Positions 1 through 64,000 of a stretch of DNA of 64,000 bases are shown piece after piece. Within the stretch, counting starts at the first letter, position 1; each line of letters starts with the position of its first letter. Origin of the DNA: Blattamonas nauphoetae (taxonomy: Eukaryota > Preaxostyla > Oxymonadida). The notes under the pieces are model-generated. The model was not told the DNA's origin. It searched no databases and was given only the letters and a program-made list of their open reading frames with translations. The stretch is taken from assembly GCA_033064195.1 (NCBI GenBank), contig JARBJD010000011.1:558001-622000 (forward strand), written 5' to 3'. The translations under genes were made by a program, and so were the position numbers.

Positions 1-3000
1 TGTAGGTTGAAATCACATCAGCGACTGGCACCTGAATGTCTTGTTCTGGTTGTATTTCCAGCTCCATCAATGGCTGTGTGAAGCTCTCAGTCATGCTCAC
101 ATCCATCTCAGATGGCTGAGGTGGCTGGGGTGGCTGTGGTGGAACACGGCGAGGCGTCATCCGCATCGGGCTGAAAGGAGCAGGGGAGAAGAACGACGAC
201 GACATATTCTGTCGAGCGAATGCTGTGTTGAGTGGAGAGAAGCCTTGACTCTGTTGAGGATACGCAGGAGATGGTGTTGCTTGGAACGGACTTTGAGCGA
301 AGAGGCTGAATGGCATGGTCAGAGAACGTGATCGTGAGGGTGGGATGCTGCCAACGAGCGAGTCCAACGTTGAGAGAGGAATTTCGGGAATTGTATTCTT
401 GTCAGCTGTGTCTTGGTGTTCTTTTGGGATCGGGACAATGTTCTCGGCTGAGATCTTTCCTCTGAACGAGATGGATTTCTTCCTTGAAGGGTATGATTGA
501 GGGAAGAGGGCGATGGCTTGGTCAGTCGTCAAATGGTGATCGAAGATGAATGGGAACGAGCCATGGATGGAAAGTGTGAGGGTGGGATCAAATAATTCCT
601 CGGTTGACGGCTCAGCGGGAACAGACATCCATGTCTGTCTGAAATGATCGGTGAAGAGATACGAAATGGACGAAATCACATTTGGAATGAGGTTGATGAT
701 CGACGGAGGGAGAATCACATGCGAGATATCGTCGTTCTGCGAGTTTGCGAGTGCTGCGACTTGTGAAAGGCATTCCAAACAGGCAGTCACTGTGAAGGAG
801 ATCTGCTTGGAGTCGGGATGAGCTGCGGCGACTTGGAGGAGAATGAGGAAGAGAAGAAGGGAGTGGCAGAGTTGGTCGAATGAGATGAAGTCAGGTTGTC
901 TGATTTTGGGGAAGACATGCGATCCTGGAAATGCGATGCTGCTGCTGATGGACATGTGATCAAACAAAAACCAACAGTAGTTCTTCAAAATCTGGTCGAT
1001 CAGGAGAAGATCCATAGGTTGGAAATACGGATTGATGAAGTGTGTCTGGTGAAGAACTCGGACAGCGCTGAGTGTGAACGAATTGCAGAACGACAGAGAC
1101 GTCGCGAACTCTCCGCAGAAGAACGTAAACAGCGCCATGCATGCGTTGTGGTGGAGAAGAACCCTCTCAGACACATCCAAAACAGGCGGAGAAGTGACCT
1201 GTGGCGGAAGAAGCGATGGAGGGAATGAATATCGCCACATTTGCGGCTGGTTGACAGCATTCAGGTGTTCGACGATGTGGAAGACTTCCTCAGCGAACGT
1301 GCTCTCGTCCCCCTTCCAATGGTACGGTGGAATTTCGAAAGGCGATGTGGGATGGCCTGGCGGAGCGTCTTCCGTCAGAAGGGACGACATGAGTCGCTCG
1401 GGGCTGGGCATGTCACATTTCCATTCAGGGGCGATGGCGAGGTTTCGTGAGATGGGGAGCTGGTCGTGGGTGAGGAGATGGCGGAGAGGGTAGCGAGATG
1501 AGTCTGTTTCGTTCATTGCTGAATCGTTGACTTGCTGGAAGAGAGGTACAAGGCGAGCGACAGACGGAATGTTGTTGAAGGAGTTGTTCTGTGTGTCTGT
1601 GGGCCTGTTCCGCATGGTAATCTGCTTGATTCCGTTCTCGAACTCATTCACCGCGTTCGAAGTGAGGAAATACAGAGTCCACGGCTCAACAATCACTTCG
1701 GGGACAGGATTGAGTGAAAGAGAGTTCGCTGGGAAGACAGTCCATTGGTTGAAGAATCTGAGGAGGTACTGGCGCGGTTCGTCACTCTCGTCGCTGATTG
1801 TGAATGAGCTGATTTGGTGGTGAGGCTTGATTCCGGTTTGAATGAGGAGCCGTTGCATGAGGAAGAGGATTCTGAAGAGTACTGCTTGCTGCGATGAGGC
1901 GAAGCGATGTGACTGCATGGAAGCCACAGCGTCGACGATGGAAGAGTGTGTGTTCAGAATGTTGAGAGGACCAAACGCCTTGAGAAGAGTGATGGTGAAT
2001 TCGAGGGTGGTTGTCAGTCTCATCGAAACAGACATCTGTGGATTGGTGATGAACGAGAGAAGTGTGTCCACTTGAGGTTGAGTTTGTTTTGCTCTGACGA
2101 CAGTTGCACCTGCATTCTGCCTGTGCTGTTGTCCCCCACTCGCAAACTGAGTCAAGTCTCCCAAAATCGATTTTGCATTTTGGATGAGCGGTTCGGAGTG
2201 GACGGTGGGCTTCTGGTCGTGGAGGAGATTGTCGATCACACCTGGGAATGAGCGATCGTACAAGATTTGGATGGTGTTCACAGAAACGCCGCCCTGGCTT
2301 GTCAGCTGTCGCATTCGGCTGAGTTCGACGTATGCGATGATGTGAGTGAATACAGACGACTCATTGCTTGGCTCATTGTTCAGATCCATTTCGTCGACCA
2401 ATTTCAAGAATGAGTCCTTTCCATCTTCAATTGTCCCCTCAATCACGTCCAGGACGAAAGAGACCTTTCGGGGTTCAGGTTCTGGTTGGTTCTTTCCGAC
2501 GAGATGTTGGAAGCGGTGCTTCTCAGATTGTGGGATGGTTGTCTCGAGTTCGGAAAAAAGGTGAGACCGACTCCTTCGCGACATTGTGGGGCCTTGTTGA
2601 ATACAAATTGGGCAGATGTTGGAAAGGAGGGAAGTGAAGAATCGTGTGCTGATGGGAACAGGTGGATTGGAGAATTGTTGTTGCGAAGTGATGCGAGGAG
2701 CTGTGGAATTTGAGGAATCGAGAGGTGATGAAAAGGGATAAAATGAGATTGGAAATTGAGCTTGTGCTCCTTGTGCGCTATTTTCAAGAAAATCAAGGCA
2801 TTCCATCAGCTCAAAAGGAGGGAACGAAGTTTGGCTTGGCGTCTGTGGGTGATGGAGGAGGTAATGAAATGGAGATGTCGGAGAATCGATTAGTGATTGG
2901 AAAAAAGGTGTATTGAGGACATATTCGACGTATGGGAGCAACTGAGAGTCGTTGTGGTGCAGAGTGAGCATGACGTGGTGAAGGGAGACGTAACTGCGAA

Positions 3001-4230
3001 TAAACTCCAGCACAACGGAATATTCGAGGATTTCGCCATGGGGTGAGCGAAATGCGATGGGGAGTGTGGTGGTAAAGAACACAGAGATCAATTCTGAGAT
3101 GATCGCGTTATAGACAGGATGGAGTTTGATATGTCCAACTGCTACTTCAGATGTTTTGGATCGAGAAAGCGAATATGATATATCTCGATGGAGATCTGAC
3201 GAGGTGAAGCTTGTCATGGCAGATTCGATGAGTTGGGTGGCATGTTTGATCGAAAAATCTTTTGGTTCCATCTGACGTGGGAAGTTGTTAAAAACGCTTG
3301 AAGTATTTGTAGCGATCAATATAGCATGCCTCATGAATTGTTGAGCGGAACGGTGATGCCCGAGTATGGTTGCACCGGCAGAAAGAGACGTGTAGAACTG
3401 AATGTGAAGCGCATCAATATAGTGAAAGGCTAACTGCTCAATTCGAAGGTACGAATCTGACGAAATCAATGAAAGCTTCACTGGGTCAACATTCATTTGA
3501 TGAGCAAGCCTTGCTTGGAGGTTGAAACGAAATGGTTCCAGGATAGCCTTGGAATTGAACGGAAACATCTTAAAAAGGGAATTTCTTGCACCAAAAAAAC
3601 TGTAGGGAGTGTTGCAAAATCGAAAGGAAGTTTCGAGGTACAATAGTTTGTTTGGGCCGGGGGAGAGATGTGGGATTTGAACGTCGAGCATCGAAGGAGA
3701 CTGTAGTCTCACGCAATTTGATTGGAGTCGTCGAAAATCAAATGAAAACGGTTCAGAATATGCTTGTTTGGCAACTTCTGTGAGATTTAGTGAGACATTG
3801 TGCTTTTTTCTTAGTGTTCGTTTACGTCTCGTGATTTTGCCGTTTTGGTGAGATTTATATCTTGCCAACGACGGATTGGTACAAATATGACCGTTTTTTT
3901 CGCATCGATCGCATGGATATCCACTATAATTGATGATTCAGAGAAAAAGAGAAAGATGGGTTGTGATGAATGGAGGAGATGCAGACCCCGAACAACGCTG
4001 TTTCCTGGAAAAATCTTAAAAGGAAGAATAAGATACGCTTTTTTACATCTGTCACAGGCACCATGATGCTGGGTTCCTTTGTAGTGGAGTTGTCTCGTCC
4101 TTTTCTTTTCCTTCTTTGTTGAATCTAGAGAAGAGTAAAAGGGAGGAAATTAATGTACAGAAGACAATGATTCAGGAAAATTGATTCCGACGCGTGTCTG
4201 GAAAAATACCATCATCAGAATCCGAGAAAT
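1..4230 (-). CDS. Zn2Cys6 (Gal4-type) zinc-cluster protein, partial
   Basis: Probable sequence-specific transcription factor. After splicing, the N-terminal part reads CDRCKKAKQRC, SGGYP, then CDRCEKNGHIC, which is exactly C-x2-C-x6-C-x5-C-x2-C-x6-C, the fungal-type binuclear zinc cluster. A basic stretch (GKITRRKRTLRKKHN) follows, and an acidic segment (SDSDDDSTKKEKKR) precedes it. The cluster is split by two introns, 4036-4005 (32 bp) and 3986-3924 (63 bp), leaving an 18-bp exon. A third intron is placed at 4209-4125. From 3923 one open frame runs to base 1, about 1,300 codons of mostly helical, Leu-rich sequence with a Pro/Gln-rich stretch near the left edge. The C-terminus lies outside the window and the first exon with the start codon was not found. 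The zinc cluster is clear; DNA target and function are unknown. Confidence 0.8.
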
Positions 4231-4585
4231 AACTTTCCGAGAGATTTTCGAGACTAGACCGATGAGATCAAAAGAAAGAATCGAGACTATGATGTAAGCC
4301 TTGTCGCACTTGTTTTTCTCCGTGTAGGATGGTCTACATGCATGGTTCGGTCGACATTCTAAATATTGTGGATTGATCGAGAATCATATTTGAGAGTTCA
4401 TTCACAGTAGTGGGCAAGCATAGAGAGACTCGGTAGAGGACAGAATAAAAAAGATAGAACAATAAAATGTTGTCAATTCCATCCAGAAGGAATGAGAAAA
4501 TGACTCGATCCAGTTTATGTGGGTCGATCAACATTTTTTCTCAAACCAAACCTTTTACCATTTTACACGCACGTGACTGCAACTA
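4231..4585. other. Divergent intergenic / 5' region of two genes
   Basis: This lies between the first assignable exon of the minus-strand zinc-cluster gene and the BRAP2-like start at 4586. The missing first exon and both promoters should lie here. No TATA box or RNA gene was seen. Confidence 0.4.
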
Positions 4586-6362
4586 ATGGAGCCAGTCTTC
4601 GACCCTCCGGCGGTATCTCCGGGGACGCTATTGTCAATCGCTCAAAATGTGATTCCTGATGACACTAGCGTTCAGACCATTGTATATGGTACTTTCTTTT
4701 TTCAAAAGACCATCTTCAGGAACAACGAATAATTCGTCAGAGGAGGGCACGATGACATTCCTTCAATGCTCTTCTGAAGCCAATTCAATCGCTGGCATCA
4801 AATCGCGCCTTCAAGCAAGTAGATTTGGCGGAAAATTGATTTGCATCCAGAATGTTCTCTTCGACTATCCTGTCTCAATGCTCTGTCAAACAGTTGAGCC
4901 ATTCATTGAACATATCGAATGGATGAGAATCGTACGGTTTGTTTCTTTTGGATTTCAGAATGTCAGAGAGAAAAACACGACAACACACTATATGGTCCTT
5001 TTGAACTTTGATCATGAAGTAGATTCAGAGGCATTTTTTACTCAGTTCAACGGAGTTTCACTGAGTTTTCTGTACAACATCACTTGCACTATCTCCTTCG
5101 TTCTATTTACGACATGTTCTTTCTTCTCGATCCCAATCACACCATTCTACTTCTCTCCTGTCCCTTCTCCGAATCCGTCGTCTTTCATCCAACCCCAACG
5201 AACGGAACTGACACCACCGATCGATCAAACTCCAAATCCACTAACATGTTCAGTTTGTCTGGAATCTCTCCATCCAACGACATCCCACATCCTCTATTTG
5301 CTCTGTGGTCATACATTTCACATCACATGCTTTGCTCAATGGTCGAAAGGGACATGCCCACTTTGTCGATACACTCTCCTCCCACGGACACAAACATCAA
5401 GTTGTTCACAGTGTGAGACAAGAGAAAATCTGTGGGTGTGTCTTTCTTGCGGATTTGTGGGCTGCGGAGCGTCTAAATTACACCACGCTGAGCAGCATTT
5501 TGTTCAAAGTGGACATCCATACGCGATGGATCTCGAAACCGAGAAAGTTTGGGATTACGTAGATGAACAGTCTGATATTAGCCATCTTTCATGTTCTTTC
5601 CCTCTTTTTCAGATATGTACATCGAATGATCGAGACAGAGAGTGATGGGAAGATTGTCTGCCTTTCAAAGAACGGGGCCCCCACATCCGACCCACAATCA
5701 CCGACACATCGAACAATGGAATTGGAGGAAGAGTTCTTCCGGCGTATCGAGAAGGAAAATGGACGGATTGTTGTTGACCAACTTGAAAGACAACGATGTG
5801 AATTGGAGGAACGCCTACAGCGGCGAAGAAAGGAGTTTGAAGAGATCGCGAGACAGGAAAAAAGAAAAGTCAACAATCTTCTGAATCGGAGTCGCGGAGC
5901 TGACAATGAGCTGGTTTGTCTCCTCTTCTATCTTTGCATGTCCTCTGTTTTCCATTCACCATCATTTAGACCTCTCTTCAACTAAGATTGGCAGAATTGA
6001 AATCTCGGACATCTCCAAAATCATCAGTCTCTCGACAGCAAATTGATCCACTCGTCACGAAACGAAATATCCTCCTCGCAACAAAGAGCTCTGTTGATGC
6101 TGTTTGAATTCAACCTTCTCATCCTTCGCAGCAAATCAAAGATAATCAAGCACAGATCTCGGCCATAACGAAGGAGAATGCTGCTCTGACAAGTTCACTT
6201 TCAGTGAAAGAGAAAGCTCATCAAGAATCGATTGGAGAGATGGAATTAACGATTCAGGACCTCATCAGCAACATCAATCTCATTCAAAGCATTCAGACAG
6301 GAAAGGACAAACAAAAAATCACTGTTGCCGCAGCACAAAGAGGAAAAAGAAGAAAAAGATGA
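4586..6362 (+). CDS. BRAP2-like RING/UBP-finger E3 ubiquitin ligase
   Basis: Homologue of BRAP2/IMP, a cytoplasmic RING E3 that in animals modulates Ras-MAPK signalling and nuclear import. In order: an RRM-like BRAP2 domain (HYMVLLNFDHEVDSEAFF is typical); a RING (CSVC, CGHTFHITC, CPLC); a UBP-type zinc finger (CSQCETRENLWVCLSCGF, GCG, then HH..H), ending in the family's VWDYV; and a Glu/Lys-rich coiled coil to the C-terminus (RGKRRKR, stop TGA). Introns are inferred at 4689-4719 (31 bp) and near 5571 (43 bp, restoring QYVHRMI), 5912 (56 bp) and 6106 (30 bp). A 27-bp in-frame intron near 4952 is possible. The spliced length is divisible by three, about 529-538 residues. The segment just before the RING diverges from relatives. 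Confidence 0.9.
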
Positions 6363-6388
6363 CCTCTGAAGAGAACGTGAGATTTACC

Positions 6389-6733
6389 TCATTTGTTCGT
6401 CCATATTTTGGCAAGAAGGCAACACCTCACATTTGAAGCGATGATTGCATGTCGAACACTTTCATCACCAGCTTCCTGAAGAACATTCAATTGTCCAACA
6501 ATTTTAGTTGGTGCAGAAAACATGTGTATGATCAGGAAAAGCTCCCCTCGACTCAGGTGCATCTCTTTGTTTTGCTTCAAAGTCATTTTTTCGTTGTCTC
6601 GCATTTGGACTGATCCATTTTGTATTATCGGCAATGTTTGCGCTGGTTCATTTGCAATCACATGTTTCATCTGAGTGTAAAACCACATTTTATGAACCCT
6701 GGAATACTCATTTCCCTCGACACTTTGGATCAT
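6389..6733 (-). CDS. Small hypothetical ORF (114 aa)
   Basis: A minus-strand ATG-initiated ORF fills the gap between BRAP2 and the Hsp110 gene, with its start 25 bp from the Hsp110 start. The composition is protein-like (helical, no low complexity), but no domain, signal peptide or family was recognised. It could be real, an exon of something larger, or chance. Transcript evidence would decide. Confidence 0.3.
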   Translation of the reverse strand: MIQSVEGNEYSRVHKMWFYTQMKHVIANEPAQTLPIIQNGSVQMRDNEKMTLKQNKEMHLSRGELFLIIHMFSAPTKIVGQLNVLQEAGDESVRHAIIASNVRCCLLAKIWTNK

Positions 6734-6758
6734 CCCACAGAAAACTACATACTAATCA

Positions 6759-9700
6759 ATGCTAACTCCACGACCAAGTTCTCTTTCATCTTCTTCATCA
6801 ATCTTTCGTTACTTACATTTCTATCAGCCTTTGGAATTGACCTCGGTACTCATCATGCAATTGTTACAGCTCCTCTCCGCACATTTTTCCCTGAACAGGA
6901 CATTGACCCACAGCACAGAGAGTTCATCACATGTGCTCTCAACGAAGATCATACACGATTAACTCCTGTTCGAATTCTTTTGGAAAATCAGGATCGAACA
7001 ATTGGACTAGCTTCACAGAGAAATGCAGCTGTACAGAACTTCAAAAGCAATTTCGGATATTTTGATCAGGAATATGAACTTTCGGACAAAGTTCTTGAGA
7101 GTCATCTCTCTTTGAATCAACCACAGTACACTGTGGGATATGGTCAAGGCAATTCTCCAACCACATTCACGAACGAACAGATTACAGGTCTGCATTCTTC
7201 ACTATTAAGGTATCAATTTTGTTTGAAGGGATGTACCTCCGAAAACTTATTCAAAATTGTCGGAATCCTGGTGATCTACCTTCAGATCTTCCGACCCTGA
7301 CAACGTCTGCTTTACTCTACTGTGATCTTGTTTAGGGATCCCAATGTCCAGATTGGAAACTCCAGAGCTTCAATTGTTGTTTCAGTTCCCACATATTGGA
7401 AACAATGCCACAAACAGTCGTTGCTTAGCGCAGCACAGATTGCATCACTGTCAATCCTCTCTCTTGTTCAAGACACGACCGCAGGTTTGAATTCCCATTT
7501 TAGACATTCATCTTCTTTGTAGCTGCCGTCTGTTATGTTTCAACTCGTCTCCCATCCAATGCTGGAATTCGCGACCCATTTTACCTTCTCATTGCCGATT
7601 TCGGGTCCCAAAGTCTTCAAACATCACTTTTCCGCGTTGTTCGCACCTTCCACGGTGTCTCAATTTCTGCTCTCAGTCACACCTGGACACTTGAAGCATC
7701 TGGCGACAAAATCACGCAGACCATTGCGCAGCACATCGCCGACAGTCTCCTGAAGTCTCACCCCGCTCATGCCGATGTGATCAACAACGATGCCAAGTTC
7801 GCCAACCGCCTGCTCTCAGCCAGTGAAAAGCTCAAAATTGCCCTGTCAGCCTCGCCGATCGCCGAACAGACGATCGAGATTCTCCCAGGGGAAGTGGAGA
7901 CGTCATTTGTGATGAAACGGGAGACGATTGTTGAGCTGATTGCCCCGTTCAACACATTCATCAAATCCACAGTGGACAGATGCATCGCCGAAGGAATCCA
8001 ACGCATCCAAACGTCATATCCAGACGACATCAAAGACAAAGAGCACCCGACCGTCACCATCCACTCGGCAGAACTCGCTGGAGCCGGAAGCAGAATCCCA
8101 TCCTTCCAGTCTGCCCTCGAGCTCAGCCTCCAACAGAATCCTCTCGTCACTCAGCCAATCACTCTTTCCCGCACCCTCAACTCCGACGAGGCGGTTGCTT
8201 GGGGCTGTGGGCGTCTCGCGTCGCAGCTGGAGATGGACCGCTGCATCGACCATGCGAAGAAGGCCAATTCCCATCTCCCTCTTCCCTCGGCGGTCAAGGC
8301 TGCCAACGCTGAGCTTCAGAACGAGATCCCCAAAACTGTCCGTGTTGATGTGAAAGATATTTTGACGCACGACATTGTTCTGTACGAGACAGAACAGTTG
8401 ATCACGTCCGATGCCAGCGAGCCTGATGGACAGAAACTCGATACCATCCAAGTCATTTCCAAAACAACCGGCTTTCCATCGCCCTTTGTTCTCCCAGAGA
8501 ACCCCACCCAAACACTCGTTGCCTTTCAGAAAGGTACTGAATACCCATCCAAGCACACCGCACGGTTTGATATGCGAGGACGATCAAAACCACTCGTGTC
8601 GCAAGATCCCAAATCAAAGCTTCAAGTTCTCATCGACGCACGATACGTTCCAAAAGACGCTGAAACCGACCAGTGTCAGCCACCTCGAACAATACAAGGC
8701 AAGCATTACGCCATCCCGACCAGTCTTGTTTCGACAATGCTCCTTTGTGATCCATCGTCCGACATGACCGGAATTGTTGTCGAGCTCGACAAAAACGGGC
8801 AGTTCAGTCTCCACTCTCCTTTCTACCTCGAACACATCAACACTGAGCAGTCGTCCATCCAGCGCCAGCCACGCTCGATCCTTCTCTTCTCGTCAAAGAC
8901 ACCCAAAAAACAGATCCAAACCTTCTCTGACGAGGAGCAGAGAATGATGCGACAAGACGAACAGACGAAAGCCAGCGAGATTGCCAGGAATGATCTTGAA
9001 AGCTACTGCTATTCTCTGCTCAATGATTGTTCAGATAACATGGACGGGTGCATGACGGAAGCAGCGTGCAATGAGTTCAAGACCAAAGTCAATTCCATCC
9101 TCGACAAAATCAACGACGAGTCCTTCCGTCAGCCCCCTCTCATCTACAACCAGCACATGAAGGAGCTGAAAGACTGGATTGAGCCCGTGCTGGAGCGGAA
9201 GAAGGAGAAGGAGCGGATCAAAGAGGAAAGCCTCAAGCTCAACGAAGCCGTCCAGAACGGACAAAAAGTCAAGTCCCGTTTTGCGGCTCTGAAGCAGTTT
9301 TTTCCGGAAGAAGTGAGCGGCTTCGAAACCATTCTGGAGAGTGCACTGAAGCTTCAGAAAGAAGTTAAAGAGAAGATCGAAGACCCCACGTCGATCAGAG
9401 AAGAGGACACGTCGAGTGATAGCGACTCTGGCGACAATGAGCACGAGTCTCTTCTGTCTGCCTCGGCCAGCACAACTGCTGCCTCTCTCCAGAAAGCGAT
9501 TGAAATCATCAACAACCTCCACAAGGAACGTTCCAAGAGACTGAAAGAGGAGGAGCAGGCAGAGCTCCTTCGCCAGAAGAAGGAGAAGGAGGCACAACTC
9601 AAAGCGCAACGCGAACAAGCACAGCGTCGAGCTCGCCAAAACCCATTTTCATGGATGGACCCATTCGGCCAATACTACCGCGGACAGGAAGACGAGGACG

Positions 9701-10397
9701 ATCCCTACGCTCAGGCGCGCGAAGAGGAGGAGCGGAAACAGCAGGAGCAGAGGCAAGCTGCTCTGAAGGCTCGACAGGAGCAACTCAGAAAGGCACAAGA
9801 AGAGCGACAGAAACAACTTGAGGAGCAGAGGAGGCAGATGGAAGAGCAAAGGAAGAAGGAACTTGAAGAACTTCAGGCCAAACGGCAAGAAGAACAAGAA
9901 AGACTGAGACAGCGACTTGAACAGGAAAGGTCACAAAAACAAGCGTCGAACGCCGAGTCTTCCCCAATCGACCCACGAACAGATTATCTTCTCCCCAAAA
10001 TGGATATGCAGGTCTGTCTCTGTCCCCATCACTTTTTTCGTGCAGGAGTATGTTGATGCGTATGTCTACCATGTCGAACTGTCAGGCGCCCCGAAAGAAG
10101 ACATCCAGCTTTCGTTGGATGGTGAGGACCTGATTGTCACTGCCCCACGCAAGCGATATGTTCAATCTAATGTTTGCCACTTGTTGATCTCATTCTCGTC
10201 AGGACCCATTCTTCGGCTTCTTCGGAGCGGGGTACATGCCACGCGAGGAGGTGACTGGAGTCTACAAACGCATCGTCACTCTTCCATCGGACGCTGATTC
10301 CTCGTCAATCAGTGCTGACTTCCGCAACGGCATTCTTATCATCACCATTCCTCGACTCAACGTTCGTCGTCCGTCTCGGCGCATTAATATTTTTTAG
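6759..10397 (+). CDS. Hsp110-type chaperone fused to C-terminal Hsp20 domain
   Basis: Predicted 1,133-residue chaperone. Residues 1-~390 are an Hsp70/Hsp110 ATPase domain: FGIDLGTHHAIV (phosphate 1), SIVVSVPTYW, QDTTAAAVCYV, a degenerate phosphate-2 loop (IADFGSQSLQ) and LNSDEAVAWG. A substrate-binding-like region, an acidic linker and a long Glu/Gln/Arg coiled coil (about 925-1010) follow. Residues ~1020-1133 are an alpha-crystallin domain: YVDAYVYHVELSGAPKEDIQ, ADFRNGILIITIP, and an I-x-I tail (RRINIF). The join is supported because the open frame from the ATPase domain continues into DYLLPKMDMQ, the first strand of the Hsp20 fold, before an intron inside that fold. There is no signal peptide, so it is probably cytosolic like Sse1/Hsp110. 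Introns: 6778-6827, 7188-7228, 7305-7335, 7485-7522, 10012-10045, 10160-10202. The spliced total is divisible by three. Confidence 0.92.
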
Positions 10398-10523
10398 AAG
10401 CTTCTGTTCTCGTTACAATTCAACCATTCGTTCTACTGTTCTGTTTCTCAGTTTGAGCAAACAGAAATGGCACAACTGTAATTGAGATGAAAAAACAAAG
10501 TTAGAAAAAAACAAGAAGGCTTA

Positions 10524-13500
10524 TCACTCAGTCACAAACACTTTCACCATCACCGTCATCATCTCCTCACCCACCTTAGCCCGTCCCTCGAAATCCAGCA
10601 CAATGGGCGATGAAAGATGATCAGTGACAGGTTTAAGAGCGTCAGTGAGAAGTGCGCTGGTTTCGCCATCAGCAGCTTGAGCATCGAGAATGTCGACTTT
10701 CCCAGCACACGACAGCTTGAGGACAGTGCAATCAAACGAAGATTCGATCATCGCAACTACTTCAGCGACCGTTGGAGTGTGCGTGAACCGTATTTGATGT
10801 CCTTCCCACTCGTCCAGCTGTGAATACGGTGGACGAGACGCACGCTGAGCATACGAGCGATTGAAGCGGTTGCTTGTGAGGTGTACGTTCCACGAGCGGA
10901 AATCGAGCTCTCCCGTCTTCCCCGACATGTACTTCCCCACCTCAATCATCACCAGTCCCTGCGCCATCGCTGTGGTGGTCTCCATGGCTGGGATGAGCTG
11001 TGTCGACAGCTGCTTAATTCGGAGTCGAGACTGCTGAGAGATTTTGTAGTTCTGCGCGCGGAGGTTCGAGAAGAAGAACAGAAAATCGATCTGTCGGTTG
11101 CTGTCGACGTCCTTCTCAAACTCGAGTGGAGTGAAGACGTGTTGAGCAACGGCCGTGAGTGTGGCTTCATCGAGTGTCTTCACAGTGGCAATTGCTTCCT
11201 CGCGCTTTGTGTGTGTGCGTGTTGGGAGAGGAGTGTGGACGAGTTGACGGACTGCAGCAGGGTAATCGGAAGGGACAACAACACCCAACGACGTTGCGCG
11301 GAGGAAGGCTGCACATTCCACAAACGAGACGTGTTCATCGTTGTCGGGTGAGAAGACGAGTGTTTGAGGAACAGTCTTCTTGGCCCAATAATCCTTGTCA
11401 TGTTCGTCCTTGCTGCCGAGTGGGTGGTGGCGCATCAGCTCGTTAATCCTGTTGACAAACATGTCTTCAAACAACCAACGTGCCCACTCCACGCAGTTGT
11501 CAAAGTTCCATGTCTCTCCTCCCTCCATCAATGAGAGGAGTGTTAGCAGTTGATCAGCAAGTGTAACATCAGCCACTTCCGTTGAACAGAGTGTCCGAAT
11601 GGTTGGAACTGGACTGGCTTTGAACGTCTCGAGCAGCAGAACACTGTCCTTGAACAGATTGTCCATCTTATCCTTCGCAAACTGGATGCAGTGCTCAATC
11701 GCCGTTGGGTGTTGCTTTAGCGTGCAGGATGGCACTTCCACATCTGTGTCTGCTCTCTTCGGAGGCGGCTCGTAGCCGTGTGTCACATGCGGAACAACTG
11801 AAGTCACCGACAGGAGCGAAGCCTCCGTCCCACACTCAAACATTGCCTTTCCAAATCGCAGACATTGAGCGTTCACAAACACACGTGCCTCGACGTTGTC
11901 CAGCGCAGCAATGACGAAGTCCTGTGCGGCCCAGAAATCGAAAGAGAAGGCATCGTTCTCGCGCGAGTACCCTTCGTCGCCGCTCTCGTCGGCAACCTTC
12001 TTTGTGTACGCCTTCCCTTTCAGCGACGGGTTCATCCTCACCGCTGCAGCGAGGGCACACTCCGACTTGGGCTTCGACACGTCGGCGTCGGTGAAGAGGA
12101 ATTGGCGGCTCAGGTTGGACAGTTCGATGCTGTCCATGTCAGTCACAGTGAGCATCCCCTTCTCCCCGCAGCACAGTCCCATCAGTGCAATCGCCTTCAG
12201 TGCTTCACATCCGAGAGCCCCTGCCCCGACCAAGAAGCAGTGTACATCCAACAACCGACTCTGCATCGTCTGACCAAACAGCTTGACCTGCCCGTCGTAC
12301 CGTCCCCCCACTCCCACCACGTCTTCCTCCGAGGGATGGGGGCTTGGGATCAGATCGATGTGGTCCAAGCACAGGAATTGGGTGATGGGGAGGCCTGTGC
12401 GAGTGGCGAGTTTGATCACTTCTTGCGATGCGATTGCTCCAGCCACAGACGTGACGCCGCAGAATCGGCTCTGTGCTGTCTTGGAGAAGAGGCGGGCAAC
12501 ATCTTCCTTGAAGTCTTCGTCGGGGGAGCCGGGGAAGGTTCGAGAGAAGACAGCTTTGGTGAGAGGGACGAACCTGGTTGCATCTTCTTCATTGTATGGT
12601 TTTGGGAGTCTGTTCTCTTGTTGACAAAAGGAATCCAAGGCAGAAAAGCAACAATGGATCGTTTTTGTTCGCTGGTCAAAGTCATTGACGTTGAAGAGCA
12701 CAAAATCTGGGTGTTCCATAGCGATTTTGAAAGGGGAGTGTGAAATCTTTCTTTGGATAGGAGTTGTCTTCATTGCGCCACCTGTCAGTACCCCCATTCC
12801 TTTTGTGTCTACATCAATCCACACACTGGCTGGTAGTAGTGCACGTTGTCCGTGTTTGGGTGGCCTGATTTGAAATGGTCCTTTCCCATTCAATTTTGGT
12901 TCTGGTGTGTCACCATTAACATTTTCAAATGTGATAAGATCATCTTCTTGTAGTTTTCCCGCGTAAAGCTTATCAAACCAGACCATTGATATCGTACCAT
13001 TATCAATGTCTTCAATCGGAATAACCACTTCTGGGGCGTTCTTCAAGTCCAGAATTTGGTAGGAGGCTCCTGCATCAACAAATACTCGCATAAACACACC
13101 CACAGCATTCACAACTATCAATTGTTTCTGTAATTCGCGTGTGAGTAGTGAGATAGTCTGAATATCTTGCTCTGATTGATTGACGAGGATGACAGTTGAA
13201 TAATTGCTAATAATTTCCCGCGAAAGTTCCGAATTGTATGATTGGAGTTGGTTTAGTGGGTTTAGGGGCCTGAATCTGTCCAGAGTTGCCTCAGCTCGAG
13301 TTCTGATGGATCCATCGGGCTTGGGAATGATGTCATTCTCTCTGAGATAGAACTGAAGAGAGATATAATGATAAAACGAATACGTGTGTTGAGAAATCGT
13401 CCCAAGTGATGGATGTTGTATCGTGAACCCCAATTCGGTATATCCCCGAGAGAAGTAAGTTTTTCACTGAGAATATTACAGAAAATGAAAAACATACATA

Positions 13501-13676
13501 TTTCTGCTCCAGTTCCATCAAATCCGGATATCAGGACCGACGTTTGAAAAAGGCTGTGGAGACTTCTTTCACTGTGGAAAATGAGAAAATGTGATCAAAA
13601 ACCCAAGAGCATGTAATTGGCGATCGTATCGGTTTTTTGTTTCAATGTCTATCGGTATTGATGGTTCTGTTGACAT
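10524..13676 (-). CDS. UBA1: Ubiquitin-activating enzyme E1
   Basis: E1 enzyme that adenylates ubiquitin with ATP and passes it through a thioester to E2s. It is 1,019 residues, normal for the family. The inactive adenylation half starts with RYDRQLHALG and reads VLISGFDGTGAEI and FYLRENDI. The active half has the nucleotide loop GAGALGCEALKAIALMG and DMDSIELSNLSRQFLF. The catalytic cysteine is in VPSCTLKQHP. The C-terminus matches the E2-binding ubiquitin-fold domain. Three introns in the first 110 codons are each exactly 31 bp (13602-13572, 13497-13467, 13383-13353), and the remaining 2.8 kb is one exon. Its start lies 62 bp from the divergent CSE1 start. A UBA6 or SUMO/NEDD8 E1 is less likely, given the length and cysteine context. 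Confidence 0.96.
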
Positions 13677-13738
13677 AGACCTTGATCGATCCCATGAGAT
13701 TTTTATTAAGCCCTCCAGAATCCATCATCTCAAAAAAT
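13677..13738. promoter_or_regulatory. 62-bp divergent promoter, UBA1/CSE1
   Basis: Only 62 bp separate the two start codons, so both core promoters and 5' leaders must fit here or overlap the coding regions. No TATA-like box was identified. Confidence 0.55.
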
Positions 13739-16700
13739 GGCTCAGAATGATCTTTTTCCCCTTGATACAGTTCTTCAGGCGTCTCTCGCACAGAATGATC
13801 CTGGCCAAATCCGATTTGGTATACCATCATTCACTCTACATTTTTCTCTCAGCTGAAGACCAACTGGCCCTCCATGGACAGACAACTGCTTATCCCGAAC
13901 ATCTATTGGAGATTTTAAAAAATAATCCTTCAGATGATCTTAGAAATTCAGCGGTCATGCAATTGAAAATTCATTTCGACAGACATTGGAGCAAGGTATG
14001 ACAACTTTTTTGATGACATGTTCTCCACAACCATCATGTTTACTCCAGAAAGAATCATGCCATCTTTTCACAGAAGATTCCAGGACTCTGATCAAGAATA
14101 CACTTTTGGAACTCTATTTCTCTGCGACACCATTCCAGCAAAAATTCATCAAAACAATCCTCATTTCTATTGCCAACTTTGACTTTCCACTCTTATGGGA
14201 AGAATGTTTCGATGTTTGTTTCATCCCTAGCTAACATGTCTTTCGTTTGCACAGACTCTCAACAAGGTTGTGGCAGAGTTCTCATTGGATCTCAAAGCTC
14301 GAGCACTCGATCTTCTCCACCACTTTGTCAAAAAGTTGCTTTTCGCTCTTTACTCATCATTCATCTCAGATTCAGATACGCAACTCAAGGAAAACTCACT
14401 CAACGTCGACTTGACATGATCATCAGCAAGATCACTCCAACACTTTATGACACATTCAGAGTTTTTCATTCTTTTTCTTGTATTATTTTCACTCTCACGA
14501 ACAGAGTTGCCTACAAGTCGACATCACCAATGAGACTCCAGAGAACAGAAAACTGTACTTTAGTTGCATCCATTCTGTCCTCCGAATGTTTTACTCTCTT
14601 TGCCATTTTGATATCCCCCAATTCTTCGATGATCATCTTCAAACATGGATGAGCGGTTTCTTGACGATTGTGAGTCTACCTTCTGGAATATCCACTGGCG
14701 AAGTTTGTTATATTTTTATTATCATTGTCCAGGTCGATACATCCACTGTGATCGAAAAAAGCCAAAAAATGATTGTTTACATCATGACTCTCTTTGTCGA
14801 ATCGTACTCTGACGATGTCAAACCATATATCGAAGGATTCATGGATCCATTTCTCCAACTTTTCTCAAAAATAACTCATCACTCATATCATGATAAATTA
14901 CAAGTTGCCACTGTCAGATTCTTGGAGGCAACAGCAAAGAGTGAGTTTCGTGGTCTCTTCACACCGAATGCAATTACTGTGATATACAATCAGCTCATCA
15001 TTCCTAACATTTACATTGCAGGTCTTCATTTTTCTTTATCAATCTTCGTAGCACCAGAAATTGACTCTTTTGTTGCGAAACCCATTCAATTCATCGGATT
15101 TGATTTGGATGGATCTGAGATTCACACCAGACGCATGGCCTGTGCTCAACTGCTTACAGTAATGGGCAACCTCTTCCCAGAACAAGTTAACCCACTCGTG
15201 AAGGGAACACTCAACACAGCCATCCTCGATCAAACCGGCCAAGAAGGCCCAACTACACCGATATCCCCAGATAACTGGATGAAATTGACAACGTTTTCGC
15301 TTCTTCTCACCACATTTGCGAATCAACTCTCCCTTGTCTCTCGTGGTGTTACAAAAACCAATCATGAACCAGAGGTCCATTTCTTCATACAACAGTACAT
15401 TATCCCATATCTCCAATTGGAATTTGTTGATGCTGATACAGATGCTCTTGTTCGTTCTCAATTCATCAAGTTCCTCCAGTTTTTCCGTGAATTTGCATGC
15501 CTTTTATTCTTTCTTCATGATATACAGATTCCACAACAATTTGTCGAAGGACTGTTTACACTTTGCGTTCAACACATTGCTCATCCACAAATTGTTGTTC
15601 ATACCTACGCTGGGATTGCTGTGGATCGTCTGTTATCGGTTCGAAGTGAAACCCAGCAATTGTGTGTTTTTATATCAATTTCACTTCTCCAGAATTTCCC
15701 AACAGACTTTCGACAACTTACTAAGCCAAATATTGGACCAAATTTTCACGAGCATCACAAAGGCCAAAGAAGAATACGACGAAGAAAACGAGTATTTGAT
15801 GAAGATTCTGGCCCATATCATTGACATGGCCAAAGGATCCATCATCAACTTTGTCACCCCAACACTCAACTCACTCAAAAACTTGCTCAATCAAGTGATT
15901 GAAAAGCCAACAAATCCCAATTATTACCACTCGCTCTTTGACGCCATTGCTGCGCTGATTCGTTGTGTCTCTTCCTCCCAAATTGAGGCAGTCAATACAT
16001 TTGCATCAGAACTCCAACCTCAATTCTTAGAGATTCTGAAATTAGATGAAGAAACAGCAAAGCAAAATGGAGAGCCTGCCTTGCACAGGCCGGAGCTCGC
16101 TCAATATGTGATCCAACTTGTTTGCTTGATTACGAATATCAGAGGATCCTTTGACAACGACACGATGGTGCTTATTGAGCGCTTCCTCCAAAAAGAGATG
16201 TGGATGTACAAATCCTTCGTCCCTCCTCTGACCACACTGATAACGACGTGCCTCCGCGCCAACCCTTCCTACTTCTTTCCTCTCTCGGGCGGGTCCGACG
16301 AGAAGCTTCAGTCTTTGATGTACATCGTCTTGAAACTCGTGGGCGAGCCAGCAAACAACAAGTCGGGGCTCCAACTTCTCGATTGCGTCACTGAGGTGCT
16401 CTCTCTTCCACGGGAGCCTCAAATCGACCCGCTTGCAGATCCCAATGACCAATCCCCGTTCACACAACTCATGTCCACCTACTTCCCAGTCATCTGTCGG
16501 CAGGCTCTTTCCACTCTTTACGAGCACATGACGCAACAGCTTGTTGGGAACACCTTGTCTTGGCTGTCGGTTTTGATGTACAGGCGCGGGATAAAGTTCA
16601 TGTGGGAGATGGTGGACACTGGCCTCCCGGCATACCCAGACGGCACTCCTCGCACCATCCACGACTTCCTGAACGAAATTTGGGTGCCGTATGCTTCTGA

Positions 16701-17193
16701 CGTGATTAATGCACACCAATTCAAACAAATCATTTACGGAACGATGATCCTCCTCACAGCGTCTCCACTCGCGAATTCCAGCTTCTCACATTGGTCTGTC
16801 ATTAGCTGTTGATGGATTTTCTCATTTATTTGTTCATAGGGACGCTCTTTTGAATTGCGCAGAAGAACTCCTCCATCCACGGGCCAAAAAAATGTCCAAA
16901 CAACGATTGAAACACAGTTCTGATGTATGCTCCTCTTTTCATGCCATGTTTTCCACCATCTCTTGATCCTCAAGGGTGAAAACAAAAACTATGACATCGA
17001 ATACGCACCGCTACAGTACGCTCATCTCTCCAACTTGGCTCCACCAAATCCACTTGTTGCTTTCACAAACGCACCTGCGATATTCAATGAAAGAATGGGA
17101 GAATTTGTCAACAGAATGAAATCTGCCTTCATCGACATCTGGCAGAAACAGCCTTCTCCAGCTGTGGCGAAATTGCAATCATTCGTTCAATAA
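13739..17193 (+). CDS. CSE1: Exportin-2 / CSE1 (importin-alpha re-exporter)
   Basis: Importin-beta superfamily HEAT-repeat karyopherin that returns importin-alpha to the cytoplasm with RanGTP. The N-terminus (MAQNDLFPLDTVLQASLAQN) is a karyopherin first repeat. CSE1-specific segments are FFDDHLQTWMSGFLTI, DLDGSEIHTRRMACAQLL and IVVHTYAGIAVDRLLSVR. These correspond to the human signatures ETWMNNF, DLEGSDIDTRRRAACDL and IVVHTYAAHALERLF. The gene has many introns. The first follows CGATTTG near 13820, the next follows HWSK, and a 50-bp one precedes the last exon (GENKNYDIEYAPL), which ends in FVQ and TAA. Introns between about 14220 and 14700 were not fully resolved. The order of conserved blocks matches CSE1 along its length. 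Confidence 0.9.
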
Positions 17194-17301
17194 TCTTTTT
17201 CTTCTTACCCATTTCACTGAATGAAAGATGTACTTTACTTGTTTTGAGTTTTACGCAAAACTTGTTGTGGTTCGATCAGGTCCAAATCGTCTATCCTTAA
17301 G

Positions 17302-17846
17302 ATGAACGTTCCAGGACCCGAAGAACTGCTTTATCTTCCAGAGGGTATGGATAAAGTGACATGTGAGGAAGATAAACGTGTTCCACATTGCTCAATCTTC
17401 ACCTTTCACCTCGAAGACCATACTCTTGGGAATCTATTGAGAATGTCTGATGTCTCGATCTTTATGTTTCGTAATTTCCCACACCTTGCCCTTTACCTGA
17501 TATTTTTCCTCTCTATCGATTTTGTTCGAGCACTGTCGCACCATTTTGAAATCCATCCACCCTCATGATATCTCCACTCCCATTCGTTCATTTAATAGGC
17601 AATTGCTAAGATACCCAAAAGTAAAGTTTGCTGCATATCAAATACCACATCCACTCGTTAATGATTGTATCTTGAGGATACAAACTGATGGAACAGTAAC
17701 TCCCAAAGTTGTATGGTTTTAACTTCTCTCTACCATTTTTCTTCTAACAGGCTCTTCTTCAAGCTTTTGATGATCTGAGATCGATTACCGAGAACCTTGA
17801 AAAAGCTTTTGACGAGGGACATGAAATCTTCCTCAAACGCAAGTAA
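17302..17846 (+). CDS. RPB11: RNA polymerase II subunit RPB11
   Basis: Small alpha-like subunit that pairs with RPB3 during Pol II assembly. The model is 116 residues, close to the usual ~117. Diagnostic sequence is HCSIFTFHLEDHTLGNLLR, then QLLRYPKVKFAAYQIPHPL and ILRIQTDGTVTP, followed by a helix (ALLQAFDDLRSITENLEKAF). Introns are placed at 17445-17598 (154 bp) and near 17713 (40 bp). The coding total is divisible by three. RPC19 is less likely because the N-terminus starts directly at the fold with MNVPGPEELL, as in RPB11. Confidence 0.93.
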
Positions 17847-17870
17847 CATTTCACTGATTTTCTTCATTTA

Positions 17871-20800
17871 ATGAGAGTTTTGGGTGATTTACCAAACTCT
17901 AACGATGAAATTGTTTTTCGATCTGTTTTCACACAAGAACCAAATTTTGTGGGTCAATCAAAACAGTTCATGTCAAAACACCGAGTTCCGAAGCTGAACT
18001 TTTCGGAGGAACCTTCTTATGCCTATCGTTCCATCTCTGCAGACCGTAGCGCCAGAATATACCATAAAGAAGATCCATTTTTCTCTCGAACCAATCAAAT
18101 CGATTCTTCTCGAAATAGCTCTATCTTACCCCTTCGCCGCGAAAGCTACACATCTGACAGAACATTTAAACCTCAACGAGTCTCTTTTCACAACGAAGTC
18201 GTCCATAAATCTCGCAATGCAAAATCAGGACGATGTTTGAACGAACTTTCTCATATTTTTCTTAGCCTCTGGATTCCTACCCATACTCACCACCCAAGAT
18301 GTTTCGTATGGAATTAATGAAGAAATTATAACAACTCAGCGCTCCCTTTATGATCATTCTCCATCCGAGAATCCGTTCTCGACTCACTCAGTGCAAACGA
18401 ACGAAGATTCTCCAGATAACTCTTCACCAATCACTCCATTTCAGCAACCCGATCTCCAGAATCTTTCGCGTGAGTTGAATTATCTCTTGACAGCCCCTCT
18501 CTTCAATACAAATTTCTCTTTCTCTCAATCGTATCAATCAAATCCAAAAAAGGTCCATAAACACCGACAAACCGATTCACTTTCCCACTATTTTCCGACT
18601 GAAACCATGTCTGTTGTATCTCAACCTCCAGTTCCGACAAATTCATCAAAAGCAGTTGTCACAGCTCTGTTGAATTTAAAACCCAAAAAAAGAGCAGCAA
18701 ATCCTCGGGTAGGAGCAGATTTTGAAGCCTTACGAACATTCATCAATGATCGTGTTGAACAAAGATCGGGAAAAAAGAGAATTCAAAAGGGACAAGTTGA
18801 TCCGACTGAATTGGATACAGACCCCATAATCCCCAATGATATGCTCATGGAGAATATGTATTCTACAAAACAAATCCAACAAAGCAAATTTGAACCCCTT
18901 TTTCAACACACTCGATATGTTGAATCGCTCTCAGACATCAACAGATCAGAGCGACCCAAAACACAGGAATTCTGCCTCACCCATCGCTCAGAATATCGAA
19001 GACAACATAATAGTGCCTCTCCCACTCATAAATATTTGTCTCGCCCCAATACATCGAGACACACACAAAAAGCCGGTTCTCCACCCTCTTTCTCCTCCAC
19101 CAAAATCTCAAGAGCACAGCAAAACACTCCGCCTCTCATGGTCCCCGCACTTTTCACTGCCTCCCCGCCAAAACATGGACGGACACAACCACTCATCGAA
19201 TCCGCACGCTCGTTCAACAAAGAACACTTCGACCGCGGGACAGCCATTCTCAAGCAGAACGAGCTCAGACGGGAAGAGGCACTCCAGGCCAGACTCAAAA
19301 AGGGGCAGAGTTACTTTGAAGCAGAGCAAGCGTTTCTGAACGACAAACCCGACTTCGTCTCCAAAACAGACCAGCAGCCGTTCGCTCCTGCCGCCCACGC
19401 TTCACCGTACGCCCCGTCGAACATGCCGCTGTCGTACGCGTACCACCGACCACACCCGTCCGCGCGGAAGAGGGCAGCCACAAACACAAACACGGACCCT
19501 GTTTCAGTCCCGAAGGAGCGGTTCAACAAGCAGGTTGTGATGCGCTGGGTACTTCTGATGAAATGTGCGGCGTATGTCGGTGCTGTTCAGAACGCCTTTG
19601 AGGAAGACAGAGCGAAGAGAACCATCAAACTCACACTTGCGAGACAGTTCCGCAACGAGCTGCGAGAACTGAAGGAACGGCGGAAGACGGAACAGCGCAG
19701 AGACGCCTTGATCAAAGCGGGAGTGATTGGACGGACACTCGGCCAAGTTGGGCTGCGACTCCAGACTCTTCAGATGAACCGCTTTGCCGAGAACCTGCGA
19801 GTCTTCCTGTTTGATGTGCGAGCCAACATGATGCTCCGAGTCCGCCTTCTGCAGTTCCGGCAGTGCAGTCTGTTTCTTCTCTTCTTTCACGCTTTTCTCA
19901 GTCATCGAAGCACAACGTCTTGAGCGTTCTCGCCGTCAGTGCCGCAACGCTCGCCTTCTCATTTTCGACACTCTTTGGAGCTCAACGGAAGCCTTTCTTC
20001 TGCGCGGCGGGCAGGACCCGACAGACTTTGTCCCGTCGACGATGCTGTACCCGTCCAGCTACAAACAGCAGAAAATCAAGCAGTCGGACACGATCGAGGA
20101 GCAGCTTGCTTTTCTGAACTCGATTGACCTGCCCAAGCCGCCGGTGGAAGAGACTGTGGCTCCGCACAAGACCCTCCACGTGGAGTACGACCTCTCTGCC
20201 CTCCTCTCCAAAACAGACGCCCAGTCACGCGAGGCGGAGATCCTGCTTCCCTTCCAAACTGCCATCCAAAAGGGAAGGCAGAAGTTCTCAAGCACCAAAT
20301 CCACTTCAGCACAGACGAACGGAGGGAAGTCACGACCGCTCCCAGCTCTCTCACGAGGCATATCCAGCAGCACGCTCCGCACACTCGACAGTGGAGACTC
20401 AAACGACGCACCTGAACAGGAAGCGCCGCCTCAAACCTTCGTCTTGCATTCGAACGATTCGATGCTGAGACTCCTTGCTCCGTCTGTTGGCCCGAAACTC
20501 TCGTCCCCATCAATCGTGATGGACACTCCGACCTCCAAAGTGAACTCGCCTTCACTCACGCCAAGCTCATCAAAGGCCCTGTTGAGGTCAAGGTCGCATG
20601 CGTCGCTGAAGAATCCCAAGTCCATACAGTCCAGGAAATCGCTGGTTACAAACCCAAACTTTACACAGCCCAGCTCACAAAGCCAATTCTCATCGTATGT
20701 TCCGAAGCCCATCAGGTATTCCATTATGACTCGGCGGATGAATTTGATCCGGAAGCATCATCTTTTGCACGTGGAAAAGGGAGATTTCTTCGTTCCTTAT

Positions 20801-20884
20801 TTTGGATTGATGAAGAAAATCATGATTGACATGGTGCTGGAGGGCATGGAAACAACATTGAACCAGTCTGTTGTTCCCAGTTAA
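17871..20884 (+). CDS. Unknown 982-residue protein with basic helical core
   Basis: Not recognised. The model joins three exons with introns at 18235-18265 (31 bp) and near 19870 (34 bp), and the spliced length is divisible by three. The first ~400 residues are Ser/Pro/Asn/Gln-rich and probably disordered. Residues ~400-620 are helical and very basic (RAKRTIKLTLARQFRNELRE, then ELKERRKTEQRRDALIKAG). A second Ser-rich stretch follows, and the protein ends in a hydrophobic segment (FFVPYFGLMKKIMIDMVLEG). There is no signal peptide or clear membrane helix. It starts only 25 bp after the RPB11 stop on the same strand. The helical core could be an IQ-like or cytoskeletal element, which is speculation. 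Confidence 0.7.
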
Positions 20885-21162
20885 CTTATTTACACACATA
20901 TTATGTATAAGTCGAGATTGTGCCAAAGAACACCGGGCGTATGATGTGAGGGGGACACTAATTGAAAGAAACAGAATTAAAAGCAGAGTCAAATCAGGAC
21001 AACCATCAAAAGATTGGATAAAGAATGTGTATGGAAGATCCAGCTCCGTGGTGGTAAATTGGATTCATGACACTAGGACTGGTGTAGTTGAATGAGAAGA
21101 AGGAGTGAAAGAAGAAGAGAGACGTTCAAACAAACGATACAAATCCTCGTTCGAGGGTGGGT

Positions 21163-22491
21163 CTAATGGTACCGAGAAGTCTCACTGAGCAGAAAGGCAG
21201 GGGACTGTTGCGTTTGCGAGTAGCCTCCGTTGGTCTGGATGCTGTGGTACTGCGGGGAGGGAACACTTAGAGAGTGGTTGTGAGGAGCGGGGTTCGAGAG
21301 GAGGAAACCGGGGGAGTTTTGCCCGTAGGTCGGAACTTGGAGGAATGCGGGTGATGGGTGGGATTGAGGGGGGTGGGCGACGTCGCTGACGGGACCAGGA
21401 TGTGAGAGGAACAAGGCAGGAGAAGTTTGAGTTTGTGGATGATTGATGACACCTGCGTATGGTCTCGCGACAAATGTGGATGGAGAACGTGTAGTGGAAA
21501 ATCCAGGAGTGACAAAGGTTGTAGGGGAGATGGCGTTTGATGTCGTATACGAAGCAACCTGCTGGTTGTCGATTGGGATTCGCATTTGGCTATTTGCAGG
21601 GAATTGGGGTCTAGAATTTTTGGGAAAAGTAAAACCCGGCGGGTTTGATGACGTTGGTGGGATGGCATGAGGCTGTCGTTCCTGACGGAATGGTTGCGGC
21701 TGTCGATAATCGTGTGGTCGTGTGTTCCAGTTCCGTTCGCGATTGAATCCATCATTGCGACGCCCACGTTGGCCAGAGCCAAATCGGAGAGAGGGGTTGG
21801 AACGCTGGAAGTTATGTTCGTGAGAAAATGGAGACCCCATGTTCTGTCTTCCGTGATCGTGGTGGAGGAGTTTGATGGATTGTGGTTGTGGAATAGCTGG
21901 TGCCACAAATAGTGGTTGTGAAATTTGGGGTTGTGTCGGTCGATTGATTGGGTTGAATGAGTACGGAAGGTTTCCTTGTTCAGAGTATTGGCGAGTTCCA
22001 ACAGGAGGAAGAGGGTGGGTATGGTTGACAGGAAGTGTGTAATTTTGTGGAGATATTATGTGTGTGAGAGTCGTTGGCAACGTTCCCACCGTGTTCGAAT
22101 TTGAAGCAAGATCTCTTGGGGCAACATATGTTTGATGGGGAGCGGTTGACCCCGGGATTGGACTGTTCACTTGTTGTTGTACAATATTTGTATTATGAAC
22201 AGAAAGAGGATGCGTGGAGGTGGATTTCGGTGACATCAAATATGAGTCTCCAAAATCTATTGATGGAGTTGATGGTAGCTCCTGTTGTACACCCCACTGG
22301 CGTTGACTGTCAGAGTAGGAAGATCTGCGAGAGCTTCCTGTTTCTTGGACGGGAAAATTATCAAATTCTGGTGATTCTCCAATATTTGATGATTCATCAT
22401 TTAACCCAAACTCATCCTCATCAAACTCTTGATAGTCTAAACTGGGCGAAGGTGGAGGGGTGGAGTCAGTTTGGGGAATGAGATATGTCAT
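21163..22491 (-). CDS. Disordered Pro/Ser/Asn/Gln-rich protein with SPAFL repeats
   Basis: A 442-residue single-exon ORF starting at an ATG. The N-terminus is acidic (DYQEFDEDEFGL). The middle carries an Arg/Gly patch (GSGQRGRRNDGFNRERNW) typical of RNA-associated proteins. The C-terminal ~80 residues hold four spaced copies of S-P-(A/G)-x-F/L: SPALFLSHPGP, SPAFLQVPTYG, SPGFLLSNPAP and SPAFLLSETSR. Repeated short linear motifs in disorder suggest a multivalent partner-binding tail. No folded domain is present. The function is unknown; an RNA-granule or mRNA-metabolism role is inference from composition only. Confidence 0.7.
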   Translation of the reverse strand: MTYLIPQTDSTPPPSPSLDYQEFDEDEFGLNDESSNIGESPEFDNFPVQETGSSRRSSYSDSQRQWGVQQELPSTPSIDFGDSYLMSPKSTSTHPLSVHNTNIVQQQVNSPIPGSTAPHQTYVAPRDLASNSNTVGTLPTTLTHIISPQNYTLPVNHTHPLPPVGTRQYSEQGNLPYSFNPINRPTQPQISQPLFVAPAIPQPQSIKLLHHDHGRQNMGSPFSHEHNFQRSNPSLRFGSGQRGRRNDGFNRERNWNTRPHDYRQPQPFRQERQPHAIPPTSSNPPGFTFPKNSRPQFPANSQMRIPIDNQQVASYTTSNAISPTTFVTPGFSTTRSPSTFVARPYAGVINHPQTQTSPALFLSHPGPVSDVAHPPQSHPSPAFLQVPTYGQNSPGFLLSNPAPHNHSLSVPSPQYHSIQTNGGYSQTQQSPAFLLSETSRYH

Positions 22492-22620
22492 GTTTCCGTT
22501 TGAAGATTACCTCAGTGTCTGAATTGAAAAAATAAGGTCCGATCAAGCAGTCGACTCGACTCAATGGTATCAGCACTTTCTTCACTCATTGTTTATACTC
22601 TTTCTTTCTAGTTACCTTCT

Positions 22621-23430
22621 ATGGATGAAGAGCCTCTCGCAGCCAAGAACCATCCTGTCGTGATTGTGTTTTACTTTCTCTTCAAAGGTCGACTATTTAA
22701 CATATTGTTGATTTTCTGCCCCCTCTCCTCGATAACAATTCCTTATTATATATCAATCATACTCTTCTTTAGTTCTCTCGTATCTTATGTACCTATTTGG
22801 ATCGCTTTTCAAATTCAACTTTGTAATCACATTTGTCCTCGAGATAGTCTTCTTCTCGTGTGACTTTTGGATTACAAAGAACATAGCTGGGAGATTTCTT
22901 GTTGGTTATCGCTGGTGGAGTGCTGTAGGCGAGAATGGAGAAACGACATGGCGATTTGAAGCTCTCCAAGTATGTTTCATCATTTATCATCTCATTACTG
23001 GGATATTTGATCTGGAAATTGTTGATTCCCTCATTATCTCTTCTCAAAACTTCTTAAATTGGAGCATCTTTTCCCCATAATCTTCTCTTTTTTCATATAC
23101 AGGACCGATCTTGTGTGAAAAAACGAGCTTCTTCGATCTTCTGGATCACTCTTTGGGCATCTACAATTATTTGGGCATTGGCATCCATTGGACGACTGTT
23201 TTTTTTCAATTTCAATCTCTTCTTCGTCACAATCACTGGAACGATCTTCTGTGGTATCAATCTCATCGGATATTTACGGTGTTCGAGAGGTTTCATTCTT
23301 TTTTCGGCTTATTTCATCAGTTGATCCAAAGAAAGTTCTCACCGAGTACACAACAAAATTGGTTGCGGCACAGGCTGCACAACAGGTTTCAAACCAGATC
23401 TCCTCTCTGACAGGGGCAGATCAGGTGTAG
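22621..23430 (+). CDS. TVP23: TVP23/FAM18 Golgi membrane protein
   Basis: Four-helix Golgi protein of the TVP23 family, linked to vesicle traffic. The spliced product is 186 residues, a normal family length. The core reads VLEIVFFSCDFWITKNIAGR then FLVGYRWW, and later IFWITLWASTIIW and INLIGYLRCSR, all characteristic. Introns are 22688-22772 (85 bp), 22970-23102 (133 bp) and 23290-23320 (31 bp). The total is divisible by three. It is divergent from the SPAFL-repeat gene, with 129 bp between starts. Confidence 0.93.
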
Positions 23431-23614
23431 TCCCAAGGTTTTTATTTTCATTTCACTCTTCTTGTTTAACCTTCGCCAACATTTTTTATTTTGGCTGTTC
23501 TTTCGAATATCCGTGAAAGTTTGTTCTCTCTGATAATGTTAACACTTAAATTTTGTGATATGTCAGCTATTGGGGACGAATTTCTACTTTCTCGCCTCTT
23601 TCAGAACTCCTCGC

Positions 23615-26600
23615 TTAACATCCTTCCACGAGTTGAGAAAAGTGGAACTGTTTGACAAAGTTTCTCCTCGTCTGCTGTATGCTTGTTCGGAGAAGAGCAG
23701 AGATAATTGCACAGGCGTGCTCGTAGTCCTCAAGATATGGAGAGTTTGTGACACTTTCCAGAACACAATTCAGAACATCACAATGGAGGAGGCTCAAGCA
23801 GACTTGCTGTGAAGTGTCTGTCAGACGAGACAACGCAAGGAGGGCGAGGGAGACCACAACAGGGGAGTATGTTCTGAGGTTGGAAAAGAGAAGAGAAAAT
23901 GAAGAGACAATTTGATGCAAACTGGAGATTGTGTCTGATGCCCCAAATCAATCTCGCGAAAGACATCTGGTTGAGGAGAGGACGAGGCGCCCTATGGAAG
24001 TCGAACAGACCAGCGAAGTTGTTGTCAGCTGGTACTCCCGCCCCGGATATTTTAAGTGTTGGGGGAAGAGGACCTGGACGGAGAATGCAGAGCAAAGAGT
24101 CCAATTCGACTCGGGCGGCTTGGGAGAGAGGAAGTCTGCTCCGCACAAAGGCGAGGAGAGGACTGTCAAAAGTGGTTGGGACAGAATGAGAGGCCACAAG
24201 TGCACACGATGAGAGGATGGGGACGAAGAGGTACGCAGTCACATCAAGTGTTGTCACTGAACTGTCACAACATGCTGCGAAGACCGTGCGGAGAGCCGGA
24301 CATTCTCCAAATGGAGTGTAACTCGCGAAGCGCAAGATCGACAGGTCTTCGATGAAGACAAGTTTGTGTGGCTGCCTGAACGAGATGAGGTTGGCGTGAA
24401 GAGAGAGGAAGTTCTCGATTGGATGGGTTAGGGCAAGTACAGGTGTCTCGTTGCTTGTGTACAGTTCAAAAAAGATGAGCAAGATTATACCTCTCCACTT
24501 AGCGAGCAGAGTGTCATTCCTCGAAGAATGATTCGGAGGCGAAAGGAGGATCTGGTGGAACCCACGACGGAGGAAGGGATGGAGGAAGGAGAAGACGGAT
24601 CTGGTTCTGTGAACACCGTTTATGACGAGGTCAAGACAGAACTTTAACACGACAATAAGCCTCTCCAAAGTACACGAACGCATTTCTCTCTCGATGAACA
24701 GCTCGAGAGGAAATGTTTGGAGAAACACGACTGGGTAGAAGTGGAAGAAAAGAAAGGTAAAGTTTGGGATTGCTGGTGAGAGAATGAAGTCCACGACTTG
24801 TCTAGTGCATCTGTTGTCCGTTTTCGATGACAGAAACACTGACAGCAGCTGCAAGTTGAGCATGGTGTTGTTTCTCATCATGTGGAATGCATTCTCCATC
24901 GCAAATTTCCAGAGAGTGGTGTTCACGGTCACAAATTGGACGAAAGTGTCAAACAGAAAGTTTGTGTGTGGTTCGAAGATGTTTGCATCGTGGACAGATT
25001 CGAGGAGTTTTGTGGCCGCAATGAACTCGTGAATGTCTCGCCATTCGATTGAGAAGATCCGAGCAAACAATGTCTCCGACATCAGCTGCCTCTTGTCATT
25101 CGACACCGTGAAGACCACGTAAAACAGTTCCACTGCGATGGATTTCTCGTTGTATGTTCCTTCTTTGAAAGAAGCGATGAGAGTGTTTTGACATTCACAG
25201 AGAAAGAGAATCATCGGTGTCCAGCACACTCTCAGGACTTGATGTGCGCTTGTCGAAAGTGTCAAATTGGTCGATCCCAGACAGCTCACAAGTCCGTTCA
25301 CGAACTGTTGCGAGAGCTCGATGTGATCGAGGTTCTTTGTCTCTCGGACAATGTGAGTGATGTGATTCAGAACGGTTGAGAGAGACTGGTCATCGAGGTC
25401 GAAGATGGAGGACGAGAAGACGGGAGGAGAGTCGGAGGGGGTTTGGAGATGAGTGAAGTTCGATGAGAATGGAGTAAGTGTTGATGGTGTTTGTCGAGAA
25501 GGTTTCTGTCTGCTGAGAAGAGTGTGGATGGTCTCAAGCATGAACATTCGTTCTTTCGACGTCAACAATGTCTGACTCGTGATGAATGTTGTTTTGGAAT
25601 TATTGGAGTCAGATGGATTTGTGTTGACTCTTGTTTCCGATTCTGAAAAATGTGCTCTTTCTGAATTGGATGGCGACGGTGGTCGTTCGTTAAAAGATGT
25701 GAAGAATGGCTGGTCTGCGTCAAATGGAATAGAAGAAGGATTTGGAGAGAGTGAGAGAGACGATGAGAGGTACGATTGAGTCGTTGAGGAGTCGGACATT
25801 GAGTTCGCAGTGTTCAGAGTCTGGCTCTGTGCTTCCTCCAGAATGGCTCGAAGGTGAGGGACGAAGATGGGAGATGAAAGAAATCCAAGATCTGTCCGTT
25901 CGGTTCTCATACTCCCCAGATCTTCCACCAACCGCCTAAATTCTCGCCACTCCTCTGTGTCTGTCTTCTCTCTCAAAGTTTCGCAGATTGCGATGTGACG
26001 AGGGAACGTCGTCTTCAGTTCATGCTCGAGTGTGTCGGGAATGGCAACTAACAATCGATCGTGTGTAAGTATTGGATGTAAGTTGTTCATGAGAAACGAG
26101 AAATGATCAAAAGTGGAGAGAGGGGAACGATCGTTTTCCTGTCTGAATCTTTCATCCAGATCAGATGTGGCGGAGAGTGAGGTGTTCCGAACGAGCTTCA
26201 GGAGGTCAAGAAGACGGTTGAAGTATCGCAGCTGGAGTTCTTCCTTTGGTGTCCCTTTCTGAAAGATCGATCTTCGCTGGATTGCATGGTGAAGAAAAGT
26301 GAGGGTGATGATAGAAGCGATGTTCTGGTTGCTAAAGAACATTGGAGGAAGCATGATTTGGAGCGAGAGGAGAGTGTTGATAAATTCAGACATGAATGAG
26401 GCCAAAATGGACAGATCAGATGAGAAAGTGGAAGGAGAGTTGAGAGGGAGGGATGGGGAGTTGGCTGAAGTATCTTTGATGTGAAAAGAGAAAGATGGAT
26501 CGATCAGAATATCATCCAATCCAAGCGGCTCTCTCGTTGAGTCGGAGTGATGCCGAAATGCGAGCCACAGCACACTTTCCGTAAACCATTTCACAGCCAT

Positions 26601-27462
26601 CTGAGAGAAGAATTACAAACAAAGAACGACCACACAGAACATGGAATTGGGAGACCGGACGAACCCAAAAAGAGTGCAAATTCTTCAAGGTTGATGGAAG
26701 AGGAGCTGGGTCCTTCAGAAGAGGAGAAAAGACTGACCGGACTCTGCGATGATGGAAGCGTATCAAAGGAGAGGATCTCGTGGATGATCATGTTGAGAAT
26801 GAGATCGTTCTCTGGACTTCCAGGCGAAATGAATTGAAGTGTGCGTGATTGAGATTGATAAGAGCCATCCTCTGATGCCGCGGGCTCATTTGGGTGGGAG
26901 AGGAATTCAATGACGAGATTCCGAAAACCGGCAATGAAGAGGGGGTGATGGAGGCTCTTCAAGTTGCACGGGGGATTCCTGGAGAACTGTTCCATCACCG
27001 AAATGAAATGATAAAGATGCTGAGGCATGGATAACCACGTCGGATCGTGGGTGGATTCCGCTGAGATCAATGAGTTCACTACTACAATGAATTGCGACGA
27101 AAGTTCTGTGATGTCAGAGACTATTGAATGATATCCCAATATGGAAGTGGAAAATTGTGATGGTGTGGATAGACTTTCACAAATATCAACAAACATTGAG
27201 GGGTCAATCTCTGAGACGACGAACAGAACTGAGAAAGCAAATTACACACTTATTTTGACATGAAAAGTATTTGTTACAAGCATATCTCCGATATGTATCA
27301 CAATATATTCTGATAAGTGAGTCTGGATAATAAATCTTGCCACGATCATTTCAATGAAGAGTCGAATCAATACCTGAAAGAATGTGTTATGAATGAAACC
27401 CAAACAGTCGTATTGTTTCCAAGAAAGAGTGAAAGAAGAGCATTATGTAGAATTTTCGACAT
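23615..27462 (-). CDS. Unknown 1,228-residue helical protein
   Basis: Not recognised. The body is a 2.8-kb open frame (26600-23778) rich in Leu/Phe helices separated by Ser-rich loops, which suggests an alpha-solenoid. The last intron (49 bp, near 23908) joins RLIWGIRHNLQ to TYSPVVVSLALLALSRL, and the protein ends HFSQLVEGC. The 5' part is less certain: the start is put at 27462 (MSKILHNALLSLFLGNN), followed by 26- and ~51-bp introns before IDPSMFVDICESLST and a 20- or 35-bp intron near 26610. This model is divisible by three. It is convergent with TVP23 and has PP2C upstream on the same strand. Confidence 0.65.
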
Positions 27463-27729
27463 GATATCATTGACATAGATGAATTTGATGAGGATATTTT
27501 GATCATCCCCATCACAATTTTGAGTTCAATATCGATGTCTTGCCAAAAGCAGAAAAAACAACATTTCAAGGATTGTTTGGACCTGATCAAAAATGATGTT
27601 CGACGAAAGCTTCGAAATGGGTGGTGAGTTAAAATCAACGGTGTGACGAACAAAATTGAGAAGGAATGAAGACAATCAGAATATAAAGATGGATTCTCGA
27701 AGACCTGGTGTGAATACCAAATTAAAAAA

Positions 27730-30002
27730 TCACTCGTCGTCCTTGGCGTTGTCGTCGCCAGTGGCTTTCTTCTTCTTCTTTTTCTTCTTCTTCTTCTTCG
27801 CTCCATCAGCCTCTCCTTCGTCCCCAGCGACGACACTCACATCAACCTGCTCCGGCTTCGGCTCTTCCTTTGTGGGTGACTTCCTCTCCTCCACGTGTGT
27901 CTCTCCAACCGCTTCAGGAGCAGGCGGCTTGCTGAAGAGCTCCGTCAGGTCCAGTCCGCGCTTGGCCCTCTTCGGCTTTGCAGTGGCGCCCTTCTCAGCA
28001 TCCGACACGGCTCCTTCGTAGAGCGGCTTCCAGTCCAGCCTGAGCACGATGATGGCAACGTTGTCGCGGCTGATCTTCTTGTTCGGGTTGTGGGTCGACG
28101 ACGACGAGTACTGCTCGGCACTGGCCTGGCCTGGCGGGAATGGGGACACGCGGATGTCGGGGTTGTTGTATCGCTCGATGCATACTGCGAGGAGGCGAGA
28201 GGCGACGCGTTGAGGGTTGGGGTAGGTGGCGGGGAAGGGGCCGTCGACAGACGTGCCGATGAAGGTTGTGATGAGCTGGTGGCAGTTCCAGGGAGGGACA
28301 ACATCCCAGAACTGGAAAAGGCAGGAGAGAGGAGAGGGAGAGGGGGGAGGAGAGATGACGTGGTGAGAGGAACACACTCCGTCTGTCGCGAGAACTACCC
28401 AACTCGGTGGTGGGATGGCGTATTGATCTGTGTCGTTAGTTTTGATATCAAAACGAGTGCCTGCAGCGAGGTCGGGAGTGATGGATAGTTGCTTGATGTC
28501 GGGTGTGGAGATCGTCTGTTCTGAGAAGAAATCACCGATTGAGCGTGTCACTTGCATTCCTGGAGAGAATATCGCAAAATAAAGCCGCACCATTCACTCG
28601 ATTTCCGTACACCGACCCAGTGTCGTCAGTGACGTCGGCTCCTGCATCTTTGCATCGTTGCCGTTCTTCGGGGTCAGTTGCTAAGTGACAACGGGTCATC
28701 TCGATGAAATCAACAGTTGGGTCTGATGGGCTGATCCAAGGAGCGAGATAGAAAGGGACAGGAAAGAATGAAGAGACTCAGTCACGGCATACAAAAGGTA
28801 GACTTCGGAATCTCCGACATTGGCACAGAGCAACTCTCTTTCACCATGAGCAACAACATGTGGTAATCGTGGAATGGAATCTGTGGGTTGTGGCATGGGA
28901 GTGGGAGATCTGGGTGATGTGTTGGTGAATTGACCTAGAACGCCAGGAAAAGCTGCAGGAGCAACTGGATTACCAGTTTGATCAAATGAGTTCAGTGGGG
29001 AGCCAGTGATGGCGATCAAACTGGTTGTGCAACCAGCTGTAAAGAAGAGGTCTTCAGAAACTGAATGCATGAGTTTCTCCATTTTCTATGATAAATGAGT
29101 AGGATACGAACAGACAAAGAAGGGATAGAAGCATGATGGAGTTAGTGAAGCAATCATACATCAAATGAACGCGAAACAACAGAAGAAAAATCGATATTGA
29201 AAATCATTGGATTTCGACTATCGGCATCATATGTCGACAATATGGTCTGTAGAATTGGATAAAAGAACAAATAAATGTGAAAAGACTGATGACAACCGTT
29301 GGAAGATTATTTCTGACAAGCTGAGCAGCTTTCTTGCCGCTTTTTCCATCCATTGAATGCCCGTCACAAACGCCAGCCATTAACCAGATGTTTCCTGGAC
29401 CATGTAACTTCATGGCAAAGTAATCATCCTGATAACGATGAGCAAAAGAGAGATATTCAACAGACTTCCATAAACTTCTTGTTTTTGTCGTGGGAGATAC
29501 CGATGGAGACATCAAGGTAGACCTTTCCTTTCCATTCAGGCGTTGAATGGAAGGGAACCATTGGAGATCGTGGTGAGATGGAATTGATTGGTTGCGGCTC
29601 GCGAAGATTGTCGAGTCGCAACTGGAGTGATTCGTAGTCTGAGCGGAGTTGTTGATATCGCTCTCGTTCCAACCGGATTTGTGCAAGTACTGAGTATGTC
29701 ATGAAATGATTGATAGAATAAAGTTTGCGAAGAAGGAGAGAAATTAATGCGAAAGGAGAGAATGACACAAAAAATTGAGTTCGAGGAGTTAAAATTTGTT
29801 GAAACGTACAATCATCAACGGAAAGTTTTGTTTCATCATCAAGTTTTGGGGTTGGAGGCTGTATATGAGATGTGACATTCTCGGTTAAGATCGTGTTTTC
29901 TGCCTGTTCTGTTTCCTTTATGACTTGAACCTCTTCAGGAATAACTAACTGTTGATCTTCAGATGCTGCATCCCTGTCATTTCCATCATTTAGAGGTTCC
30001 AT
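27730..30002 (-). CDS. PP2C-family Ser/Thr phosphatase with coiled coil and poly-Lys tail
   Basis: Metal-dependent PPM phosphatase. Conserved blocks in order: VCDGHSMDG (metal-binding Asp; canonical DGHGG is altered), LCANVGDSEVYLLYA, a variant SIGDFF block, VVLATDGV, and SRDNVAIIVLRL near the C-terminus. The N-terminal ~150 residues are acidic with a coiled coil (LAQIRLERERYQQLRSDYES) not typical of the catalytic core. The C-terminal ~90 residues are disordered and charged, with eleven consecutive lysines before the end. At least four introns lie between 28560 and 29820; their exact limits were not all fixed. The start at 30002 lies 42 bp from the divergent p24 start. The DGH and DN metal residues suggest it is active. 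Targets are unknown. Confidence 0.88.
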
Positions 30003-30044
30003 GAACCTTGGAGAAGATCAAGCCATCACGGACTTTGTCAAACG
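30003..30044. promoter_or_regulatory. 42-bp divergent promoter, PP2C/p24
   Basis: The start codons of the phosphatase (minus) and p24 (plus) are only 42 bp apart, so both genes probably share or overlap promoter elements. No recognised motif was found in it. Confidence 0.5.
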
Positions 30045-30810
30045 ATGTTCACAGCAATTCTGTGCATTGCGTTTCAAGCTCACTCGCTCACCTACACTCT
30101 TGATGGAAATTCTGATATATGCTTCTTTGAAGAGTTAGATAAGGGGACAACCACTCGTGGACACTTCCAAGTCATCCGTGGTGGAGATAGAAAGATTAAC
30201 TTCTTCGTTTGATGCGTCTTCCTGTTCTATCTCTCATCTTCTTCCTTTATTCCACGTTTAACCTTCGTTCATGCACTTACACATCTCAGGTCACTGATCC
30301 AAAAGAACGATCCATTCTAAAGTATGTCCAAGAATCAGAAACAAGATTTTCCTTTGGCGCATCTGAAGAAGGGATTTATAAGTTTTGCATGAAGAATCCA
30401 ACTGGAACCAGAAAGGAATTCAGCTTATTGACTGAATCATTCAAACCAGGTGAAGCAGGTCTCGTATTCCACTTTTTCGTGATCGAATGTCCTTCATTGT
30501 ACAGAAGTTGGATCATTGAAGGCAAACTTGGATCAGCTACAGGTTACTCTCAACTCTATTCTCAATGAACAAAACTATGTCAAAAAGAATGAGAGAACTG
30601 TCTCACTCAGTGTGCAATCCCCATTTTCCTCATCCTCCTCGCGTTAATGCCAACTCATCATCAATCTTCTTCGTTATTCCACATATGTTCACAGTTGCCG
30701 AAAAAACAAACAGTCAAGTCGTCTTTTGGTCCATTGTCCAAATTTCAACTGTCATCCTGACAACTATGGCACAGTACTTCTTTTTCCAGAGGATTTTTAA
30801 ACACGTTTGA
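30045..30810 (+). CDS. p24/TMED cargo receptor (emp24/GP25L/Erv)
   Basis: Type I membrane protein of COPI/COPII vesicles. The 180-residue model has a short hydrophobic signal (MFTAILCIAFQAHS), a GOLD domain starting YTLDGNSDICFFEEL and including KEFSLLTE, a coiled coil (SLKANLDQLQVTLNSILNEQ), one transmembrane helix (VVFWSIVQISTVILTTMAQYFF) and the cytosolic tail FQRIFKHV. The paired-aromatic part of the tail is FF before QR; no KKxx is present. Introns: 30207-30289, 30450-30504, 30610-30694. The total is divisible by three. The subfamily is not determined. Confidence 0.92.
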
Positions 30811-31076
30811 ACAATCTCTTCTTTTTTTACTGCTTGTAGTGAGACACCAGAATCAATCCTCCACATGTCTTCCTTGCGTCATCTCTCATTGTTTTGCAAC
30901 ATTTCATGCTTTGTTTAATCTTTTTTGTACCAGTTTTTCTCACAATATTTCCTCCACTTCCCCTCAAACACTGGGATCGAACTCTCGATCATTTTGACAT
31001 CACCAATGGGCTGAAAAGTTCGTTTCGGTTCTTTTGTAAGTTCTTCGCCTTGTGAACTGTTCATCTGTTTGCGTTT

Positions 31077-32544
31077 ATGCAACCAACTATTCCTTGGATT
31101 CGAGTACAGTTCAGATGCCGACCACACAGTTTCTACGGGACTTGGCGCGGAGTTGTTGGATTTCTCTTTACAACGTTTGGCCCGTGTCTCTTTTGGATGA
31201 TTATTCCCTCAGTTTTGTCCAGTGTTTATCGGCAGCAACATTCTATGTTTTTATCGTTCCTTTTTTATACACATATCACATCTCAATTGCTATCACTGCC
31301 GGAATAATATTTGGAATCCCAATGCTCTTGGGAGTGATAGCCTATGAGATTGCAGTGTTTGCTTTTTTTCGTACTGCCATGCTTAACTCACAATTCTCCT
31401 CTCAGGTTCATCGATCCTGGTTCGTCTTATTCTCAAAGCCATTTTGCTTAGGCCCCATTCCAGAGTGGTGGAAGGAATACATGAATAATCTACGGAAGTA
31501 TCAGAAAGAAGCTGCCAGCCGGGCTTTTAGGGCGAGAATGAGCAAAGATCCAATGACAGAGGGACAATCTGAACATCTTCAGGAAGATGCACATTCTTCT
31601 GACAGTCCACAACACTTTGGGACTGAATATGCGCAGAAATATTTCGCTGATCTTTCAGGATTCCCACATACTCAGTATGGAGTCAATACCTGCCAAAAGT
31701 GCAAGTCAATTCGCCCAGATCGAGCTCACCATTGTTCAAGTTGCCAAAAATGCACCAGTAGAATGGATCATCATTGTTTGCTGTCTCTGATTTCCTCATT
31801 TTTTCTCATTTTTTTGTTTCTCCGTTCTTCAGGTCCATGGATCAATAATTGTGTTGGAGGGTCAAACCACAAACCATTTTGGTTGTTTCTGCTGTATACT
31901 GCAATTTCGTGCATCCTTTTTCTCGTTGCAGCACTTGTTACAAGCATTTTGGTATGTCGTCCACATCTCTCGATATCTCTCATTATATTCAGCAATTTCT
32001 TCCTCCTACGAAATTATTCTCCCCAATATTCACAATTGTGAGCATGATTCCTGTTGTGTTCTCTCTCATCTTCCTATTCAACATGATGCGTCGGCAGGTC
32101 CACGTCATCAACTTCAACACAACCACCCTCGAGCGCTTCCGTCTCGAAGACCAGCTTGAGGGGCGGCCAGCACCGCAGGGTGGTCTAAAGTCGCAGTATT
32201 GCCAAGACTCGAAACGAGACAACATCAAAGCAGTCCTCGGGCGGAACTGGGGGAGCTGGTGGCTTCCCTTTGTCCCCGCTGTCATCCCGTTCGGTGGATT
32301 GTATTCTATCCGTCCGGCCGCATGCATGGCTTGTGTGGATGCTGGGCACACGCTGCAGTCGAAAGAGAGCGAGCCAGACCACTCGCAGGTCAGTTCGATC
32401 TCGTCGCAGGAGGTCAGCCCCGTTCCGAAGACTGTTCCTGCAGCAGAAGAAGGCATAATCCTCCAGTCGAATCCCTTGGTCAACCATCATGATGAAGCAA
32501 CTGTTGAAATGACCGAATCGTCTCCAGACGAACCACCTACTTGA
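31077..32544 (+). CDS. DHHC palmitoyltransferase
   Basis: Protein S-acyltransferase, probably in Golgi or plasma membrane, 446 residues. Two N-terminal membrane segments precede the zinc/catalytic domain [18 protein letters not shown]...[15 protein letters not shown], with the active Cys in DHHC. Two more segments follow, then the family TTxE motif (NTTTLE). The cytosolic C-terminus is hydrophilic and Ser/Glu-rich. The catalytic motif itself is split by an intron after DHH plus one base (31776-31832). Other introns are a 29-bp one near 31189 and a 41-bp one near 31951. The spliced length is divisible by three. Confidence 0.92.
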
Positions 32545-32698
32545 ACCAATGACTTTTATTTGATCCTTGGATAGGTTCATTCGTGCTTATTCAATTTTTT
32601 GAGTTTGTTTATTGCGGCACACATCTTTTTTCAGGTTAGTTTTCCAAATATTTCGTGTGAAATCTCCATTATTGAGATCCTCCCACCATTTTATTTCC

Positions 32699-33614
32699 AT
32701 GACAACTCATCTTCTCCAGCGACATTTAGGCTTCCTGGGATATGCTAGTCCCATCCCAGAAGGTGAGTTGGACAATGAAACTCTGTATAAAGTTGTTTGC
32801 CCTCCTCTTAGTCAGTTTAGTTGTCGACATTCATCCATAGATTTCTTGGCTAGAAAACACTTATATCCAACAGTTAGCCCAAAATCCAATTGAAAATTTC
32901 TATGAATATACAGCAACCTGGAAAAAAACTATCCTTTGCCCATATGTGACGTCACTAGGATTCACTGACGTAGTTTGCTGATTTTTTTCTTAATATCGAA
33001 AATCCAGAACAACGGAACGTCTAATAAGAGTATTGTCATATTTGTGGCTCAACTAGCTATGGATTTGCTCTACAAACAGAAGAAAGAAGAGTTTGTCATC
33101 ATGATCATTCATCTGTCAAAGAATCGCTGCACATGTCCAAAGAACTGAAGACGGAAAACCGAAGAAAGATTCAATTCCTCTCGATCTCCTCGATAGTCTC
33201 AATCTCCTTGCCCAAGCCACTTCACAGCCCCTCCTCCGACCAGACACCAGTCCGGACGGTGTTATGGCCTTCCTCGCCGACACACTCGACATTGTGAGTG
33301 GGAATGCAGACAGCCTGTCTGGCCCAGTGGAGTCTGCCCCGCAGATGCAGGCAATCAAAGCCGCCATCCGTTCGGAGTGCGAGGAGACCATCCGCATGTA
33401 CGAGCAGATGAAGAAGGGCGAGATGCCAGTTGGGATGGACTTGGGCGCACTCAAGTTCGACTCCAACGAGAAGACTGCTGCCATTGTCCTCCGCATGCTC
33501 TACCAGAAGCAGCTTCGGGAGATGCAGACAACAATCAACAATGTCCTCTCAGACCTTCAACAGCACACTGCCAATCCAAAAACAGACTTGGCACTTGGTC
33601 GTGTTGGGAAGTGA
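32699..33614 (+). CDS. RTRAF: RTRAF / hCLE (C14orf166) homologue
   Basis: 257-residue homologue of the RNA transcription, translation and transport factor, part of the tRNA-ligase complex and cap-binding assemblies in animals. Similarity covers the whole length: RHLGFLGYASP with WLEN in the N-terminal domain, VAQLAMDLLY in the middle, and a diagnostic C-terminus. There, KQLREMQTTINNVLSDLQ and NPKTDLALGRVGK parallel human EELRELQTKINEAI and DPKTDHRLGKVGR. Introns are 49, 62 and 31 bp (the last at 33091-33121), each restoring the reading frame. A 2-base overlap of motifs or alternative start was not seen. Confidence 0.9.
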
Positions 33615-33761
33615 ATTTTGTTATCTTTCCATTCTGAAGTTTTTGAGGTCATCCATCTCATCCTCTTTTTTTCCTTCAAACTTTCCACTTCACTTGTTCG
33701 TTCATTTTCCCATTTTTATCCAGATAAGATTTCATCGATGGTCCTGATCTGGTATTGTTCG

Positions 33762-34895
33762 ATGGAAGCGAGTCAGTCAACTCCACAGACACTTGTACTA
33801 GATTTTGGAAGTGGTGTCGTGAAAAGTGGATTCTCATCTGGCAACCTACCGAGCCTCCTCATCCCAACTGTCATCGGCCGACCTCGACGCCCTCCAGCTA
33901 TTCCCACAGGCTCACACAAAGATATTTATTTTGGCCAAGAAGCACTAGATAATAGAGGTGACCTTTCATTAATTTATCCATTGAATACAAGTGTCACCCA
34001 GTTCTGGGATGACATCGAAGACTTTCTTGATTTTCTCTTCCTTGAACAAATCCCAAACATCTCGACTAACACCAATGTTTTAATAGTCGATCAACCTCTC
34101 AGTTCTCGACCTTACAAAGAGAAACTCGCCCAAATTCTTTTTGACGAATTCAATATCCAATCTATCTCATTTCAAAATTCTGCTCTCCTTTCTGTCCTTG
34201 CTACCGGAGAAATGAATGGAACCGTCATTGATTGTGGAGATACTGTGACTACTGTTGCATCTATTTACCAGGGAATGTTTTCATCCACCTCTCAGAGAAG
34301 GATGCCATTTGCTGGCCGAAATGTAACTACACGACTTTCACAGCTCCTGATGGAAGCGGGATACATATTTAGTAGCACAGCAGAAATGGATTTGGTTCGT
34401 GAAATCAAAGAACAATTGTGTTACGTGACCCCAAATCTCAACACATCCATCACGCAATTATCAACGAGCTCTGTCTCTTCACGCTCATTCAATCTTCCTG
34501 ATGGGTCATCCATTTTTTTGAATACCGAATCATTCCTGGCTACAGAACCTCTATTCAACCCAACATTGATCGGAGAAGATTTCACTGGTATCCCTCAACT
34601 CATCAGTGAATCCATCAGTTCGTGCCCAACAGGGGTTCGTGCCACTCTTTCCATGAGTTTACTTCCCGTTGGAGGAACTTCACTTCTTAGTGGGCTCAAT
34701 CAGCGCATCGAAGATGAGCTTCAAAAGATCCACAAGAACTGGACAAAAATCACCACAAAACAACCTGCTAATCGGGAGGTATTGCAGTGGATTGGTGGGT
34801 CAATTGTAGCTTCAATGCATTCAGACACGATTAAATGGATCACTAAACACGATTGGCTCTTGGATGGGGCTTCTTCATTATTTACGACTCAATAG
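33762..34895 (+). CDS. Actin-related protein, ARP1-like or divergent
   Basis: 377-residue single-exon actin-fold protein, the usual actin length. Nucleotide-binding loops are present: LDFGSGVVKSGF (phosphate 1), VIDCGDTVTTV (phosphate 2) and a modified adenosine loop (LPVGGTSLLSG; canonical SGGTT). The C-terminus WIGGSIVASMHS...W matches actins and ARPs, but the terminal KCF is replaced (SSLFTTQ). Overall layout is closest to centractin (ARP1) by eye, without the nuclear-ARP insertions. The subfamily is uncertain. An in-frame ATG exists at 33738; 33762 is chosen because it sits just before the fold. Confidence 0.82.
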   Translation: MEASQSTPQTLVLDFGSGVVKSGFSSGNLPSLLIPTVIGRPRRPPAIPTGSHKDIYFGQEALDNRGDLSLIYPLNTSVTQFWDDIEDFLDFLFLEQIPNISTNTNVLIVDQPLSSRPYKEKLAQILFDEFNIQSISFQNSALLSVLATGEMNGTVIDCGDTVTTVASIYQGMFSSTSQRRMPFAGRNVTTRLSQLLMEAGYIFSSTAEMDLVREIKEQLCYVTPNLNTSITQLSTSSVSSRSFNLPDGSSIFLNTESFLATEPLFNPTLIGEDFTGIPQLISESISSCPTGVRATLSMSLLPVGGTSLLSGLNQRIEDELQKIHKNWTKITTKQPANREVLQWIGGSIVASMHSDTIKWITKHDWLLDGASSLFTTQ

Positions 34896-35180
34896 ACGGA
34901 TTCTTGTTATTTCGTTCATTTCATATCATTCTCTTTCGATGTGTTTTCTCGTTTTCTCTCTCTTGTTATCGGACTTTCATTGAGTGGACCTGTCGATGTC
35001 CTGGAACTCAAGGTTGTGCTCAACTCAATCATCAAAAGGGTTGTGTGTGTTCCAATTTGTGCGGTGAAATGAAAAAGAAACAATGAAAGACGCCTATACT
35101 CCAACTCCCATGTTCTGACACAATCTTGGTGGTTGAAGTTAATAACCAACTCTGAAGACGTTTTCACAGAAATAAAGATT

Positions 35181-36370
35181 TCATTCCATCTCACGATCAA
35201 TTTCTTTGAGGAGGGACCAAGACCCATCGACTCCCTCTTGAAGAAGATGAACTTTGTCTGTGGAGAGACTGACAGCGAGAATGGTGCCTGTCTCGGACCA
35301 TTTTACCTGAAATACGAAGATATGGGAGTTGTGTGAGAGAAAAGAGTCATACACTCCAGGGGATCTCTTCAAACATGATTTTTTGTGTTTGCCATTGTTT
35401 CAGATTTGCGAAGAGAGCTGTCGAAATAACAATTGATTTGTCCTGAGAAAGGAAGAAAGAAGTGATGAGACAGATGTATTATGATGAACATCAGACCTCG
35501 CTCGATGACGCCAAACGGAGGCCTGGCATTCCGAAAGATGGTGCCCACTCCACATCTCTGACCCAATGAGTGTGATGCTCCAATCTATGCTCGCATTCCC
35601 ACAAGTGTCCATTGTGCCTCCAGACACAAACACATTTGTCGCATCCACCAGTGGCGAGTCGTTTTGGATTGTACGAGTCGATTCTGAGAAGGAGAAATGA
35701 CAGAGATGAATGCACACCCAGGGGCAAGAAGAGAGGTGGGTGGAATTGCAGGACACCAGCTTACTGATGTACACCCTCCATTGTGAGCAAGATATGGTTG
35801 CTCAGCGAGAAAGTTCGAATTAGGGTCTTCATTTCGAAGAAAATGAGAGAAGAGTAAAAAACACAAAAATTCCTAACCTTTCTTCGTGTACACAGTAACC
35901 TGACCAGACGATTGAGAAATAGCAAACGAACAGCCGTATTCATTCGGACAGAATTTGAGGCTTGTGACTATGAAGGATGGTAGAATTTGGGAATGACAAT
36001 CGAAAATTGGACAAAGAAAAACTTGGAGAGTTCAATGTTTGCTCGAACGAGAGAGAATAGTCTGTTTGGTTTGGTAGTTTGGTCCATCCACGGAGGATTC
36101 CCTGTGAGTCTCCACTACAACAGAGAAAGCAATGACAACGTGGGAAAAGCAATACCTAACGAACATGTCTCCAAAAGATGGATGAGCCCAATCGATTCCG
36201 TAGATTGGTGCCTTGTGTGAATATATATTTTGCGTCTCAGCAATTGTTCCATCTGGATTGAGATACTGGAGGATAACCTTCCCTGAACTTGTTCCAGAGA
36301 GAATCTTTTTGCAGAAATAGTCCATGGAAATCGTTAAGACTGCCTCATCTATCTGGATTTCGTGCGCCAT
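35181..36370 (-). CDS. SEC13: SEC13 (COPII coat / nuclear pore WD protein)
   Basis: 302-residue six-bladed WD40 protein of the COPII outer coat and Y-shaped nuclear pore complex. Family matches: DYFCKKILSGTSSGKVILQ, YGIDWAHPSFGDMF, SVSWCPAIPP, RLATGGCDKCVCVWRHNG, HTHWVRDVEWAPSFGMPG and a last blade VKWSETGTILAVSLSTDKV. Six introns are 41, 55, 51, 34, 54 and 46 bp, and the total is divisible by three. The first ATG in frame is at 36370; an upstream GTG is not used. The usual blade-ending GH/WD pairs are partly changed, as in other SEC13s. Confidence 0.93.
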
Positions 36371-36562
36371 TTCATCAAAGATTAAAGTTCGGGTCACGAA
36401 TAATGGATGGACGTCTCAGGACTTGATTGTTGCAAAAAAAGGTTGTGCCAGAGGTATATCAATGAACAGTAAATATGGAGTCAAGAAGATACAGGCAAAA
36501 ACAGGTGAAGTGAAAATGAAGAATAAGCAAGATTCGTAAAGAGTGTTCAAACCAAAGACTTT

Positions 36563-39500
36563 TCATCCATTCTGCTGATCATCTTGCACAGCACCAACGT
36601 CGGGCGAGTTAATCGGCGCTGTGTTCCCTTCCTCGTCATTGTGACCACCACTCCCCACAGCACCCGCTGTCCTGTTCCTCTCCCCAGCACTGTCGCTCTT
36701 CTCTTCCTCGCCTCTTCTTCTCTCCTCCTCTTTCCGCTTCTCCTCCCGTCTCGTCTTTCCCTCTGTGTTCCTTCTTCTCTTCTCATACGCCTCCATCTGC
36801 TTCATTTGTTGGATTTCTGTGAGGACGCCGAGCGGAGACTGTTTGATGGCGATGCTGGGTGTCTCCGACTGCTCCATCTGCTCTGCCTCCATCTCCTTCA
36901 GCTCGTCCTTCCCACTCTCGTCCCTCTCTTCCTCTTCGTACGACTCGTCCGATTGCATGTTGTCCGACTCGGCTGTGTCGACGAGGCTTTCGTCTCCGTC
37001 GTCGCGCGGAATCTGTTCAAACTCGGCCATCTGCTCCTCTTCCAGGTGCTGCCGCATTGGGGTGGTGTGTGTTGATGTTTGATTGATGTGTGTTCGCTTG
37101 CGTTCTCGCCTTTCAGTTCGGAATTCTGTTGGTGGGCGGTTGGGATCACGTTTCTGAAATTGAGAAGAGACGAGTGAGGAAGAAGGAATGAAAAGAGAAG
37201 AGCAGAGTGAATGTGAGGCAAGTGAAAATCGGAATTTGGACACACTCGAAACAGATCCCAATCGATAACGACTTTGCTGTGTCTGTTTGTGAAGCGTGAT
37301 TTGGTGTGCTCTTTCACCAGCTTTTTCCATTCGCCCTGGAAGAACTTTTTGGTTCGAGAGGACGACGGGAAGAGGAAGTCCATGCGATGCCAGCGTATTG
37401 GGATTTGTGCGACGACGAGATCCGTCCAATCTAAGAAGCTCAAAAACAAAGAAAAAGCAAACCAGTCGTGCTTGTTTCGTCGGGAGGGGGGGTGTAGAAG
37501 GGGGACAGAACTTGGGTGAACGAGAGCTCTTCGTTCCCTCTTTCTTCGATTTCCGACACTGCAGAAGCAGTCGATCCAATCGATGGGGTGAGAGGGGTGG
37601 GAATTCGCTCGACTTGCTTTGACTTTTCGTCGCTCCTCTCCCTCATCCCGGCAATGAGTGACGAGAAGAAGGCGCCAACACCGCCTTCCTTTTCTTCGTA
37701 ATCACGAATGATTTTGGTGGTAGATCCAATCTCTTTGCCTTCGTTTTCCCTTTCCTTCTCTCGTTCGATCTCCATGAGCGCCCATTCTCGTGGAATCACG
37801 CATTCTTCCCAGCAACACCCTAAATGGATTGCGTACGATACTGCACTGAGTCCTCGCCCTCGTATCGCCTTTATCACTCCCCAAAACAGAAATAGAAACC
37901 AGGATTCAGCTTGAGGAAGTAGAAAGTGGAATTCGTCGTACAGAATAGCGTTGTGAAAGAATTCTGGTTTGGAGATGATAAGATCGCGTTTTTTGCGTTC
38001 GTTTTGGGCTTTAATGAAAGGCAGGAATGTGCGACCAATGCCAAGGCCAGGGTGTCTTTGTCCTGGCAGAGGGGGATATGTTGCGGGTGCGAGGACGTTG
38101 GACGGTTGAGAAGTCTGGGAAAGCGAGGATCTCGAGTGTGTATGCCGATGTGTCGAGGATGCCGATGGCGATGTCGTTGTTGCCTGCGTTGCGTAATCAG
38201 AAGTCGATGGCGCTGGAGCAAAGGTGCGGAGTGGATTTTGCATCACCAAATATTCGACTGTGAGGCAAGCCAACGACAAAGACGACAACGAATCAAAGCA
38301 GGAAATGAGAGAGATAAGGTACTGCGGGGTATTTGGTGGGAGAGAAGATGGAGATGGGAGGGAGGAGGGGTGTGGTTGTCGTGTCTGTGTCAGATTATCT
38401 GAAGAAAGATTCTGCGAAGAATGAAGACCAGAATGATTGAGAAGAGACAGTATGGACGAAAGGAAGGCTTGATACGAAGACAGAGAGGTAATAAAGAGAG
38501 ATGGTGTGTATCTGATGGCAAGGAATGCGAGGAGACGGTCGTAAATGGAGGGTTTGGAGATGGATGTGGACTGTTGAGGAGAGTGGATGTGTTCGAAGAC
38601 AACCGCTGATGAGTGGAGGGGAAGCGAGACGATCTGCTCAATTTGGACCGATTCGGCAGGATATGAGTGTGACGTCAAGACATCCGAAAAGGCAGTTGGT
38701 ACAGATTCAGTTGCGTTTGCATCTGGTGCGTTTCCGGGGTTGTCTGAATCAGCAGAAATTGATGGTGGAGAAATGGCGACTGGTCCGGTGGCAGGAGCAG
38801 CTGTTGTCGAAGAAGCTTGTTGGTCAGATGGTTGCGGTGGTGGATCTTGTTTTTTTTGCCCAAATGCACGGGAGAACAGTCGTGAGAAGAAGCCAGGTTG
38901 AGATGGCGGATTCGCTGTCTCCTTTTCGACCGTCTTTCCTTCTGTGACGATAGCTGAAGCGCCATGAAAAGACGAAGATGTGTCTGGGGGTTGCCGATCC
39001 AAGAAAGAGAAGAGATAGGACGGAGTTGAGACGTAAGCTGTCGAGAGGACTTGGGGTGTCTGTGAGGCCTGACTCGTTCTATAAATGAAGAAGATCATCA
39101 AAAAGGAATGATAAAGATAGATCATTCACCAAATGAGATGTTTAACAACGAAAGAAGCGGCATGAATTGGAGTTTGAGAATCGATAATGAGGAGCGAATT
39201 GAATTTGAGAACTCTGGAAAGGACATACAATGCAGCCTTTTTATCAGTTTTCCCTCCTTTTTCACTTCCAGTTTTCTCATTTATGCTGTCGCGGTAATCA
39301 GAGAACTAGATATCGACGAAAATCGAATATTGAATAGAAAAATGAACAAAAAAAGAAGGGCAAGATGAAAGATGAAAACATGAAAAAGAAATTGATAAGA
39401 TATGCACACAGTATATGGTTTCATTGTAAATGGAAACGAAACTGGCGCGAGGTGGAAGTAGAGCTTGTGGACAAACATATCTGAAGTATCTACACGAAGC

Positions 39501-39798
39501 TCGATATCACTAAGAGTGATTCCCTTTAATGGGAGGGGCTTAAAGAGTCCTGAAAATGAAGTGGAGAAGTCGATGAAGTTGGGATGGAGACGAATGCAAA
39601 GTACAGACCAGCATCGTCCATCATCTGAAATATATCTCTGGGAGTATATGATTGAACGATTAGCGAAGATATTGACCGGTTACCTGGGTTTGGCGAGAGG
39701 AAATCGTCCTCCTCCGAAAAACCGAAGTAGTCGGTGTCTTCACTTGTCCTTGAGACTAATAGATAGATTAGAAGGAATACTTGTGGATTCATACACAT
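36563..39798 (-). CDS. Unknown protein with N-terminal signal/anchor and acidic C-terminus
   Basis: Not recognised. The start at 39798 gives a hydrophobic N-terminus (MNPQVFLLIYLLVSRTS), a signal peptide or anchor. A 59-bp intron then joins EEDDFLSPNP to DDGRCWSVLCIRLHPNFIDF and GLFKPLPLKGITLSDIELRV. Introns between 39430 and 39085 are unresolved. A long exon (39080-37466) holds low-complexity Ser/Pro stretches and a hydrophobic patch (AESWFLFLFWGVIKAIRGRG). A 32-bp intron joins it to DWTDLVVAQIPIRWHRMDFL, and a final exon is Glu/Arg-rich. The early block has a faint look of an SMP lipid-transfer domain (TEX2 type), too weak to assign. Confidence 0.6.
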
Positions 39799-40039
39799 TT
39801 ACAATATTCGAACAATCAAATGATTGTTCTCTTAAATTGCCCGTCTCCACAGTTTGGATTATGATGGTTCCGATCATCCTGAGTATCTCAAAAGAGGAAA
39901 AATTCATTGGTATCGATGAAAAATCATTTCAAGCAAGCGAATGAATACGAAATGACCCAGAAAAACCAACGAATAAATACAGGAGACACGAGATTTCATG
40001 TCCATGAAATTGGGAAAGAAGAAAAGAAGAGTTGGTTGC

Positions 40040-41377
40040 TCAATCGCCCTTCACATCATCATGTTTCTCCTCCTGATTTTCCTCTTTTTTGCCGGGTTTC
40101 CCTTTGAACGGATCCATCCGTCCAACTGACAAAGAGAAGCCGAATCCTGACATGGGGGGCCTTTTTTCAGTTTCTGGACTTTTGGGAACGACTGGGGAAG
40201 TATGTTGTTGTGTCAGAAAGACGTTAAACGACACATCGGATGGGACAGGAGGGGGGAGTGGGAAGAGAACGCTTCCGAATCCTCGCTCCTCTGAACGCTG
40301 TCTGGGTGGTGGCGGGGGTGTGCGGGAAATATGATTGTTGTGGGGAGTGAGATGAGAAGAGTCAAAATTCGGCATGACTGGTGAAAAGGTGGTTGGGTCA
40401 GGTCGAACAAATGTTGGAGGGGAAGGATTGATGAGAGGACTACGGCACCATGGATTTGTCAGTGGCTTTGTGCATATCGACGATATACACTGCGTGAACT
40501 GTTTCCAATGATGAGCCAATGGGGACGATTCAATGATCGCCGAACGTCCATCGCTTTCGCTGTCGTGTGCAAAGTCTGTCTCGCTCTCCTCGCTCTCTTC
40601 GGGTTGGTCTTTGATGAGACCTTCCTCGTCTCTCTGAAGCCAATTTCGGAACATTCCTTGCCTTCGATTTGCCCGGAAGTGATCGAGCATTGTTCGATTG
40701 CCTTCCGGGTGAGTTTCACAGAGACGATATCTATGTTCCTCCTTCTGGAGCTGCGGAATGCCTGGGCGGCGAACTGCATTGAACGGATGAGGTGGGCGGA
40801 AGAAATTAGGTGAATTGTGAGCGAAGGTAGATGGTGGTGGTGACGGTTGTGAGAATTCTACAGAAAGAGAAAAAAATATTAAAAATAATGATTATGTTTG
40901 ACTAGCAAAAAATTAAAAATGTATTTCTTGAAGAAATTAGGGCGATGGCAAACTGTTTTGGAGGAAACTCGAAATGGGCCGAAGTGGACAGAATTGGAAA
41001 GGAGTGAAGGTCGGAGTAGGACAGGCGCGATGGTTGAGGACAGGAGATTGGGGACTAGTGTGATTTTTACATGTAACGTAATTATCTTTCCGTTGGCAGA
41101 GATAGATCTTTGCATCATCACCAATTCCTGAAGAAGAAGTAACAGGAAATCGGAACAGGAAAATTATGATGAGTAGAGAATGGATAACACCTTGCTCAAC
41201 TAGAGTTTCAGAACCTTGTATCCGTTTGTGATTGAAGATGAGCGTTTGGTTTGAAGTGGGTATTTGATATGCTTGGGAGATAAGAGATCGCAGTTGACAT
41301 GCTTTAGCATCGAGCGGGAGAGTAAGAGGAAGTGGGTCTCTTCCGCTCATGATTACCGAGATATTTATGGATGACAT
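40040..41377 (-). CDS. Ubiquitin-like domain protein, splicing incomplete
   Basis: The N-terminal ~80 residues form a ubiquitin fold: INISVIMSGRDPLPLTLPLD, SLISQAYQIPTSNQTLIFNH, KRIQGSETLVEQGI, GDDAKIYLCQR. There is no C-terminal Gly-Gly, so this is a domain rather than a modifier. A 63-bp intron (near 41193) splits the fold. Downstream, a Pro-rich exon (FSQPSPPPSTFAHNSPNFF) leads into an acidic/Pro-rich tail ending KHDDVKGD. The link between these parts through 41077-40858 could not be read cleanly: the obvious donor does not keep frame. They may be two genes, or an exon may be skipped. The role may resemble UBL shuttle proteins, but no UBA was seen. Confidence 0.6.
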
Positions 41378-41571
41378 TTGTATGAATTGATCTGACCCAT
41401 TATCTAGCCTTTTAGTCATTCTTCGATTAATCCAACAAAAAACCGTACAAAGCTCAATTCGTATTGCAAAAGAGGAAATGTTCTCATAAATGAAATGTGC
41501 TGTGCAGAATACAAAGAAGAAAATGATGAAAAAGACAGAACAAAAAGTCGTCACAAAATCAAAAGGATCCT

Positions 41572-44500
41572 TCACCCTACACCTAAATCAGCTTCTTCTG
41601 GAAATAAAGATTCCTCACGAGAAAAATAAATCATGGAAGGATTGGTTTTCGCGTCGTTCTCCCACAGTCGGACGAGGTCGAAGCAGGCCAAGTCCATCAG
41701 ACAGTCCAAGTCACGTCGGCGCCGGTGCTTCTCCTCGTCTTTGATGACACAGACGAGCATGTCGATGAGGCCGAGCATGGTGTCCGAGTCATTCTGGATG
41801 GACTGGATTTCAGCTGCGAGAGACATTGTCGTGCCCAGCGTTCGGTTTTCGTCCACCCCCATCCGGACAGACAGTGCTTCGAGGGCGTCGAGCACCTCGT
41901 CCTTCGCAGGCTCCTCTCCATTTTCGAAGCCGTCGAGTGTGTCGAACCAGTTGGAAGTGGTGACGACAGATGCAGCCTCGTTGAGGGGGAGAGAAGTCAG
42001 AATCTGCTGTTTCTTTTCGAGGATGATGCCCGATACAATTCGGAAGAGGGAGTCGACCCGTTCTTCGGACAGCAACACCTGCAGAATGCGAATGGACTGG
42101 ATTTCGAGGTGGAACGACGACGGCACGTGGTAGCCAGGCGAGCGAAGTGGAATATTTTGAAGTTCGTTTGGCAGGCTCTGACAATTCATGTCTGAGTTGG
42201 TGGTATCTTCGTCTCGACGATTGATTCCTGGTTGATCATCGCTCACCTCCTCCTCGTCTTCTTCTTCATCCTCAAACTCACTCTCGCTCTCCCCATTTCG
42301 CTCTCTCGCAGCCATTCTGTCATATTTGTGCTGCCACCTTCTTTCGCACTCCTTCCGTTTCGGGTCGGCCTCCCACTCGATGTCTCTGATGAAATCGGAA
42401 AAGGCGTCTACAACGTCCAGCCAGAACAAGTTCATTTGGAGAGAGTGGAAGATCGGCTGTGGGAGGAGTGGCGAGGTGAACGTGTGCGCGTTGTGCGGCG
42501 AGAGGAAGTGGATATGGACGAGGTTGAGGAGAGAAAGAAGGCCTTTCAGAGAATCGCTTGTTTCTGTCTGCAGTCTGAGAAGCTCCTCCTGCTCCGTCTC
42601 CTCCACCGTCTTCTCGCTCTCTGGTGACGGTGGAGTCGACGGTGGCTGGACAACGGCGGCTGACGGGGAGAGAGGGGCGGAGGAGAAGGCGGTGTCAAAG
42701 TCTTGGTTGATCTCGACGAGCGGGGATGGGGGACTGGGAGAGGGAGGCGATGTGGGGCACGAAATGGAGTGTTCAGAGGTGTGGCTAGATTCGTGCTTCC
42801 TTCGCTGTGGATGTGGCCGAGGTTGTGTTGAAGTGGGTGCAGGAGGAACAGGAAGAGATGGGACAGCAACGATGGCTGGAAAGAGATGAGAATTTGGAGA
42901 GCGTGCGGAGTGGTTCGTGTGGGAGGCAGCTGGTGTCGGGGCGGGGTTGTGGTTGGCCATCAGAGTGGCCCTGGGTGGTGTCGAACGTGGTCGCTGCTTC
43001 AACTTCTTCCGACTCTCCGCCGACCTGCCCCGAGGAGTGGAGTGGGAGGGATTCTGACCAAACGAGTTGCGCGGGTAGCGAGTTGACGGAGACAAGTCGT
43101 TCAGCTGCGAGTTGGTGGAGAGGCCCGACGGTGACGACGAGATGCAGCGAGAGTGGATTCGCAGCTGACGTTGTCGCCGCTTTGTCTGCGGTTTCGGAGG
43201 GGCAGTTGGAACGACCCGTTCACTTTCGGAGCCCCGCTGCTTCTTTCCGATGAAGACGGAGAACGGCGGGAGGGGCGGAAGAGTGAACTCGCTGGACTTC
43301 TGTTTTGGAATGTTCGGCCGCAGCGCTTTTGTTGAGTCGAGCGAACGACGAGAGAGTGTGTCGTTGACAGACGACACTTTCCGACTTGTGAGTGTTCTTG
43401 CCAGCACATCGTTTGCTTCATCGTCCTCCGGGAAGCGCTGGCTGTCTCCCGCTGAGACCGATGTTTTGTGAGGAGGGCGTGTGGCCGGGTCTGGAATGGA
43501 GACGAAGAGGGTGGTGGGGCTCAGCGAAGGTTGGGGAGGGGGAGGAGGGGGAGAGGGGGGCTCGATGAAGGTGTGCGAGAGGGGCGAGGGGAGGAAGGGG
43601 AGAGACGTGAGGATGGTTTGGATGGGATAGACCGAACTGTTTTGGAGTGTCGGTGCGGATTCCTCGTCAGCAGCGGCAACGAGTGTGATGAACTTGCTGC
43701 TGTCGCCCCTCGTGGTGGGTGTGCGAGGGAGTGGTTGAGGTGGCTGTTCGAGTGCTCTGACTTTCGGACGCGGGCGGCCACGGTTTGTTGATGGTGTTTT
43801 GGACGTGGGCGAGTCTTTGAGTGATTGAGCAAGACGAATTGATTTTTCGAGTTGGAATAGGGAGTGTATGTTTGGAATATGCGGGCTATCTTGAGAGAGG
43901 AGTGTTGGGGTGACGAGGAAACCGCGAATGAATTTTTCTTCGCTCTGACGAACAACCACAAGCTCTCTGTTGATATCCATCATTTGAGGAAGGAAAAGAT
44001 TGATTTCTGCAGGGCTAGATTCAAAAAATAATCGATTCTGAGGTTCTGGGGGAGGGACAGGTGAAGCTACGGAGAGTGAAGAGAAACGCCCAGACAATCG
44101 ACTTGACGATCGTTCACCAATATTAACAGTGAGATCTGGGTCCATTACAAGTGGGAGTTCATATGGATATATGTCTGGGAGCTCATCTCGTATCCTTTTT
44201 GTTGGTGACTCCTGAGTACTTTGAGTTCGTTTCTTTTTTTTCACTTTTCTGAGCTTTGGTCGAGCCACAGCAAGAATGAAAGGATCATTGGTTTTATATC
44301 CGGCTTTTGCTTTCGTACTGTGATGATGATATTGTGGCTCTTCGATAACAAGTGACGATTCGTGAAAAAATGAATATAATGAAAAATACTTTCAGAAGTA
44401 ACATTTCCTGAGATTGGTCTTTTTGTGACGCGCTTTGTTTTATTCGATAAAGACGGAAGTGGTGAGATATTTGACGAAAGCGAAGCTCGGATTGGCTTTG

Positions 44501-44581
44501 GGGGAATAGACGTTGTTGGCTAAATAATGACAAGAAAAAATAAGAAAAATGCTGGAAAAGATGAGGTGATACCCTATTCAT
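41572..44581 (-). CDS. Unknown 963-residue disordered, probably nuclear protein
   Basis: Not recognised. Two introns (53 and 65 bp) near the 5' end join MNR, a Ser/Pro stretch and KAGYKTNDPFILAVARPKLR, giving a total divisible by three. A strong nuclear-localisation-like run (RPKLRKVKKKKR) follows, and an AT-hook-like core (NRGRPRPK). Long Ser/Pro-rich tracts follow. The last ~300 residues become structured and helical (LLRLQTETSDSLKGLLSLLN; FHLEIQSIRILQVLLSEERV), with an acidic Glu run. Chromatin association is an inference from the basic motifs only. The large exon is 2.7 kb without introns. Confidence 0.7.
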
Positions 44582-44688
44582 GGTTTGTTTGAATCGAGGA
44601 GTCGATCAAACCATGTTCGTGAAGCACGACCTCATCCTCTGTACCCACTACAATAATTTAACCATACCATACATTTTCTCAAAAGAAG

Positions 44689-46495
44689 ATGCATTTCTTC
44701 GCACTTTGTTACATTTTCCTCCCCCAATTGTCCTGCATTCATCTCCACACCCTTCAATACTCACCACCAGTCACAAACGTGTCTTCACGGACTGAAGCAG
44801 AACTATTCATGGACAAACAGATCTCTTCTATGTTTAAGCTTGCTCCAGCCCGATTTGAGAGTAACTCTCTCCTTGTTCTCCCCGAGTATGGATTCTTTCC
44901 ATCACAGAAATCAAAGAGACTATATTCCATGTTTTGTCAAACATTGCCTGGAGTAGTTTGGCACTGTTCTTTCATTTTGACCTCTCATTCAGGGATCATC
45001 TATTCTAGATGGAGCTTGCTTCAATCGACACACAAGTAAGCCTGAACCTTGTTCAAAATTGATCACTCTTCTTGCCCAACAAGCTAAGAACCACAAAGTT
45101 AACATCGGTTTATTCTTCTCCAAGTTTACTATTTGCACAGTTGCACATTATCCACATCTTGAGTCAATCGAAAATCCGTTCACTCTGTCTCTACAACACT
45201 TCTTCTTATCTTCACAGATCCTGATTGATGATAAAGGAATCGTTTATCTTTTTTTATTCTCATTCTTAGTTGATTGGAGTGACCCACAAGCACAACCTTT
45301 ATGGAAGTGAACGAGCACTGCTTGATTCTCCTCCAGCAGACACTCTCCGAGTTGATAGTTGGACAACTGATATGTTTGATGACAATTCTCGTGTTCCCAC
45401 ACGTGTTGGACTCGTTACATGTGCAGACATGCTGTATCCATCGACTTCTCGCAGAATCCAGAAGAGCAACGTGAATGTGGTCGCTTTTTCATCAAGCTGG
45501 ATGAACTTTGGATTTCTTCCACTTCTTCATGCGACTGCTGTTTGTACTACAACATATTTTTCATTTCTCTCAAACAATTTACGAATCATTTTTCTTCATC
45601 ATTCCATCTCCTGTCATAGTTTATTGCAGGGATCTCTCATGCAAGCAACATCACAATTGCAAATGCTAACGAAGCGTCACATTGGTTTGTTCGCGGAGGT
45701 GGAATTGTTATTCGAGGGGCGTGTTCTCCCTGTTTCTTCTCTCCATCGATTCCCGGTCAAGTCAATGCATTAATTTCCGAAGAAAAACAGACGTTTCAAT
45801 CAGTTCGACAATCACTAGCTTCAAGTCGCCCTGATAATCTCGGTGAGACCCAAGCTCAATTCATCAAACTGAACTGTCCATACACCAGCATATCTCTCCT
45901 TCTCACACAATCTTTGACTCAAAGCACCCTATCGTACACATTTTCGCAGGATAACATTCGCTATGAACTTCAGGGAAATGTTTCAGTTGAGGCAATAGGT
46001 TCATTCGACTCTCCCTCGTCGTTAGAGTTTGTGGTGGGCTTCTTTCAGCCCGGATTTATTCTCAAATCCCCCTCTTCTTCTCAGATGAACTCCAATCTCA
46101 CGATTGGTTTTGTTGGTCTCCTCCCTTCGCTCAACTCCACTCAGCCGGGGTATGTGTACCCTCTCTTCAACACACTCCCTCTTTCTCCGGCTGTCGGCGT
46201 GAAGTCCATCAAGATTGACGCAACAGTACGTGTTTACCAATCTCAGTCGGCCCCCCTCAATTTTTCAATTGCTTCCTTTCCTTCTGTTTCTGAAAATGCT
46301 GATGCCTCTCCAATGTCTCCCACTTTCTTTGAGTTTTCGACAACGACGTCACCACTCCGATTCCATTCACAAGCTCAATCATTCCGTTCTCAACTTCACA
46401 TTTCTCCATCCCAAAGAACTGATTCGGATGATGACAAGAATGAGCGTGCATTCCTTGCAGCATTCTCCATGTTTCAAATAGAAAATAATACCTGA
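44689..46495 (+). CDS. Secreted vanin/biotinidase-like amidase (nitrilase superfamily)
   Basis: 524-residue carbon-nitrogen hydrolase with an N-terminal signal peptide (FFALCYIFLPQLSCIHLH). The catalytic triad is visible: Glu in LLVLPEYGFF, Lys in THKHNLYGSE, Cys in GLVTCADMLYPS. The following AFSSSWMNFGFLPLLHATAV matches the vanin/biotinidase WMN block, and ISHASNITIANAN the next strand. Vanins hydrolyse pantetheine to pantothenate and cysteamine; biotinidase releases biotin from biocytin. The substrate here is not predictable. A Ser/Thr-rich C-terminal beta-rich region of ~200 residues follows, as in vanins. Four introns (40, 78, 28, 86 bp) restore the frame. It is secreted or lumenal. Confidence 0.88.
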
Positions 46496-46729
46496 TCTCA
46501 TCCTTTCTACACTATTTTCCACATCTGGTTGTGAAAGACTTCTTTTTTGAGAGCATTCAGACCATTTATATGGCATTTCACTTGATTCAAGTGAACACTT
46601 GAAACGATTATGTGTCAAAACAAGTATTTTCATGTCAAACTGTGAGATGATGACGCAAAACACAAGATTTCTCAGAAGAATGAAGACAGTGTTGTCAGAG
46701 AGACACACTCCAACAAACACACCAAACAA

Positions 46730-49700
46730 TCAGACCTCCACTTCCACAATCCAATTTTGGAGTGTCTTCGCTGCCTTTGGGAGAGCAACAAAAATCGTCC
46801 TTGTTGTTGGGTTGGACTGGCACTCCAGATCCACTGGCTCCTCGCCCTCCACCACAAGCTGTGCCTTCTTTGGAGGCGCCTTCATTCCTCGAACCAGCAG
46901 ACACTCCACTCTGCTCTGCTGTTGCACTGCCTCCCAGTCGACATGCACAGGCGGCGATTCCTCCGTCTCGAATGGCGGGAAATCGGGAATCTTGAAAAGG
47001 GAAGCAATTGTGGCGTTTGACGTTGGGTTCCGTTTTGTGGACGAGAGGAGGGCAGTCCGGATCGCGTCCTGGATGGGGGCGTAATAATCAGAGCTCGTCA
47101 CGTGCCGTTCTTTGAAGGTGGCGGGGAGTTCGCGTGCCGTGTTGGAGATGGTGAGAACGTACCCTTCTTCTGGTTTGGTCGAGTTGTCTGAAGTTGGCTC
47201 GGTTTGGGTGGTTTCGTTGGTCTCCGTCTTCCTCATTGTGAGTCTGAAAGTGCGAACTGCACAGTTCCCGAGCACACTCCACCCATGTGTCTCCCCGTCA
47301 TCCAAAAACACAGTTCCTGAAGCTCTTCCTCTCTTGCTGGGACACACAACGAGCGTGAGTGGGTCGCACAGCATGTGGAACGACGACCTTCTTTCTCGAT
47401 TCCACAGAGGAACAATGCTGCCGCCCTTCTGGAACACAGGAATCGTCCGAGAGGAGATGGGGATGAGGGACGACCGGTCGGTGGAATACTTCCGTCCTGT
47501 GTGGAAGTTGTACCAAAAGGTTGACTTTTCAGTTGGGTCGAATGGGAACACAATCCGTTTCTCGATCTCGCCAGGTTCGAGGATTGGCACGACGAACAGC
47601 GAGTCTCCCAACATGAACGACTCCTCCTCTTGCCTCTCGTACTTCCCAATGTCCTTGTCGTTGTTGGCAGGCGAGATGTGGTCAAGCCAGATAGGCCGCA
47701 TGGGCGAAACACCAGTTTCGATGGTGTTGAAGAATTCTGTGTACAGATAAGGCAGCAGCCGATACCTCAGCTTGATCGCGTCACGAATGTCGGAAAATGT
47801 GGTGCTGTCGAACACCCATGGTTCTTTGTGGCGAGTTTCAAGATGGCCGTGAGACCGGAAGAACGGTGTGAAGCAGGCAAATTGGTACCACCTGACGAGG
47901 AGGCTTTTTTCCGGGTTGTTGAAGAAACCTCCGATATCTGTACCGACGAATGGGATTCCAGACATGCTGAGAGTGAGCAGTTGTTCGACTGCACCCTTCA
48001 GATGGGCCCACGACGCTTGGTTGTCGCCCGTCCAGACAGCGGCATATCTCTGTGTCCCTGCGAAGAATGAGCGAGATAATATGAAAGGACGAAGTGCAAG
48101 AGCGTTTTCTTTCGAGTTGAAAATTCTGTTTTGTTGGAGAAGATGTGATGCCATTGTGAGGTAGTGTCCGTATGCGTTGTGGACTTCTCGATGTTCTCTT
48201 CCATCAATATGGATGCAATCTTTGGCCATGGTAAATTCTTCACCTGATGAGACACTTGGTTCGTTCATATCGTTCCACATCGACAGAATTGGTGTGGTTT
48301 TGATGCCTTCGTTTTCCCACCCGAAATCATTTCCAATTCTTCCCCACCATTTTCGAACGGATGGATTGACAAAATCTGGCCAAGATGATCGCCCAGGCCA
48401 ACTTTGACCTTCGAACGGAGTTTCTCCGTCAGAGGTGCGGATGAAATACCCGTTGTCGAATGCTTCACTGTAAGTCCAGTAATTGGGATCTACTGCCAAA
48501 TGTGGATCAGCAATAGCAACCAAACGATGTCCTGAGAGCGCCAACTTTTGTTGAAGAGCGACTGGATCTGGAAAAGTCTTTTGGTTCCATGTAAAATAGT
48601 GTTTACGGTCTGTGTGTTCGATATCCAACCAAATGTTGTCAAATGGAACATCGTGATCATGAAAGGCATCAAGGAGATCCACAACTTCGTTTGAGGAGAA
48701 GTAATTCCATCGTGATTGGTGATATCCGAGCGAATGGAGTGGAGGTAGGAATGTTGAGCCAGTTACTTCCTTGTAACTTTGCATTACATGTCGAGTATTA
48801 TTCCCAGGAATAACAATGAAGTCCATTCGTCCAGCTTCGCTGATAAAATGTGACGTTAGAGCTCGAACTTGCTCGAAAGGTGATGCGAGATCATCATACT
48901 GGATATCTACCCAAGTATCCGCAGCGTTGATCCACAGAAATCCACATGACGGTAACGAGGAATTGAGGGGACGTGAGAAAATGAAGGGGACAGATCCATA
49001 CAATGGTTGGAGAGAATTCATTTCGTATTGATATACGTCAGTGTTGTAGAGGCGTATTGGTTCGTTAAATGTGGATCCAGGCCCTTTTGTTACAGGCAGA
49101 CGTGTGGAACATGATCGTTGGGGAAGGCCATAAAGAGAATTTGTGCTTGGGAACGAGATTTCGATTCCAAGTGACGATGGTCCTCGTGGTTTGGAATCTA
49201 CGAAGTCTCTCCATGTCTCTTCCCAGAGATTTACAGATTCAGCTGGGTATTTTCCGGGTGTTGGAGATTGCAACGGTTTTTTCCGAATTGCGATTGTTGG
49301 CGGTGTTTGTTGCGTTGTTTCTTTAAATCTTCGAGATGATGATCTAAATTGTGGTTCACCAAGATATGCTGGTCTCTCCCTGTAATGTTCGAAGTTAAAC
49401 ATTTTGTTTTTGTTGAGTTGCATGACTGGTACGCCATCTTTGGTGAGTTCAATTAAAAAGCGCTTTTTGTCGATTGTAAATGTATATCCAGCGAATAAAA
49501 CGGTAAGAATATCTCCAGTATTCGAAGCATTGATTGGAGCCAGCTTTAAAGTATCCAATACAATGTTCTCAAGAGGAAGCCGCATGAACAATCCATTTCG
49601 TTCGAACAAAGTGAATCGAAAGAGTCCATTCTGAAAGAAAAAGACAGAAAACATGAGTTCCTCCTTTTCTAGTGTGTTTTCGATTGTTCCACTGATTGAA

Positions 49701-49861
49701 TGTTCAAATATTTGGATTTCTGGCTTGATTCTGAATGGCGCTGCTCCAGGGGCGAGGCACCTGTTTCGACGATAGAACGATGACTCTTCGAAAGTTTTGA
49801 ATTTAGTCCGATCGATTGCATGTAATGATACAATGAAAGAGGCGAATGCAAGGAGTGCCAT
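46730..49861 (-). CDS. Glucosidase II alpha subunit (GH31)
   Basis: ER glucosidase that trims the two inner alpha-1,3-glucoses from N-glycans in the calnexin cycle. 1,043 residues in one exon, starting at 49861 with signal peptide MALLAFASFIVSLHA, followed by FKTFEESSFYRRNRCL, typical of the family. GH31 nucleophile region WNDMNEPSV; acid/base region YAAVWTGDNQASW; also GTDIGGFFNNPEKSLLVRWY and FFRSHGHLE. No membrane helix. The length is somewhat above the ~950 of animals because of extra C-terminal residues and a Thr/Asn-rich insert. It implies a partner beta subunit elsewhere and an N-glycan quality-control system. Confidence 0.95.
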   Translation of the reverse strand: MALLAFASFIVSLHAIDRTKFKTFEESSFYRRNRCLAPGAAPFRIKPEIQIFEHSISGTIENTLEKEELMFSVFFFQNGLFRFTLFERNGLFMRLPLENIVLDTLKLAPINASNTGDILTVLFAGYTFTIDKKRFLIELTKDGVPVMQLNKNKMFNFEHYRERPAYLGEPQFRSSSRRFKETTQQTPPTIAIRKKPLQSPTPGKYPAESVNLWEETWRDFVDSKPRGPSSLGIEISFPSTNSLYGLPQRSCSTRLPVTKGPGSTFNEPIRLYNTDVYQYEMNSLQPLYGSVPFIFSRPLNSSLPSCGFLWINAADTWVDIQYDDLASPFEQVRALTSHFISEAGRMDFIVIPGNNTRHVMQSYKEVTGSTFLPPLHSLGYHQSRWNYFSSNEVVDLLDAFHDHDVPFDNIWLDIEHTDRKHYFTWNQKTFPDPVALQQKLALSGHRLVAIADPHLAVDPNYWTYSEAFDNGYFIRTSDGETPFEGQSWPGRSSWPDFVNPSVRKWWGRIGNDFGWENEGIKTTPILSMWNDMNEPSVSSGEEFTMAKDCIHIDGREHREVHNAYGHYLTMASHLLQQNRIFNSKENALALRPFILSRSFFAGTQRYAAVWTGDNQASWAHLKGAVEQLLTLSMSGIPFVGTDIGGFFNNPEKSLLVRWYQFACFTPFFRSHGHLETRHKEPWVFDSTTFSDIRDAIKLRYRLLPYLYTEFFNTIETGVSPMRPIWLDHISPANNDKDIGKYERQEEESFMLGDSLFVVPILEPGEIEKRIVFPFDPTEKSTFWYNFHTGRKYSTDRSSLIPISSRTIPVFQKGGSIVPLWNRERRSSFHMLCDPLTLVVCPSKRGRASGTVFLDDGETHGWSVLGNCAVRTFRLTMRKTETNETTQTEPTSDNSTKPEEGYVLTISNTARELPATFKERHVTSSDYYAPIQDAIRTALLSSTKRNPTSNATIASLFKIPDFPPFETEESPPVHVDWEAVQQQSRVECLLVRGMKAPPKKAQLVVEGEEPVDLECQSNPTTRTIFVALPKAAKTLQNWIVEVEV

Positions 49862-49873
49862 TTCGATCAAACC
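49862..49873. promoter_or_regulatory. Very short divergent interval, glucosidase II / giant gene
   Basis: The interval is 12 bp if the plus gene starts at its first in-frame ATG (49874), or 39 bp if it starts at 49901. The sequence GATCAAACC sits here just before the plus-strand ATG. Confidence 0.4.
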
Positions 49874-52800
49874 ATGGAAGTTAACAGCTACTCACCTGGA
49901 ATGAAGCAATCGCGAAAGAACTCTGTCCGTACTGTCTCCTTCAACTCGTGTTTACCATAAAACTCAGTTTCAATCCATTTCGACTGTGATCAAGCCACCA
50001 CTTTTTGTCCATCACAAAACAAAGCGTCCTCGTGAATCACACACAGACAAAATGCGCCCCGGTAACATAGGGCTGCATCAACATGATGATTATGATTCAA
50101 TCAATCAGGGAGATCGTGTGTCGATGGCGTCGTCAACCGAAGATATTGGAATCCCACGACATAGCTCTCATGATTCACTAGACGTCAAAAGATTCTTTGC
50201 ACATGCATTTGGAGAACAATGTGACGAACTAGTCTCCGTTGAAATGGTCAACTACCTTCTTTCTTCTTCATCATTCAACCAAGAAACAATGGAGCTCATT
50301 CAACATAAAACATCCGATCCTATCCTCGCTGATTTTGCTGAGCGAATCAATCCTGCTAACAAATTTCCTTTCAATCTTTCTTTTGTTCTTTCTCTAAGTT
50401 CTGGGTTCAGTTCTCCGACAAATCAAACGGATCTCCCTTTTTCACCATCAAATCAAGGGAATACCATTCCAATCACACAAGCTCCCTTTCCATCCTATTC
50501 AGCTCTACTTGAATTGAACCATGCTATCTCTTCAGATCTCACAAATCAGGGAGCATGGGGTATCTCATTAGTTTCGATTCTCCTGTTCGGTGCTGCATCC
50601 TCGGAAAATAGTGCAGAACACGATGAAGCACTAAAGGCTCTTTTACAACTATTTATTCACTCGACTCTCCCATCAGAAAAGGTGGACGTCTTCCTCTGCC
50701 TGATGTGTTGGATCGAAATCCAGTTCCGTAATCACGAAGAAAAATTGAAAACGTTTCAAACAGACGAACAAAACCAGTCAGCTGAGCCATCAGATTGGAG
50801 GGAAGAGACACCTCGCAAGAATTCACCCCTCAAGGAGCCAAGTTTGTCACGAAATACTTCAGATACATCTATCTCTGCGAAAGGTCGGAAACCTGTCACA
50901 GCCACAAGGAAGTCCTCTTCCAAACCTTCAGTTTCATCACAAACATCCCACGCCAAATCTCGACCAGTCATCGTTAAGGCGGCACCAAAGACGTCCCAAC
51001 AACCTCGACGATTCTCCAAATCTCTCTCGACTCAGCGCTCAGCCCCCATTGTCCCACCTGCAGATCCAGTTCTTTATCGAGAACTTCAGGTTTTTCATGC
51101 AATCTTCCCAATTGTGAATACACTCCTTCCATACTTGAGACCAAACTCGACACGAATCCTTCTTGTGTGCATCTGCTATATTTTCCGAAAAATCCCATTT
51201 GATCCAACAACAAAAATGGCTGGTGTTCCAAAGATTTCGAAATATCCGCTCTTCATGCCACTTCTTGTTCACGATCCAACTTTGCTCGGATTCAGATCGT
51301 TTTTCTCCAGGCTCCCATCGGATTTCCGGAGGAAATGTATCAACACTCTCATGTCTCCTCATGGAATGTCTCCACTTTCTGATCGTCCGTCTGATCTCTC
51401 CGAACAACCACCCAATTCTTTCGTCAGTCTTTCCGTTACCCTTGTCGTCCATTTTGGAACAAGAACTCTCACCGAATTCTTTAATTCTCTTTTCAACACA
51501 ATAGTCCAGCCAAAAGCCCCTCAATCCGTCTCTGTTCGTCCCGTCGTATCCAAATCCGGATCATCAAAGAAACCATCGTCACGCACCACCCTATACACTC
51601 CTGTTTCATCCTCCAGCCACCCCTCCAACACGGCCCATTCTCAACTTCCACCCCACCCATCTGGAAAACAATCTGTTGGGACCCAAAAACAGCCAGCACC
51701 GCAACGAAGACTGAACACCCAACTCTGCCAAGTCCTGACCGGCGCCATCTCGTTCATATACTCTCTTCTTTCATCGAAAGAGGGGAGAGACCAGTTCTCA
51801 CCGGTGACGAACAGCTCCTGCAGTTCGTCTCGCCCGTCGTTGTCAGCCATTCTTGGCTCTCTCCTCAGAATCAGTGCACTGTCGTCCGCTCTTCTTTTTT
51901 TGGTTCCTCTTCATTCGACGTATATCACGTTTTCTGAGCGCGATTTTTTGTGGATAGTGTCATCTCTTTCCATCAGATCAGTTATTCAACTTCTTCCTCT
52001 GCTCACCGAACCACTCTTCACTTTCACTTCGACTGATGATAATTATATGTCACTCAGATCACAGTCACTCAAGCTCAAACTCCACAATGACAGGAAGGAT
52101 GGAACATGTCGATCGCCCTCGCTCCCTTTCGCCATGTCGACCACGCTCAAAAACGATCCTCTGAACGCTCCTCTTAAAGGTAGCACTCCAAGCACGGGGG
52201 GAAGCGCTGACACTGACGCAGCGTTCTTCCAGACAGGGCTGTATGAGTTACTCGATGTCTGCATGCACATCATCTCCTCCCATAAACCACTCCTCGTCCC
52301 ATTCGACTATGATCAACTGTACGAAATGGGGAAATTGCAGAAGAAGGACATGTTTGAGCGAGATCGGAGAGTGAAGACAGCGATGAGTGTGGCGGGTGAG
52401 CGACTGATTTCGTTCAGAGAGCAGGCCGAAGACGAGAGCGCTGACGATGAAGATGTGATTGATGGATGGAGAACGGCAACACTTCGAGAGAACCAACACA
52501 ACGACGAACTTCAAAGCGATGTGATAGACCCATTTGATCAGTTGTCAATTGTTGCCAAGTGCCTTCTGACTCAGTTTGGGATGTTGAATGAGAATGAATC
52601 GGAAGATTCGATGACATTCCATCATCCTTTCACAAACAGCAACAAAACCTCGAATGTATCACCATCCCCAACTCAGAAAATTGTCCATCGAATCTTTCCA
52701 TTCATTGCTCTCCACATCCGCTCCTATTTCTTCTTTCATCTGCTTGTTCCTTCCCTGTTCAAATCCATGCTCACTCCACTCCATTCCCCTCTCATCTTCA

Positions 52801-55763
52801 GAAACAAGCATCTCTCCGGGTCTCTGACTACGCTCATCAAACAAATCCAGACACTCTGCGACGATATGTCCTCCCTCGTCTCGTTTTCAGTTAAAGTTCC
52901 TCCGCCTCAGACACTCTCGTCGAAAGCTGGGGCTCCTCCCAATCTGACTTCACAATCATACACCTTCCCTTTCTATCACCCTCTCTTCCACCTCCTCCCT
53001 CGTCCCCACAAGTCACCTCTCCTCCTCAAACTCAAAGCTAAACCTCGTCTTTCGATATCGGAACTCCCTCTCTCTGCCTCAATCAGTCGCTTCGTCTCTG
53101 AAGCCTCCACACCCTACAATCAGACACCCGCCCAGTCTTCCCGCAGCTCATCGGCCCATTGGGCTCAACAGAGCTTCTCCGGTGGGACGTTTGGTTCTGG
53201 ACCGGGCTGGGGACTTGCATCGTACGCGAGCGGGTTAAACACGGGAATTGGGTCGATGTTCGAGCGACCTCCGAGCCGAGTCTCGACTGCTCGAAGCACC
53301 CATCGAGCATCAATTTCGTTGGGAGATTCACAAACACCTGGAGCACAACAACTTCGGATTTCGAGGTTGGATTTTTTCGGGACGGATCTGGACAGAGGAA
53401 AGAATCGGCAGGATGGGTCAGGGCAGGGATCCAATGGATTTGAGCAGCCAGCAATGTCAAATTCGACTTTTTCAAGTCCATTTTCAAACAGACAAGTATA
53501 CCCGAATTCTCAATCATGCCTGAACACGTCGATTTCTCGTCTCCCCACCTCGCATCCACCTCAGACATCAGATTCATCTGACGATGACTCGCCAGCGATC
53601 CGAAGCAAAGCCTCAACTCTCGCTCCACTCAGCCTCCCACTCGACTTCTCTGTCGACACAAACCAACCAGCACCTGCTCAAACTCCGTCGATTCGCACGA
53701 TCAACCCCTTCACTCGTCCCTCATCACGAAAGAACGCTGATGGAACCAATCTTTCTTATTCCAGACTGTCGTCAGCTGTGGACTCGAATCGAAACATGGA
53801 TCTTCCAACCTCTTTCGGGAATTTGAATCGTCATGATTCGATGGCTTCATTTGGAGGCAGAAAATTGGGGATGGATGGAACGCTCGTGTCTGTTGCATAC
53901 AACACATCGATTGGTGTCGGAGTGTGGAGTGTGAGTGTGTTCCCCTCCGACTGGGTGGACACTTGGATCGACGAAGAAAATGTGTTGGATGTTGAGTGGT
54001 ATGAACTGAAATTGGCGTATCTCCTTGGAGAGATGAAACGGAAGCAGAAAAAAGAAGGAAAAGACAGCGAACTCCACAAAAAACGACAATTGGAGTCACA
54101 GCATCGCAAACTCATGCAGGAATATTATGAATCATCCAGCTATCAACCGGAGGATGGTATTTCGAAGCCGCATCGAAGCAACTCGCCAGATTTCAGCAAC
54201 GACAGTTTCCCACGCGGAAAGGACGGAGGGCTGGCATCAATTTCATCGTCTACGTCATCTCTTTCGAATGTCTCAATGTCGTTCATTCACACTCCGCTCA
54301 ATCTCACACCTCCTCCTGTCCACTTCACGTCCACCGTCCTCTTCCGACTCTCATCCACTTCAACATCCTCCACACAGAAAGGACCAATCACTCGTCCCGC
54401 ATCGTCGTCAGTGACACCATCCTCACTTCCGTGGGTGAGTGGTGGTTCTCTCACTGAGATCTGTGGAAGCACAAAGAAAGAACGAGATATTCCTTATGAT
54501 CCAACAGATCTGACGGGAAAGCCGAGTCTGGTGAACCCAAAAAGGAGATCGTCTCGTCGGCTGAATGAGAGGAAAAAACATTTCATTGGACACGATGAAG
54601 TTGTGCTTTGGAGACAGACAGAGTACGAGCAGGATGAAGAAAAAGGAAGAAAATCGAGGGCGCATCAAGAGGATGATTCTGATTCGTCTCTCACTCCATA
54701 CCCGCCACAGCCAGCTCAGGATCCGCTTAACTCACCAACTGACAACGATCACGTTGAATTTGAGGACGGGGATCCATTCAAACCCATCACAGCAGACCAG
54801 TCGGAGAACGAGTCATCTTCAATCGACTCTGGCTCGCTCTTCGACACAGATTCCGACTCTGATCAGAGTTGGAACGAGTGGGGATTTGGATTTGGAGGAG
54901 TGGGGGAGGAGAAGAGGAAAGACTGGACGAATGTTGCACCGGATCTGTACGGAATTGGGCTGATTGTCTGCCTCATCAAAGCCAATTTGGACAAACAAAT
55001 TGTTCATCGTCGATCTCGTCAAACGTCTCGAACTCTGTCGGCTTCGATCTCCTCCACAGCATCTCCACCTGACCGACGACAGAGTGTCTCGTCAGTTTCA
55101 TCTCTGTCTCCACGAACGATTCAGCAACTCAACCAATCTTTGTCGAAACCTTCTCAGAACATCCCACGCCTTGAACTCCTGAAACTATCAAATACGACAG
55201 CGGCCCCCAGAAACGACATCCTTGCTCCAGTCGTCCCATCCTCATCTCAATCACCTCAAATTATGCGAAAGAACTTCCCTCATTCAGCATCGTCAAAAGA
55301 ACAACGAAGCAGTCGTCGTTTTCAACGAGAAAAAGAGATCGTGCTCCGTTCAGAACGGTACGAGACAATCCAACGAGGTCTCGTTGATGTTGATCTGGAC
55401 AGCAGAGGTGAGGGACTTGATGATGTTCTGTTTCAGCAGGACGACAGCGAGAGGAAGGAGGGGGAACCGAAAGCCCGATCTCGAAATTCTGTCTCTGATT
55501 GGGATTCTGTTCGAGATAACTCTAAAAATGAGCTGGAAGACAGTGCCAAACGCAGATTTGAAGAACTACTTCTTTCGTCAGACAGAAGTGACGCCGATGA
55601 CGATCACAAACATCTCTTTTACTTTGTGTCGTTGTGGAAAGGAATTGTAGACATCATGAGGGTAGTTGAAGTCGATCGGGAACGTCCGCCGAGGGAGAAG
55701 GGAACGAGTGGACAAAAGGTCCGTCCTGTCACCACTTCTCACATGAAACGGTCCAATCATTAG
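49874..55763 (+). CDS. Unknown ~1,948-residue protein
   Basis: Not recognised. Translation can start at 49874 (MEVNSYSPGMKQSRKNS) or 49901. A 43-bp intron at 49925-49967 then joins a single 5.8-kb open frame. The first ~700 residues alternate helical, hydrophobic segments (VNTLLPYLRPNSTRILLVCI) with Ser/Lys-rich loops. The remainder is mostly Ser/Pro/Thr-rich with several short structured islands (GVGVWSVSVFPSDWVDTWID; LYGIGLIVCLIKANLDKQIV) and acidic clusters. No signal peptide or kinase, GTPase, WD or coiled-coil signature was seen. Such mixed solenoid plus disorder fits a scaffold, but this is inference. It shares a minimal divergent promoter with glucosidase II. Confidence 0.72.
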
Positions 55764-55978
55764 CTTGACATTCTTCTTTTTCAGAACTTTTCTGAAGAAC
55801 ACGTTATTTCCTTCCTCTTCATTCCATAAGTCAACCATCTCACACTATGTACGAAAATACATTATTTCTACTGATTGGTCAGATTTTAGAGTGACTGAGC
55901 CTCTGACAATCACAAAAACTGAGTAAGAAAGTGATAGTCTCTCTACAGATTACGAATGTCCTTGAATTCTGTCCTTTG

Positions 55979-56224
55979 ATGAGGCAGATATTTCTCTATT
56001 TTTGCCTTGTAGCTCTCATCAGGTCTTTCTGTGAGTGTTGTGAACCACCTCCAGTCACAAATGTGTGTGGTTGTCAGTCTGAAGATGACGAAAATGAGGA
56101 GGAGGTGATGGAAACAGTGTTTGAGGTATTGGAGAAAAGAAGTCGAGTGTGTCGCCTGACAGTGACGACATTGCCTGCTGGGCGGGGAGGAGGTGGATAC
56201 GTCGGGTTAAGGTGGCGGAGGTGA
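55979..56224 (+). CDS. Small secreted Cys-rich hypothetical protein
   Basis: An 81-residue ORF with a convincing signal peptide (MRQIFLYFCLVALIRSFC) followed by ECCEPPPVTNVCGC, an acidic patch and a Gly-rich end (GRGGGGYVGLRWRR). The stop follows at once; a 33-bp GT-AG intron just before it would extend the protein by only a dozen residues. It is a candidate small secreted protein near the cysteine-ladder locus. No family was recognised and the ORF is short, so confidence is limited. Confidence 0.4.
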   Translation: MRQIFLYFCLVALIRSFCECCEPPPVTNVCGCQSEDDENEEEVMETVFEVLEKRSRVCRLTVTTLPAGRGGGGYVGLRWRR

Positions 56225-57810
56225 GCTTTTTTGTTGGAGAATGGGAGACAAAGGATGAAGGAGAGCGAAAGTTGCAGGAAAGTTGGAGCGGAGTGACGGA
56301 GAAAGAGAGATGCTAACGAGCTGGCCGGACGAGGCGGATAAAGCGGTGCAGCGGATAAAGCGGTGCAGCGGATAGCTGCTGTGGATGGTGAGCTAAGTTG
56401 GAGATCAGACAAAGCTTGTGTCAGGAGATCATCAGCCACTCCATCACTTCGCCCCTGCGAGAGAGAGAACGGGACTGGATGTCCCTTCCGAACAGAGGGA
56501 ATAAAGAAACATGTCCCTCCACTTCGACTCGAACAGCATCCAATCGTTGAGTGGCTACGACGAGCCCGAACGGGCGACATGTGAGACCTGGTTTGTTTGG
56601 TGTATCTTCGGGACAAGAGCAATCGAGAAGCGATGTTCGTCGGGTGATGGGGCTCGTCAATCGTCGTCGTTGTTTTCGATTGGCAGAGACAATGAGGTGA
56701 GCATGCTCTGCGTTGAGTTCGGCTCCAGACTTTGGATGCTGCCATGCCGCAGAAGGAAGGAGAACGGGCCTGGACAATTGACAGGGTCTCCGGTTTGATT
56801 TGGGTGTTGATGTCATGAGATTGGTCGAAATGATAAAGAAAGCACTCTCGTGTGTGCGAGCTGATAGAAATATCTTCGCATAATGAAAGAGATATGAAAG
56901 ATGATTGTGAGATTGCGCTGTAGTGGGATGTTGAGTGAGAGATCGAGAATATGAATTGTACATGAACATCCTCTGCATTAATCGAAAAGAAATGATGACT
57001 TGAATCTGTTGAAGGCGAGAAAGACAGTAGAAATGACATATAGGTTGCAAAACTGGAACACTTCTGTTCCTAAGGTTCTGTTCTGGATTTGTGGCATCAG
57101 AAGATGTTGAAGAAGAAAAACGATGGTAGCTGTCTGTTCTGGAATGAGAGATTGATCGAGAACGAAGAATAAGCGTGTGACTATCACGTAGTGAAGTATA
57201 TTGAACAGATAATATGGACAGAATCAATCCAAACAGCGGGCTTTCTTGATGGAGCTGCTGTGTGAGCGACTCAGTAGCACGTTTCAACGGTCTTCACATC
57301 AGAGTTGAGTGTAATCAAGATGTCTATTCGAAATCCATTAAGAGAAATAGAAAAATATGAGGGTAAAAACAATGGAGAGGCAGACTTCATTGCAAATTGT
57401 CCATATCTCATTTCTATCGGTCTAGATCAGATCTGGATTTGAACCAAACGCCAATTCCAAACTAATGAAGAGAAAAACACGAATAAAATGGCAAAAACAA
57501 CGGAAGGGTAAACTAATATTGTGTGACTTGAATCTATCGAATCAGTTTGGAGTCATTGACAGAGAAGAGAAGAGCAAATGATTTGTCGAGCAGATCTCCA
57601 TAAATTTTGGTATGATGGAGACAAAAATGAATCAGAACAGAATAAAAGAAGTGTTGAATGGAGTACTGAATTCAACTCGCGGGATGAGTGGATCTGAAAG
57701 AACTGAGATAACGAGAACAACTTGACATGGGTGAGAGGATCAGATCAATCGGAGAGGACAGGACATGTCCGATTGGTCCTGTTTTGAGATAAGTATAGAA
57801 GTTGGATTAG
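56225..57810. other. No supported gene in 1.6 kb
   Basis: Two overlapping minus-strand ORFs of about 300 codons exist in different frames, but both are Ser-rich with no motif and no splice-supported extension. Plus-strand purine richness explains them. A short tandem repeat lies at 56333-56374. I see no RNA gene. Confidence 0.5.
56333..56374 (+). repeat. Short tandem direct repeat
   Basis: Two perfect copies of a 17-bp unit (GCGGATAAAGCGGTGCA), followed by a partial third (GCGGATA). It has no known function. Confidence 0.6.
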
Positions 57811-57867
57811 GGATGGGCAGCGGTCGGTCCGACTGCTCGTCGACCGACCGACTGCTTTTTTTGCGAT
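57811..57867 (+). repeat. GTCGG-rich dispersed repeat, copy A
   Basis: Starts TTAGGGATGGGCAGCGGTC and continues GTCGG-rich, then a T-run and GTGCCCTTTT. The same layout in opposite orientation occurs at 61157-60841. Copy A seems truncated after the GTGCCC. Confidence 0.55.
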
Positions 57868-57973
57868 CGTGCCCTTTTCCGCCAAAATCGATGATCTGGT
57901 CGCTGAGATAGTTTTTTCACACTTTTCTTCAATTTCCTTTGTTTCTAAGTGAATTGTTGTGAAATGGTGATGA

Positions 57974-59627
57974 TCATGTTGTTGAAAGATACTGGACTGA
58001 AACAGAACAAACACATATGAAAGAGAGTGGAGTGAACTGTGAAACTTTCCGCATTATCTCACTCTTTTCTTCTCGTTCGTCCTTCTCTTTCTCTTCTTCC
58101 CTCTCCCCTCTTCGCAGTTCCACTGTGGCGAACGCATTCTCCCTCCCAGACTGCTCTCCGCTGTCTGTGTCTGAGTCATCGATCTCCCCATCCACTCCCT
58201 CCATCCGCTCTGCACTCTCCCCTCCCTTCACTCCTTCCCCGTCCTCTTTCTTCTCATCGATCTTCTTCCTTCTCACTCGCAGCTTCAATTGCCCAAACAG
58301 ACTCACATTCGACTTCTTCTTCAGTTGTGGGGACGGTAGCGCAAAGGCAAACAGAATATCATTCGTCTTCCGCAGCATCTTCTTCAGCGCCCGCTGCGTC
58401 GAGATCTTCGCTGACAGTGCTCCGATCTCAAAGAAGCCCTTCATCTTCTCCTCCACCCTGTCCTTCTTCACCGACACAGACGGCAGCGGCAGTCCCATCA
58501 CTCCAGACACAATGTTCAGGCAGCGTCTCTCCCACAGAATGTCCACGCACAACGCCCCTTTCAGCTCGAACCGCCCGTCGGCTTGCATTCCGTCGTTCAC
58601 TGCGCAGAACGTGGGTGTGAAGGAGTGTGGTGAGATGGAGCGGCTGCTGGTGAGGGAGGGAGAGACCGGCTTCGACTACGATAACTCCGAGTGGATCGAC
58701 CTGAAGACGACGAAGGATGGTGAACACAGTTTGGGCGTGCTGCCGAGCCGTTGTAGATGCAGCGAGAGAGAAGTGCCCTTTCGTTGTTGACTGCACATCA
58801 AACACGCCTGCTGCCAAAACACATCCCTTCGTCGCTTTCGCTTCGTGTCCAATTTTGAACTGCGAAAACATGATTGACATCCCATCTCCTCTCTTTTCCT
58901 CCTTCTTCTCTCCATTTTTCTCGTTGTCTTCTCCACTATCTCCCGCTGTGCATTGCGTCAGTTTCGCTATGCAGGTTCGTTCACATTCTGTCATTTCGCT
59001 CTTCCCGCAATCCAACACGCATCCTTCGCTTTTCTGATAACACTGATCCACACACCGCTCAGTGTTGTGCATGGAGAACGACGGGCGAGTGTTCGGAGAG
59101 TTTGGGAGAGGTGCCTGTTGGGATGAGCAGAGTTCGACGCAGTTGAGAAGCGATGAGCGGCAATTCTGTTGGCAGAAGGACAGCTATGAGAGGATGGAGC
59201 GAGCGACGCACAATTCTCCTCGTTGAAGACAGTCTGTGATGCAATCAGTTCCATTTTCGTCGAAAACTGACAGACATGAATCGAATGCTGCGACACATGG
59301 CGCGAGTGAGGGTGTATCGAGTGTTTACAGTGAAGATGCAAAGAATGATGGTTTGCAAAGCGAGAAACACGAGCGACGAGTGTCGATGAGAGTTTAAAGA
59401 GAGCACAGGTCGTCTGGTTGGATTTGGTGTAGTCCGTGTTCGAAGTTAGTTTGGCAGAGCAGTTCGCATTGGGTGATGTTCTGGTTGGTCAGAAAAAAAT
59501 GGAGAAAATGAAAAAGGGGAGAAAAGAGGCGAATATGGTTGAAATATGATGAAAAAATGGAATAGAAAGGGAGAGGAGTGTGTCAGACCTCGTTTGAGAG
59601 AATGGGACAGCGTCGGACACATTCCAT
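57974..59627 (-). CDS. Cysteine-ladder protein 2 (CX3C-X6-CX3C repeats)
   Basis: Not a known family. The N-terminal half carries repeated CxxxC pairs: CVRRC...CELLC, CITDCLQRGELCLSFC, CQQNCRSSLLNCVELC, CVDQCYQKSEGCVLDC, CERTCIAKLTQC. The recurring spacing is C-x3-C-x6-C-x3-C. The ~350-residue C-terminal part has few cysteines (FELKGALCVDILWERRC; FFEIGALSAKISTQRAL) and ends acidic and Lys-rich. Introns: one between 59578 and 59472, a 24-bp one at 59207-59184 that brings two CxxxC pairs into register, and a 31-bp one at 58700-58670. An intron between 59420 and 59285 could not be resolved. The start at 59627 (MECVRRC) is tentative, and it may be the 3' half of the next entry. Confidence 0.5.
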
Positions 59628-59681
59628 CTTCTCGTCGAAGCATTAAACATCGCAAATGGCTCTTTCTTCGTCTTTCTCTTT

Positions 59682-60310
59682 CTAAGTTTTGGTTTGTTCC
59701 AGTTCGGGTTCATTTTCAGTTTTTGGCTCGTCTTCTGTCTTCATTTGGGCATCCGGTTTTTGGTCACATTGGTTCGAGCAGAGACGGTATTGTGTGGAAC
59801 AGATCCCATCGCACAGGGAAGAACTGATCGACGGGGATGATTTGAGGGAAGAGGAGAGCTGGATGAAGATAATATTTGGATCACAGATGGCGGAGGCAGA
59901 GTCGGAGGAATGGCAGAAAATAATGAAGAAAAATTGTGAACAAACCTCGTGAGCTCCCTGAATGCAACTGTGGATGCAGGGACGCTGCTTTTGGAAGCAG
60001 GACAGAAGACACATCCGATCTCCCTTGCACTTCATTTCGTACTTCTCTTGTTCATCCATACACACCCCCACATACACGCTTTTTTTCCATTGGATGAGAC
60101 GAGGCCGACGAAAGAGTGGACTTGGTTGGGATTCGAGTGGTCAGAAAGAGGGGAGTGGTGGAGGAGGACGGGTTGAATGTGACGCTGTCGGGATGCGCCC
60201 TTTTGCACTCCGATGCGCATGGAACTATACTTCCCTTCCTGGAAATGTGGCGCGGTTGCAATCCATCGACGAACAATCTTTTTATTCTCGTCGGGGATGT
60301 TGGACGAAAG
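59682..60310 (-). CDS. Cysteine-ladder protein 1 (CX3C-X6-CX3C repeats), 5' end uncertain
   Basis: Same cysteine pattern as the neighbour: CLLSCFQKQRPCIHSC and CDGICSTQYRLCSNQC, preceded by SIVPCASEC. A 31-bp intron at 60075-60045 joins KKR to KYEMKCKGDRMC. A second intron (near 59940-59850) joins GAHE to LSSSLKSSPSISSSL. It ends in an acidic tail (KTEDEPKTENEPELEQTKT) with TAG. No start codon or signal peptide was fixed; 5' exons may extend to about 60585. It is either a tandem paralogue of the next gene or one protein with it. Function unknown. Confidence 0.45.
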
Positions 60311-60840
60311 TCCGATGCACAGGATCTCACATGGAGCGTGTGATCATGAACACCTTCTGATTCTCACATGCTTGGAAGCCTTGTCGGATTCGTGTCCAGT
60401 GAGTGCTGCAACAAATCACATCTCAGAAAAGAGGAAAAGGCATGAATCGAGAAAAGGGTGTCATGTATTGTAAGGAGATGGAAAGGAACGCAAAGGAAGG
60501 CGGAGTATTAATGAAGGTGAGAACAGACTCATGTGGGAGAGGCACTTCAAGTGTGAGATAGTCGATGGAGGGGACATTTGTCTTCATCTGTGGAAATGTG
60601 GTTCAAGAATCCTGAAGAGAGAAATAATGTAGAAAAATCAAGAAAAAAATACTCAGGAGAAGATTAAGGAAGGATCGTTGATACTGGTGGTTATCATGTC
60701 TTGATCCAAGTCGGCTGTGGGACAGCTGGGTTCAAGAGTGAGATCCTGCAAGAGAATGATTGATATGTAATGAAAAGAAATAAAACACTATTTAACAATT
60801 ATCTAAATCTATGGAAAAGGTGTTCGAGTAAAAAGAAGGA
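60311..60840. other. Mostly non-coding, possible 5' exons of cysteine-ladder gene
   Basis: Minus-strand fragments such as DLTLEPSCPTADLDQDMI after a good acceptor hint at upstream exons, but no consistent frame could be joined. Otherwise nothing recognisable. Confidence 0.35.
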
Positions 60841-61157
60841 GTCGGAGTCGGTCGGTCAGGCCGACTTTTTGTCCGATGTTGGGGAAAGACAGACCGACTC
60901 AGGGACTCTTGAACCACGACCCCAGAAACAGTAATTTCGTGAAAAATGTGATGAACTAATTATAGAGATGTTGTGAATCAAAAATGAGAAAAAGGCAACA
61001 ATAAAGTGTCCCGGGCGGGATTCGATCCTGGGTCCGGGGAACAAAAAGCTGCGGTGCTACCGCTCGACTAAAGGGCACTTCAAAAAAGTCGCCGACTGTT
61101 TTGTTTTTAGGGACTGGACTCGATATTTTCAGACCGACCACCGCCCATGCCTAAGTT
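60841..61157 (-). repeat. GTCGG-rich dispersed repeat, copy B, with embedded tRNA-like sequence
   Basis: On the minus strand it begins TTAGGCATGGGCGGTGGTC, matching copy A at 57811 with about three differences in 25 bases. It then has a T-run, a tRNA-like block, and ends in GTCGG/GACCG-rich sequence. Opposite orientation to copy A. Confidence 0.55.
61006..61078 (-). tRNA. tRNA-like sequence, degenerate (possible Lys-TTT)
   Basis: A 73-base block with A-box-like TAGTCGAGCGGTAGCACC and B-box-like GGATCGAATCC. The acceptor ends pair except for one mismatch (GTGCCCT with GGGACAC), and a T-run lies about 15 bases downstream. The anticodon and T stems pair poorly, so this is more likely a tRNA-derived relic in a repeat than a working gene. 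Position 34-36 reads TTT. Confidence 0.35.
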
Positions 61158-61388
61158 GGATGAACTAATTGAGAGAAAGCGAGTGCGTGAATATAAGGTG
61201 CCAATCCGATTTCTCCTCCTCTCTGTCCTTTCTTGGGCCGATCGTCCTGAAAACTCCGAATTCGGAGTTTGTTGGACAGAACCTCTACAGCTCGTGATTC
61301 GCCTCCAAATCGGTTTTCACGCACTTTAATGCCCTTTTCAACAATTTTAGATGGGGATGAACGAATCTTGAAGTATATTCACACACTA

Positions 61389-61835
61389 CAGTCTGAATAG
61401 TTCAAAGTCGAACACAAATAATTCAAAGTCGAAGTGAAATAATTCAAAGTCGAAGGACCAAATTTTTGGACCAATTTGTTCTAGTGAACCTTACAAACCA
61501 CTATTTCATTGTCACTGAAACAGAATCAATGATCATGGTGATGGCTGGTCACGAATTATCTGGAACCATTCAACACTCTCTCGGCTAGAGTTCTTATTTT
61601 AGAGCTCATTTCACAGATATTCTTCGTCTAAACCCAGAAAAACCATCAAATCAGATCCTGTAGAAGTTGAACAAGGCCAAAAGTGTCCATGACTTTGAAT
61701 TATTTCACTTCGACTTTGAATTATTTCCTTCGACTTTGAATTATTTCATTTCGACTTTGAATTATTTACTTCGACTTTGAATTATTTCACTTCGACTTTG
61801 AATTATTTATGTTCGACTTTGAACTATTCAGACTG
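61389..61835. mobile_element. MITE with TA target duplication and reiterated terminal repeats
   Basis: A 447-bp non-coding element flanked by TA on both sides. The ends are inverted repeats starting CAGTCTGAATAGTTCAAAG. Inside, each arm is built of the motif TTCAAAGTCGAA spaced by AAATAA-like links: three units on the left, seven on the right. TA duplication and CAGT ends fit a Tc1/mariner-type non-autonomous DNA transposon. No transposase ORF. Confidence 0.8.
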
Positions 61836-62038
61836 TAATACGACACGAGAAAAGGTAGAAATGCCATGAAAAAAGGTCATTTTGAGATGAATCATGTTGT
61901 GGGACAGAAAATGGGAAAGATCAACTTTTCAGAAATCTGGATAATCTCCATGAACCAGACTGAGTTGAGTGATTACAATTATTGTTTTGTCCTTTCATGT
62001 CCTGTCGAAATGGGTCAGAATGTGTGACATCATTCATC

Positions 62039-62639
62039 GTGCCGTCAGAAAGGCGCCGAAATTCATTAACCCGCCATAAATCGAGATTTTCTCAAAAACT
62101 TAGAGATATGGTCCAACTAAGAAAAAAATAAAATTTCGAAAAAAAATTCCAAGAACTCGCTGAGAAATCCGCCTTGTACTTCAAAAGCCCCACTTTTCAC
62201 AATTCATTTTGGTAATATCTCAACAACCCGTGAACCAATTTTGATGAAATTTTATCCAGATCCTTTTTTTGATGATTCGAACATTTTGGAAAAATTTCGA
62301 AAAAAAATTATGGGTTTCTGGGAAACTTCCAAAAAACCCATATTTTCTCGACAAAATTTTCTAAGAAAAAAAAGACTGTCCTTTTTTGAGCACGTTTTGT
62401 CGAGATCTTAACGAATATTATGCACTTTATTTGGTTCAAAACGGATGGCTGGTTGTGGAGATATGACGTCGAAAAGTTGAAAAAAACGTGTGTATTCTAC
62501 TGTATGAGGCTACAGAGCCCAATAATGGGTCTTTAGCTCCAAAATTTTTTCAGGATTATTTTCTCACCAAAACAACATTTCCCAGAAAAAAACTCGATTT
62601 ATGGCGGGTTACTGAATTTCGGCGTCTTTCTGACAGCAC
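62039..62639. mobile_element. Second inverted-repeat (foldback/MITE-like) element
   Basis: A 601-bp AT-rich element whose ends are ~47-bp inverted repeats: left GTGCCGTCAGAAAGGCGCCG through TAAATCGAG, right its complement with three or four changes. The GTGC/GCAC termini are included. No clear target duplication and no coding capacity. Confidence 0.7.
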
Positions 62640-64000
62640 TATCAAAAGTCCGAAGACCAACACTCAAAACCAATCTCCTCTCATGATTGAGAAATGAATC
62701 GATCTTTCTCTAGAATTGGTACATGACATGATTGAACAGTCTTTTAGTGATCATTGGTCAAGCCGTGACGAGAGTGGTCAATTTCGTTTTTTGTTCGTGA
62801 CTTGTGGACAGTTGAATGATGTCAAAAATTCTACCCCAATCTCAAATCACCAAAGTATTGATCATGACGCAATTCATGGGTTGATGAGAACCTGTTTTTG
62901 AGGATCAAATAGAAGATTTGAGTACTCTGTGGAGACCTTCCACAGGTGAAGTTGTATGTTGGCCCCAATTTGCGAAGGAATCGACAAAATAATTGCAGAT
63001 GTATTCGGAATAAGGAATCCATGTTGTGTGCATGAATTCGAACCCCTGCGGGAGGGTTTTATAGTCTCATGAATCTCACCATGAAGTCCTCGAGAGGATC
63101 CATTGTACTGTCTCCAGAATCTTCTTCATAGAAAATCCGAGAAAAATATGACTTCACAGCTGCCAGGAGGAGAAAAAGACATAGGATGATTTTCATTTCG
63201 GATTTGACTGTGCGAAGGGCATTGAACTGTGCGAGGACTCGATCTGGAAGGATCCAGAATGAATGAATACATCCAATTGTTTCTTTGAACTGTGTTCACG
63301 CCCAGGATATATCCTCTTCGGTTTCGCCTCGAAGGAAAGCAAATGTTACAGTATAACAATCTTCACTCGCCGAATGCGCAAAGATTTGAAAAAAGAGGCA
63401 TTCCACAACGATTAGTTTTGAATGTAGCATCCAAGAATACAATTGTTGGGGCAGACTGAAACTTAGCTATTGAATTGGGATGGGCCAGAAATAACTGAGT
63501 CAGGGGCCCCGTTGATTCATGTTAAAAACAGAATAGCCATTTGTCAAGTGTTAGAGAATCAATTAGTTCTTGTCTGGGTGTTTGACCAACATTTTATGCT
63601 TTTTCCATGGCCTGTCTTCAATTCGAAATATCTTTTGGTGCAATGGGAACGAAACAAATTGTGGAGACCACTGTCGATACGTTGCACCCTGGTCGGATTG
63701 GTAAAACTGTAAGAACGAAGGAAGTATCCTTATCAAAAACATCCACCATGTCACGGTTTATTGTGATCGATTCTGTTCAAACAAGATGCGCTTGGAATTA
63801 AGTGAGACTGGATGATGAGAAAAAGAAAAATCATTGGATGATCCCCATCTTTTCTGCTTATAGATATGCCATTAACTCGATTCTGTCAGAAACCCGGAAC
63901 CTGGGGTTGAATCAAACCATTTTAGTTATACTAAGAAAAAAAGAAAATTTGAAAATGTGCCATCTAAGCGAATCGGAGAAATCCTCAAAAAATCTCGTTT
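62640..64000. other. No recognisable gene at right edge
   Basis: Only short ORFs under 80 codons on either strand, AT-rich, without splice-linked motifs. A gene running in from the right cannot be excluded. Confidence 0.5.

Follow-up and report, generated by a model that had tools for sequence, protein, structure and literature searches.

The window, a stretch of 64,000 nucleotides from the gut flagellate Blattamonas nauphoetae, an oxymonad, contains a gene at 6759-10397 on the forward strand with seven exons and a product of 1,137 amino acids. We call this gene copy A. The deposited protein (P0001) is annotated as "putative Heat shock 70 kDa protein 15", is also 1,137 amino acids long, and carries the Pfam domains PF00012 and PF00011. 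It matches the window letter for letter over the seven exons. All six introns are of the GT-AG type and are 31-50 nt long. The main features of copy A are as follows.

6759-6777, 6828-7187, 7229-7304, 7336-7484, 7523-10011, 10046-10171 and 10203-10397, + strand: exons of the deposited model
6759..6777, + strand: exon 1 with the start codon (MLTPRP), from the mapping of P0001
6778..6827, + strand: intron 1, T-rich, GT-AG, 50 nt, with a counterpart of the same position and phase in each paralog model
6828..8300, + strand: Hsp110-type nucleotide-binding domain (NBD), exons 2-4 and the start of exon 5, end approximate; from Pfam HSP70, the Sse1 match and profile scores
8356..8889, + strand: SBD-beta-like region, diverged, bounds approximate; from AlphaFold2 strands at 480-657, partly of low confidence, and the Sse1 alignment at 642-811 (1,154-aa model)
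8902..9414, + strand: Hsp110-type SBD-alpha helices with N691 and E694; from the Hsp110 C-half profile (35.1 bits) and predicted helices
9703..9951, + strand: predicted single charged alpha-helix, residues 929-1011; from charge-pair statistics and AlphaFold2
10012..10045, + strand: intron at the junction (phase 0), where the alpha-crystallin domain (ACD) begins; both paralog models have it at the equivalent position and in the same phase
10046..10171, + strand: exon 6, first half of the ACD, 126 nt, exactly this length in all three models
10172..10202, + strand: intron within the ACD, phase 0, equal in place in the paralog models
10203..10397, + strand: exon 7, second half of the ACD, tail and stop; from Pfam HSP20 and a leave-one-out profile (19.3 bits)
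10383..10391, + strand: I-x-I motif of the tail at the C-terminus, here INI, read directly from P0001

The original prediction gave the same gene start, gene end and junction intron (10012-10045) as the deposited model. It placed the next intron at 10160-10202, of which the end agrees; the deposited donor is at 10172, though a donor at 10160 also leaves the frame open. Because that donor drops four residues, the predicted product was 1,133 rather than 1,137 amino acids long. The open frame that carries the junction was given a start at 7777; in the deposited model this exon begins at 7523.

The Hsp110 part and the linker of copy A

Pfam HSP70 matches residues 47-455 of a first splice model of copy A (1,154 amino acids) with an E-value of 1.4e-29, above the curated cut-off. 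The best PDB sequence match is yeast Sse1, and the five top PDB fold matches of the predicted structure are all Sse1 chains. When the NBDs of copy A and two paralogs, B and C, are scored against family profiles, Hsp110 gives 117.7, 117.6 and 92.7 bits, Hsp70 gives 77.1, 80.0 and 54.3 bits, and Grp170 gives 73.3, 82.2 and 56.8 bits. By these scores Hsp110 is the closest of the three families for each of the three NBDs. The C-terminal half gives 35.1, 32.7 and 30.5 bits with the Hsp110 profile, at most 15.3 bits with Hsp70 and at most 6.4 bits with Grp170, all with large composition corrections, and indicates an Hsp110-type SBD-alpha following the SBD-beta in the family. In the tree, the fused family lies outside the Hsp70 clade on a long branch, and its position within Hsp110/Grp170 is not settled by the tree.

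A reading of the protein as an ER-resident Grp170 was considered and dropped. It came from a first model with a start at 6692, which has a hydrophobic N-terminus resembling a signal peptide. This apparent signal peptide was rejected because the sequence is the T-rich intron 1 read through, according to the deposited and paralog models. In the models of A, B and C, a phase-1 intron lies immediately 5' of (F/Y)GID.

The region between the Hsp110 part and the ACD was originally described as a long charged coiled coil. In residues 932-1004 the heptad signal is absent (1488 of 2000 shuffles reach the observed value); these residues have the signature of a single alpha-helix instead, with 22 opposite-charge pairs at i,i+4 against a mean of 11.1, a count that none of the 2000 shuffles reaches. 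AlphaFold2 predicts one helix at 929-1011, with block pLDDT values of 83-91 over 941-1000. The linker of copy A thus looks like a single charged alpha-helix. It differs in appearance in B and C and is not common to the family; the helix statistics refer to copy A only.

The alpha-crystallin domain and the reality of the fusion

The C-terminal Hsp20 domain proposed for copy A was recovered by Pfam at residues 1052-1153 of the first splice model with an E-value of 1.7e-11, above the curated cut-off. HSP70 and HSP20 matches thus occur in one product, as proposed, and likewise in the deposited protein. In B the HSP20 match reaches 0.0077 and 16.7 bits against a cut-off of 20.8, and C is unmatched. 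Only one of the three copies passes, which shows how a known family can have diverged members that go unnoticed. Leave-one-out ACD profiles find the correct place as their best match in each of the three loci. A profile from B and C alone matches six PDB sequences at E-values up to 1, all of them small heat-shock proteins (small Hsps), the best at 7.2e-5 and the only one under 0.01. With A included, 28 PDB sequences are matched; 27 carry a heat-shock protein name, and the remaining one is called "uncharacterized protein ST1653". In a fold search of the copy A model against viral structures, 36 matches have E-values of 0.001 or less, and 4 of these carry a small-Hsp name (best 1.5e-5); among the best 50 matches listed from the PDB fold search, no small Hsp was found. 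The ACD blocks of the AlphaFold2 model have pLDDT values of 37-72. An hhalign comparison of the B and C ACDs with the free small Hsps of the cell gave 22.9% probability and an E-value of 0.0009 and is not taken as proof. Together, the sequence profiles point to an ACD in all members of the fused family. The predicted I-x-I tail is present in copy A only; the proteins end in RRINIF (A), VCPIG (B) and NEGDE (C).

ACD-like domains occur in many proteins that are not small Hsps (PMC6197667), and the ACDs of B and C are diverged and tail-less. The fused proteins could accordingly be specialised assembly or scaffold factors in which the ACD serves protein-protein contacts, as in SGT1, NudC and DYX1C1. 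We consider this improbable, as the ACD profiles match small Hsps in the PDB, with no CS/p23 protein among the matches listed, and copy A is far above the Pfam HSP20 cut-off.

The paralogs lie on other contigs (B on C434, C on C37) and are diverged, with 35% identity. Both carry the ACD at the same end as copy A, in the same domain order. The splice models of A, B and C have introns equal in place and phase, the 126-nt ACD exon in all three, and a single stop at the end; for B and C, the splice sites were selected manually with copy A as a guide. Across the three models, 17 of 20 introns either contain a stop or break the frame. The junction intron preserves the frame only in C and shifts it in the other two copies; the intron inside the ACD preserves it only in B and shifts it in A and C. 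Three introns are open and in frame and were placed by likeness alone: one of B, within the ACD, and two of C, at the junction and near residue 201. Neither B nor C was found as a deposited protein.

Four further loci (C716, C222, C668 and C190), which hold an internally deleted and stop-bearing relative of C, were considered as additional fusion genes and rejected; they look like pseudogene fragments. Between C and such a copy, when all the exon parts compared are pooled, differences are more frequent at third codon positions (60/186 against 64/370, p = 9.5e-5). For the ACD alone the counts are 22/95 and 27/189 (p = 0.07, not significant), and only 18 of 128 intron positions differ. This codon-position test gives weak support.

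A single short intron sits exactly at the junction, as would be expected if neighbouring Hsp110 and small Hsp genes had been joined in error. The original prediction judged such a merging unlikely, and we find it very improbable: three loci on three contigs share the domain order and keep the spliced frame open across the junction, and the gene models of this genome in general were built with RNA-seq intron hints and PASA (PMC10703272). Layout, introns and the 126-nt exon match in A, B and C. We therefore regard the fused Hsp110-Hsp20 gene as almost certainly genuine and, judging from the gene models, the fusion as very likely older than the duplication into A, B and C.

The ACD is not a universal part of the Hsp110s of this genome; that possibility was ruled out for the genomic stretches examined by low profile scores. 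Two ordinary Hsp110s (C147 and C67) give at most 5.7 bits, and no ACD was found in the stretches examined. Four other Hsp110/Grp170-like loci (C1, C283, C68 and C457) also have no ACD in the stretches examined, with at most 3.5 bits for the fused-family profile and 4.4 bits for the free small-Hsp profile. A protein search for both domains returned one match among 5802 candidates, the protein itself. A second returned two matches among the 8000 candidates listed, the other one without an HSP20 match, and a third returned 113 among the 8000 candidates listed, none with PF00011 and with P0001 itself not among them. No other protein with both domains was found among the candidates covered.

A putative exchange factor tethered to small Hsps

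The best explanation, to which we give a probability of about 0.6, is an Hsp110-like exchange factor tethered to small-Hsp assemblies, in a family that was fused before its duplication. The mechanism that we propose is more tentative, with its chances somewhat short of even. The ACD would dock the protein on small-Hsp assemblies with their trapped clients through ACD pairing and, in copy A, also through the I-x-I tail. The linker, about 12 nm long in copy A, would hold the Hsp110 part away from the ACD. The Hsp110 part would then bind Hsp70 and speed nucleotide exchange at these assemblies, so that client extraction would begin where small Hsps had parked the clients. Docking, exchange activity and a cytosolic location of the fused family are inferred.

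The residues that contact Hsp70 in Sse1 (A280, N281, N572 and E575) bear on this mechanism. Copy A retains three of the four (the equivalents of A280, N572 and E575), and B and C retain one each. N691 and E694 of copy A are the equivalents of N572 and E575; these positions were set by motif, and the chain index in the Sse1 match is 18 lower. The N and the E are retained in ordinary Hsp70s too. In Sse1, the double mutant N572Y/E575A keeps 20% of Hsp70 binding and 5% of exchange (PMC11479587). The original prediction had exchange and disaggregation delivered directly to small-Hsp-client complexes. Copy A, with its I-x-I tail, is compatible with such delivery, but this role may not hold family-wide because B and C keep one of the four contacts and have no tail.

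The loss of these contacts in B and C could also mean that the exchange role itself was lost, leaving a large ATP-modulated or ATP-independent holdase in which the ACD would serve for dimerisation or as an additional surface that binds clients. The NBD is strongly diverged (stem 2.03 in the tree), and because two ordinary Hsp110s exist in the genome, exchange activity is not needed from the fused family. There is also a precedent in metazoan Hsp110, in which a C-terminal extension is reported to act as a holdase (PMC8063735). However, A, B and C all retain GID(L/F)G and the lysine that aligns with Sse1 K69, and copy A keeps most of the contact residues. We consider such a holdase rather unlikely.

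Comparison with known chaperones and implications

The fused protein resembles cytosolic Hsp110 (HSPA4/HSPH and yeast Sse1) in its Hsp70-type NBD with an Hsp110-like second phosphate loop, in its Hsp110-type SBD-alpha, and in the best sequence and fold matches of copy A. It differs in the C-terminal ACD, the diverged SBD-beta, the long charged helix of copy A, and the partial loss of contact residues in the paralogs. The metazoan Hsp110 extension is likewise a C-terminal addition beyond SBD-alpha, but its 138 residues, as described in the cited report, include predicted disorder, whereas the addition in the fusion matches a folded domain. Grp170/Lhs1, the ER relatives of Hsp110, are also divergent Hsp110-like proteins; the four Hsp110/Grp170-like loci of this genome have no ACD in the stretches examined, and the fused family, judged from the gene models, has neither a signal peptide nor a KDEL-like tail.

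With small Hsps the fusion shares an ACD of about 90 residues and, in copy A, the I-x-I tail. Small Hsp monomers range from 12 to 43 kDa (PMC10417760), whereas the predicted masses of A, B and C are 128.9, 150.2 and 121.7 kDa, and copy A has the Hsp110 part where the N-terminal region is usual. The link between small Hsps and Hsp70 that BAG3 provides (PMC6297355) is similar in that one co-chaperone joins the two. BAG3, as presented there, is a scaffold that makes the link through its IPV peptides and BAG domain, whereas the fusion has a small-Hsp domain and Hsp110 in one chain. We propose that the fusion may be a covalent, one-chain counterpart of the BAG3-small Hsp link, as an analogy with no homology implied.

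To our knowledge, other cells keep Hsp110 and the small heat-shock domain as separate proteins. The original prediction knew of no described protein with this layout, and none was found in our limited look at the literature; a direct contact between small Hsps and Hsp110 was not found in that look either. Co-aggregation with HSPB1 is reported to ready clients for HSP70, and small Hsps and Hsp70/Hsp110 to cooperate in aggregate clearing (PMC8384840). The fusion offers a ready-made protein in which this coupling can be cut, by removing the ACD, the linker or the I-x-I tail, so that the effect on disaggregation can be measured. That three diverged paralogs have kept the fusion counts as evolutionary evidence for small Hsps and Hsp110 working on the same client simultaneously. 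It is possible, though slightly less probable than the mechanism itself, that an oxymonad lineage has evolved dedicated covalent chaperones that combine a small-Hsp module with an Hsp70 exchange factor. These, in three specialised versions, would join free small Hsps in mixed assemblies and initiate disaggregation by Hsp70 there.

The fused gene and its predicted product

The window copy of the Hsp110-Hsp20 fusion (copy A, 6759-10397) corresponds to a deposited protein of 1,137 aa (P0001), which is titled 'putative Heat shock 70 kDa protein 15 [Blattamonas nauphoetae]' and for which Pfam HSP70 and HSP20 are both precomputed in public databases. P0001 matches seven exons of the window exactly. 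This mapping, with the intron 6778-6827 removed, bears out the original prediction that the gene starts at 6759. The apparent N-terminal signal peptide of our own first model (1,154 aa) was rejected, as it is this T-rich, 50-nt intron read through. Adjoining the Hsp110 start, the intron mimics a signal peptide in one frame and is a trap for ORF-based annotation. The genome procedure for this oxymonad, whose published assembly has 88.5 Mb in 879 contigs, describes gene models from Augustus with RNA-seq intron hints and PASA (PMC10703272). The assembly searched here has 88.3 Mb in 837 contigs. The gene neighbours are as follows.

4659-5645, + strand, BRAP2-like RING/zf-UBP frame
10524-13433, - strand, ubiquitin-activating-enzyme (E1) frame

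In hmmscan, the first model matched HSP70 at residues 47-455 (1.4e-29) and HSP20 at 1052-1153 (1.7e-11). The best PDB sequence match of A is yeast Sse1 (8.9e-19). The alignment extends to the end of the substrate-binding domain and its helical part (SBD-alpha) in a second stretch that is weak alone (14.9 bits). For AlphaFold2, P0001 was aligned with 27 Hsp110/Hsp70 proteins, and the alpha-crystallin domain (ACD) was modelled without related sequences. In the resulting model (mean pLDDT 69.7, pTM 0.62), most of the nucleotide-binding domain (NBD) and the SBD-alpha are good, residues 929-1011 form a single helix, and six strands lie within 1036-1123. Since the ACD was modelled without relatives and with low pLDDT (60-72 in the better blocks, 37-48 in the others), the ACD call in A comes mainly from sequence. 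When the model was compared with the PDB by Foldseek, the top five matches were Sse1 chains, and no small Hsp was found among the best 50 of 1104 matches. In a viral-structure library (BFVD, E <= 0.001), named small Hsps made up four of 36 matches (best 1.5e-5) alongside Hsp70s; one of the four had an rmsd of 4.6 over 90 columns with 30% identity. Giant-virus proteins in this library match both halves of A, as Hsp70 and as separate small Hsps.

Paralogs B and C and their alpha-crystallin domains

A search of the whole genome with P0001 revealed further relatives, including family ORFs on contigs C434 (copy B) and C37 (copy C), each followed by short introns and an ACD-like stretch. Searching the genome with Pfam HSP20 had given four matches and missed these stretches. 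For B and C, GT-AG introns were removed manually under the guidance of A, which gave models of 1,342 and 1,094 aa with one terminal stop each; full-length identity is 35% both for B and A and for B and C. The three models share introns immediately 5' of (F/Y)GID (phase 1), after residues 126-129 (phase 1), 151-153 (phase 2) and 201-203 (phase 1), immediately 5' of the ACD (phase 0) and within the ACD (phase 0). In A, B and C alike, these last two introns enclose an exon of exactly 126 nt. B and C each have an extra phase-0 intron in the linker, and the two need not be the same. Retention would shift the frame or introduce a stop for 17 of the 20 introns; the other three (inside the ACD in B, at the junction in C and near residue 201 in C) can be read through and were placed by likeness.

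Pfam HSP20 scores 16.7 bits in B, below the cut-off of 20.8, and at E <= 5 matches only two of the three family members. The ACDs of A and B are 28% identical (E 3e-15 in a single comparison). An ACD profile of B and C without A matched six PDB sequences at E <= 1, all of which are small Hsps (best 7.2e-5, second 0.029). The profile of all three matched 28 (best 1.8e-9), 27 named as small-type heat-shock proteins and one as 'putative uncharacterized protein ST1653'. In leave-one-out searches, a two-member profile was run against all six-frame segments (at least 20 aa) of the third locus, with A searched at window 5001-14000. The correct place was the top segment in all three loci (19.3 and 15.8 bits for two exons of A, 68.5 for B, 42.9 and 33.6 for C), and ordinary Hsp110 loci gave at most 5.7 bits.

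Fragments resembling C are also present. An internally deleted, stop-bearing copy of C occurs in ~2.1-kb blocks on C716, C222, C668 and C190 (stretches L052-L055). L052, L054 and L055 each share 99.6% identity or more with L053 across ~2.1 kb, and the copy has about 78.5% DNA identity to C over 690 columns. It looks like a C pseudogene fragment, dispersed via recent duplication or a mobile element. Another C-like piece with stops (L056, C43:174500-177500) covers parts of C residues 564-929.

Relation to other chaperones

At least 21 HSP70 matches were found at 15 loci: six ordinary Hsp70s, two ordinary Hsp110s (C147 and C67, each in a single open frame), four divergent Hsp110/Grp170-like proteins (C1, C283, C68 and C457, for which profile scores sometimes fail to tell the groups apart) and three fused genes. 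For the six Hsp110/Grp170-like loci outside the fused family, ACD profiles detected no ACD in the stretches searched, so the ACD marks the fused clade, three of nine. Free small Hsps are encoded on C290 (two copies) and C790. The C290 copies form an inverted pair with equal scores (114977-125696, 78.7 bits each), and two Hsp70s on C280 are arranged likewise (52432-56572, 807.9 bits each). The divergent large proteins of C1, C68 and C457 (L048, L050, L051; frames of 1,078-1,421 aa) end in EGEYNEL, EANVDL and TENLDEL, and that of C68 has a hydrophobic N-terminus. The ordinary Hsp110s (L021:797-3514 and L022:897-3749) have a common N-terminal stretch, LLKVKRLH...GNQLTVV, which is absent from other aligned Hsp110s.

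NBD profiles were built from ten Hsp110s, eleven Hsp70s and five Grp170s. The NBDs of A, B and C scored highest with Hsp110 (117.7, 117.6 and 92.7 bits), followed by 77.1, 80.0 and 54.3 with Hsp70 and 73.3, 82.2 and 56.8 with Grp170, in a comparison that may favour Hsp110 and Grp170, whose sets were drawn from the fused family's own profile search. The C-terminal halves matched Hsp110 SBD-alpha at 35.1, 32.7 and 30.5 bits (scores that already include composition corrections of 21.5, 20.3 and 9.8 bits), and no other group profile exceeded 15.3 bits there. In a 31-row tree, A, B and C cluster as a single clade (support 100/100), whose stem measures 2.03 changes per column and which falls outside the clade formed by the 11 Hsp70 rows; the tree program flags long branches, and the placement relative to Hsp110 and Grp170 is tentative. 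The second phosphate loop of A (DFGSQSLQTS) resembles Hsp110 DCGHSALQVS more than the aligned Hsp70 loops, which read DxGGGT.

Protein searches screened capped, word-selected sets of candidates; the profile search with the family listed 113 proteins, none with PF00011, and P0001 itself was also missing from them. Among the open-licence papers listed on these subjects (58 of 116 matches), no title or abstract opening mentions a protein with the fused layout or a small Hsp-Hsp110 coupling. The main text of the genome paper does not contain 'heat shock' and has word-initial 'Hsp' once, for mitochondrial Hsp70 (PMC10703272).

Linker, Hsp70 contacts and possible function

Residues 932-1004 of A are 56% charged and 25% Q. 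The heptad signal is at chance (reached by 1488 of 2000 shuffles), and i,i+4 opposite-charge pairs number 22 vs 11.1 expected (reached by none of 2000). Charge pairing without a heptad fits a predicted single alpha-helix. An alpha-helix rises 0.15 nm per residue, and the 83-residue helix would thus be ~12 nm long. By eye, the linker of B is P/Q-rich and that of C is short; the rod is therefore apparently not a family trait.

In Sse1, A280T, N281A, N572Y and E575A impair the interaction with Hsp70, and the mutant carrying them does not reactivate aggregated luciferase in vivo (PMC5440654). N572Y/E575A is reported to reduce binding to 20% and exchange to 5% (PMC11479587). The aligned places are A, S, N, E in A, H, S, D, E in B and S, E, A, E in C, and all three align a lysine with Sse1 K69. 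The equivalents of N572 and E575 were located by the N-x-x-E motif in SBD-alpha; the PDB chain index is 18 lower, which we take to reflect deletion of a loop in the crystallised construct. Since this N and E are also retained in aligned ordinary Hsp70s, the residues permit, and do not prove, exchange activity of A.

Small Hsps are joined to Hsp70 by BAG3, through its IPV motifs and BAG domain, respectively (PMC6297355). Co-aggregation of HSPB1 with clients is described as facilitating HSP70-led disaggregation (PMC8384840), and the C-terminal extension of metazoan Hsp110s, predicted to be partly disordered, as having holdase activity (PMC8063735). The fused protein would act as an exchange factor on small-Hsp assemblies. 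An I-x-I tail is found only in A (INI, 10383-10391). Together with its contact residues, this makes A the best candidate of the three for a working exchange factor on such assemblies, as judged from sequence. B and C may have drifted toward holdase or scaffold roles.
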